A DNA stretch of 41,768 nucleotides from NCBI GenBank assembly GCA_003140855.1, contig PLLF01000045.1, positions 1-41,768 of the forward strand, in the 5' to 3' direction. The translations under genes were made by a program, and so were the position numbers. The notes under the pieces are model-generated. The model did not search any database, had not been told where the DNA came from, and saw nothing but the letters and a program-made list of their open reading frames with translations. Shown piece by piece: positions 1 to 41,768 of this stretch (its first letter is position 1; each line of letters opens with the position of its first letter). The stretch is from Vulcanimicrobiota bacterium. GTDB lineage: Bacteria > Vulcanimicrobiota > Vulcanimicrobiia > Vulcanimicrobiales > Vulcanimicrobiaceae.

Positions 1-105
1 ACACAGGCCGCTGCCCGGAAACGTCGAGAGACGCCAAGCGGGTAGACCAGACTTCGCCGATCTAAGGCGTCGTCTAATGCGGCTAAGCCCTCCGGGGCTT
101 TACGG
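1..105 (+). promoter_or_regulatory. M-box (ykoK) Mg2+ riboswitch, 5' end cut off by window
   Basis: The sequence at 9-43 matches the conserved core of the M-box: a CGCTGCCC block, a GTC-GAGA-GAC mini-hairpin (23-32), then GACGCCAA and GGGT (30-43). Further on, TAATGCGGCTAAGCC (from about 75) and an AAGCC/GGCTT hairpin (85-100) resemble the 3' half of the known aptamer. The 5' strand of the closing helices lies outside the window. M-box RNAs fold when Mg2+ is abundant and shut off Mg2+ transporter genes. This fits the next two genes. I cannot see a clear terminator; control may act on translation, since the start codon follows within about 40 bases. Confidence 0.85.
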
Positions 106-141
106 CGCGTGGTGCCAAAGCAGCCGCGATTGGGGTAGCAA

Positions 142-1440
142 ATGGCGTTTCAGGACGGATTCATTTCCGAGCTGGTCGGGCGGCGCGCGACCGTCAACGA
201 ATTGCCGATCGGCAAAGTCACCGATTTTCTCGTCAATAACCCCGATCAAACGTTTCCCGAAGTCGACGGGCTCATCATCAAGACGAGCCAAGGTCCGCGC
301 TTTGCACCGATGGATACGGTTTCCGACGTTGACGCCGATGGCGCCGTCGCGCTCAACGCCGCTCCGAAAGTCGCCGCTCCGCCCGATGAAGAGGCCTTGT
401 ACCTCGTGCTCGATCTGCTCGACAAGCAGATCGTCGACGTTGACGGCCGCAAAGTCGTGCGCATCAACGATATCGAGCTTGCCAACACTGGCGGGAAACT
501 GCGTGTCGTCGCAGCCGACGTTGGCGTCAGCGGACTGCTGCGCCGCCTCGGACTAAAGGGAATCGGAAAGCGCTTCACGCCATGGCTCTATCACAGCGTA
601 CCGCGTACGATGATCGCGTGGGATTCGGTCGCTCCGATTCGCGAGAAAAACCCGACGCAAGTCCGGCTGGCGGTGAAAGAAAGCAAGCTTACGCGCCTGC
701 ACCCGAGCGAACTGGCGGAAGTCATTAGCGATCTCTCCGCGCGCGGAGCTGCCGCGCTCATTCATTCACTTGACGATGAGACGGCGGCCGACGCGCTCGA
801 ACATCTCGAACCGGTAAAACAGCGCGCGATCATTGAAGACATTGGCCGCGAGCGCGCCGCCGACATTATCGAGGAGATGGACTCGGACGACGCCGCCGAC
901 CTTCTCGGCGAGCTTCCCGAGGAGCAGCAGAGCGAGCTGCTCGCCGAGATGAATCAATCGACAGCCGGCGAGCTGCGCGAGCTCGTGAAGTATGCGGAAG
1001 ATACGGCCGGCGGCCTGATGACGACCGATTACGTCTGGATTTATCCGCACCGCACCGCCGAACAGACGATTCACAAGATTCGCGAGATGGCGCCGGAGTC
1101 GGAGTTCATCTATTACCTCTACGTCGTCGACAAAGACGAACGGCTGCTGGGCGTCTTGACGCTGCGTGCGCTGTTACTGGCTCCTCCCGAAAACGTGATC
1201 GAACGCATCATGGAAGGCGAAGTCGTGACCGTTCCGCCGGAGATGCAGTCGCGCGACGTAGCCGCAACGATTGCACGATACGATCTGCTGGCCGTTCCCG
1301 TCGTCGGCCGCGAAGGCAACATGCTCGGGATCGTAACCGTCGACGATGCGATCGACGCGATCATGCCGGAGGATCTGGCAAAGGAACTTCCGCGCATTAC
1401 GCCCCCACGACGAACGGCTCGCCCGGCGGTCAAAGGCTAG
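142..1440 (+). CDS. Soluble PRC-barrel / MgtE-N / CBS-pair protein (Mg2+ sensor without channel)
   Basis: Residues 1-130 look like two PRC-barrel-type beta units (FISELVGRRATVNEL; DKQIVDVDGRKVVRI). Residues about 155-275 resemble the MgtE N superhelical domain, with the HPSELAEVISDL helix, acidic EEMDSDDAADLLGELPEE repeats and the family motif AEDTAGGLMT. A CBS pair follows (about 275-415). The protein ends where MgtE would enter its transmembrane channel, and no hydrophobic segment is present. In MgtE these two domains bind Mg2+ and gate the pore. Here they stand alone, behind an M-box and 3 bases before an NRAMP-type transporter, so I infer a Mg2+-responsive regulator of that transporter. 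Start ATG at 142 follows GGGGTAGCAA. Confidence 0.88.
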   Translation: MAFQDGFISELVGRRATVNELPIGKVTDFLVNNPDQTFPEVDGLIIKTSQGPRFAPMDTVSDVDADGAVALNAAPKVAAPPDEEALYLVLDLLDKQIVDVDGRKVVRINDIELANTGGKLRVVAADVGVSGLLRRLGLKGIGKRFTPWLYHSVPRTMIAWDSVAPIREKNPTQVRLAVKESKLTRLHPSELAEVISDLSARGAAALIHSLDDETAADALEHLEPVKQRAIIEDIGRERAADIIEEMDSDDAADLLGELPEEQQSELLAEMNQSTAGELRELVKYAEDTAGGLMTTDYVWIYPHRTAEQTIHKIREMAPESEFIYYLYVVDKDERLLGVLTLRALLLAPPENVIERIMEGEVVTVPPEMQSRDVAATIARYDLLAVPVVGREGNMLGIVTVDDAIDAIMPEDLAKELPRITPPRRTARPAVKG

Positions 1441-1443
1441 CTC

Positions 1444-2721
1444 GTGGTGCACGCGGTAATTCGCAGGCGAACCTGGTGGCGTTCGCTTCTGTTACTGCTG
1501 GCCGTCTTAGGCCCGGGCTTCATCACGGCGTCCGCCGGAAACGACGTCGGGGGCATTACGACCTACTCGCAAGCCGGCGCGCAATTCGGCTACCGCATCC
1601 TCTGGGTGCTGATTCCGCTCGCGCTCGCTTTGATCGTCGTTCAGGAAATGGCGACTCGCATGGCCGCGGTCACCGGCAAAGGTCTCGCCGCGCTGATCCG
1701 TGAGAATTTTGGCGTCCGCGTTTCGTTTTTCGCGATGGCCGCGCTATTCGCAATAAACCTCATCATCACCGCGACCGAGTTCGCGGGCATCGCGGCCGCC
1801 TCGGAGATGTTCCATGTCTCCAAATACATCGCAGTGCCAATCGCCGTGCTGCTCGTTTTGATTTTTGTATTTGGCTTCAACAGCAAGAGCATCGACCGCG
1901 TGTTCGTAGGCTTCTCGCTCATCTATTTCTGTTACATTGCTTCGGCGATACTGGCGCATCCCGATTGGAAAGCGGTCGCGCACGGCACGCTGGTGCCCAC
2001 GCTGAACTTCGGCAATCACCTATACCTCGTGATGGTCGTGGGATTGATCGGCACCACGATCTCGCCGTACATGCAGTTTTTCTTACAGTCCGCGGTCGTC
2101 GAAAAGGGTTCGGACGAACGAGAGCTCGGGCTGGCGCGCGCCGACGTCATTAGCGGCTCCATTTTGGCAATCGCGATCGCCGGTTTCATGATCATCGCCA
2201 ATGCGGCTACGATTTTCGCAGCCAACCGGCACGGCGCACATCTCGCACCGTCGCAGGCGGCGGATTTTGCCGCCGCACTGCGGCCGCTCGCCGGGCAATG
2301 GGCTTCGATCATCTTTGCGTTCGGAATACTGAACGCGGGACTCTTTACCGCCACCGTCCTGCCGCTTTCTACCAGTTACGTTATCTGCGAAGCGTTCGGC
2401 TTCGAGGCCGCACTGGATCGCAAGTTCTCCGAAGCTCCGGTCTTTTTTACGCTATTTGCCGTCACTCTGATCGCGGGAGCGGCACTGGTTCTGCTTCCGA
2501 GCCTTCCCTTGCTCAAGCTGATCTTTTACGCACAGGTAGCGCAGGGCATTTTGCTGCCGCCCGAGCTGGTGCTGATGCTGATCGTCATCAACAAACGAAC
2601 CGTCATGGGTAAATTTACAAACGGCTGGTTCGGCAATACGGTGGCGTGGGCCACGGTCGCGCTCGTGGGCGCGCTCTCGATCTATTACGTCGTCGTGCAA
2701 GTTTTCGGCGGAACGGCCTAG
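1444..2721 (+). CDS. NRAMP-related divalent metal transporter, probably Mg2+ (NrmT-like)
   Basis: 425 residues with about 11 hydrophobic segments. The opening GPGFITASAGNDVGG, followed by TTYSQAGAQFGY, aligns with NRAMP helix 1, but the classical DPGN reads DVGG: the Asp is kept and the Asn is lost. In helix 6, GTTISPYMQFF replaces the usual GATVMPHNLYL, so the Met that selects Mn/Fe is Ser and the His is Tyr. NRAMP-related Mg2+ transporters also lack this Met. With the M-box upstream and the MgtE-like partner, Mg2+ uptake across the inner membrane is the best reading. The start is GTG, with AAAGG 7 bases upstream inside the end of the previous gene; the two are translationally close (3-base gap). 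Confidence 0.88.
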   Translation: MVHAVIRRRTWWRSLLLLLAVLGPGFITASAGNDVGGITTYSQAGAQFGYRILWVLIPLALALIVVQEMATRMAAVTGKGLAALIRENFGVRVSFFAMAALFAINLIITATEFAGIAAASEMFHVSKYIAVPIAVLLVLIFVFGFNSKSIDRVFVGFSLIYFCYIASAILAHPDWKAVAHGTLVPTLNFGNHLYLVMVVGLIGTTISPYMQFFLQSAVVEKGSDERELGLARADVISGSILAIAIAGFMIIANAATIFAANRHGAHLAPSQAADFAAALRPLAGQWASIIFAFGILNAGLFTATVLPLSTSYVICEAFGFEAALDRKFSEAPVFFTLFAVTLIAGAALVLLPSLPLLKLIFYAQVAQGILLPPELVLMLIVINKRTVMGKFTNGWFGNTVAWATVALVGALSIYYVVVQVFGGTA

Positions 2722-2742
2722 CAAGCGGCGAACCCTCCCGGC

Positions 2743-3891
2743 ATGACGGCCGACGAATTGGTCGCATTTGCCGAAGATCTCGCGCGTATCGCCGCGGGGG
2801 GCGGCGGCGCGAAAGCGCTGGCCGGCCACCTAGCGAAGCGCACGAGCGTTGGCGTGCTTGTGGAAGACGCACAGTGGCGGCACCTCGCAGCCGCCGGCGG
2901 TACGGGCATGCCCAGCAGCGTGCAAGCGCTTCTGCATGACAATGCCTCGCCGGATTTTCAAAAGCTGCGCAACGGTTATGCGGGACGCACCGTCGCCATC
3001 GTCACCGGCGACACACGTTTGGGCCGCCTTTCGATTTTTGGAGCGAGCGATCTCGATAAGCTCGAACACGCTGCACGCTTGACTGCCAGCGCGATCGCGG
3101 TCGAACTCGCACGCGAATCCGGCGCGCAGCCCGGACGGCGCCGCACGTTCTGGGAGCAGCTCGTCGCGCAGACATATAACGATCCGGTTGCCGCGCGCGA
3201 CGATGCGGCGTCGCGCAGCATTGCGCTCGCGACGCATTACGTTGCGGTCGCGCTCGAAGCCGAGAACGCCGATGCAGTCGCGTTTCGCGTTGCCGTTCTG
3301 GAAGCGTTTCGCGGCGGAGAAGGCGATGCCGGGTTTCTCGAGCGTAGCGGCGCGCTGGTCGTTTTCGTCCCGGCTTCACGCGAGGTCGATGCGTCCAACA
3401 CGCGCGCCGCTGCGGCGCTGTTGCAGCGAAATCTTCAGAAGCAGCAACTTGAGGTTCGCATTACAGGCGGAGTCGGAACGCGCGTGGCGGCCTTGTCGCT
3501 GCAGCGTTCGCTTGCCGAAGCGGAAGCCGCACTGACGATCTGCCGTCGTCTTTACGGTTCGGGTCGCGTGGCAATTTATGAAGAGCTCGGCGGGTATCCA
3601 CTGCTGCTCTCCGGTGGCGATAGTAACGCGATGCGTGACTTCGCGCGCCGCATTCTCGCGCCGCTGCGCGCTTACGACGAAAAACACCAAACGGAATTGG
3701 AGAGAACGCTGCGCCTCTATTTTTCGGTCGGCGAAAATGTAAAAACGGCGGCCGCCGAACTCAACGTCCACCGGCATACCGTCTTCTATCGGCTTCGGCA
3801 AATCGGCGAAATCTGCGGCTGCAAGTTGGACGACCCTCACGACCAGCTCACGCTGAGAATGGCGATCGCGATCGATGCACTTACCGCTTAG
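2743..3891 (+). CDS. PucR/CdaR-family transcriptional regulator
   Basis: 382 residues. The C-terminal about 60 residues carry the PucR-type helix-turn-helix: LERTLRLYFSVGENVKTAAA, then LNVHRHTVFYRLRQI. The middle (about 130-300) resembles the degenerate GGDEF-like domain of CdaR/PucR proteins, with AEAEAALTICRRLYGSGRVAIYEELG near its end. The N-terminus (1-110) may be a GAF/PAS-like sensor. Family members control purine, sugar-acid or amino acid use. It starts 21 bases after the transporter and overlaps the following glutamine synthetase by 17 bases, so control of that gene or its pathway is likely. The ligand is unknown. Confidence 0.85.
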   Translation: MTADELVAFAEDLARIAAGGGGAKALAGHLAKRTSVGVLVEDAQWRHLAAAGGTGMPSSVQALLHDNASPDFQKLRNGYAGRTVAIVTGDTRLGRLSIFGASDLDKLEHAARLTASAIAVELARESGAQPGRRRTFWEQLVAQTYNDPVAARDDAASRSIALATHYVAVALEAENADAVAFRVAVLEAFRGGEGDAGFLERSGALVVFVPASREVDASNTRAAAALLQRNLQKQQLEVRITGGVGTRVAALSLQRSLAEAEAALTICRRLYGSGRVAIYEELGGYPLLLSGGDSNAMRDFARRILAPLRAYDEKHQTELERTLRLYFSVGENVKTAAAELNVHRHTVFYRLRQIGEICGCKLDDPHDQLTLRMAIAIDALTA

Positions 3892-5185
3892 CGATTCCCG
3901 GCGCGCGGCCAGCAAGCACGAAGTCTTGCGCCTGGCCAAGGATCGTAACGTCCAATTCGTCCGGCTGTCCTTTGTCGACGTGCTTGGCGTCGCAAAAAAC
4001 GTTTCGATTCCGGCGACCGAACTCGAAGCCGCGCTCGACGGCAAGGTCACCTTCGACGGCGGATCGATCGACGGATTCGTCCGCGGTGAAGAACTCGACA
4101 TGGTGCTGCGGCCCGATCCCTCGACGTTCGCGCTGTATCCATGGTCCACGCCGGAATTGCCCGAAGCGCGTTTGCTGTGCGATATTGCGATGCCGGACGG
4201 ATCGTCGTTCGAAGGCTGTCCGCGCACCACGCTCAAACGCGCGATCGAAGAGGCCAAAGGATCGCTCGAAGGCATCGCGGTTGCGCTCGAAGTCGAGTTT
4301 TACTTATTCGAAGCGCTGGACAGCGAATACGGCTCGACCAAAACCGCCGACGTCGGCTCGTATTTCGATTTTTCCGCCAACGACCACGGTGAGGACGCGC
4401 GCAGCGCGATCGTGGCGGCACTGCAAACGATGGGGGTCGCGGTTGCGAGTTCGCATCACGAGCACGGCCCCGGGCAGCACGAGATTGATTTTCCACATGG
4501 CAACCCACTCGCCGCCGCAGACGCGTTGCTCACGCTCCGCTCGATCGCCAAACATGTCGCAGCCGCGCGCGGCCTGGAAGCAACGTTCATGCCCAAGCCG
4601 ATCGAGGATCGCGCCGGCAGCGGCCTGCACGTCAATTTCCGCGTTTCAGCCGAGCAGCAGCCCGAAACACTCTACATGATCGGCGGCTTGCTCGCGCACG
4701 CGCCCGCGCTGACCGCGGTGTGCAATTCGACCGTCAATTCATACAAACGGCTGGTCAACGCGTGGGACGCGCCGATTTACACCGTGTGGTCGGAGCGCAG
4801 CGCCAACGCGCTCGTGCGCGTTCCGCGCGAGCAACCTCCGCAAATCGAGATGCGCAGCCCGGACGCAGCCGGCAATCCATATCTTTCGCTGGCCGTTTTG
4901 CTCGGGGCGCTGGCCGACGGCGTCGTGCAGCATCTCCTTCCCGGCGATCCGCTCGTCGGTTCGACGTACGATTTGGCCGAACGGGAACGCCACGAGCGTG
5001 GCATCGGCACGCTCCCGAAATCTCTACGCCAAGCGATCACCGAACTCGACAACGATCCTGTCGTCCGCGCCGCGCTCGGCGATCACATCTATCATGCATT
5101 CCGCGATGCGAAGCTGGCGGAATACGAACGGTATCGCCGCGCGGTTCATCCTTGGGAGCACCGCGCGTACCTCAGACTGTACTGA
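3875..5185 (+). CDS. Glutamine synthetase family protein, short type I (GSI-alpha-like)
   Basis: 436 residues, close to the short GSI-alpha length. Beta-grasp domain at about 20-105 (FVRLSFVDVLGVAKN; GSIDGFVRGEE). Catalytic domain after that, with EVEFYLFE, HHEHGPGQHEIDF, FMPKPIEDRAGSGLHVNF, NSTVNSYKRL and EMRSPDAAGNPYLSLAVLL. These supply the Mg/Mn, ATP and glutamate residues. The C-terminal adenylylation Tyr segment of GSI-beta is absent. The enzyme should ligate ammonia, or in some relatives a polyamine, to glutamate; gamma-glutamylpolyamine synthetase cannot be excluded. The PucR-type regulator just upstream favours a catabolic or scavenging role. A second, canonical GS is at 33729. Confidence 0.85.
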   Translation: MHLPLSDSRRAASKHEVLRLAKDRNVQFVRLSFVDVLGVAKNVSIPATELEAALDGKVTFDGGSIDGFVRGEELDMVLRPDPSTFALYPWSTPELPEARLLCDIAMPDGSSFEGCPRTTLKRAIEEAKGSLEGIAVALEVEFYLFEALDSEYGSTKTADVGSYFDFSANDHGEDARSAIVAALQTMGVAVASSHHEHGPGQHEIDFPHGNPLAAADALLTLRSIAKHVAAARGLEATFMPKPIEDRAGSGLHVNFRVSAEQQPETLYMIGGLLAHAPALTAVCNSTVNSYKRLVNAWDAPIYTVWSERSANALVRVPREQPPQIEMRSPDAAGNPYLSLAVLLGALADGVVQHLLPGDPLVGSTYDLAERERHERGIGTLPKSLRQAITELDNDPVVRAALGDHIYHAFRDAKLAEYERYRRAVHPWEHRAYLRLY

Positions 5186-5189
5186 AGCG

Positions 5190-5516
5190 TTATTGCGCTA
5201 GAGCGGCAAGCTCGGCTCGCGCGACATGCGCTTCATTGTAATTAACGGGACAGATTTTTACTGCCTGCGCGACCTGATCTCGCGCGGCTTTGGCCTGAGC
5301 GTGGATGATGTTCCACTCGGCTGTATAAAACACGGCCTCGCACACTTCGCCGGGAGATTTTGCCGAGGCAGTCAGGGCGCCCGTGATCGTTTTGCCGAGA
5401 TAGAACCAGATCACCGCTCCGGGCCATTTCGAAAGATCGATGGCAGAGGCGTTCGACGCAAGCTCATTTGAGCCGATAGCTGGCGAGTCGCCGGCGCGCT
5501 CGCGCGCTAGATAAAG
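5190..5516 (-). pseudogene. C-terminal remnant of the TPR gene, downstream of an in-frame TAG
   Basis: Reading on in the same frame past the TAG that ends the upstream TPR gene gives 108 further codons before a real stop: LYLARERAGDSPAIGSNELA, later LDLSKWPGAVIWFYLGK-like text (DLSKWPGAVIWFYLGK), CEAVFYTAEW and ARAELAALAQ. This is the usual C-terminal tail of a family of exported TPR proteins, in which a Trp or Tyr commonly precedes LYLAR. So the TAG probably replaced TGG. A GTG at 5414 could restart translation of 74 residues, but I see no good ribosome site. It is convergent with the GS gene, 4 bases away. Confidence 0.72.
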
Positions 5517-6203
5517 CTATAACATCGTATAGGCGTCTGATCTCTCAAGCGCGGCCGAAGCCGAGAAATCGCGGATCGCATTGGAAAAATTTCTCAAAGC
5601 AAACTCCGCAGTTCCACGTTCGCGATAGACGATAGCGCTGTACGGATCGTGACTGAGCGCCTCCGTATAATCCATTATCGCGGAGCGGTAGTCGTCTTTG
5701 GCGAAATAAACGGAGCCCCGGTTTACTCGAAACGGCACATTATTAGGATTTGAGTCCAATAGCGTTGTGTAATCCCCGATCGCGGCATCGTAATTTTCAC
5801 TCCCATTATATGCGAAGGCGCGAGATAGGTACGCGAGTCCAAAGGTCGGATCGATTCGCAATGCCGTATTCGAATCGGAGATTGCGGCTTCATAAGCTTT
5901 GGCCGGCACCTCAGCCAGAGCGCGGTTCACATAGAGCTCTGCGAAGCGCGAATCCATTTGGATTGCTCGCGTATAATCGGCGATAGCCAAGTCGTATTGG
6001 CCGGCGGCGGCGTATGCCTGTCCTCTAGCATTGAGCGCCACGGCCAAATCGTGACCCCTGAGCATCGCTGAGTCGATCAGCTTTGTGCACATTGGTATGC
6101 TGGGCATCGTAGCGCCTCGAACCGCGCAATCGGTGCTCGTTTGGCTGCGGGCTGAGCCGCCGAATGCCAGCAGAACAAATACCGTGACAAAAATATATCT
6201 CAT
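5517..6203 (-). CDS. Exported TPR-repeat protein, truncated by a nonsense codon
   Basis: 228 residues. The N-terminal 20-22 residues form a Sec signal peptide ([20 protein letters not shown]). About five TPR units follow, each with the AxxYxxAIxDYTxAIxxD pattern (for example YDLAIADYTRAIQMD, YDAAIGDYTTLLDSN, YRSAIMDYTEALSHD). It should act as a periplasmic protein-interaction scaffold; the partner is unknown. The reading frame stops at TAG (5517-5519), but the same frame stays open for 108 more codons that look like the missing end of the same protein. The ATG overlaps the stop of the decarboxylase gene by 4 bases (ATGA), so the two are co-translated. Confidence 0.82.
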   Translation of the reverse strand: MRYIFVTVFVLLAFGGSARSQTSTDCAVRGATMPSIPMCTKLIDSAMLRGHDLAVALNARGQAYAAAGQYDLAIADYTRAIQMDSRFAELYVNRALAEVPAKAYEAAISDSNTALRIDPTFGLAYLSRAFAYNGSENYDAAIGDYTTLLDSNPNNVPFRVNRGSVYFAKDDYRSAIMDYTEALSHDPYSAIVYRERGTAEFALRNFSNAIRDFSASAALERSDAYTML

Positions 6204-7606
6204 TGCTCACACGCCTTACGTAGTAAATACCAAGCCAACGCGACGTCGTCGCGTGTTGTCTGCAGGTTTCCGATAGCGAGCCGGAGCGCATAGCCATCGC
6301 GGACCTTCGTATGGGACAGGAACACCTCACCCGTTGCGTTGACATCGTCCAGGATTCGGGCGTTGATTTTTTCGATACTGCTCTCATCCAGTCCCGGCGG
6401 CGCATAACGAAAGCAAACTACCGAAAACGGATGCGGTGCGAGAATCTCCCAACCAGGTTCCACTTCGACCCAGCTCGCAAACTCTTGCGCGAGCGCTATG
6501 TGGCGGCGCAGGTGTTCGCGTAAGCCTTCCGCGCCGAAGTAGCGCAGCACGAACCATAATTTTAATGCGCGAAAGCGCCGTCCGAGCTGCAAGCCGTATT
6601 CCATAAAGTTGCGCCCGTGCTCCTCGTCCGCGTGTAAGATGAACTCGGGGACCAAACTAAACGCGCGGCGCAGCATATCCGGGTCGCGCACGTAGAGCGC
6701 GGAACAATCCATCGGGACGAACAGCCATTTATGCGGATTGACTACGAGCGAATCGGCGTCTTCGGCGCCCGCGAGAATCGAACGAAACTCCGGCATGATG
6801 GCGGCGATGCCCGCATACGCTGCGTCGACGTGCAGCCAAATGTTACGTTTGCGCGCGATGGCAGCGATCTCTTCCAAGGGATCGCGCGAGGTGGTCGACG
6901 TCGTGCCGATGGTCGCAACGATCGCCATCGGCCGCATGCCGGCGGCGATGTCGGCATCGAGCTGCGCGTTTAGCACATCGGGACGCATGCGCAGCTCCGA
7001 ATCGGTTTTTATGCGCACCACATTCTCGCGTCCGATGCCAAGCGCGATGCAGGCTTTTTCAACATGTGAATGCGTCTCGCTCGTAATATATACGCGCAGC
7101 TGCGGAAGTTCGCGCGCGGTCATCCCGCGTTCGCGAATTTCCAAATCCAACGATTCACGCGCCGCAGCGAGCGCCGTAAACCCGCCGATTGAAGCGGTGT
7201 CGTAGATAATTCCCGTAAACGTATCCGGCAGACCCATGAGGCGCGCCAGCCAGCGCATCACGACTTCTTCGAGCTCGGTCGCAGCGGGTGACGTGCGCCA
7301 GAGCATCGCTTTGACGTCGAGCGCCGCGGTCAGCGCTTCTGCGGAAATTCCGATCGGGGCGGCGCTGGTGGCAAAGTACGCGAAGAAACGCGGGCTGTTC
7401 CAGTGCGTGATGCCCGGAAGAATCACCGATTGGAAATCCGCCATCAACGACTCGAACGGTTCGGGATGCTCGGGCGCGCTCGCCGGCAAACGGGAGGCCA
7501 CGTCTCCAGGCGAAACCTTCGAAAGTACCGGATAATCGCGCGCATTCGAAAGGTAGCGATCGATCCAGGCCCCAACAGCGGCAAACTCGGCAGCGAAGTC
7601 GCTCAC
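6200..7606 (-). CDS. PLP-dependent group II decarboxylase (aromatic-L-amino-acid decarboxylase type)
   Basis: 468 residues, full length for the family. The PLP lysine is K293 in [15 protein letters not shown] (259-266) holds the Asp that pairs with the pyridine nitrogen, and [10 protein letters not shown] (176-185) holds the His that stacks on the ring. The N-terminal [12 protein letters not shown] segment is typical of the DDC/tryptophan-tyrosine decarboxylase branch. It should release CO2 from an aromatic amino acid to give an amine; the exact substrate cannot be read. The start is GTG with no Shine-Dalgarno; a TATACT box lies 5 bases upstream, which suggests a leaderless transcript. It heads a two-gene unit with the TPR gene. 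Confidence 0.9.
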
Positions 7607-7611
7607 GACGG

Positions 7612-7619
7612 AGTATATT
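7612..7619. promoter_or_regulatory. Shared divergent -10 boxes for two leaderless genes
   Basis: Only 19 bases separate the decarboxylase (GTG, minus) from the aldo/keto reductase (ATG, plus). They hold AGTATATTA. On the plus strand, TATATT (7614-7619) ends 6 bases before the ATG at 7626. On the minus strand, TATACT (7617-7612) ends 5 bases before the GTG at 7606. Neither gene has a Shine-Dalgarno sequence. The spacing is what leaderless transcripts show. The -35 regions would lie inside the opposite gene and I see no clear hexamer there. Confidence 0.55.
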
Positions 7620-7625
7620 AGGGCA

Positions 7626-8678
7626 ATGCGATACCGGACCTACCCCAACAGCAGCGTCACAGTCAGCGAAGTCGGCTTCGGCTTGTGGACCACCGGCACC
7701 GATTGGTGGGGCAAGAAAACCGAGGCCGAATCCGTGGCTCTGCTGCGCGAAGCGTTCGATCTCGGAGTCACGCTCTTCGATGCCGCCGACGTCTATGGAA
7801 ACGGGCGCAGCGAAGAACAGCTCGCGGGCGCATTCGGCGATCGCCGTGATCGCGTCGTGTATGCCACCAAATTCGGATACGACTTCTACACGAGTCAGGG
7901 CGAGAAGCGCGGCGAGCGCGAGCTGCCGCAAGATATTTCGCCGAAGTTCGTGCGCTTCGCACTGGAGCAGTCCCTGCGCCGGCTGCAGACCGATTGCATC
8001 GACATCTACCAGCTGCACAATGCGCGGCTCGCGCAGATCGACAACGACGAGCTATTCGCGCTGCTCGAAACATTAAAGGCGGAAGGCAAGATCCGCATGT
8101 ACGGCGTCGCCCTCGGTCCCGCGATCGGCTGGCTCTACGAAGGCATCCACGCGGTCAAAAAACGCGGCGTCTCATCGCTGCAGATCATTTGGAACATGCT
8201 CGAGCAGTATCCGGGGAACGAACAAATCAAAGCCGCGCATGACGCCGGCGCCGATACCGGATATATGATCCGCGTGCCGCACTCCAGCGGGATGCTCGAA
8301 GGCAAATACACGGCAGATACCGTGTTTCCCGAAGGCGACCACCGGCGCCATCGTCCGCGTTCGTGGCTCGTCAACGGCGTACAGAAAGTCGAGCAGCTGC
8401 GCTTTTTGGAAACCCCGGAACGCACGCTGGGGCAAGCCGCCATCCAGTGGCTCCTGAAAGAACCACGCGTCATGACCGTGCTGCCGAACATTTACAACCG
8501 CGAACAGCTGGTGGAATTCGCGAAGGCCGTCGATACTCCGCAACTGACGCGCGAAGAACTCGACCGGATCGCCGACCTGTATACGCACAACTTCGGTATC
8601 GAAGAACCCCCGATGTCGTTCAAAGGCATCCTTCGACCCGGCTCAGGGCCGGCTTCCGAGCTAAGCGAAAATGTCTGA
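7626..8678 (+). CDS. Aldo/keto reductase
   Basis: 350 residues, a TIM-barrel NADPH oxidoreductase. Catalytic tetrad candidates are visible: Asp and Tyr in [14 protein letters not shown], Lys in YATKFGYD and His in YQLHNARL. The GxxRxLGxTGxxVSxxGxGxxx-type opening appears as [20 protein letters not shown]. It reduces an aldehyde or ketone in the cytosol; the substrate is not readable. The last about 13 residues ([15 protein letters not shown]) are encoded by a short interspersed-repeat-like sequence and may be an added tail. The end overlaps the RidA start by 8 bases, so the pair is an operon. The start follows a TATATT box by 6 bases (leaderless). Confidence 0.88.
8630..8651 (+). repeat. Short interspersed repeat (TTCGAC-CCG-GCTCAGGGC type)
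   Basis: CCTTCGACCCGGCTCAGGGC lies in the last codons of the aldo/keto reductase gene. Its core TTCGAC-N-GCTCA recurs at 17891-17903. On the reverse strand it reads ALSRVEG, a string I know as a translation artefact of a widespread small repeat in many GC-rich environmental genomes. The short CCT/AGG ends are inverted. Confidence 0.5.
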
Positions 8679-9051
8679 CTCTATCTATTCGGACAAAGCG
8701 CCCGCGCCCATCGGCCCGTACAGCCAGGCGATTCGCGCCGGCGATCACCTCTTCTGCAGCGGCATGATCGCGCTGGATCCGCAAAACGGCGAGCTCGTCG
8801 GCTCCGATGCGGCCGCGCAAGCCGACCAGGCGTTAAAAAATTTGGGCGCCGTGCTCGCTGCCGCCGGCATGAGCTACGCGGACGTCGTGAAAACCACAGT
8901 ATTTCTAATCGACATGAACGATTTCGCTGCTGTCAACGCAGTATACGCGAAATACTTTGACGCAAACAAACCCGCACGATCGACCGTCGCGGTGGCGGGC
9001 CTACCCAAAGGTGCGCGCGTCGAAGTCGACGCGGTCGCCGTCTCGCGCTAG
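8671..9051 (+). CDS. RidA family (YjgF/YER057c/UK114) enamine/imine deaminase
   Basis: 126 residues, the normal size. [24 protein letters not shown] opens the fold, in two typical blocks ([20 protein letters not shown]). The catalytic Arg is in [24 protein letters not shown] near residue 105. RidA hydrolyses reactive 2-aminoacrylate-type enamines made by PLP enzymes, so it may protect against by-products of PLP chemistry; the divergent neighbour is a PLP decarboxylase. It overlaps the aldo/keto reductase by 8 bases and meets the next gene tail to tail with a 4-base overlap. Confidence 0.95.
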
Positions 9052-10241
9052 GGCGTTACTCTTAAACCCGTACGCTCCAACGCTGCGACGCGTTCTTTTG
9101 CTAGCGATACGACCGTTGGATCGTAAGAATCGGCGGCCAGTTTGAATTGCGTGGCAGCCATCCCTTGATTTCCCTGCCTCGCGTATACGTCACCCAGCAC
9201 GAAGTGCAGCCGGCCGTCTTCGGGTGCAATTGCTAAGCCTTTGACCAGCGCCGATTGCGCCAGCTCGTAGAATCCGTGCTGATTGTAATCGAGACCTAAA
9301 TTGATGTACGCTTCGGGCGCATATGGATAAACGGTCATCGCCTGCACATAATAGGTGACCGCGCGTTTCCAGTCGCCGTTGACGTCGGACAAGAAGCCGA
9401 TATTGACCAGCGCTTCGCCGCGTTCGGGCTGCAGCCGGTGCGCGATGGTCAGAATGTTCGTGGCCTCTGCGTAGCGCTTGCTCTCCAAAAAGGCCGCGCC
9501 CAAATTGTCGGCGCATGCATAGTTGCTCGGATCTCTGCCTAGGCACTTTCCGAACGAGTCGATCGCGCTATCGTAGTCATGCAAGTCGAGATAAGCGCGT
9601 CCCGTATCGTTCAGAGCCTGAAGCGAGGCGGGATCTTCGTCGAGCGCGCGACGGAAATATCTGAGCGCCAAGTCCGTCTGGTGCACCGCAAGATACAGTT
9701 GCCCAAGTTCGAGCTGCACGGCGGGGTCGGTCGGGTAGTCTATCGCCGCTTTTTCCCGCTCGTACTTGTACTGGTTGAAGTCGCCTTTGCGAATATGTAG
9801 GCGCACGAGGTCGGGAATCGAGTCGGTTCCGGGCAGGCTGCGGTCGAACTCGTCGATCGCCGTGTCGACTTTGTTTTCGGTGGCGTAAACCGAGCCTAAC
9901 CGGTTGTGCCTCTCTTTATCTTGAGGCGCATAGGTGAGAATGTGTTTGTATTGCTCTTCGGCGCGGGAGAGCTCGCCGTGCCGGTAGTAGAGGTCGCCGA
10001 GCAAGCGTTCCGGCCCGATTTCGCCGGGATGCCACAAGACATAGGTTGCCAGTTCGCGAATCGCCCCATCGAGATCGCTCGCTGCGACGCGCTCGCGCGC
10101 GGCCTCAATCGCTGCTAGGGGATTCGAAGGGAGGACGGCCCGGTCTTGCGGGTTGACATTCACCGTTCCGGCGCGCACGGCGGCGGCCGGCGCCAGCACG
10201 AAACATGAGATCACCAAAACCGCACACAGGAATCGCTGCAT
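9048..10241 (-). CDS. Exported TPR-repeat protein
   Basis: 397 residues. The first about 24 residues are a Sec signal peptide (MQRFLCAVLVISCFVLAPAA, then AVRAG). Then eight or nine TPR units span 40-390, for instance LSRAEEQYKHILTYAP, TDLALRYFRRALDEDP, YDSAIDSFGKCLGRDP, WKRAVTYYVQAMTVYP and YELAQSALVKGLAIAP. It is probably a periplasmic or outer-membrane-associated scaffold; its function is not readable. The ATG has an AGAGGCGAG ribosome site 3 bases upstream. A separate promoter lies after nuoN (10272-10277), so it need not be part of the nuo operon. Confidence 0.85.
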   Translation of the reverse strand: MQRFLCAVLVISCFVLAPAAAVRAGTVNVNPQDRAVLPSNPLAAIEAARERVAASDLDGAIRELATYVLWHPGEIGPERLLGDLYYRHGELSRAEEQYKHILTYAPQDKERHNRLGSVYATENKVDTAIDEFDRSLPGTDSIPDLVRLHIRKGDFNQYKYEREKAAIDYPTDPAVQLELGQLYLAVHQTDLALRYFRRALDEDPASLQALNDTGRAYLDLHDYDSAIDSFGKCLGRDPSNYACADNLGAAFLESKRYAEATNILTIAHRLQPERGEALVNIGFLSDVNGDWKRAVTYYVQAMTVYPYAPEAYINLGLDYNQHGFYELAQSALVKGLAIAPEDGRLHFVLGDVYARQGNQGMAATQFKLAADSYDPTVVSLAKERVAALERTGLRVTP

Positions 10242-10271
10242 GGTCTCGCCTCTTTTTGCGCCGCGTCCCCT

Positions 10272-10277
10272 ATTGTA
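10272..10277 (-). promoter_or_regulatory. Probable -10 box for the TPR gene
   Basis: On the minus strand this reads TACAAT, 30 bases before the TPR ATG at 10241 and directly after the nuoN stop at 10283. A ribosome site (AGAGGCGAG) lies between. No clear -35 hexamer is visible inside the end of nuoN, so this is a modest call. Confidence 0.4.
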
Positions 10278-10282
10278 TCGGT

Positions 10283-11701
10283 CTATTTGGCTAGCGGCAA
10301 TACGTTGCTTGGCGTAAGTGGATAGAAAGTCATCGCGAGCACGAAAACCACGCAGAGGGCGACCCCCGCGTAGGCCAGCGGCGCCGTGGTTCCAACGGTC
10401 GGGCCGGGCAGTTCGTGACGGTCGTACATGAGCCGAATGACCTTAAAGTAGGCGTAGAGCGAGATTGCGGTGCCGGCTATGAGGAGCACGGCCAGCCAAG
10501 CGTACCCGGCGTTGACGTTGGCCGAGAGGATCAAGATCTTGCCCAGGAAGCCCGCCGTGGGCGGAAAGCCGGCCAGCGCCAGCAGAAAGAAACTCATCGC
10601 CGCCGCAAGTCCCGGCCGGCGTTGGGCCAAACCGCGGAAGGCCGCGATCTGCGCGCCTTCTTCCCGGTCGGTCGAAAGCAGCGCGACGACCGCAAACGCG
10701 CCGAGGTTCATGAACATGTATGCGGCCAGATAGTAAATCGCGTACCGTACGCCCAGCGCCGACGCTCCGGCCAGCGCGGCAACCATGTACCCGGCTTGTG
10801 CGACGCCCGAATAAGCCAGCAAGCGTTTCAAATCCGTCTGCGCGAGCATCGCGAGATTGCCGCCGATCATCGAGATGCCGGCGATGACGAAAAACGGCAG
10901 CAACAATGTGTGGCCGTTTGGAACGACGTAAGCGAAACGCGCAAAGACCGCGAGCGTACCGGCTTTGGTTACGACGCTCATAAAAGCGGTTACCGGCAGC
11001 GGTGCGCCCTCGTATACGTCCGGCGACCAGACGTGGAACGGCATCAAACTGAGTTTGAAAGCAATGCCGACTAAAAAGAATCCGCCGCCCAGCCAATAGA
11101 GCGGATTCGAAATCAATGCAGGCGATGCGAGGCTCGCAAGCGTGACGCTGCCGGTTGCGCCGAAGAGCAGCGCCATACCGAAGAGCAAGAAACCCGACGC
11201 GGTCGACGACAGAATCAAATACTTGAGCGCGGACTCTTGCGACGCAGGGCGATCCGCCAAGCCGCACAGACAGTACAACGCGAGCGAAAGCAGCTCGAGC
11301 CCCAAGAAAATGGTCATCAAATTTGCCGCGCCGGCCATCAGCATGGCGCCGCTCGTGCTCCACAACATCAGCGCCGTGATCCCCGCCATGCGATCGGCGC
11401 GGCCGAACGTGGCGAAGAGCGCCAGCGAGAGAATCGCGGAAACAACGATGATTTCCTGAAAGACGACCGCGAAACCGCCGAGTATGAAGCCGCCGTTGAA
11501 CGCATTGTAGCTGCGGCCGTATGTCGTCGCCGCAAACGCTCCGGCCGCGAGCAACACGGCTATCCCGATTGCGAGCGCAACATACCGCGGCGCATTCTTG
11601 GGCCACACCAAATCCACCAGCAGCACGACCAACGCGCCGCCGCCAACGATCAGCAGCGGCAAGACCGCGAGCCAGTCCTCGTGGGTAATGAAATTCGGCA
11701 C
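10283..11701 (-). CDS. nuoN: NADH-quinone oxidoreductase subunit N
   Basis: 472 residues, about 14 membrane helices, one of three antiporter-like proton-pumping subunits of complex I. Visible family features include MTIFLGLELLSLALYCLCG (Glu in the helix-5 GLE motif), the Lys in YEGAPLPVTAFMSVVTKAG and AQTDLKRLLAYSGVAQAGYM. Last gene of the nuo operon. The GTG start overlaps the nuoM stop by one base (TAGTG). Confidence 0.96.
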   Translation of the reverse strand: MPNFITHEDWLAVLPLLIVGGGALVVLLVDLVWPKNAPRYVALAIGIAVLLAAGAFAATTYGRSYNAFNGGFILGGFAVVFQEIIVVSAILSLALFATFGRADRMAGITALMLWSTSGAMLMAGAANLMTIFLGLELLSLALYCLCGLADRPASQESALKYLILSSTASGFLLFGMALLFGATGSVTLASLASPALISNPLYWLGGGFFLVGIAFKLSLMPFHVWSPDVYEGAPLPVTAFMSVVTKAGTLAVFARFAYVVPNGHTLLLPFFVIAGISMIGGNLAMLAQTDLKRLLAYSGVAQAGYMVAALAGASALGVRYAIYYLAAYMFMNLGAFAVVALLSTDREEGAQIAAFRGLAQRRPGLAAAMSFFLLALAGFPPTAGFLGKILILSANVNAGYAWLAVLLIAGTAISLYAYFKVIRLMYDRHELPGPTVGTTAPLAYAGVALCVVFVLAMTFYPLTPSNVLPLAK

Positions 11702-13077
11702 TAGCGCAGCACCGCCGTAAGGATCGCGTGCGGATAGATTCCGATAAACAAGAGCGCCGCCAGCAGCGGAGCCACCGCCAATGCCTCTGCGAAGGTCAAA
11801 TCGCGCCGCTGCGGGAGCGTCGCAATCACGGGCCCGTTGATCGCGTCTTGAAGCAGCCGGAGCATGTAGGCCGACGCGATCACGATAGGAACCAGCGCGA
11901 TCAGCGCGGGCCAGAGATATCCGGCTTTGAACACACCGGTCAGGATCACGATCTCGCCGGCGAAACCCGCCAAACCGGGCAATCCCAGCGCAGCCAGCGC
12001 GGCGATCGTAAACGCGCCCGCGAGCTTCGGATTATTCGCTCCGATGCCGCCCAGCTTCGAGATAGATCGCGTCTCCTCGCGTTCTTCCATATAGCCGAGA
12101 ATCAAGAATAGCGCCGCGCTGAACAAGCCGTGCGCGACGATGTACACGACTGCGCCCTGCAAGGCGACTGGATTGAAACTGGCGATGGCAAGCACGATGA
12201 GACCCAAGTGCGAGAGCGACGAATACGCGACGATGCGTTTGGTGTCCGTTTGCGTTAGCGCGATGAACGCGCCGTATAGCAAAGACACCAGCGCCAGCGC
12301 GATAATAAGCCAGCGCCAATCAGCCATCGCGGTGCGCAGACACGGCAGCGCGATGACGATAAAGCCGTACAACCCGGCCTTCGATTGCACCGCGCTGATC
12401 ACCGCGACCATCGGCGGCGGCGAGTCCGCGTACGTAGCCGGCATCCAGGTGTGCAGCGGCCATAACGGCGTTTTCACCGCGAAGGCAAAGGCAAAGCCCG
12501 CGAAAATCCAAGGCGCCCACGATCCCGCGAATTGATGCGTACTGCCGATGACGTCGGTCGAACCGCTCAAAATGCCGAACGCGGCGGTCGCGAGCAGCAG
12601 CGTCAGACCGCCGGAAAAATTGTAAATAAGGAAACGCCAGGCCGTTTCGCGATGCGTGCCCCACTCCACGAGCGCAAAAAACGGCGGAATCAGCATCAGA
12701 TCCCAAAAGAGCGCGAAAGCCAAGATGTCGCGCGCCGTAAAAACGCCCATCATCGTGCCTTCGAGCAGCAACAGCAGCGCGATCAGCGTGCGAGTTTGCG
12801 CAACGTTCGTCGCCACGATCGCGCAGAACGTACAGAGCGCGAGCAGCAGTACGAGCCAGAGCGAGACGCCGCTCCATGCGAAGTGCAGCGACGCGGTGAA
12901 GGGACGCGACAGCCAGCGCACCGCAAACGCTCCGTCGTTTCCGACGAGCAGCGGCAACTCGAACGTCAGCGCCGCAACGGCGCAACCGATTACGCGACTC
13001 CACAAGCGATCGCCGCGCGGAAGCGCGAACAGCGCGCAGCCGGCAAGTATCGGCAAGAGTATCAGTACGAGAGCCAT
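11701..13077 (-). CDS. nuoM: NADH-quinone oxidoreductase subunit M
   Basis: 458 residues from ATG 13077 (MALVLILLPILAGC), an antiporter-like membrane subunit of complex I. Key parts are LLLLEGTMMGVFTARD (pump Glu), FAVKTPLWPLHTWMPATYADSPPP and LTQTDTKRIVAYSSLSHLGL. A start 14 codons earlier (13119) would run into nuoL; the internal ATG overlaps the nuoL stop by one base (TGATG), matching the pattern of the operon. Confidence 0.95.
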   Translation of the reverse strand: MALVLILLPILAGCALFALPRGDRLWSRVIGCAVAALTFELPLLVGNDGAFAVRWLSRPFTASLHFAWSGVSLWLVLLLALCTFCAIVATNVAQTRTLIALLLLLEGTMMGVFTARDILAFALFWDLMLIPPFFALVEWGTHRETAWRFLIYNFSGGLTLLLATAAFGILSGSTDVIGSTHQFAGSWAPWIFAGFAFAFAVKTPLWPLHTWMPATYADSPPPMVAVISAVQSKAGLYGFIVIALPCLRTAMADWRWLIIALALVSLLYGAFIALTQTDTKRIVAYSSLSHLGLIVLAIASFNPVALQGAVVYIVAHGLFSAALFLILGYMEEREETRSISKLGGIGANNPKLAGAFTIAALAALGLPGLAGFAGEIVILTGVFKAGYLWPALIALVPIVIASAYMLRLLQDAINGPVIATLPQRRDLTFAEALAVAPLLAALLFIGIYPHAILTAVLR

Positions 13078-14990
13078 CAGCGCACCGTTCCTTGCAGCGC
13101 GTAATAGATAGCGAAGCACGCCGCGCCGAAGACGACGATCAGCGCGTACGAGCGCAGCAGTCCGTTTTGAAAGTAGCGTACGACCGCAGCGAGCTCCGTA
13201 CTAAGTGTGACCAGACCACGAACCGCTCCGTCGATGAAGTCCGGATCGAACCAGCTGCCGAAAAATCTCCCGAGCGCCAAGGAAGGCTTGACGAACAGCC
13301 AGTCAATGACGTCGTCGAAGTAGAACAATCTCACCAGCACGGCGGGCATGCGCTCCGATTCCAGGCGCAAGCGGGCAGGTGCATTGGCAAGCGCGACCGG
13401 CGTCGCATAGCGCGCGTACGCGATCGCGATGCCCGCGGCCATGACGACGAAGAGAATCGCGGTCGTCCAGCCTTCGCCGATCGCGACGGGCGGCAGATTC
13501 TCAGACGGAAACGTGTGCGCGAACAAACGCGACCAAGGCGGGTTCGATCCGATCATCGCATAGCCCGCGATCACTGAGAAAATGCCCAAAATCGCAACAG
13601 GCAGCGCCATTATCCACGCAGGAGCGTGCGATTCACCGCGCGCCGGCTCGTGCTCCGGATCCACATCACCACGATACGTTCCAAAGAACGTTACGAAAAA
13701 CAGCCGGAACATGTAATACGCCGTTATCCCGGCCGTGACGATTCCAACTGCGTACAGCCACGGGTGCCCATGTTCGAGGGCTCCGAACACGACTTGGTCC
13801 TTGCTGAAGAAACCGGCGAAGCCCGGAAATCCGCTAATTGCCAGCACCGCTGCAAACATGGCGAAAAACGCAACGGGCGCGCGCGATCGCATCCCGCCCA
13901 TGCGCCGGATATCTTGTTCGTCCGCGAGCTCGTGGATGACGATTCCGGCGCCCAAAAACAAACATGCCTTAAAGAACGCATGCGTGAAGAAATGCGCAAC
14001 GCCCGCCTGATACGCGCCAACCCCGACGCCCATGATCATGTAGCCGATCTGCGACATCGTCGAATAAGCGAGGATGCGTTTGATGTCCCACTGTGCGATG
14101 CCGAGCAAAGCTCCGGCGAGTGCCGTCAAACCGCCAATCGTTCCCACCAGTAGTTGCGCGCTGTGCGACGCATTCCAGAGCGGCCAGCAGCGTGCCACCA
14201 GGTACACGCCCGCGGTGACCATCGTGGCCGCGTGGATCAGCGCCGAGACAGGCGTCGGGCCTTCCATTGCATCGGGCAGCCACGTATGCAGCGGAATTTG
14301 CGCCGACTTAGCGGCCGCGCCGATAAATAGAAACAGGCACGTCCAGAATAGCCAGCCGTCGAGCGCGCCAACGTGCGCGAAGACGTTGGCGAACGTTATC
14401 GAGCCGATCTTCGCAAACATCATGAAGATCGCGAACATGATGGCAACGTCGCCGACAACGTTGATCACGAACGCCTTGCGAGCAGCCGCCACCGCAACCG
14501 GCTTGAAGAACCAGAAGCCAATCAGGAAATAGGAGGCTAAACCAACGAGTCCCCAGCCGACCAGTAGTCCGACGAAATTATCCGACAGCACCAGCGTCAG
14601 CATCGCGAACACAAAGAAATTCATGTACGCGAAGAAACGCGCGATCGCCGAATCCGACCACATGTAACCCACCGAGTACGCGTGTATCAGAAAGCCGACC
14701 CCGGTGATGATGAGCGCCCAAATCAGCGAGAGCGGATCGAGCAGCAGCCCGAAATCAAATCCGGGCATCCATGAAAATAAATTCTGATGCGCGCCAACCG
14801 CCGCACCGCTGCTCTGCGTCGCCGCGTTCCACGCCATAAGCGTTGCGACGAACGGGATGCCGATCGCCGCGCTGCCAATAATTGTCGCACTTCGTTTCAG
14901 CTGCGGCCCGAACGCCCAATTGACGATCGCGCCGGCCAACGGCACGAGCCAGATGACGAACAGCAGCGGATACGCGCCGTCGATGCCCAT
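13077..14990 (-). CDS. nuoL: NADH-quinone oxidoreductase subunit L
   Basis: 637 residues. The largest antiporter-like subunit; it carries the long lateral helix along the membrane arm. Family blocks: FVGLLVGWGLVGLASYFLIGFWF, split as GWGLVGLASYFLIGFW; KSAQIPLHTWLPDAMEGPTP, with ALIHAATMVTAGVYL following; and AQWDIKRILAYSTMSQIGYM. The C-terminus (YFDDVIDWLFVKPSLALGRF) is the lateral helix anchor. ATG at 14990 overlaps the nuoK stop by one base. Confidence 0.97.
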   Translation of the reverse strand: MGIDGAYPLLFVIWLVPLAGAIVNWAFGPQLKRSATIIGSAAIGIPFVATLMAWNAATQSSGAAVGAHQNLFSWMPGFDFGLLLDPLSLIWALIITGVGFLIHAYSVGYMWSDSAIARFFAYMNFFVFAMLTLVLSDNFVGLLVGWGLVGLASYFLIGFWFFKPVAVAAARKAFVINVVGDVAIMFAIFMMFAKIGSITFANVFAHVGALDGWLFWTCLFLFIGAAAKSAQIPLHTWLPDAMEGPTPVSALIHAATMVTAGVYLVARCWPLWNASHSAQLLVGTIGGLTALAGALLGIAQWDIKRILAYSTMSQIGYMIMGVGVGAYQAGVAHFFTHAFFKACLFLGAGIVIHELADEQDIRRMGGMRSRAPVAFFAMFAAVLAISGFPGFAGFFSKDQVVFGALEHGHPWLYAVGIVTAGITAYYMFRLFFVTFFGTYRGDVDPEHEPARGESHAPAWIMALPVAILGIFSVIAGYAMIGSNPPWSRLFAHTFPSENLPPVAIGEGWTTAILFVVMAAGIAIAYARYATPVALANAPARLRLESERMPAVLVRLFYFDDVIDWLFVKPSLALGRFFGSWFDPDFIDGAVRGLVTLSTELAAVVRYFQNGLLRSYALIVVFGAACFAIYYALQGTVR

Positions 14991-15313
14991 CAGCCCTTCA
15001 TCAGCGCGACTTCGTCGACGTCGACGTTCGCGCGGCTCCGGAAGACAACCACAACGATGGCTAGGCCGATCGCGGCTTCAGCGGCGGCAACGGTGATCAC
15101 GAGGAAAGCAAAGATGTGACCCGCGTTGTTTAGCCACGCGCGCGCAAAGGCAAGGAACAACAGGTTAGCGGCGTTCCACATCAGCTCGATGCTCATGAGC
15201 ATGATCAGCGGATTGCGGCGCACGACCACGCCCGCCACGCCGATGAAGAAAATGACCGATGCAAGCCCGACGTAGTTCGCTAATGCGACCGGCAAGAGAT
15301 CGGGACGCATCAC
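14990..15313 (-). CDS. nuoK: NADH-quinone oxidoreductase subunit K
   Basis: 107 residues, three membrane helices, normal size. The conserved Glu is in LIMLMSIELMWNAANLLF; a second acidic site is AAEAAIGLAIVV. Together these form part of the proton path next to NuoJ. The start overlaps the nuoJ stop by 4 bases (ATGA). Confidence 0.97.
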   Translation of the reverse strand: MMRPDLLPVALANYVGLASVIFFIGVAGVVVRRNPLIMLMSIELMWNAANLLFLAFARAWLNNAGHIFAFLVITVAAAEAAIGLAIVVVVFRSRANVDVDEVALMKG

Positions 15314-15912
15314 TCTTCTCCCGCGCGCACGATCGCTTCGCGCATGTCGCGCTCGACGATGCGGGCCCGGCGCCGCGTCGGGACGTACGGAACGTGATCG
15401 CCGGCCAGCAAAATCACGCCGATAACGGCGACCATCAGAATGAAGGCGGTGATTTCAAACGGCAGCAAATTCGTCGTGAAGAGCGCGTGCCCAAAATCAG
15501 CGACCGAACCGAAGACGCCCGCCGCGCCGACCGGACCGGCGGCCACTCCGTGCTCGTTCGCAAGAACGATCGGTTCGCGCGAGATCCCATACGCGACGAA
15601 CCCAAGGAGCACTGCGACGATAAGCGTTGCGGGCGCCGCGATCTTCGGAAGGCGGTCCGGCCCGACGGAAAAAGGTGCGACGCCGCTCGATAGCAGCGCG
15701 ATGACGAAAACGAACAGCATGAGGATCGCGCCGCTGTACACGATCAGTTGGATGACGGCTAAGAACTCGGCCGACAGCATGAAGTATGTGATCGCCAGGA
15801 AGAAAAAATGCGCGAGCAAGCCCGCTACGCTGTGCACCGGCTTTTTCGCGGTGATTACGAACATCGCCGACGCGACGAGCAATACCGCTAAAGCCCAGAA
15901 CGCGATGGTCAT
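15310..15912 (-). CDS. nuoJ: NADH-quinone oxidoreductase subunit J
   Basis: 200 residues, five membrane helices. The Tyr/Gly-rich helix 3 reads AEFLAVIQLIVYSGAILMLFVF, with IQLIVYSGAIMVLF being the family signature. This helix carries the pi-bulge that rotates during complex I turnover. The C-terminal 30 residues are charged. Starts 4 bases inside nuoI. Confidence 0.96.
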   Translation of the reverse strand: MTIAFWALAVLLVASAMFVITAKKPVHSVAGLLAHFFFLAITYFMLSAEFLAVIQLIVYSGAILMLFVFVIALLSSGVAPFSVGPDRLPKIAAPATLIVAVLLGFVAYGISREPIVLANEHGVAAGPVGAAGVFGSVADFGHALFTTNLLPFEITAFILMVAVIGVILLAGDHVPYVPTRRRARIVERDMREAIVRAGEE

Positions 15913-16508
15913 CCGGCCAAGCCTTTGGTCTGCGTTTTGAGAATCGTGCCGCGCCAGGTCGCGTCGTAGCCTTCATCCGTATCGACGGTAGATTTGGTCT
16001 CCGCGACGCTTCCGAGATCGGACGGGATGCCGTTGGGCCGATCGTCCGGCGCCAGGCCGACGCCGGCTTCAGGCGGCACGAGCAGCCGGTCTTTGGAATA
16101 GATAAACGAACCGCGCCGGTAATCGGACATTTCGAAGCGCGGCGTCAAGACGATCGCGTCGGTCGGGCACGCTTCCTCGCACATGCCGCAGAAAATGCAG
16201 CGTAGTTCGTCGATTTCATAACGCGCCGCGTAACGCTCTCCCGGCGAGCGGCGGTCGCCCGGCGAATTTTCAGCGCCGATCACCGTGATCGCGTTGGCCG
16301 GGCAGACGCTCGAGCAGAGCTCGCAGCCGATGCAGCGCTCTTTTCCATCGCCGTACCGGCGCAATTCGTGCAGGCCATGAAACCGGGGTGCGTGCTTCTT
16401 CTTGCGCGACGGATACTGGATCGTCGGCTTGCGCTTGAACATGTACTTGAACGTGATGGCAAGCCCCGTCAGCAGCGCGCCGACGTTGTAAAGTTTCTTG
16501 CGGCTCAT
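15909..16508 (-). CDS. nuoI: NADH-quinone oxidoreductase subunit I
   Basis: 199 residues. Two ferredoxin-type [4Fe-4S] motifs carry clusters N6a and N6b: CIGCELCSSVCPANAI and CIFCGMCEEACPTDAI. The N-terminal amphipathic helix (LLTGLAITFKYMFKRKPTIQ) rests on the membrane. The C-terminus past about 150 is longer than in many NuoI proteins and has no motif I know. Overlaps nuoH by 4 bases. Confidence 0.97.
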   Translation of the reverse strand: MSRKKLYNVGALLTGLAITFKYMFKRKPTIQYPSRKKKHAPRFHGLHELRRYGDGKERCIGCELCSSVCPANAITVIGAENSPGDRRSPGERYAARYEIDELRCIFCGMCEEACPTDAIVLTPRFEMSDYRRGSFIYSKDRLLVPPEAGVGLAPDDRPNGIPSDLGSVAETKSTVDTDEGYDATWRGTILKTQTKGLAG

Positions 16509-17509
16509 CCACGCACCGCCACGACAAACGCGGTAATGACCAGGTTAAGCGTTGCAACCGGCAGCAGCACTTTCCACCCGAACGCCATCAAGCGGTCGTA
16601 ACGGATCCGCGGGAACGTCGCCCGCAGCCAAATATAGACGAACATGAAGAACGCCACTTTCAACAAGAACCACCCGATGCCGGGGATCATGGTAAGGCCA
16701 CCTACCGCATTCCAGCCGCCCAAAAACAGCAGCGTCGCGATGCACGAAACCGTCAGCATGTTGATGTATTCCGCGATAAAGAACAAACCGAAGCGCAATC
16801 CGGAATATTCCGTGTTGAATCCGCCGACAAGTTCCGCATCGGCTTCAACCAAATCAAACGGTGCGCGATTCGTTTCCGCGACTGCCGTGACCACGTAGAT
16901 TATGAAGCCGACGAATTGCGGGATGAAAAACCACAGTTTGGCTTGGCTATTCACAATGCCGACGAGCGAGGTCGTGCCGGCCAAGATCAGCACGCCGATC
17001 AACGACATGGCCATCGCCAGTTCATAGCTGATCATCTGCGCCGTGGAGCGCACGCTGCCGAGCAGCGGATACTTCGATCCGGAAGCCCAGCCGCCGAGCG
17101 AAATACCGTACACGCCGATTGACGTAATCGCGAGAATCACGAGTATGCCGGCGTTGACGTCACCGACCGCCCATACGTTCCCCGGTCCCGGTTCTGAAAA
17201 CGGAATGACCGCATACACCGAAAATGCCGTCACGAGCGAGATGAACGGAGCCAACCGGTAGATGAGCGGGTCAGCGGTTTTCGGAGTTAAGTCTTCCTTT
17301 AGTATGAGTTTGAGGGCGTCGACGAGCGGCTGAAGCAATCCCCACGGTCCGACGCGGTTCGGACCCGGACGCAGCTGCATCCACCCGATGATCTTGCGCT
17401 CGAAGAGCATCGCGTACGCGAACGAAGTGATCACGACGAAGAGCAGCACTCCGCACTTTATGAGCACGGCCCACCAAAGGGAAGATTGCGGCGACAGCCA
17501 GGCGTTCAT
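16505..17509 (-). CDS. nuoH: NADH-quinone oxidoreductase subunit H
   Basis: 334 residues, about eight membrane helices. It forms the quinone chamber with NuoB and NuoD. Signatures are LFERKIIGWMQLRPGPNRVGPWG and ETNRAPFDLVEADAELVGGF (split: AETNRAPFDLVEADAEL; VGGFNTEYSGLRF). The conserved acidic loop faces the quinone channel. ATG overlaps the end of nuoG by 4 bases. Confidence 0.97.
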   Translation of the reverse strand: MNAWLSPQSSLWWAVLIKCGVLLFVVITSFAYAMLFERKIIGWMQLRPGPNRVGPWGLLQPLVDALKLILKEDLTPKTADPLIYRLAPFISLVTAFSVYAVIPFSEPGPGNVWAVGDVNAGILVILAITSIGVYGISLGGWASGSKYPLLGSVRSTAQMISYELAMAMSLIGVLILAGTTSLVGIVNSQAKLWFFIPQFVGFIIYVVTAVAETNRAPFDLVEADAELVGGFNTEYSGLRFGLFFIAEYINMLTVSCIATLLFLGGWNAVGGLTMIPGIGWFLLKVAFFMFVYIWLRATFPRIRYDRLMAFGWKVLLPVATLNLVITAFVVAVRG

Positions 17510-19815
17510 GCCGGCGCACCGATCGGTTCGACCGCCTCTTCCGGAGCCTGCCGAATGTTCGTCACGCTCACGGTTGCGTCTAGCGCGAAAACGTTCGTAG
17601 GGCCGTCGGGCAAACCGCCGATAAGCGCGATCGATCCGCGGGGCATTCCCGGACGAACTTCGACGAGCAGATCGTGTAACGTCGCGTCCCCTTCCAAGTC
17701 AATGTAATCGCCGGTGCTCACGCCGAGCTCCGACGCATCTTCCGGCGAAATTGCAGCTTCCGGCAGTGGACGCAACTCCGCGATGCGCGCGTCGTGCGCG
17801 CTCGTTCCGCCGCCTGCAAGAATGCGCGACTGCACAATAATTCTAAATGTAAGCCCCTCGTGACGCGCCTTTCGGTGCTCCTCGGGATGGTTCGACGGGC
17901 TCACCATGACAAAGCGCTCGTCGCCTAACGTGAAATCTTCAGGCGCGGAGGCGAGATGTCGAAGAACCGCCGCGTCCACTTCTTCCGCAACTGGAAGATC
18001 CACGCCGAGTTTTTCGGCGAGCGCCACGATCATTTCGAGATCGCTTAGCGCTTCGGCCGGCGATTCGAGCGACTGCGCCGCATTCACAGGCAGAACGTCG
18101 CCAGCAAGATTTGTCGTCGTTCCGGTTTTTTCAAATCCGGATTTTGCCGGAAGCACGAGCGTTGCGAGCTCTGCCGTTTCGGTCATGAACAGATCGCTCA
18201 CCACCACAAAGGGTGCGCGCGTGTCGCTGAAGCCGGGATAGTGCAGCGCCGGATTAGCTCCGAAGATCGAAAGAACGACTAAACGCCCCTCGCGTGCGGC
18301 GGCGAACATGCCGGCCGCGTCGAGTCCGCGCTCGACGCTTGCGTAGCCGGGTTTGCAAAACGGCAGCATGCCCATCGCTTCGGCGCCGCGCGCATTGGGC
18401 TGCTCGCCCGTGATGTACGTAAGAATTCGCGCATCCTTCGGCATCTTCTCGAGCAGTGACGTGGCGAGCGCTGCGTCGCAGCCATCCCAGACGATCGCAA
18501 TGCGTTTCGCGCCTTTGGGCAAATTTTTCGCCGCCTCTGCCACGGTCGCGACATCCATCGATGGAATTTGCGCCGGATAGGCGCGTTCCGCCGATGCGAC
18601 GCGAATCACCTTAGCGCCTTTTTGCAACGCTGCTTTGCGTATCCGCAAATCCATGATCGGCGCACGTTCGGCCGGCGATTCGCCGATCAGCACGATCGCG
18701 TCGGCGCTTTCCAAATCAACGAGCTTGCCGCCGTCGCGGCCGGGCGAGGCTTGGCGCTGCCGGCCTGCGCGCCAATCGAGATTGCGTACGCCTTTGGCGC
18801 GAAAGACGTGCTGCAACAAAAACGCTTCTTCGTTCGTCAGGCGGCCGCCGCCGATCGCGCCGACCGAAGCCGGACTGACGGCGCATGCGTCGCTTATTGC
18901 GGCCGCCCACAGTTCGAGCGCGTCGTCCCAGCTGATTTGCACCCAACTTCCATCCCGCTTGTACATCGGCTGAGTGATGCGTTCGGAATCGTCGTAGAAA
19001 CCGACATTGTAGCGGCCGCGATCGCAGAGCCAGCCGTCGCTGATCGCATCATCGTCTTCAACCGACATCGTGCGCTGCACGACGCCGACGCGTACGTCAA
19101 CATGCATCTGGCAGCCGACCGGACACTGCGTGCACGTCGTACCGGTCCGGCGCAAATCCCACGGACGCGACTTGAAGCGATACGTTTTCGAGGTCAGTGC
19201 GCCGACCGGGCACAGCTCGGTGACGTTTCCGGTGAAATTATGCCGATAGGGTTCACCGTTTGCCGTGGCGATGATGTTGCGAACACCGCGGTCTTTCAGC
19301 ACAAGCTCGCGCTCGCCGACGATCATGTCATCGAAGCGCACGCACCGCTGGCATACCACGCAGCGTTCTTCATCTAATACGATCGTCGGTCCCAAGTCTA
19401 CGGCTTTGGGTTTGCTGACTTTCGGATCGACACTGCGCGAATAGCCTTGACCGTAGGCCATCGCGTAATCTTGCAGATCGCATTCGCCGCCTTTGTCGCA
19501 AATCGGACAATCCAGCGGATGATTCAGGAGATACAACTCGAGCACGGCGCGCCGTCCGTCGGCCGCTTTCTCACTCTGCGTGTGCACCACCATGCCGTCC
19601 GTCACCGCGGTGTTGCACGCAATCTGCAGCTTGGGCATGCCTTCGATTTCGACCAGGCAAATGCGGCACAGGCCGGCCGGCCCCATCTTGCGGTGATAGC
19701 AGTAGACCGGAATCTCGCGTTTTATCTGCTTGGCAGCTTCGACCAACCACGTTCCTTTCGGAACCTGCACCGGCGTGCCGTCAATAGTGACGGTGACGAG
19801 TTGCTGTTCGCTCAT
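17506..19815 (-). CDS. nuoG: NADH-quinone oxidoreductase subunit G
   Basis: 769 residues. N-terminal [2Fe-2S] (YCYHRKMGPAGLCRIC, then ACNT), the His-ligated cluster motif HPLDCPICDKGGECDLQDYA, a [4Fe-4S] pair of motifs (CVVCQRC; CPVGAL), and CTQCPVGC with LCDRG: CxxCxxxC plus a fourth Cys, so the off-path cluster N7 is probably present. A molybdopterin-oxidoreductase-like body follows without a cofactor. Near residue 635-645 the text FVMVSPSNHPEEH is encoded by an interspersed-repeat-like sequence (17885-17910), perhaps an insertion in a loop. ATG overlaps nuoF by 4 bases. Confidence 0.96.
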   Translation of the reverse strand: MSEQQLVTVTIDGTPVQVPKGTWLVEAAKQIKREIPVYCYHRKMGPAGLCRICLVEIEGMPKLQIACNTAVTDGMVVHTQSEKAADGRRAVLELYLLNHPLDCPICDKGGECDLQDYAMAYGQGYSRSVDPKVSKPKAVDLGPTIVLDEERCVVCQRCVRFDDMIVGERELVLKDRGVRNIIATANGEPYRHNFTGNVTELCPVGALTSKTYRFKSRPWDLRRTGTTCTQCPVGCQMHVDVRVGVVQRTMSVEDDDAISDGWLCDRGRYNVGFYDDSERITQPMYKRDGSWVQISWDDALELWAAAISDACAVSPASVGAIGGGRLTNEEAFLLQHVFRAKGVRNLDWRAGRQRQASPGRDGGKLVDLESADAIVLIGESPAERAPIMDLRIRKAALQKGAKVIRVASAERAYPAQIPSMDVATVAEAAKNLPKGAKRIAIVWDGCDAALATSLLEKMPKDARILTYITGEQPNARGAEAMGMLPFCKPGYASVERGLDAAGMFAAAREGRLVVLSIFGANPALHYPGFSDTRAPFVVVSDLFMTETAELATLVLPAKSGFEKTGTTTNLAGDVLPVNAAQSLESPAEALSDLEMIVALAEKLGVDLPVAEEVDAAVLRHLASAPEDFTLGDERFVMVSPSNHPEEHRKARHEGLTFRIIVQSRILAGGGTSAHDARIAELRPLPEAAISPEDASELGVSTGDYIDLEGDATLHDLLVEVRPGMPRGSIALIGGLPDGPTNVFALDATVSVTNIRQAPEEAVEPIGAPA
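17885..17910. repeat. Short interspersed repeat inside nuoG
   Basis: GGATGGTTCGACGGGCTCACCATGAC has inverted ends ATGGT (17887-17891) and ACCAT (17903-17907) around TTCGACGGGCTC. In the NuoG frame it reads VMVSPSNHP. Very similar strings (MVSLSNHE) are known artefacts of a small repeat that is scattered through many environmental bacterial genomes. Core shared with 8632-8645. Confidence 0.5.
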
Positions 19816-21071
19816 GCGCGCACCGTCTCTCTCGCGACGCGAGCTTCGAATTGCTCCGGAAAGCGCTTTAGGACGGAAGCTAAGAACGGCTCGATCGAAT
19901 CACCGAGCGGACACAGGTTGATGCCGGTAATCTCATGGCTGACGCGCGCCAGCATCTCGATATCGGATTTGAGCCCGCGATTTTCGAGGAAACGATGAAG
20001 CACGCGCTCGAGCCAGTGTCCGCCCTCGCGGCACGGCGTGCACTGTCCGCACGATTCGTGCGCAAAGAAACGCACGAGATTGAAGGCGGCGCGCACGAAA
20101 TCGGTCGTGTCGTCCATCACGACGATGGCGCCCGAACCTAGCATCGTGCCGGCCTTTTGCAGCGACTCATAATCGTACGGCAGATCGAGCTGTTCTTCGA
20201 AGATGCACGCCGACGAACCGCCGCCCGGTTGAACAGCCATCAGTTTTCGCCCAGGCCGCAAACCGCCGGCGATTTCGATCAACTCGCGCACGGGCGTGCC
20301 GAGCGCGACCTCATAGTTGCCGGGCTTCTGCACGTGGCCGCTGATCGAAACGACTTTGTAGCCCTTGCTGCGCTCGGTGCCGACTGCGGTAAACCATTCC
20401 GGTCCGCGTTCGAGGATCGGCACCAGGTAGGCCAGCGTCTCGACGTTGTTAACGACAGTCGGTTTGCTGTATAAGCCTTGCACCGCCGGAAACGGAGGCT
20501 TCAGGCGCGGCTCACCGCGTTTGCCTTCGAGTGAGTTCAGCAGCGCAGTCTCTTCGCCGCAAATGTATGCGCCCGCGCCGCGATGTGCGGTTACCTCGAG
20601 ATCGAAACCGCTCCCGAACAGATCCTTTCCGACAAAGCCCGCCTTGCGCGCTTGCGTCAGCGCCTCCATGAAAATTCCATAACCGCGCTTGAATTCACCG
20701 CGAATATAGATGAAGGCATGATGCGATTCGATCGCATATGCACCCAATAGGATGCCCTCGAGTACCAAGTGCGGCGTCTCCTCGAGCAGCATGCGATCTT
20801 TGAACGTGCCTGGTTCGGCCTCGTCGCAGTTGCAAACGAGATAACGCGGACGCACGTCTGCCGGCAAGAATGACCACTTCTTACCGGTTGGAAATCCGGC
20901 GCCGCCTCGCCCACGCAACCCGGATTTATCGGACATAGCTTGCACGTCGGCCGGCTTCATCTCCTTAAACGCGCGCGCCAACTGTTTGTAACCGCCGCGT
21001 TCGCGATAGACTTTGATGTCGCGCAGGTTCGCCTCGCCGATGCCTTCGGTCAATACTTTGACGACCGGCAT
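19812..21071 (-). CDS. nuoF: NADH-quinone oxidoreductase subunit F
   Basis: 419 residues. The NADH-oxidising subunit: FMN/NADH site GLRGRGGAGFPTGKKWSF and CNCDEAEPGTFKDR, GAGAYICGEETALLNSLEGK, and the N3 [4Fe-4S] ligands ESCGQCTPCREG with a fourth Cys in INLCPLGDS. It takes a hydride from NADH and passes electrons to NuoG. ATG overlaps the nuoE stop by one base (TAATG). Confidence 0.98.
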   Translation of the reverse strand: MPVVKVLTEGIGEANLRDIKVYRERGGYKQLARAFKEMKPADVQAMSDKSGLRGRGGAGFPTGKKWSFLPADVRPRYLVCNCDEAEPGTFKDRMLLEETPHLVLEGILLGAYAIESHHAFIYIRGEFKRGYGIFMEALTQARKAGFVGKDLFGSGFDLEVTAHRGAGAYICGEETALLNSLEGKRGEPRLKPPFPAVQGLYSKPTVVNNVETLAYLVPILERGPEWFTAVGTERSKGYKVVSISGHVQKPGNYEVALGTPVRELIEIAGGLRPGRKLMAVQPGGGSSACIFEEQLDLPYDYESLQKAGTMLGSGAIVVMDDTTDFVRAAFNLVRFFAHESCGQCTPCREGGHWLERVLHRFLENRGLKSDIEMLARVSHEITGINLCPLGDSIEPFLASVLKRFPEQFEARVARETVRA

Positions 21072-21811
21072 TACTCTTCGATCACCTGCGCGAGCGCGGG
21101 CTCGACGTTCGCCAGCCGCTCGTTGGTCCGTCCTTTGAAGCGCGCTTCATCGGACAAGATGCGATCCAGCATGATGATGCCGTCGCGATCGAGTCCGCCG
21201 GGATTATTCGGGTCGGGCTGATCCTGCGCGCCGGCCGACTTTCCGCCGGTCGAAACCTCGAAGTCTTGCCGCTCCGTCCAGCTGCGCTCGGGCGCTCGCG
21301 TTTGCGCGAGCGGCGGCACGGCATACTTACCCGCGCGCATCGCGGCCAGCATATCGTCGATCATCTGCGACGTTAAATCGTAGACGAAGTTCAAATTCAC
21401 TTGCATGCACGTCGCGCGATCGCACGCCGCCAAACACTCGACCTCTTCGTACGAAAACAAGCCGTCAGCAGTGGTTTGCAAGTGCGAGATTCCGAGCTGC
21501 TCGCGAAAATACGCCATGATGTCCTCGGCGCCGTTCAGCGTGCACGCCAAACCACGACACACCTGCAGCATGTATTTTCCGACCGGCTTACGATAGAACA
21601 GCGTGTAGAACGATACCGTCGATTCGACGACGGCCTGCGACAGGTCGAGCATCTCGGCAACCGCGCGCAGCGCCTCCGGGCTCGCGTACCCCTCGCTCTG
21701 CTGAAACAAGTGCACCAGCGGCAGCAGCGCCGATCGCGGCTGTTCGTATTGCGCGATGATCTCATCGCATTGCTTCTTCAACCGCTCTCGCAGCGCGGAG
21801 AAATCGCTCAT
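21071..21811 (-). CDS. nuoE: NADH-quinone oxidoreductase subunit E with C-terminal extension
   Basis: 246 residues. The thioredoxin-like [2Fe-2S] domain ends near residue 165: VCRGLACTLNG gives CxxxxC and VECLAACDRATC gives the CxxxC pair for cluster N1a. About 80 further residues follow (from RAGKYAVPPLAQTRAPERSW onward), rich in charged residues and without a motif I know; many NuoE proteins stop before this. The extension may contact NuoF, which follows directly. Overlaps nuoD by 4 bases. Confidence 0.95.
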   Translation of the reverse strand: MSDFSALRERLKKQCDEIIAQYEQPRSALLPLVHLFQQSEGYASPEALRAVAEMLDLSQAVVESTVSFYTLFYRKPVGKYMLQVCRGLACTLNGAEDIMAYFREQLGISHLQTTADGLFSYEEVECLAACDRATCMQVNLNFVYDLTSQMIDDMLAAMRAGKYAVPPLAQTRAPERSWTERQDFEVSTGGKSAGAQDQPDPNNPGGLDRDGIIMLDRILSDEARFKGRTNERLANVEPALAQVIEE

Positions 21812-23025
21812 CGATCCACTTCTCCGAAAACCGGATCGAGCGAGCCGATGATTACGACGAGATCGGCGATCAGATTTCCGGGCGCCAGTCCTTTGAGCGC
21901 CTGCAGGTTGTACATCGAAGGCGGGCGCGTGCGCACGCGATAGGGGCGATTCCCGCCGTCCGAAACGACGTAATAGCCGAGCTCGCCGCGCGGCCCCTCG
22001 ACCGCTTGGTACACATCTCCCGGCGGGACGCGAAAGCCTTCGGTCATGATTTTAAAGTGATGGATCAGCGCTTCCATCGAGAGCGCGATCGTTTCTTTGG
22101 GAGGCGGCATGACTTTGGTGTCGTCGACTGCGTACGGGCCCGGCTTGAGCGAATCGCGCACTTGGCGTACGATGCGCATCGATTGTTCCATCTCGTCCAA
22201 ACGCACCAGAAAGCGCGCGTACGAGTCGCCCTCGGTGCGCGTGGGGATGTCGAACTCGTAATTCTCATAGCCGCCGTACGGAAAAGCTCGCCGCACGTCG
22301 TAGGCGATACCGGTTGCGCGCAAACCCGGGCCGGTGATGCTCCAGTCCTGCGCTTCTTCTTGGGTCATGATGCCGACATCGACCAGACGGTCTTGCAAAA
22401 TCGGATTTGACTGCAGCAGCCCGCGCAGATCCCGCATGCGTCCGGGAAACATTTCCATCAACGCGTCGAGCTGCTCCATAAAGCCGCTCGGAAGGTCCGC
22501 TTGCACGCCGCCGACGCGAAGATAGTTCGGATGCATGCGCGCGCCGCCGGCGGCTTCTTGCAGATCGAGAATCTTCTCGCGCATATCGAAACAGTAGAAA
22601 AACGCCGAAAGCGCGCCGAGATCGATGCCGTGCGTCCCAAGCCACACGCAGTGCGAAGCGACGCGCGTGAGTTCGGCCTGCAGAACGCGAATCTGGCGGG
22701 CGCGTTCGGGAATGCGATCGGTTAGGCCGAGCAGCTGCTCCACGGCCAAGCAGTAGCAATACGCGTTGCTGCTGGGCGCCAGGTAATCCATGCGTTCGAT
22801 CACGGTCTGGGCTTGCGACCAAAATAAATTCTCGGCCGTTTTTTCGATGCCGGTGTGCAAGTAACCGATCTCGGGCTCGGCCTTGAGGATCGTCTCGCCT
22901 TCGATCTCCAGCATGATCTGCAGCACGCCATGCGTTGAAGGGTGCTGCGGACCCATCGAGAGCACCATCGCGTTGCCTTCGTGCGAAACGATCTCGGGCG
23001 TCAGCGGCGTCGTGGACATGCTCAT
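21808..23025 (-). CDS. nuoD: NADH-quinone oxidoreductase subunit D
   Basis: 405 residues from ATG 23025 ([13 protein letters not shown]). The quinone-site His is in MGPQHPSTHGVL; other blocks are IGYLHTGIEKTAE, ERMDYLAPSSNAY, GPRGELGYYVVSDG and RVRTRPPSMYNLQAL. The frame is open far upstream to 23349, but that text is only the shadow of nuoC. ATG at 23025 overlaps the nuoC stop by 4 bases, as elsewhere in this operon. Confidence 0.97.
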   Translation of the reverse strand: MSMSTTPLTPEIVSHEGNAMVLSMGPQHPSTHGVLQIMLEIEGETILKAEPEIGYLHTGIEKTAENLFWSQAQTVIERMDYLAPSSNAYCYCLAVEQLLGLTDRIPERARQIRVLQAELTRVASHCVWLGTHGIDLGALSAFFYCFDMREKILDLQEAAGGARMHPNYLRVGGVQADLPSGFMEQLDALMEMFPGRMRDLRGLLQSNPILQDRLVDVGIMTQEEAQDWSITGPGLRATGIAYDVRRAFPYGGYENYEFDIPTRTEGDSYARFLVRLDEMEQSMRIVRQVRDSLKPGPYAVDDTKVMPPPKETIALSMEALIHHFKIMTEGFRVPPGDVYQAVEGPRGELGYYVVSDGGNRPYRVRTRPPSMYNLQALKGLAPGNLIADLVVIIGSLDPVFGEVDR

Positions 23026-23600
23026 TTCGAGGGATCCTCGCCGCGAACCCCAGCAATTTGCCGCTGCAGCGCTTCGAGCGTGCGGCCCGACGGCGGCGTG
23101 CCTGCTTGCACGTTGCTCTTGAGCGCGAAGACCGGACGCGGCGAGCGTTCGCGCGCGGGGCCGCGCAACGGATAATCCTTGCGCAGCGGATGACCTTCCC
23201 AGTCGTTGGGCATTTGAATGCGCCGCAAATCCGGATGGCCTTCGAAATTGATCCCAAAGAGATCGTAAATCTCGCGCTCGGCCCAATCGGCGGACTTCCA
23301 CAGATCGGTTGCCGTCGGAAGCTTTGGCTCGTTCCCCTGAACGCCGCAAAGTAGTCGGACGCGCTGTGTCTTGCGCAGATTCAACAGATGATAGACGACG
23401 TCGAATCGCGGCGTGCGCTGCGGATAATCCACCGCGCCGACGTCGAGCAGCAGCGTAAAGCCTTCGCGTTTGAGCTCGGCCAGCCGCGCGTGCACGTCGG
23501 CGAGCTCGATGCGTTCGATTGCGGCGTCATCGATCGGAGGGCGCAGCGCGGGAGGATCGATCGCCGTGCCGGTCAGCGGCGGTGTTTGTGTGCTAGGCAC
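23022..23600 (-). CDS. nuoC: NADH-quinone oxidoreductase subunit C
   Basis: 192 residues, a separate NuoC rather than a CD fusion. The signature is [23 protein letters not shown] in two parts ([27 protein letters not shown]), followed by [12 protein letters not shown]. It is part of the peripheral arm beside NuoD. The C-terminal tail after 160 is not conserved to my eye. The start overlaps the nuoB end by 8 bases. Confidence 0.96.
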
Positions 23601-24072
23601 GCGCTAACAGACCGCCGCGGCCGCCTTCACGGATCTGCTGCTGAATCAAATTGACCGCGTACAGCAAGCCGTCGGGCGTCGGCGGGCAGCCTGGAACGTA
23701 GACGTCGACCGGTATGATCGTATCGACGCCTTGCACGATGGCATAATTATCGAACACGCCGCCCGAACTCGCGCAGGCACCCATGGAGATTACCCATTTC
23801 GGATCGGCCATTTGATCGAAAAGCCGCTTTACGACGGGCGCCATTTTTTGCGCGACGCGGCCGGAGACGATCATCAAATCGGCTTGCCGCGGCGACGGCC
23901 GGAAGACTTCGGAACCCAAACGCCCGATGTCGTATTCAGGCGCGGTCGCGCTCATCATCTCGATCGCACAGCACGCCAAACCCATCGTGAGCGGCCACAC
24001 GCTGGAGCTCTGCGCCCAGCGCGCGACGTCGTCGAGTTTGGCCAAAAGAAAATGCCCGGGCCCTACCTCCAC
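23593..24072 (-). CDS. nuoB: NADH-quinone oxidoreductase subunit B
   Basis: 159 residues from GTG 24072. The N2 [4Fe-4S] ligands are LACCAIEMM (adjacent Cys pair), MGACASSGG and [16 protein letters not shown]2 gives electrons to quinone. I prefer GTG 24072, which has GAGG 6 bases upstream, over the TTG at 24093, which has no ribosome site and overlaps nuoA by 31 bases; the GTG overlaps by only 10. Confidence 0.95.
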
Positions 24073-24416
24073 TCGAAGCCTCGCTTTTTCCAAACGTACG
24101 CGTATCCAATCCCGAGCACTACGATGAACACTCCCATTTCAATCAGTCCGAACATGCGCAGCGCGTGCATTTGCACGGCCCACGGATAAAATGAAGCCGC
24201 CTCAACGTCGAGGATGACGAACAGCATCGCGATCAGGTAGAACTTGACGGGAAACCGGCCCGCAATCGCCGAGGTCGGCTCGACGCCGCACTCGTAGGCT
24301 TTCTCTTTTTCGGGGTTGGGTTTGCGCTGAGCCAGAAGTCCCGGCAGCAGGCTGAAAGCCAGCGCGGCGGCTATGGCGACGGCCACGAAAATCGCGACGG
24401 GAGCATAGGGGGTCAT
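24063..24416 (-). CDS. nuoA: NADH-quinone oxidoreductase subunit A
   Basis: 117 residues from ATG 24416 ([13 protein letters not shown]), three membrane helices. The typical [20 protein letters not shown] loop, with its quinone-site Cys, and [22 protein letters not shown] identify it. A TTG at 24449 would add 11 residues; the ATG gives the usual length and begins right after the palindrome at 24418-24441. First gene of the 14-gene operon. No good ribosome site precedes the ATG. Confidence 0.93.
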
Positions 24417-24417
24417 C

Positions 24418-24441
24418 GGCTTGTGACAGTTTTCACAAGCC
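24418..24441. promoter_or_regulatory. Perfect CRP-type palindrome between nuoA and a divergent gene
   Basis: GGCTTGTGA-CAGTTT-TCACAAGCC: nine-base perfect arms and a 6-base spacer. The inner part is TGTGA-N6-TCACA, the consensus half-sites of CRP-like regulators. It lies one base before the nuoA ATG and is centred 43.5 bases before the ATG of the divergent gene at 24473. It could be an operator for both genes; as RNA it could also form a hairpin just before the nuoA start. A Crp/Fnr-family gene occurs at 40706, but a link is only a guess. Confidence 0.65.
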
Positions 24442-24472
24442 TTTCCCAACCCCTTGAAGAAAGAATAGCGGC

Positions 24473-24922
24473 ATGAAAGTGTTTGCGTTTGCGCTGGTCT
24501 TTGTTCTGGCTCAGGGAGGCGGGTGCAATAACCCCAACGGCGGAGGCGTGCAGGATTACGGCTCGATCGTCGGGCGCGTGCTCGACGCCTCGAACAATCG
24601 TCCGGTGCCGAACGCCCTGGTTGCCGTCGGCGCGCTGTACACCGGCTACTCCAACCCCGACGGCGCGTTCACGTTGTCGGGCATTCCCATCGGACGCCAG
24701 GGCCTGAGCGCGAGCGCGCCTGGTTACCAAACCACGTCGGTCATCGTTCCGGTGCACAAAGATCAGACCACCAACGCATACTACGTCCGGCTGCTTCCTT
24801 TAACCGGCGGCCCTACCGCGCCGCCGCCACCGACGCCGACACCGACCGCAGGACCGCCGACCCCAACACCCGTGCTCACCCCGGAACCGAGCCCCACCGG
24901 CAGTAGCAGTCCCTCGCCGTAG
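24473..24922 (+). CDS. Small exported protein, carboxypeptidase-regulatory-like domain, Pro/Thr tail
   Basis: 149 residues. A signal peptide (MKVFAFALVFVLAQGGGC) ends at a Cys, but the lipobox is atypical (GGGC), so a lipid anchor is uncertain. Residues 30-105 look like a CarboxypepD-regulatory-like beta-sandwich: GSIVGRVLDASNNRPVPNAL, GYSNPDGAFTLSGIPIGRQG. The last 38 residues are PT/PS-rich (PPPPTPTPTAGPPTPTP). It is probably a cell-surface or periplasmic binding module. The TAG stop shares its G with the GTG of the channel gene, so the two are co-translated. Confidence 0.75.
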   Translation: MKVFAFALVFVLAQGGGCNNPNGGGVQDYGSIVGRVLDASNNRPVPNALVAVGALYTGYSNPDGAFTLSGIPIGRQGLSASAPGYQTTSVIVPVHKDQTTNAYYVRLLPLTGGPTAPPPPTPTPTAGPPTPTPVLTPEPSPTGSSSPSP

Positions 24923-25998
24923 TGGCGCTCAACATCCTGGCGATTGTCGCCGGCCTGTTCTTGGTCCTCATCGCGCTGCGCGACGTCTTCCAGGGCGTCA
25001 TCGTACCGCGCGCCGAGAACACGCTGCTGCGCGTCAGCCACTATTTGAACCGCGGCTGCTGGCGGATATGGCCGTGGACCGCGTACCGGCTCTACCGCGA
25101 CCCGCTGCAACGCGAAAACTTCTTGGGAGCGTTCGCGCCGCTCATGCTCGTCGTCTATCTCGTGACATGGGTCGTGCTGCTGATCGCGGGCTGGGGTTTG
25201 TTTTTCTACGGGATCCGCGATCAATTGCGCCCGGACGGTTTATCGTTTGCCGAGTGCGTGTATTTTGCGGGCGCGTCGTTCCTGACCATCGGCTACGGCG
25301 ACATCGTCGGCACGACGACGCTGGCACATATGGCGTCGCTTGTCGCCGGCGCGTGCGGATTGGCTGTCGTCGCCGTGGTTGCAACGTTCTTGTTTTCGAT
25401 CTTTGGAGCGTTTCAGCTGCGCGAAAGGTTCGTCGTCACGTTGGGCGCGCACGCCGGAGCACCGCCCAGCGGCGTCGGCTTGCTGATCGAACACGCGCAG
25501 GCCGGAATTGTCCCCGACTTAGCACAGGTTTTTCGCGACGGACAAAACTGGATGGCCGAAGTGATGGAAAGCCATCTGGCTTATCCCATCCTCACACTGT
25601 TCCGTTCGAGTCACGATTATGAATCGTGGGTGGGAACGCTCGGCACGCTGCTGGACGCCTCGGCGCTGGTGTTGACGACGGTTGAAGTGGACGATGCGAT
25701 TCGAGGTCAAGCTCACATCGCTTACAACCTCGGGCGTCACTTGACGCACGATTTCACCGGTTACTTTGGTTTTGGAGAACGCGAGGACGGCGCCGGAATC
25801 GAGCGCGCCGAGTTTGAGACGGCTTGCAAGCATTTGACGCAGGTGGGTTACAAGCTGCGGGACGGCGAGAACGCATGGAAACGCTTCTCGGACTTACGCA
25901 AAACCTATGCAGTGCACTTGAACGCGCTGGCGCGCTGGCTCGAAATTCCGCCGGTGCAATGGGTCGGCGATCGCACATTGATAAAAAGCCACCACTAA
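24922..25998 (+). CDS. Two-TM-type potassium channel with cytosolic domain
   Basis: 358 residues. The pore loop is CVYFAGASFLTIGYGDIVG, with the K+ selectivity filter TIGYGD at about residues 120-125. Hydrophobic helices lie near 3-22, 75-100 and 135-158. The C-terminal about 190 residues are soluble and carry no RCK/TrkA Rossmann motif that I can see, so gating is unknown. It sits in the inner membrane. The gene ends tail to tail with the protease gene, overlapping by 4 bases. Confidence 0.85.
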   Translation: MALNILAIVAGLFLVLIALRDVFQGVIVPRAENTLLRVSHYLNRGCWRIWPWTAYRLYRDPLQRENFLGAFAPLMLVVYLVTWVVLLIAGWGLFFYGIRDQLRPDGLSFAECVYFAGASFLTIGYGDIVGTTTLAHMASLVAGACGLAVVAVVATFLFSIFGAFQLRERFVVTLGAHAGAPPSGVGLLIEHAQAGIVPDLAQVFRDGQNWMAEVMESHLAYPILTLFRSSHDYESWVGTLGTLLDASALVLTTVEVDDAIRGQAHIAYNLGRHLTHDFTGYFGFGEREDGAGIERAEFETACKHLTQVGYKLRDGENAWKRFSDLRKTYAVHLNALARWLEIPPVQWVGDRTLIKSHH

Positions 25999-26684
25999 AA
26001 ACCGTGGGCGGCGTCGTGCTTGTGCAGGAAGCGTTTGGCTTCGTTAATAGGTAGCGCGAAGCCGATCGAGCGCTCGTCTTCGAAACGCGACTCGGCAAGC
26101 CCGACGACTTCACCGCTATCGGCGAGGAATACGGGGCCGCCGCTTTCCCCCGGAACGATCGGCAGCGTTACCTCGATCGCATCGCGGCGCAGCGCAGAGA
26201 TACGGCCGGCGTTCAGCGACGTCGCCAGTCCGAGCCCTTCGTTTTCGAATTCGTCCGGAATCGGGTAGCCCAAAAGACCAATCGATCTGCCGGGCCGCGC
26301 GTCGTCGCTCGATCCGAGCTTTGCGACCGGCAGATTCTTAGCAGATGTGCGGACGAGCGCGATATCGAGATCGGCGTCTTGCGCCACGACGTGAACCGGA
26401 ACCTTGTGTTTGTTCCCGACCGTCGCCAAGTGATGCCACGTGTGCTCGAGCGCATGCTGCACGGTAAGGATGTCGCTTCCCCAGCTGCCGCTTGCGATCA
26501 CGATTCCGGTCGCATACTCGGTATCAGGACCGCCTTTTTTCGATTCACCCGGCACGTTCATCGTCAGCAAGATGACGGCGGGCCGCAGTCTGTCCGCCGC
26601 TGCCACGAACGCGTCGTCCGACGATTGAGGGTGCGCGCAAGCCGCCAGGGCAAGCACGGCCAGCAGCTGCAGCGTCCGCTTCAC
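25995..26684 (-). CDS. Trypsin-like serine protease lipoprotein
   Basis: 229 residues from GTG 26684. The N-terminus LLAVLALAACAH has a good lipobox (LAAC). Catalytic triad: His in ILTVQHALEH, Asp in DADLDIALVR and Ser in VPGESGGPVF. No PDZ domain follows, so it is a minimal Deg/trypsin-fold enzyme, probably anchored in the periplasm. A longer frame starts at 26795 but runs into hflX; the GTG overlaps the hflX stop by 4 bases (GTGA). Confidence 0.85.
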   Translation of the reverse strand: MKRTLQLLAVLALAACAHPQSSDDAFVAAADRLRPAVILLTMNVPGESKKGGPDTEYATGIVIASGSWGSDILTVQHALEHTWHHLATVGNKHKVPVHVVAQDADLDIALVRTSAKNLPVAKLGSSDDARPGRSIGLLGYPIPDEFENEGLGLATSLNAGRISALRRDAIEVTLPIVPGESGGPVFLADSGEVVGLAESRFEDERSIGFALPINEAKRFLHKHDAAHGF

Positions 26685-27763
26685 TGCGCCACCGCCGATT
26701 CGATCGCGGCTTTCAGTTCCGAAATGCCGGCGCCGGTACGCGCGCTTACCGCCAGCGAACGCCCGCGGTGCGGTACTTCCGTAACCGAATCGCATTTGTT
26801 GAAAGCGATCAGTTGCCGTTTCGTTTCCAAATGCAGCGTCGAGAGCGTGCTCTCGACGGCGGCCATTTGGCGCGGCCAGTCGGGATTGGCGGCATCGACC
26901 ACGTGCACTAGCAGCTCAGCTTCCTCCAATTCTTCGAGCGTCGCGCGAAATGCCGCCAGCAAATCTTTGGGAAGATCCGTAATGAAACCGACGGTGTCGA
27001 CGATCCGGAAGTACCGCCCCTCTCCCATCCAAACGCGGCGCACCGTCGGATCGAGGGTTGCAAACGGCTGATCCGCGACGAACGCGTGCGAACGCGCCAA
27101 TCGATTGAGCAGCGAGGTTTTGCCCGCGTTGGTGTAGCCAACGAGCGCCGCCAGCGGCTCGCCACCCGGCGGTGGACGGCGTGTCGTGCGCTGACGGCGC
27201 ACCTCGGCGAGCTGCCGGTTGAGCACGCTAATCCGTTCCTGAATGCGGCGGCGATCAACTTCCAACTTCGTTTCGCCGGGACCGCGCGTGCCGATGCCGC
27301 CGCCCAAACGCGAAAGGTCGGCGCCGATGCCGATCAGATTTGATTGCCGGTAGCGCAGCTGCGCCAGTTCCACTTGTAGTTTCCCTTCGCTGCTGCGCGC
27401 GTGCCGCGCGAAGACGTCCAAGATCAGCATCGTGCGATCGACGATCGGCAACGGTATGATTTTTTCCAAATTCTTGCGCTGCCTCGGGCGCAAGTCGTTC
27501 AGGACTAAGACCAACCCGGCGCGCAACTTTTCAGCCTCCTGCGCGATCTCGAGCGCTTTTCCACTTCCGACGAGCGTGGCCGCGTCGACTTTCGCGCGCT
27601 TCTGCACGATTCGTCCGACGATCTTGGCGCCGGACGCCGCCGCCAGCGCCTCCAGTTCCGCCAGTTCGGGTTCGATTGGCCGTGCGGGATCGTTGGTATC
27701 GACCGCGACGACGAGCGCTTTCGGTCCTAACGCGCGATTGGACGAAGGCGCTCGATGAGCCAT
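26681..27763 (-). CDS. hflX: Ribosome-associated GTPase HflX
   Basis: 360 residues from ATG 27763 (MAHRAPSSNRALGPKAL). HflX N-terminal domain about 20-120, with VDRTMLILDVFARHARSSEG and LGGGIGTRGPGETKLEVDRR, the glycine-rich family motif. The GTPase domain has GYTNAGKTSLLN (G1), DTVGFI (G3), NKCD (G4) and SARTG (G5). HflX splits stalled ribosomes under stress. AAGG lies 11 bases before the ATG; the start overlaps the btuF-like gene by 37 bases, and no later start is plausible. Confidence 0.95.
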   Translation of the reverse strand: MAHRAPSSNRALGPKALVVAVDTNDPARPIEPELAELEALAAASGAKIVGRIVQKRAKVDAATLVGSGKALEIAQEAEKLRAGLVLVLNDLRPRQRKNLEKIIPLPIVDRTMLILDVFARHARSSEGKLQVELAQLRYRQSNLIGIGADLSRLGGGIGTRGPGETKLEVDRRRIQERISVLNRQLAEVRRQRTTRRPPPGGEPLAALVGYTNAGKTSLLNRLARSHAFVADQPFATLDPTVRRVWMGEGRYFRIVDTVGFITDLPKDLLAAFRATLEELEEAELLVHVVDAANPDWPRQMAAVESTLSTLHLETKRQLIAFNKCDSVTEVPHRGRSLAVSARTGAGISELKAAIESAVAQ

Positions 27764-28572
27764 GAAAGAGCCTTGATGTATTGCGGGCCCGGCCGGTAGA
27801 GAACGTCTGGGTCCGGCGCGATGAGCAAGTGTTTCGCCGCGACCGCGCGCAGCGAGCGCCACGGTTCGCGATCGAGATTCTGCTGCAATTGCGCGTCGCG
27901 TGAGGCGAGTAGCGCGTCCGGCTGCAGGCGCAGCAGCGCCTCGCCGCTGTACTGCGAGTATGCCTGCAGCAAAGCGGTCACCGCATTGCGCCCGCCGGCC
28001 AGCGAAATCAGCGTTGAAATGTATGAATTAGGGCCGACGGTCCAAATCGGCGTAGTTTGTATGACGACAAAAACCGAGGGACGCCGCGAAAAATGTTCGG
28101 AGGCTTGCAGTTTTTTCGTTTGCGCGCGCAAGTTTGCGATCAATGCGTTGGCCTGCGCGCGATGGCCGGCGAGCACGCCGAGTCTCGAAATGTCGTTAAA
28201 CAAATCCGCGTAGCTGTCGTCGGGCAATAATAAAACGGCAACTCCCGCGCGTTTCAGCGCCGCCACCGCACGCGCTTGCGACGGAATCCCGACGACCAGA
28301 TCGGGATGCAAGGCGACGATTTTCTCCGCATCCACACTCGACGCATCATTGACTTCGGGTAACCCCTTCGCGCACGGAATACCGGAACTGAACTGTGAAA
28401 CGCCGGCGAGTTGCTTGCCAGCGCCGATCGCGCACAGATCTTCGGTCAACGACGGTATGAGCGAGACGATGCGCGGGTGCATGCCCGAGCTTTTTTGTGC
28501 GGCCGGGTACGCGCAAGCTGCCGGCCAGAGCGCCAGCAGCGCAAGCGCGAAAACTCGTGCGTTCAGACGCAT
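27727..28572 (-). CDS. Cobalamin-type ABC transporter substrate-binding lipoprotein (BtuF-like)
   Basis: 281 residues from ATG 28572 (MRLNARVFALALLALWPAAC), with a lipobox PAAC. The body is the two-lobed helical-backbone fold of BtuF/FhuD: PRIVSLIPSLTEDLCAIGAG, PEVNDASSVDAEKIVALHPD, VVVGIPSQ-like text (LVVGIPSQARAVAALKRAGV) and GGRNAVTALLQAYSQYSGEALL. It captures B12 or another metal chelate in the periplasm. The matching permease and ATPase are on the other strand at 31876-33629. It overlaps cobB by 10 bases. Confidence 0.87.
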   Translation of the reverse strand: MRLNARVFALALLALWPAACAYPAAQKSSGMHPRIVSLIPSLTEDLCAIGAGKQLAGVSQFSSGIPCAKGLPEVNDASSVDAEKIVALHPDLVVGIPSQARAVAALKRAGVAVLLLPDDSYADLFNDISRLGVLAGHRAQANALIANLRAQTKKLQASEHFSRRPSVFVVIQTTPIWTVGPNSYISTLISLAGGRNAVTALLQAYSQYSGEALLRLQPDALLASRDAQLQQNLDREPWRSLRAVAAKHLLIAPDPDVLYRPGPQYIKALSWLIERLRPIAR

Positions 28573-29858
28573 TGCGCTACGAATCGCGTTATTGCGGGAT
28601 CGCCACCCAAAAAATGCCGATGCAGAAAACTCGCGAGCACTTGCGGACGCCATGCACCTGCCCGTGAGCCGTCGACTGCATACGCAGGTTCTTCGGAGAG
28701 CGTTTCGTTTGCGTAGTGAAACTCATAAGCACGTAACTCGTCACCGGCACGATCGCAGACAGAATCATGAAGCGCCTGCGCGCGCCGGTAGCCGATGCGC
28801 AATTTGGGGTCGAGGATACTCGTGCGGCCACGCAGGGCGCCGCACATCGGAAACACTCCCTCGGACGTTTCCATATCTTCCGCCAAATACATCATGCCGC
28901 CGCATTCCGCGTAAACGGGAATGCCGGAGGATACTGCGGATGCGATGCTGCGCCGCATCGCCTCATTTTGTGCGAGTTGCGGTGCATACGCTTCGGGATA
29001 ACCGCCGCCTAACCACAGTCCGCGAGTGCCGCCCGGGATTGCATTGTCTTGCAACGGTGAAAATGGAACGACGCGCGCGCCCGCGTGCTCGAGCGCTTCA
29101 ATCGTTTCCGGGTATGTAAACCACAATGCCGGATCGTCGGCCACGGCGATCGTGGTTTTGCCGGCCGTCGAAGGTTGCGAAAGGTGTTCGCACGACGGCA
29201 TCGCAGGGAAAAACTCAGAACCGATCTGCCTCTCGAGAACGTCCGCAACCGCGGCGGCAATATCGCAAACGCGTTCGGCACGGTCGCGATCCAACCCCAA
29301 AAGCCGCTCGGGAATGCACCACTCTGCTCGATGCGGCAGCGTCGCGAGCACAGGTATCCCAGTCTGCTCGAACGCTTTGCGAACCGCCCTTTCATGTTCC
29401 GAACCGCCGACCCGGTTAAGGACAATGCCCGCAATCTCGACACGGGGAAGCATTTGAGCGCAACCCAACGCCACCGCGGCCGCACTTTGCGACATACGCA
29501 TGAGATCGATGACCAGTACGACGGGCGCTTGAAGGAGCGCGGCCACGTGCGCCGTCGAGGTTTCGCCCAAATTATCGCCGTCGAAGAGGCCCATCATGCC
29601 TTCGAACAACGCGAAAGATCCGCGCGACGCGCGGTCTACGTGAGCGCGAATTTTGTCAGGACCATCGAGCCACAGATCGACGTTGCGCGCAATTCGTCCA
29701 CATGCATTTTCATAAAGCCGCGCATCGATGTAATCCGGACCCACCTTAAACGGCTGCACGGGAATGCCCCGGCGCGCAAGCAGCGTCGCCAACGCTAACC
29801 CGACGAGCGTTTTGCCTTCGCCGGTCGCCACGGCGCCTACGACGACTCTATCTTTCAC
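28563..29858 (-). CDS. Cobyrinate a,c-diamide synthase (CobB/CbiA)
   Basis: 431 residues. An N-terminal P-loop domain (GAVATGEGKTLVGLALATLL; note TGEGKT in place of the common SGSGKT), VGPDYIDARLYENACG and EGMMGLFDG. A C-terminal class I glutamine amidotransferase-like domain has the nucleophile Cys in PVYAECGGMMYLAEDM and the His in YEFHYANE. It amidates the a and c side chains of cobyrinic acid with glutamine and ATP. GTG start with GGAAAG 9 bases upstream. Other corrin ring genes are not in the window. Confidence 0.93.
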   Translation of the reverse strand: MKDRVVVGAVATGEGKTLVGLALATLLARRGIPVQPFKVGPDYIDARLYENACGRIARNVDLWLDGPDKIRAHVDRASRGSFALFEGMMGLFDGDNLGETSTAHVAALLQAPVVLVIDLMRMSQSAAAVALGCAQMLPRVEIAGIVLNRVGGSEHERAVRKAFEQTGIPVLATLPHRAEWCIPERLLGLDRDRAERVCDIAAAVADVLERQIGSEFFPAMPSCEHLSQPSTAGKTTIAVADDPALWFTYPETIEALEHAGARVVPFSPLQDNAIPGGTRGLWLGGGYPEAYAPQLAQNEAMRRSIASAVSSGIPVYAECGGMMYLAEDMETSEGVFPMCGALRGRTSILDPKLRIGYRRAQALHDSVCDRAGDELRAYEFHYANETLSEEPAYAVDGSRAGAWRPQVLASFLHRHFLGGDPAITRFVAQCV

Positions 29859-29901
29859 GTGCGTCAGCTTTCCAAAAACCAGGAAGCCTAGCCTGCACCG
29901 C

Positions 29902-30044
29902 GGTATCTGGACTTACCACGTTTGCGCGCGGGAAGCCGGTCCAATGCCGGCACGGTCGCGCCACTGTAGGCGGGGAGCCGCCCGATGTCACTCCTTTTGG
30001 GGGAAGGCCCGGGCACGAGGCTACGATCCGCGAGTCAGGATACC
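29902..30044 (+). promoter_or_regulatory. Cobalamin (AdoCbl) riboswitch
   Basis: The B12 box GCCACTG is at 29960-29966, between GGGAAGCCGGT (about 29930) and GGCGGGGAGCCGCCCGATGTC. The later block CACGAGGCTACGATCCGCGAGTCAGGATACC is the usual 3' half. GGTATC (29902-29907) can pair with GATACC (30039-30044) as helix P1. It reads towards the TonB receptor, 45 bases downstream, and should switch off B12 uptake when B12 is plentiful. I see no terminator; sequestration of the AGGGAAAGGG ribosome site is possible. Confidence 0.93.
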
Positions 30045-30089
30045 AGCGCAAACGGCACACAACCACCTCGCGTCAGGGAAAGGGTTGCA

Positions 30090-31874
30090 ATGTTTTCGTT
30101 TCTGCTGGTTATCGTACTCGGCGCCGCCGGACCGTCGCCGTCTCCTTCACCGCTCCCCGAAATCGCGCACGTCTACACGAGCGATCGCACCGACGAGACG
30201 CTCAATAATTCCGCGCGCACCAGTTACATCGTCACGCGAGCGGACATCGCCCGCCATGGATACCGCACGGTCGGTGAGGCGCTCGAAAATCTCCCCGCTT
30301 TTGAATTTTCTCCTTACGGCGCGATCGGCAGCACCGCGCAATACGGTGTGCGCGGCAACAACAGCGCGCAGGTTCTCGTGCTTGTCGACGGCTTGCCTGC
30401 ACCGGGATCGTTTGCAAACTCGGTCGAGCTCGGAACGATGCCGACGACCGGCGTCGATCGAATCGAGCTCGTTGAAGGCGGCGGCTCGACGCTGTACGGA
30501 ACGGGCGCAATCGGCGGCATCATCAACGTCATCACTGAGCGCAAAGCTGCAGACGGCGTGACGCTGCGCGGGGGCTCTTTCAGCGACAGCTCATTCGAAC
30601 TGCGCACTCCCAACATACAATTTTCGCGCATCGTCGCGCGCAATGATTTTGCGCAGCCCGACGGAACCACCCGCCCGAACAGCGACTATCAGACCTCCAT
30701 GCTGCATGCAAACTTCGGCACGCGTATCGGATCTTTCGATGCGGTTTTACGCGCAGAAATCTCGAGCGACCGCGGCGGCGCTCCGGGACCGACGGAATTT
30801 ACGTCGCTCACGTCGAGGCAAAAGGACCTGAACGCAGGCGCCAACCTAACGCTCACGCACAAGAGCCCACAAGCGGAGGCGACCCTGCAATTCGGAGGTA
30901 CGCGGCAGCAAATAACCTTCGCGTGCGATGCGGTGAACGATCCGAACTGCTTTCAATCCGCCGAATCGCTCAACACCGAAGGGCGTTTCGATTTTGGCGC
31001 CCGCAACGTTGTCAGCGGCAACAACGAGCAATTACTCTACGGCGTCGACCTGGCGCGCGGAACCGTACGCAGCGATGCCGGCGGCTTGTTTTCGACGAAC
31101 AGCTTGTCGCAAACCGCCGCCTACGTTCAGCAAAAATTCTCGACGCGCTGGGGAAGCGCGTATGCCGGCGTGCGCGGCGAACGCGACGGCTCACTCGGCG
31201 GAGAGTTTTCCCCTTCGGCCGGCTTCGTCGTTCGTCTTTCGAATGAAGCATCGCTCAAAGGCAATATCGCAACCGCCTTTCGCGCGCCGGATGCGAGCGA
31301 GCTCTTCTTTCCGTTCTTTGGAAACCCGGCGCTCAAACCGGAGCGCGCGAAGGTGGCCGACTTAACGCTGGTCGATTCGCGACTGCTCGGCGGCGTCGCG
31401 CTCGGATGGTTCGGCAATCGCACCAACAATCTGATCGTGACGACGCTGATCGATCCGGTCAACTTTATCTTCGCGCCGGAAAACGTCGGCCACGCATTGG
31501 TTGAAGGCTTGACGCTCGACGCCAAGACGCATCCGCTGCACGGCTTCACCGCTTCGTTCAATTTAACCGACCTCTATCGAGCCGAAGATCTCGACGCGAA
31601 AACGCGGCTGCCCGACGACCCTGTTCTCACGGCGAATCTCGGGCTCGATTACGCGGGCGGCGGATTCGTCGAGGCGTTCGGCACGTCGGTCCATTCCGTG
31701 GGCGCGCACGGGCCGGCCGGATTCACCCGCACCGATGCCTACCTGTCACTGCGCGCCGCGCCGAACGTGCTCTTCACGCTGCGCGCGTATAACTTCGGAA
31801 ATGCGCGCTACGAAGCGGTGAACGGATTCCCGATGCCGGGCCGCACGTTCGCATTCGAACTATCGACGCGCTAG
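30090..31874 (+). CDS. TonB-dependent outer-membrane receptor (BtuB-like)
   Basis: 594 residues from ATG 30090, with AGGGAAAGGG just upstream. Signal peptide 1-14, a short PSPSPSP linker, then the plug domain (TVGEALENLPAFEFSPYGAI; VRGNNSAQVLVLVDGLPAPG; IELVEGGGSTLYGTGAIGGI) and a 22-strand-type barrel ending in FAFELSTR. The barrel blocks AFRAPDASELFFPFFGNPAL and KPERAKVADL are typical of small-ligand receptors. With the cobalamin riboswitch before it, B12 uptake is the best role. The frame is open to 29985, but that part is riboswitch. Confidence 0.93.
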   Translation: MFSFLLVIVLGAAGPSPSPSPLPEIAHVYTSDRTDETLNNSARTSYIVTRADIARHGYRTVGEALENLPAFEFSPYGAIGSTAQYGVRGNNSAQVLVLVDGLPAPGSFANSVELGTMPTTGVDRIELVEGGGSTLYGTGAIGGIINVITERKAADGVTLRGGSFSDSSFELRTPNIQFSRIVARNDFAQPDGTTRPNSDYQTSMLHANFGTRIGSFDAVLRAEISSDRGGAPGPTEFTSLTSRQKDLNAGANLTLTHKSPQAEATLQFGGTRQQITFACDAVNDPNCFQSAESLNTEGRFDFGARNVVSGNNEQLLYGVDLARGTVRSDAGGLFSTNSLSQTAAYVQQKFSTRWGSAYAGVRGERDGSLGGEFSPSAGFVVRLSNEASLKGNIATAFRAPDASELFFPFFGNPALKPERAKVADLTLVDSRLLGGVALGWFGNRTNNLIVTTLIDPVNFIFAPENVGHALVEGLTLDAKTHPLHGFTASFNLTDLYRAEDLDAKTRLPDDPVLTANLGLDYAGGGFVEAFGTSVHSVGAHGPAGFTRTDAYLSLRAAPNVLFTLRAYNFGNARYEAVNGFPMPGRTFAFELSTR

Positions 31875-31875
31875 C

Positions 31876-32859
31876 GTGACTTTGCGTTTCGCGGCGCTTG
31901 TCGCGATGTTGTTTGCCGTTGCGGCGGGAGCGCTGCTCGTCGGCGGGACCACGCTTTCGCCGTCCGCCATCGGCGCGGCGCTGCTGCATCCGCACAGCGG
32001 CGAAATCGCGACGATCGTTTGGCAATTGCGGCTGCCGCGCATCGCCATCGGCGCGCTGGTCGGCGCGGCGCTTGCAATAGCTGGCGCGCTGCTGCAAGGA
32101 TTGCTGCGCAATCCGCTGGTCGATCCGTATCTCACGGGCGTCAGCGCAGGGGCTGCCGTCGCAATCGTCCTCTCTATTTCCGCAGGCGTTGCGGCTGCGG
32201 CCGTGCCGGCGCTGGGTTTCGCGGCCGGCCTGGCGACGGCGATCGCGGTCGCTGCGTTGGCGCGGCGCGGCGCGAGTTTGGATGCAACGCGCTTAATTCT
32301 GGCCGGCGTATCGCTCTCTTCATTATTCGCAGCGATTATCGCGCTGGTGCTGACGCGCGTGCAGGGCGGCGGCAGCGCGCCTGCGATCGTCAGCTGGCTG
32401 GCCGGCACGTTATCGGGACGCGGCTGGAACGACCTGGCTTTCGCCGCGCCCTATGCAGCGCTCGGCGCGCTCCTCGCATTTCTTAGCGCACCCGCACTCA
32501 ACGCATTGCGCCTCGGCGACGTGCGCGCGGCGGCCGTCGGCGTCGACGTCGGGCGCGCGCAATGGACCATCCTCGCATCTTCTTCGCTGCTCGCAGCTTC
32601 GGCCGTAACGCTTTCCGGCACGATCGGTTTTGTCGGCTTGATCGTGCCCCACGTCGCGCGCCGCATGGTAGGTTCCGATGCGCGCTACGTGCTGGCAGCT
32701 TCCGCCCTGTTGGGGGCGGCATTGACGATCGTCGCCGATGCTCTGAGCCGCACCCTGCTCGCTCCCGCCGAGATCCCGATCGGCGTGCTGCTGGCCTTCA
32801 TCGGCGTGCCGACGTTCCTCTATCTCTATTTGCGCGACAGGCGCACGGCCGCGGCATGA
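31876..32859 (+). CDS. btuC: FecCD/BtuC-family ABC transporter permease
   Basis: 327 residues, about nine or ten membrane helices. Family text: RLPRIAIGALVGAALAIAGA, LLQGLLRNPLVDPYLTGVSA and GTIGFVGLIVPHVARRMVGS, the last with the loop that contacts the ATPase. Imports B12 or a siderophore; B12 is favoured by the riboswitch and TonB receptor, one base upstream. GTG start. It overlaps the ATPase by 4 bases (ATGA). Confidence 0.92.
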   Translation: MTLRFAALVAMLFAVAAGALLVGGTTLSPSAIGAALLHPHSGEIATIVWQLRLPRIAIGALVGAALAIAGALLQGLLRNPLVDPYLTGVSAGAAVAIVLSISAGVAAAAVPALGFAAGLATAIAVAALARRGASLDATRLILAGVSLSSLFAAIIALVLTRVQGGGSAPAIVSWLAGTLSGRGWNDLAFAAPYAALGALLAFLSAPALNALRLGDVRAAAVGVDVGRAQWTILASSSLLAASAVTLSGTIGFVGLIVPHVARRMVGSDARYVLAASALLGAALTIVADALSRTLLAPAEIPIGVLLAFIGVPTFLYLYLRDRRTAAA

Positions 32860-33629
32860 TCGCCGTTCGCGATCTCGATCTTTCCGTCGCCGGCCAAACG
32901 CTGCTGGCAAACATGTCGTTCGACATTCGGAACGGCGAGTTTGTCGGAATGCTCGGACGCAACGGCGTCGGCAAGACGACGCTCTTGCGCACGCTGGCGG
33001 GTTTGCGGCCGATCGAAAGCGGCAGCGTGGCATTGGATTCGCGCAACATCGCCGCGCTTTCGCCGGCCGATCGCAGCCGCGAAATAGCGTTCGTCACCAG
33101 CGACGACGTCTTCGCCGATCGCTTGACGGTTCGCGAAGTCGTCGCCGCGGGCCGCTATCCGCATCACCGCTGGTGGCAATGGAGCGAAGAACCACACGAT
33201 GCTGAAGCGATCGCACGCGCGCTGACGGTCGTGGAGTTGCAGCAGTTCGCCGATCGCGAGTTCACGACGCTGTCGAGCGGAGAACGGCAGCGCGTATGGA
33301 TCGCGCTCGCGCTCGCTCAAGAGGCGCCGGTGCTTTTCCTGGACGAGCCGACGAGCCATCTCGATCTGCGGGTCGCCCAGCAGATCCTCAAGCTGTTGCG
33401 CGATCAAGTAGAAAGCGGGAAGACGGTGGTTTGCGTGCTGCACGATCCGAACGAGGCAGCCGCATACGCCGATCGCGTGCTGCTCTTGGCCGGCGGCGGC
33501 ATTCTGGCTTTCGAGGAGCGGGAGCGCGCCCTTTCGGCCGAGCTCCTCGAGCGGGCCTACGAGGTTCCCATGGAGGCCGTCACCACCGCCTCAGGCGCGA
33601 CCCGCATCTTTCCTCGACACCCCGCATAA
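32856..33629 (+). CDS. btuD: ABC transporter ATP-binding protein (BtuD-like)
   Basis: 257 residues from ATG 32856. Walker A GRNGVGKTT, Q-loop region FVTSDD, signature LSSGERQRV, Walker B VLFLDEPTSHLD and H-loop VLHDPNEAA. It powers the BtuC-type permease. A longer frame begins at 32562 but is a btuC shadow. The C-terminus (AYEVPMEAVTTASGATRIFP) is a usual end in FecE/BtuD proteins. Confidence 0.93.
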   Translation: MIAVRDLDLSVAGQTLLANMSFDIRNGEFVGMLGRNGVGKTTLLRTLAGLRPIESGSVALDSRNIAALSPADRSREIAFVTSDDVFADRLTVREVVAAGRYPHHRWWQWSEEPHDAEAIARALTVVELQQFADREFTTLSSGERQRVWIALALAQEAPVLFLDEPTSHLDLRVAQQILKLLRDQVESGKTVVCVLHDPNEAAAYADRVLLLAGGGILAFEERERALSAELLERAYEVPMEAVTTASGATRIFPRHPA

Positions 33630-33659
33630 CCGGGGGGCCAAACCTTTTACCGCGTGGCT

Positions 33660-33714
33660 AAGGCGCCGGAGCGCCGGCCGTGGCAAGATTGTCAAAATGC
33701 GCCTTTTTTATTTT
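33660..33714 (+). terminator. Terminator-like hairpin in front of glnA (possible attenuator)
   Basis: AAGGCGC (33660-33666) pairs with GCGCCTT (33699-33705), followed by TTTTATTTT. A second, exclusive hairpin, GGCGC/GCGCC (33662-33675), uses the same 5' arm. The T-run ends only 14 bases before the glnA ATG, with the ribosome site AAAGGGAG in between. It may simply end btuCD, but then little room is left for a glnA promoter (TTGTCA at 33689 and TTTAAA at 33712 are the only candidates). So control by attenuation is possible. Confidence 0.5.
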
Positions 33715-33728
33715 AAAGGGAGATGCGT

Positions 33729-35222
33729 ATGGCAATCACAGCCGGGGAGCTCAAAGCATCAGTCTCGTCGAACGGCAACGGCGTGCACCGCAAGAGCTCG
33801 CCCAAAGCGCTGGTGGAATACATAAAGAAAACCGGCGTGAAGATGGTGGATTTCAAATTCACCGACGTGCCGGGAACCTGGCAGCATACCAGCGTGCCCG
33901 CCGACCAAGTCGACGAGGACTTGCTCGTCGCGGGAATCGGTTTCGACGGTTCCTCGATTCGCGGCTTCCAAGCGATTCACGAATCCGACATGATTCTGAA
34001 GCCGGATGTGGGTTCTGCAGAAGTCGACAGCTTCTGCGCCGTTCCGACGCTTTCGCTGATCTGCGACGTTTTTGATCCGATCGCGAAAGAGTTGTATCAT
34101 CGCGATCCGCGCAACATCGCGCGCAAGGCCGAAGCTTATCTGCGCTCGACGGGAATCGCAACAACCGCCTATTTTGGCCCGGAAGCGGAGTTTCATTACT
34201 TCGATCGCGTCTCGTACGAGAATTCTCCCAACCGCACGTATTACGAGATCGATTCGAACGAAGCCAGCTGGAACAGCGGACGCGAGCAAGGCTCGCTCGG
34301 ATACACGCTGCGCCCGAAAGAAGGGTACTTCCCGGCGGGACCGGCGGACACGACCAGTGACGTTCGCGCCGAAACCGCCCTGGTCCTCAAAGAGTGGGGG
34401 ATCAACGTCGAGATGCAGCACCACGAAGTCGGCGCGTCGGGCCAAGCCGAGATCGATTTCCGCTTCGACTCGCTGCTGAAAACGGCCGACAATCTCATGA
34501 CGTTCAAATACGTCGTGCGCAGCGTCGCGGCTCGTCACTGCAAAACCGTGACGTTCATGCCCAAGCCGGTGTTCGGCGACAACGGCAGCGGTATGCACGT
34601 GCATCAATCGCTCTGGAATGAGGGCGAGCCGCTGTTCTACGACAAGGACGGTTACGCCGAATGTTCGCAGATGATGCTGTACTACATCGGCGGCCTGCTG
34701 ACGCACATCGATTCGCTGATGGCCTTCTGCGCACCGACGACCAATTCGTACAAACGGCTGGTGCCGCATTACGAAGCGCCGGTCAACGTGGCGTTCTCGG
34801 CGCGGAATCGCTCGGCTGCGATTCGCATCCCAATGTTCTTCCAGGGCAATCCGAAGGCCAAACGCCTCGAGTTCCGCCCGCCCGATCCAACTGCCAATCC
34901 CTACCTCGCGTTCTCGGCGCTGCTGTGCGCTGGGCTCGACGGAATCCAGCGCAAGATCGATCCGGTTGCCGCGGGCTTCGGACCGCTCGAGGAAAACATC
35001 TACGACTTGCCGGCGGAAAAAGCGGCGAAGATCCGCTCGGTTCCCGGTTCGCTGCGTCAATCGCTCGACGCGCTGCGCGACGATCACGACTATCTCACCG
35101 ACACCGGCGTCTTCACCCAAGATTTCATCGACTTGTGGATCGCGTACAAGACCGAGCGCGAGCTCAAGCCGGTTGAAATCCGTCCGCATCCGTACGAGTT
35201 TTACCTGTACTACGACGCGTAA
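33729..35222 (+). CDS. glnA: Glutamine synthetase type I, adenylylatable (GlnA)
   Basis: 497 residues from ATG 33729, which lies 6 bases after GGGAG; an ATG at 33723 directly touches the ribosome site. A 25-residue N-terminal tail precedes the usual domain. Signatures: DFKFTDVPGTWQHTSVPA, GFDGSSIRGFQAIHESDM, FGPEAEFHYFD, QHHEVGASGQAEIDFRF, FMPKPVFGDNGSGMHVHQSL, APTTNSYKRLVPHYEAP and EFRPPDPTANPYLAFSALL. NIYDLPAEK carries the adenylylation Tyr (Y425). It makes glutamine from glutamate and ammonia. A leader hairpin lies upstream and a strong terminator follows. Confidence 0.97.
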   Translation: MAITAGELKASVSSNGNGVHRKSSPKALVEYIKKTGVKMVDFKFTDVPGTWQHTSVPADQVDEDLLVAGIGFDGSSIRGFQAIHESDMILKPDVGSAEVDSFCAVPTLSLICDVFDPIAKELYHRDPRNIARKAEAYLRSTGIATTAYFGPEAEFHYFDRVSYENSPNRTYYEIDSNEASWNSGREQGSLGYTLRPKEGYFPAGPADTTSDVRAETALVLKEWGINVEMQHHEVGASGQAEIDFRFDSLLKTADNLMTFKYVVRSVAARHCKTVTFMPKPVFGDNGSGMHVHQSLWNEGEPLFYDKDGYAECSQMMLYYIGGLLTHIDSLMAFCAPTTNSYKRLVPHYEAPVNVAFSARNRSAAIRIPMFFQGNPKAKRLEFRPPDPTANPYLAFSALLCAGLDGIQRKIDPVAAGFGPLEENIYDLPAEKAAKIRSVPGSLRQSLDALRDDHDYLTDTGVFTQDFIDLWIAYKTERELKPVEIRPHPYEFYLYYDA

Positions 35223-35249
35223 TAAGCGCGCCCACCTCGCACCAAACCG

Positions 35250-35281
35250 AAAAGAGGCTTCCTCGAATGGAAGCCTCTTTT
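35250..35281 (+). terminator. Rho-independent terminator after glnA
   Basis: AAAGAGGCTTCC (35251-35262) and GGAAGCCTCTTTT (35269-35281) form a 12-base-pair stem with a TCGAAT loop. The trailing T-run is short (TTTT). The next gene starts 20 bases later, so its promoter may overlap this hairpin. Confidence 0.8.
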
Positions 35282-35300
35282 CACGTCGAAACGGCCCACT

Positions 35301-36653
35301 ATGCAAGCGTCGTCGCTGGCGGACATCTTCAAGAGTTATGACGTCCGAGGGATCTACCCCGACCAACTCAACGACGACCTCGCTTACCAAATCGGACGCT
35401 GTTTCATTCCGCTGCTCAAAGCAAAAAATGTAGCGGTCGGCCGCGACATGCGCGAGTCCGGCAACAACCTCTTTGAAGCATTCGCCCGCGGCGCCTCGGA
35501 AGCGGGCGGAAACGTGCTCGACGTCGGGCGCGTTTCGACCGACGCCCTGTACTTCGCCGTTGGTCAATACAAACTCGACGGCGGCGTGATGATAACTGCC
35601 TCGCACAACCCCGCCAACTACAACGGCATGAAGTTCACGCGCAGCGAAGCTCAGGCGATCTCATTGGACACGGGCCTCGCACAGATCCGCGACCAGATCG
35701 CTTCGGGCAATATCCCGCCACCGGCTGCTGCGGCACGCGGCCAAATTACGCACCGCACTATTTTGGACGAATTTGCGGCGCACTGCCTTTCGTTCATCGA
35801 GCCGACCAAGATCAAGCCGTTCAAGATCGCAATCGATGCCGGCAACGGGATGGCGGGGGAGACGGTGCCGCACGTCTTCAAACATCTGCCCTGCGAGGTC
35901 GTCCCTTTGTTTTTTGAACTGGACGGCAGTTTTCCTAACCATCCCGCCAGCCCGATCGAGGCCGAAAACATGATCGACCTGCAGGCCGCGGTGCGCAAGC
36001 ACGGCTGCGATCTCGGTGTGGCTTTCGACGGTGACGCGGATCGCATGTTCATCGTCGACGAAAAAGGCGATTTGATCGACGGCAGCACGGTCACGGCCCT
36101 CGTCGCGCTCAACACGCTCAAACGCCATCCCGGCAGCAAGATTCTCTACAATCTGATCTGCAGCCGCAGCGTCCCCGAACTCATCACGAAAAACGGCGGA
36201 ATTCCGGTTCGTTCCCAGGTGGGGCACTCGCTCATCAAGCAGACGATGCGCGAACAGGACATCATCTTCGGAGGCGAGCACAGCGGGCATTTTTACTTCC
36301 GCGATAATTGGTACGCCGACTCGGGGATGATCGCGCTGATGGAATGCCTGGAGCTCTTCAGCGAAGCGAATAAGCCGGTCAGTGAATTCATCACGCCGAT
36401 CGATACGCGGTTCCGCTCCGGCGAAATCAACACGACGGTCAAAGACGCGCAAGCCAAGATGCGCGAGATCGAAGAGTTTTACAAAGGCGCCCAAGTCGAT
36501 CACTTGGACGGGGTCACGATTTCGTATCCCGACTGGTGGCTCAACGTGCGCCCTTCGAATACGGAACCGCTGCTGCGCCTGAACGTCGAAGGCGACACGC
36601 GCGAACTGATGGAGCGCCATCGCGACGAAGCGCTGGCGCTGATTCGCTCGTGA
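35301..36653 (+). CDS. Phosphomannomutase/phosphoglucomutase
   Basis: 450 residues of the alpha-D-phosphohexomutase family. Catalytic Ser101 in TASHNP (99-104), Mg-binding DGDADR (243-248), sugar loop GGEHSGH (324-330) and phosphate loop RPSNTEP near 420. The opening FKSYDVRGIYPDQL is typical of the bifunctional PMM/PGM group. It turns hexose-6-phosphate into hexose-1-phosphate for envelope polysaccharide. It overlaps nagA by 4 bases. Confidence 0.94.
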   Translation: MQASSLADIFKSYDVRGIYPDQLNDDLAYQIGRCFIPLLKAKNVAVGRDMRESGNNLFEAFARGASEAGGNVLDVGRVSTDALYFAVGQYKLDGGVMITASHNPANYNGMKFTRSEAQAISLDTGLAQIRDQIASGNIPPPAAAARGQITHRTILDEFAAHCLSFIEPTKIKPFKIAIDAGNGMAGETVPHVFKHLPCEVVPLFFELDGSFPNHPASPIEAENMIDLQAAVRKHGCDLGVAFDGDADRMFIVDEKGDLIDGSTVTALVALNTLKRHPGSKILYNLICSRSVPELITKNGGIPVRSQVGHSLIKQTMREQDIIFGGEHSGHFYFRDNWYADSGMIALMECLELFSEANKPVSEFITPIDTRFRSGEINTTVKDAQAKMREIEEFYKGAQVDHLDGVTISYPDWWLNVRPSNTEPLLRLNVEGDTRELMERHRDEALALIRS

Positions 36654-37798
36654 ACCGCTTTGTGATCGGACCCGCTTCGATCGCGCTCGACGACGGCTCG
36701 TCAATCGAGGGCCGCATCGCGGTTGAAAACGGGCGTGTCAGTGAAGTGCTTGCTTCAGACGGCGCAACCGATCGGCGCTTGCCGCCCGGCACGCACATCG
36801 CGCCGGGATTGATCGACATTCACACCAACGGCGCGGGCGAATTTTTGTTCAATCGCGATCAAGGCTACGCCGTGCCGGTAGCGGCAGTCGAATATGCTCG
36901 CCAAGGAACGACCGGATTTGTCGCCGGCATCATGACCGCACCGTGGGAATCGATGCTGCATGCCGCCGATGAGATCGTCGAAGCCGCGCACCAGCTCGAG
37001 GAAGACTCGCCGCGCGGCGCGCGCTGTTTGGGGATTCATTTCGAGGGCCCGTTTCTGAATCCGAAGTTCCGGCGCGTGCACCAGCAGCAGTGGATTATTC
37101 CGGCAACGAAGGAACGCTCGCGCGCGCTGGTCGAGGCGTGCAAAGGCGCGTGCCTGATGGTGACGATGGCGCCCGAAGTCGACGGCGTTTCAGACGCGGC
37201 GCGATATTTTTTGGAGCACGGCATCGTCTGCTCGGCCGGTCACACCGCGGCGCGCTATCGCGAAGGGATGCTGGCTATCGGCCTCGGCTTCCGCTCGCTC
37301 ACACACGCGTTTAACGCGATGCCGCCGCTCGACCATCGCGACCCGTCGATTCTCGCGGCGTTCATGCAAGACGGCCGCACGACCGTGCAGGTTATCTGCG
37401 ACGGCATCCACGTGGCCCCGGTCATGGTCGATCTTCTGCATCGCACGCTGCACGAGCGTCTGATTCTCGCGACAGACAACATGCCGTCAGCGGGGCCGGG
37501 CTATCATATTTCGGGGGGCGTTATGCGGGCCGAAGACGGGACGATTGCCGGCAGCGCGCTCCATATGGATGAAGCGCTGCGCAATTACATGGCTTATACG
37601 GAGCTTCCGTTTGCAAAGGCAATCGCCGCGGCGAGCTACGCGCCCGCCAAACTCTTATCGCTAGATCGCGAGATGGGCCGCATTGCGCCCGGAGCGCGCG
37701 CCGACCTGTCGTTCTGGGATGAGAAATGTAACGTCATCGGAACGATGGTCGGCGGAGTCACCGTTTTCGGTGACATCTTCGCGCCCGCCGCTGCGTAA
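36650..37798 (+). CDS. nagA: N-acetylglucosamine-6-phosphate deacetylase
   Basis: 382 residues from GTG 36650 (GTGA overlap with the mutase stop). Amidohydrolase fold: APGLIDIHTNGAGE, where the usual second His is Asn (as in one-metal members), HFEGPFLNPKFRRVHQQQW, CSAGHTAARY, LTHAFNAMPPLDHRDPSIL, VICDGIHVAP and ILATDNMPSAG with the catalytic Asp. It removes the acetyl group from GlcNAc-6-P during amino-sugar recycling. No nagB is seen nearby. Confidence 0.94.
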   Translation: MNRFVIGPASIALDDGSSIEGRIAVENGRVSEVLASDGATDRRLPPGTHIAPGLIDIHTNGAGEFLFNRDQGYAVPVAAVEYARQGTTGFVAGIMTAPWESMLHAADEIVEAAHQLEEDSPRGARCLGIHFEGPFLNPKFRRVHQQQWIIPATKERSRALVEACKGACLMVTMAPEVDGVSDAARYFLEHGIVCSAGHTAARYREGMLAIGLGFRSLTHAFNAMPPLDHRDPSILAAFMQDGRTTVQVICDGIHVAPVMVDLLHRTLHERLILATDNMPSAGPGYHISGGVMRAEDGTIAGSALHMDEALRNYMAYTELPFAKAIAAASYAPAKLLSLDREMGRIAPGARADLSFWDEKCNVIGTMVGGVTVFGDIFAPAAA

Positions 37799-37803
37799 AA
37801 GCA

Positions 37804-37831
37804 AAGGCGGCCCCTGAGCGTGGGCCGCCTT
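37804..37831. terminator. Bidirectional terminator between nagA and the ice-binding gene
   Basis: AAGGCGGCCC (37804-37813) pairs with GGGCCGCCTT (37822-37831) around an 8-base loop. On the minus strand it is followed by TGCTTTT, on the plus strand only by TCG, so it probably works best for the minus-strand gene. Confidence 0.75.
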
Positions 37832-37861
37832 CGAACCTAAGAGAAGCGAACTATTATTCGC

Positions 37862-38848
37862 TTACGAACCACCCGGGTTGGTGATGAGTGAACCTCCCGC
37901 GACGGGGATGGAGACGGCACCGGTACCCAGTGATGGGCCGCCGGCTAGCGCTCGCCCGGTGAAGTTTGAGGCGTTTAGCGTGATTGACGAAAACGCGAAC
38001 ACGTTTCCAAAGAACGTGGCACCACCAAGCGTCGCAGAGCTGCCGACCTGCCAATAAATATTGCAAGCGTTCGCGCCATTGGTCAAGATCACGTTGCCGC
38101 TGGTTCCACCGTTCAGTGTCGTCGTAAGCGTGGAGCCAATCTGGAAGATGAAGACGCCCGTTGGATCGCCGCCCCCGTCAAGTGTGAGATTTCCCGCCGC
38201 GATGGAGACCGATGAAGTCGCGTGGTAGACGCCAGGAGGTAAGGTACCGGTCGGGTGACCGGGCACGCTGGCCTGAGAGAGGTCGGGTGTCCCGACAAAG
38301 CTGACTGTCGCGGCTCGTCCGGCGGCCGTATTGTAGGCGGTCGTCAAGGCATTTTCGGCGGCTAGTGGTACAGCGGCGTTCGTATTAAAAGTCGCCGCAT
38401 ATATCGAATTCGGCCCGTCTGCGACCGTTCCAGGGGGATAGAATCCCGTTACCGCTGTGCCCGGCGAGACGCCGACGAGATCGTCGTGAGTGGTGCCAGT
38501 ATACGTAACGAGCGTATTGCCCACATTTGTAATCGTCGAGCCTGCCAGTAGCGCGAAAGGCGCGAGTGCCGGTCCGAGCGTGATCGCCGATGCGCCTTGG
38601 TTGCAAGACAGCGGGGCGATCGTTGGTGTCGGGGTTGGCGACGGCGTGGGTGAAGGCGTCGGTGAGGGCGTCGGCGTCGGTGACGGTGTCGGAACCGGTG
38701 AGGGCGTGGGCGTGTGGAAGGCCGGCACGTCGCAATTGCTGCCGCACCCGCCGCTGCCGCCGCTGCACGCGGCCAGGGCCGCCGGGGCCATCAGGGCAAC
38801 CAGCGCAGCGAGCCGCAGAACGTAAGAGAAGCGCGGGGTATTAAACAT
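37862..38848 (-). CDS. DUF3494 ice-binding-like lipoprotein with Pro/Thr/Ser linker
   Basis: 328 residues from ATG 38848, 9 bases after GAGG. Signal peptide with lipobox LAAC (about residue 27), then a GGSGGCGSNC segment and a 40-residue PTPSPTP linker. The rest (about 75-325) resembles the DUF3494 ice-binding fold, a right-handed beta-helix: FALLAGSTITNVGNT, LTTAYNTAAGRAATV, TLPPGVYHATSSVSIAAGNL, LDGGGDPTGVFIFQIGSTL, NIYWQVGSSATLGGATFFGN and NASNFTGRALA. Some members bind ice, others act as adhesins. Freeze tolerance or surface adhesion is an inference. Last of a three-gene run. Confidence 0.9.
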   Translation of the reverse strand: MFNTPRFSYVLRLAALVALMAPAALAACSGGSGGCGSNCDVPAFHTPTPSPVPTPSPTPTPSPTPSPTPSPTPTPTIAPLSCNQGASAITLGPALAPFALLAGSTITNVGNTLVTYTGTTHDDLVGVSPGTAVTGFYPPGTVADGPNSIYAATFNTNAAVPLAAENALTTAYNTAAGRAATVSFVGTPDLSQASVPGHPTGTLPPGVYHATSSVSIAAGNLTLDGGGDPTGVFIFQIGSTLTTTLNGGTSGNVILTNGANACNIYWQVGSSATLGGATFFGNVFAFSSITLNASNFTGRALAGGPSLGTGAVSIPVAGGSLITNPGGS

Positions 38849-38863
38849 GTTCACGATCCTCGC

Positions 38864-40171
38864 CTAGAACTTCACGCCGAGCCCGATGTACGGGCCGTTA
38901 TGCGTCTGACCGATCGGCGCGTTTTGCTTCGCGGTATACTGATCTGCGCTGTAGCCTCCATACAGATAAATCGGGAAGCGCGCCAGAGCGAGCGCGAGGC
39001 CGATATCGTATTTTGTGATCGCGTATTGCTGACGATAGGTCTTGCCGTTATTCGAGCTCGCCGCGTTCGCAATCGTATAGTTGCCGCTTGCGGTCGGATA
39101 GTAGAACGCGGAGCCGAACCAGCTGATCCCCGACCGCAGTTCGGGTAATTTTTCGATACCGACGCCGAGGCCGTTCAGTTGCGGGTATCCATAATTGGTG
39201 GTGGTCTGGAGATAACCCAGGCCTACGTAGATCTTCGGAGCCGCGATTTGATACTCCAAACGCGCATCCAGGCTGCTTTGCTTTGCCAGAAAAACAGGCG
39301 TAAATGCGCTGCCGCCGTCGATGGTCGAGACCAACGTATAGTGGCTGCCATACCCGTCGACGAGGTTGTCGCTGGTCACATATGAGTATTGGCGGTAGTC
39401 GACTTTAATGGCAAGCGGTGAATTCTTAAACGCGATCGCAAGGGCCGCCAAGAGCGCCCGGCACTGTTGTCCGGCGGAGAACTCATTGTAATTACTGATC
39501 TTCGCGCCTGCGGCTTGGAGGAACACGGTGTACGGCGGTTCGGTGGGCGCCGGTGTCGGAACGGGCGCAATCGTCGGCGCAGCCGTAGGCGCCGGCGTTG
39601 GCGGCGGGGTTGGCGGGATGTAGCGCACTACGACAAGCCGCTTTTCAGGAACCCACTGCACGTATGCGCCCATGCCTTCGGAGAGAACGCGCACGGGGAC
39701 GAGCAAAATACCCTTGTAGAGTATGGGAGGCACGTCGAGTGGCCGCGTTTCGCCGTTTATGACGACTTCGGGTTTATTAAGCGTTACCGAAACGGTCGCG
39801 CCGGCCTTGGAAGCGGTTACCGTATTGCCGTCGGCCGACGCCGTCACGGTCGCACCCATCTGCTCGAACATGCTGCGCAACGGCACATAGATCTGGCCGT
39901 TTCTGACCAACGCCGCCAGCACACGACCCTGTTTGAGGACGTCGGGTTTGGCATAAACGGTGTGATCGTTATAAAGAATCGGGATCTCGCCCGAGGGCGG
40001 AGTGCCAAAGGCGGGGGCAGCCGGCGCCGGCGATGCCTGCGCTACTTGGTTCGAAGCTGCGTTGGATACGGCCCCGGACCCACAGAATAGCAAAGCGAAA
40101 AGGGCTGCTGCAGCCAAACGCCGCGCGATCGCGGTACCTGCCGAATTGGGCATAGTGGGCCATGCTTCCAT
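38864..40171 (-). CDS. Copper-amine-oxidase-N-like domain fused to a beta-barrel-like domain
   Basis: 435 residues from ATG 40171; 40153 is another possible start. A signal peptide ends near AVSNAASN. Residues about 75-190 match the small beta-rich domain called copper amine oxidase N-terminal-like (ILYNDHTVYAKPDVLKQGR, YVPLRSMFEQMGATVTA, LVPVRVLSEGMGAYVQW). A PT-rich linker follows (PPTPPPTPAPTAAPTIAPVP). The last about 200 residues are strand-like with alternating aromatics and end in YIGLGVKF, as outer-membrane barrels do. No oxidase domain is present. The fusion suggests an envelope-anchored outer-membrane protein. 15 bases before the ice-binding gene. Confidence 0.78.
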   Translation of the reverse strand: MEAWPTMPNSAGTAIARRLAAAALFALLFCGSGAVSNAASNQVAQASPAPAAPAFGTPPSGEIPILYNDHTVYAKPDVLKQGRVLAALVRNGQIYVPLRSMFEQMGATVTASADGNTVTASKAGATVSVTLNKPEVVINGETRPLDVPPILYKGILLVPVRVLSEGMGAYVQWVPEKRLVVVRYIPPTPPPTPAPTAAPTIAPVPTPAPTEPPYTVFLQAAGAKISNYNEFSAGQQCRALLAALAIAFKNSPLAIKVDYRQYSYVTSDNLVDGYGSHYTLVSTIDGGSAFTPVFLAKQSSLDARLEYQIAAPKIYVGLGYLQTTTNYGYPQLNGLGVGIEKLPELRSGISWFGSAFYYPTASGNYTIANAASSNNGKTYRQQYAITKYDIGLALALARFPIYLYGGYSADQYTAKQNAPIGQTHNGPYIGLGVKF

Positions 40172-40212
40172 ATTACTCACAATTGTAGGCGGACGGCGGT
40201 GCATAATTCTCG

Positions 40213-40575
40213 TCATAATTGCTCACATGGCAAGAGGCTTCCTGCGCACAGCCTGGCGACAGCGTATTCGCGTGCCAAAGCCATACTGGCAAACACCGGG
40301 AACATGCGATCCAGCGCCGTGATGTGAAATACGCGAGACACGTTCTGGCCGGCCGCGACACACAGGTGACTGTCGATGAGATCGTGGGCGACGCGCTTTT
40401 GAATGCTGACCAAGGCGTTCAGAAACGTCGTATCGATGTAGCCCACATCGGTCAGATCGAGGATTGTGGTCGCGTGGGGACCGGTTTCTCCCAGCTCTTC
40501 AAACTCTCGTTCGATCTGGGCTTTTTGTGAAATATCGAACTCGCCGTGAAAGGCGAGCTCGTGTGCTATTGCCAC
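40213..40575 (-). CDS. STAS-domain protein (anti-sigma-factor antagonist type)
   Basis: 120 residues, a single STAS domain. The core is TTILDLTDVGYIDTTFLNAL, with the Thr pair in the place where the phosphorylated Ser of SpoIIAA-type proteins lies. Such proteins bind anti-sigma kinases to release a sigma factor. No kinase gene is seen here. GTG start. It lies 41 bases upstream of the copper-amine-oxidase-N-like gene on the same strand and is divergent from the Crp/Fnr gene. Confidence 0.8.
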   Translation of the reverse strand: MAIAHELAFHGEFDISQKAQIEREFEELGETGPHATTILDLTDVGYIDTTFLNALVSIQKRVAHDLIDSHLCVAAGQNVSRVFHITALDRMFPVFASMALAREYAVARLCAGSLLPCEQL

Positions 40576-40693
40576 TCTCTCAGTATGGCCTGGTTACGAG
40601 GGAGGTGTCTGTGCATTTCTAACTGAGCCAAATGGCCTAGGTCCATATGGCACGGTGTGGTTTTGCACAAAGGAAGACGCCTCAGCGCACGGC

Positions 40694-40699
40694 TAAGAT
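40694..40699 (+). promoter_or_regulatory. Probable -10 box of a leaderless Crp/Fnr gene
   Basis: TAAGAT ends 6 bases before the GTG at 40706 and no Shine-Dalgarno is present. Further upstream, ATGGCCTAGGTCCAT (40632-40646) is a near palindrome, and TGTG-N6-CACA lies at 40656-40669; either could be an operator. Confidence 0.4.
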
Positions 40700-40705
40700 T
40701 CTCTC

Positions 40706-41446
40706 GTGAAGACCCTATCCGCGCCCGAGGTTACGCCGCAACACCTAGCCCTTAACGCCATTCTTAACGGCCTGGGAGTCCTGGAAGCCGCCACCATTAC
40801 AAAGGGCGCCACGCTGGTGAATCTGGAGGTCCGCGACCGGATCTATCAGCCCAACGAGCCGATCAGCGAGGTTTTCTTTCCGTTAGACTGCGTGCTTTCC
40901 ATAGTCACGCGCATGAAGGACGGCAACTCCATTGAGGTCGGCACCATCGGGCGGGAAGGCTGCTCGGCAATACCGCTGCTCTTGGGCGCCACGACAACCG
41001 CAAACGAATCCTACTGCCAGGTTGGGGGCGCCGCGATTAAGATCGACGCTGACGTTTTCCAATCATTAAGAGCAAATCCGACGTTCAGCCATTTGCTCGA
41101 TCGGTATGTCCAAGCATACGTAAATATGCTGGGGCAACTTGCCGCATGCAACCGGCTGCACAACGTCTACGAGCGGTGCGCCCGGTGGCTGCTCATGACG
41201 CAGGACCGAGTTGGGATCCAGGAGATCGGGCTAACGCACGAATACTTGGCGATGATGCTGGGCACGCAGCGCTCCGGCGTAACGATCGCCGCGGGGACAT
41301 TGCAGCAAGCCGGGTTCATACGCTACGCGCGCGGCACCATCACAATTCTCGATCGCGAGGGGCTCGAAGGCGCTTCGTGTGAGTGTTACGAGATAGCGCG
41401 CGAGCAATTCGGCGGGCTGATGCGTTCGACGAACACGCACTTCTGA
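40706..41446 (+). CDS. Crp/Fnr-family transcriptional regulator
   Basis: 246 residues. Cyclic-nucleotide-binding-like beta-roll at about 30-135 (IYQPNEPISEVFFPLDCVLS, VGTIGREGCSAIPLLLGATT), without the Arg-Ser/Thr of cAMP-binding CRP, and no Cys cluster like FNR at the N-terminus; so the ligand is unknown. A dimer helix follows, then a helix-turn-helix (LTHEYLAMMLGTQRSGVTIA) and wing (YARGTITILDREGLE). GTG start, likely leaderless. Confidence 0.87.
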   Translation: MKTLSAPEVTPQHLALNAILNGLGVLEAATITKGATLVNLEVRDRIYQPNEPISEVFFPLDCVLSIVTRMKDGNSIEVGTIGREGCSAIPLLLGATTTANESYCQVGGAAIKIDADVFQSLRANPTFSHLLDRYVQAYVNMLGQLAACNRLHNVYERCARWLLMTQDRVGIQEIGLTHEYLAMMLGTQRSGVTIAAGTLQQAGFIRYARGTITILDREGLEGASCECYEIAREQFGGLMRSTNTHF

Positions 41447-41447
41447 C

Positions 41448-41471
41448 CCGGCGTCGGCGCCGTTACGCCGG
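41448..41471. terminator. Hairpin between convergent genes
   Basis: CCGGCGT (41448-41454) pairs with ACGCCGG (41465-41471) around a 10-base loop. It follows the Crp/Fnr stop and covers the stop of the ABC ATPase gene. No T-run is present, so its use as a terminator is uncertain. Confidence 0.4.
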
Positions 41472-41768
41472 CGTGACTCCTAAGTAGGCTTCGGCGACCG
41501 CGGGATTCTCTAACAGCGCCGCGCCGGAATCCTCAAAACGCATCGAACCCGTCTCTAAAACATAACCGCGATTTGCTATGCGTAGCGCTTGTTGCGCATT
41601 TTGCTCGACCAGCAAGATCGTCGTGCCGCGCGCGTTTATCACCTTGATGACGCCGAAGATCGTTTGAACGATAATCGGAGCCAAGCCGAGTGAAGGCTCG
41701 TCCAGCATGAGTAAGCGCGGCGAACTCATGAGCGCGCGCCCGATCGCCAGCATCTGCTGTTCCCCGCC
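41463..41768 (-). CDS. livF: Branched-chain amino acid-type ABC ATPase (LivF-like), 5' end beyond window
   Basis: Only the last 101 codons are seen. They start in the signature (GGEQQMLAIGRALM) and contain Walker B LLMLDEPSLGLAP, the H-loop region LLVEQNAQQALRIANRGYVL and the LivF-like end ETGSMRFEDSG...VAEAYLGV. Walker A is outside. LivF drives uptake of branched-chain amino acids or similar polar compounds. Confidence 0.9.
   Translation of the reverse strand, partial: GGEQQMLAIGRALMSSPRLLMLDEPSLGLAPIIVQTIFGVIKVINARGTTILLVEQNAQQALRIANRGYVLETGSMRFEDSGAALLENPAVAEAYLGVTPA

Follow-up and report, generated by a model that had tools for sequence, protein, structure and literature searches.

An M-box riboswitch, a soluble protein built from the cytosolic Mg2+-sensing domains of MgtE and an NRAMP-related Mg2+ transporter (NRMT) stand together in a module which is real and is conserved across two phyla in the present survey. 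The best explanation for the grouping, and one which we favour on balance, is that the soluble protein acts as a Mg2+-dependent sensor on the NRMT within an M-box-controlled uptake operon. The window, by which we mean the whole stretch of 41,768 nucleotides that was analysed, is one complete contig of a 2.28 Mb genome in 116 contigs (completeness ~94 %). The genes at its beginning are as follows, and the coordinates given in an initial annotation proved to be correct.

1..141, + strand: M-box (ykoK leader) Mg2+ riboswitch, 5' end truncated by the contig edge (RF00380)
142..1440, + strand: ORF1, predicted soluble Mg2+-sensor protein, 432 residues (Pfam and MgtE structure matches, Mg-site ligands)
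1444..2721, + strand: ORF2, predicted NRAMP-related Mg2+ transporter (NRMT), 425 residues, GTG start (Pfam Nramp and EleNRMT matches)
2743..3891, + strand: PucR/CdaR-type regulator (PF13556, E 1.5e-18)
3875..5185, + strand: glutamine synthetase-like protein, GS (PF00120, E 7.7e-92)

With a gene for MgtE cytosolic domains adjoining an NRMT gene behind an M-box, the locus fits the definition of the NrmT operon given by Shin et al. 2014 (PMC4072509). The PucR and GS genes probably lie outside the module, as neighbours that are conserved in the window's class only.

The M-box which the initial annotation had placed before ORF1 was recovered using cmscan as a significant match to RF00380 at positions 1-141 of the window (+ strand; 94 bits against a gathering score of 44, E 1.3e-19; model positions 33-169). 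It follows the aptamer consensus of the ykoK leader and is the sole M-box found in the genome. Since the contig begins inside the aptamer, the 5' strand of P1 lies beyond the contig edge; the complete aptamer, including P1, is present in congeners. The core occupies positions 1-104, and the 3' strand of P1 leads directly into the start of ORF1, enclosing a Shine-Dalgarno-like GGGG stretch at 132-135, 6 bases from the ATG. In three congeners (L004, L053 and L054), about 77 extra bases separate the aptamer from the start of ORF1, in the interval corresponding to 105-141 of the window, and supply a Shine-Dalgarno of their own as well as an intrinsic terminator, whereas the window has neither. The same short leader was seen in three genomes of other genera (L058, L061 and L071), and translational control of ORF1 is therefore plausible, although the absence of the 77-base segment, at a site ~140 bases from the contig end, may be an assembly artefact. 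Mg2+-dependent control of expression by this M-box is predicted.

ORF1 had been described as a free-standing PRC/MgtE-N/CBS protein without the MgtE pore, and the domain searches agree with that description. Pfam matches were obtained for MgtE_N (E 6.9e-26) and two CBS domains (E 2.6e-18), together with a weak PRC match barely over the curated cut-off (E 1.8e-4). The protein runs from a PRC-barrel-like region (~1-165) through MgtE_N (186-287) and the CBS pair (to ~410) into a basic tail. The pore domain PF01769 was absent from ORF1 in the Pfam search, and a search of the protein for a hydrophobic helix found none, the highest mean hydropathy over 19 residues being 1.44. ORF1 matches structures of the MgtE cytosolic domain (E 2e-38), and its predicted fold resembles the Mg2+-bound form of that domain, 2yvy (TMt 0.85, rmsd 2.1). 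The N and CBS fold and most cytosolic Mg2+ ligands are alike in ORF1 and the MgtE Mg2+ channel of T. thermophilus (2YVX, 2ZY9), however, ORF1 lacks the plug helix and the pore, carries the extra PRC-barrel region and is separate from the transporter that it may control.

On alignment of ORF1 to T. thermophilus MgtE (2yvy), with the roles of the Mg2+ sites taken from PMC5882242, the Mg4 ligands D91 and D247 correspond to D249 and D402, the Mg5 ligands D226 and D250 to D381 and D405, the Mg6 ligand D95 to D253 and the Mg7 ligand E59 to D217. The plug-helix residues E258 and D259 have no counterpart in ORF1, and the position of E216 is taken by R371. Homologues of ORF1 follow the same pattern: D91 and D247 are invariant (144/144 sensors), and within the window's phylum D95 is kept in 67/67, D226 and D250 in 66/67 each, with E59 replaced by D in most of these 67 sensors. 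Among the sensors of Coriobacteriia, D226 is often N (34/77) and D95 is often E (27/77), and those Mg2+ sites are therefore less strict in that class.

The claim that an NRAMP-type carrier begins 3 bases after the stop of ORF1 likewise held, with ORF2 matching Pfam Nramp at E 6.4e-90. Its nearest solved relative is EleNRMT of Eggerthella lenta (7QIA; E 9.5e-97), a structure solved by Ramanadane et al. 2022 (PMC8806188), followed by D. radiodurans MntH (1.7e-23), and 7qia also ranked first in the fold comparison (TMt 0.90). Judged by its sequence, ORF2 is a member of the NRMT clade, nearer to NRMTs than to classical NRAMPs. The residues at its metal site are D34-x-x-G37 and T204-T-I-S207; thus, with reference to the NRMT motifs DxxG of helix 1 and TxxA/T of helix 6, D34, G37 and T204 are present and the third residue is S207 rather than A or T. 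Serine at this position is seen in 40 of the 49 sensor-paired NRMTs of the phylum and in 2/10 NRMTs of Coriobacteriia. The carrier clade, the DxxG and TTI motifs and the fold are common to ORF2 and EleNRMT, whereas the residue at EleNRMT position 227 is A in EleNRMT and S in ORF2. Transport of Mg2+ by ORF2 is predicted. A search of the window's genome for MgtE pores, CorA and CNNM proteins found neither of the first two and one CNNM protein; the NRMT is therefore probably the main Mg2+ importer of the genome.

Conservation of this neighbourhood in other genomes was evident from a survey of 149 genomes of the window's phylum. There were 121 matches for sensor homologues, of which at least 63, in 62 genomes, were followed by a same-strand NRMT, and at least 39 of these 63 had an M-box just upstream; both counts are lower bounds, since the M-box filters were strict and contig ends interrupt some pairs. 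The intergenic gaps are mostly of -26 to +12 nt. Both genes were present in 113 genomes and neither in 27, while 7 had only the sensor and 2 only the NRMT (Fisher p 5e-21, a value that treats genomes as independent of shared ancestry). In one of the sensor-only genomes, G056, a contig end cuts through a pair, the identity to the NRMT of its sister being 95 %, and the remaining exceptions come from genomes less than 75 % complete, with the exception of G079 (91 %). Full MgtE pores in the phylum were found only in other families, mostly those without the sensor/NRMT pair.

About half of the sensors of the phylum are not adjacent to an NRMT. In such cases a separate M-box usually accompanies the NRMT at its own locus, and the sensors of the window's class keep their PucR-GS neighbours. 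In a tree of NRMTs, the window falls within a clade of 27 in which all are sensor-adjacent (27/27; the sequences were fetched and their sampling was partly by adjacency). A second type of NRMT is sensor-adjacent in some lineages and separate in others, and both types adjoin the same sensor. No gene fusion of sensor and NRMT was found among the loci examined in the phylum and in Coriobacteriia. Long open frames in G050, G052 and G010 were considered as candidate fusions and ruled out, as the best NRMT match lay on another contig.

Other genes were also noted around such loci. Proteins of ~570-620 residues, which begin with a hydrophobic segment and include a stretch rich in Pro and Ser, adjoin separate NRMT genes at L200:2469-4322 (-), L208:2212-4062 (+) and L203:3302-5001 (+), lying between M-box and NRMT in L200 and L208; the two that were searched, from L200 and L203, had no Pfam match. 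Genes of the MgtC family adjoin separate M-box/NRMT loci of the same phylum (L205:4098-4817 (+) and L210:1212-1925 (+)). A lone sensor beside a gene for a Na+/H+ exchanger or an ion channel was seen in two distantly related genomes of the phylum (L049:1440-2630 (+) and L052:4121-4798 (+)). Elsewhere in the window, a cobalamin riboswitch (65 bits) at 29930-30044 lies directly 5' of a gene for a TonB-dependent receptor (ORF 29985-31874, the real start being probably further 3'), which is an ordinary arrangement for B12 uptake.

The second phylum was scanned using an alignment headed by EleNRMT, which yielded 80 loci, all from Coriobacteriia, to which EleNRMT also belongs. In 78 of the 80 the sensor directly precedes the NRMT, and in the other two the NRMT gene begins within 650 bases of the contig start. 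PucR and GS were absent from the vicinity of the NRMT in all 80. An M-box was detected in 2 of the 15 Coriobacteriia loci scanned, and it is therefore not a constant part of the module. With close homologues in the same order throughout one phylum and in a second, the sensor/NRMT arrangement goes well beyond what chance would give. What is established is the presence of the RNA and of the domains, the retention of the ligands, the identity of the NRMT, the gene order and the co-occurrence.

Sensors of Coriobacteriia also offer a view of where the protein may have come from. It was possible to delimit the tail after the CBS domains in 62 of them: a single membrane helix is predicted in 18, as in the Eggerthellaceae type, and four or more in 44 (such C-terminal membrane domains include L144:3320-3937, L130:3246-3890, L151:3344-3952 and 17 others). 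Using hhalign, the longer tails aligned with the MgtE membrane domain over 182 columns (probability 84 %, E 7.6e-6), whereas the same tails compared with NRMT as a control gave a probability of 0.2 %. The conserved GGN motif of the pore is absent from these longer tails. The membrane remnant would be a decayed MgtE domain or a single helix in Coriobacteriia, and there is none in the window's class. This single profile comparison suggests, as its simplest reading, that the sensor derives from an MgtE by decay and stepwise loss of the pore. A more tentative proposal, which we would put forward as possible rather than probable, is that conversion of an MgtE channel gave rise to the sensor, which now serves as a Mg2+-dependent gate, in trans, of an unrelated LeuT-fold carrier.

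Operons of M-box, MgtE fragment and NrmT, along with their occurrence in further phyla, were reported by Shin et al. 2014 (PMC4072509), who also proposed cytoplasmic feedback; the idea of feedback in trans is therefore not new, and the hypothesis is identical for their operons and for the present one. The operons of C. acetobutylicum (Ca_c0685) and A. capsulatum (Acp2976-2977) show the same grouping of M-box, MgtE cytosolic-domain gene and carrier, although no M-box accompanies the A. capsulatum pair and the fragment of C. acetobutylicum comes in two pieces, whereas a single gene encodes the window sensor, which begins with a PRC-barrel region. A literature search which covered few subscription papers found no later work on the MgtE-like fragment, and the text of Ramanadane et al. 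2022 (PMC8806188) makes no mention of a riboswitch, an operon or a CBS protein. The arrangement is thus known. To it the present survey adds that sensor and NRMT are paired almost obligately, that the Mg2+ ligands are retained and that many Coriobacteriia sensors keep a decayed MgtE-like membrane domain, and EleNRMT offers a ready test.

In the mechanism that we favour, low cellular Mg2+ would let the M-box allow expression of the operon, and the NRMT would import Mg2+. The ORF1 product would represent a soluble copy of the cytosolic Mg2+ sensor of MgtE with an added PRC-barrel region. On a rise in Mg2+ the ion would fill the acidic clefts that lie between the N domain and the CBS pair of this protein, giving a compact MgtE-like form which, by analogy with the action of the same domains on the MgtE pore, may slow or close the NRMT. 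The sensor would act in trans, since its gene is often non-adjacent to the NRMT and yet almost always in the same genome. We infer that the two genes are co-transcribed, that the sensor docks directly on the NRMT, that its effect is inhibition and not activation, and that the signal is Mg2+ and not Mn2+. Gating or tuning of the carrier by the sensor in trans, as the initial annotation suggested, is plausible and is strengthened by the co-occurrence, the invariant ligands and the MgtE fold; structural modelling gave only a modest excess over a control, and published co-expression did not favour it. Two of the outcomes which that annotation named as refuting it, a lack of a significant M-box match and a lack of a conserved neighbourhood, were not borne out.

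As regards the modelling, both window genes lie in one frame, and reading the TAG stop as Q gave a single chain of 859 residues, a modelling device that makes no claim of read-through in the cell. AlphaFold2 modelled this chain with pLDDT 85.8, pTM 0.68 and a disordered joint (62 sequences, 29 read-through pairs), as compared to pLDDT 82.2 and pTM 0.59 for a control chain of NRMT and PucR. The excess in pTM, a global score, is suggestive at most of contact between sensor and NRMT, because the PucR of the control is itself poorly modelled. The co-expression result is that of Shin et al. 2014 (PMC4072509), in which the A. capsulatum fragment did not improve the rescue of a Mg2+-import mutant. 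It would be weak evidence against a gate, since the assay scores growth when Mg2+ is low, a condition in which a sensor that inhibits would have no effect.

Both the C. acetobutylicum NrmT (Shin et al. 2014, PMC4072509) and EleNRMT (PMC8806188) transport without a partner, and the sensor is therefore not essential for transport. The same activity in heterologous assays, along with the unchanged rescue on co-expression, would also suit a sensor that is a cytosolic Mg2+ buffer, a chaperone or an assembly or stability factor for the NRMT and not a feedback gate; Shin et al. 2014 themselves name a metal chaperone as an alternative, the PRC-barrel region is foreign to canonical MgtE, and isolated EleNRMT is unstable (PMC8806188). 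Such a role nevertheless appears unlikely to us. The ligands that are kept (Mg4, Mg5, Mg6 and Mg7) are those that drive closure of MgtE, and a simple scaffold needs none of them, while a protein of low abundance would presumably be unable to buffer millimolar Mg2+.

If the two proteins merely share regulation through the Mg2+ response of the M-box and make no contact, the indecisive read-through model and the lack of fusion proteins among the loci examined would be expected. We consider this rather improbable, as the pairing within genomes persists in lineages that have retained an M-box for the NRMT alone, with the sensor at another site, and membrane segments are common in the sensors of Coriobacteriia, which would thereby share a membrane with the carrier.

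A further reading is that of a Mn2+ module, in which Mn2+ is both the main ion imported by the NRMT and the ion to which the sensor responds. It draws on the A. capsulatum NrmT, which rescued a Mn2+ defect fully and a Mg2+ defect only at low millimolar Mg2+, and on the transport of Mn2+ also by EleNRMT. It is, however, very unlikely for the window, whose operon has an M-box where that of A. capsulatum has none, whose NRMT keeps the site residues, and whose genome, having neither MgtE pore nor CorA, yet needs a Mg2+ importer. Equally slight is the chance that the sensor mainly serves another process of the class, such as the PucR-glutamine synthetase locus, with the NRMT neighbourhood being secondary: PucR and GS adjoin the sensor even at loci without an NRMT, but as true partners of the sensor they are rejected as a general explanation by their absence from Coriobacteriia, where the sensor stands beside the NRMT in 78 of 80 loci, and the sensor/NRMT co-occurrence holds even when the genes are unlinked and many sensors are preceded by an M-box.

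For the Mg2+-dependent sensor that we favour, the survey makes the role of the fragment directly testable, as EleNRMT, for which structures and a liposome assay exist, was studied alone, whereas in Eggerthella sinensis, Gordonibacter and others a gene for a sensor with a membrane helix directly precedes that of a close relative of EleNRMT. Should the sensor indeed gate the carrier, a single operon would control one ion through both RNA and protein, and the regulatory domain of a channel would have been passed on to a carrier unrelated to it. If, in addition, the gate is a converted MgtE, the functional and structural studies of NRMTs so far would have covered half of the machine.
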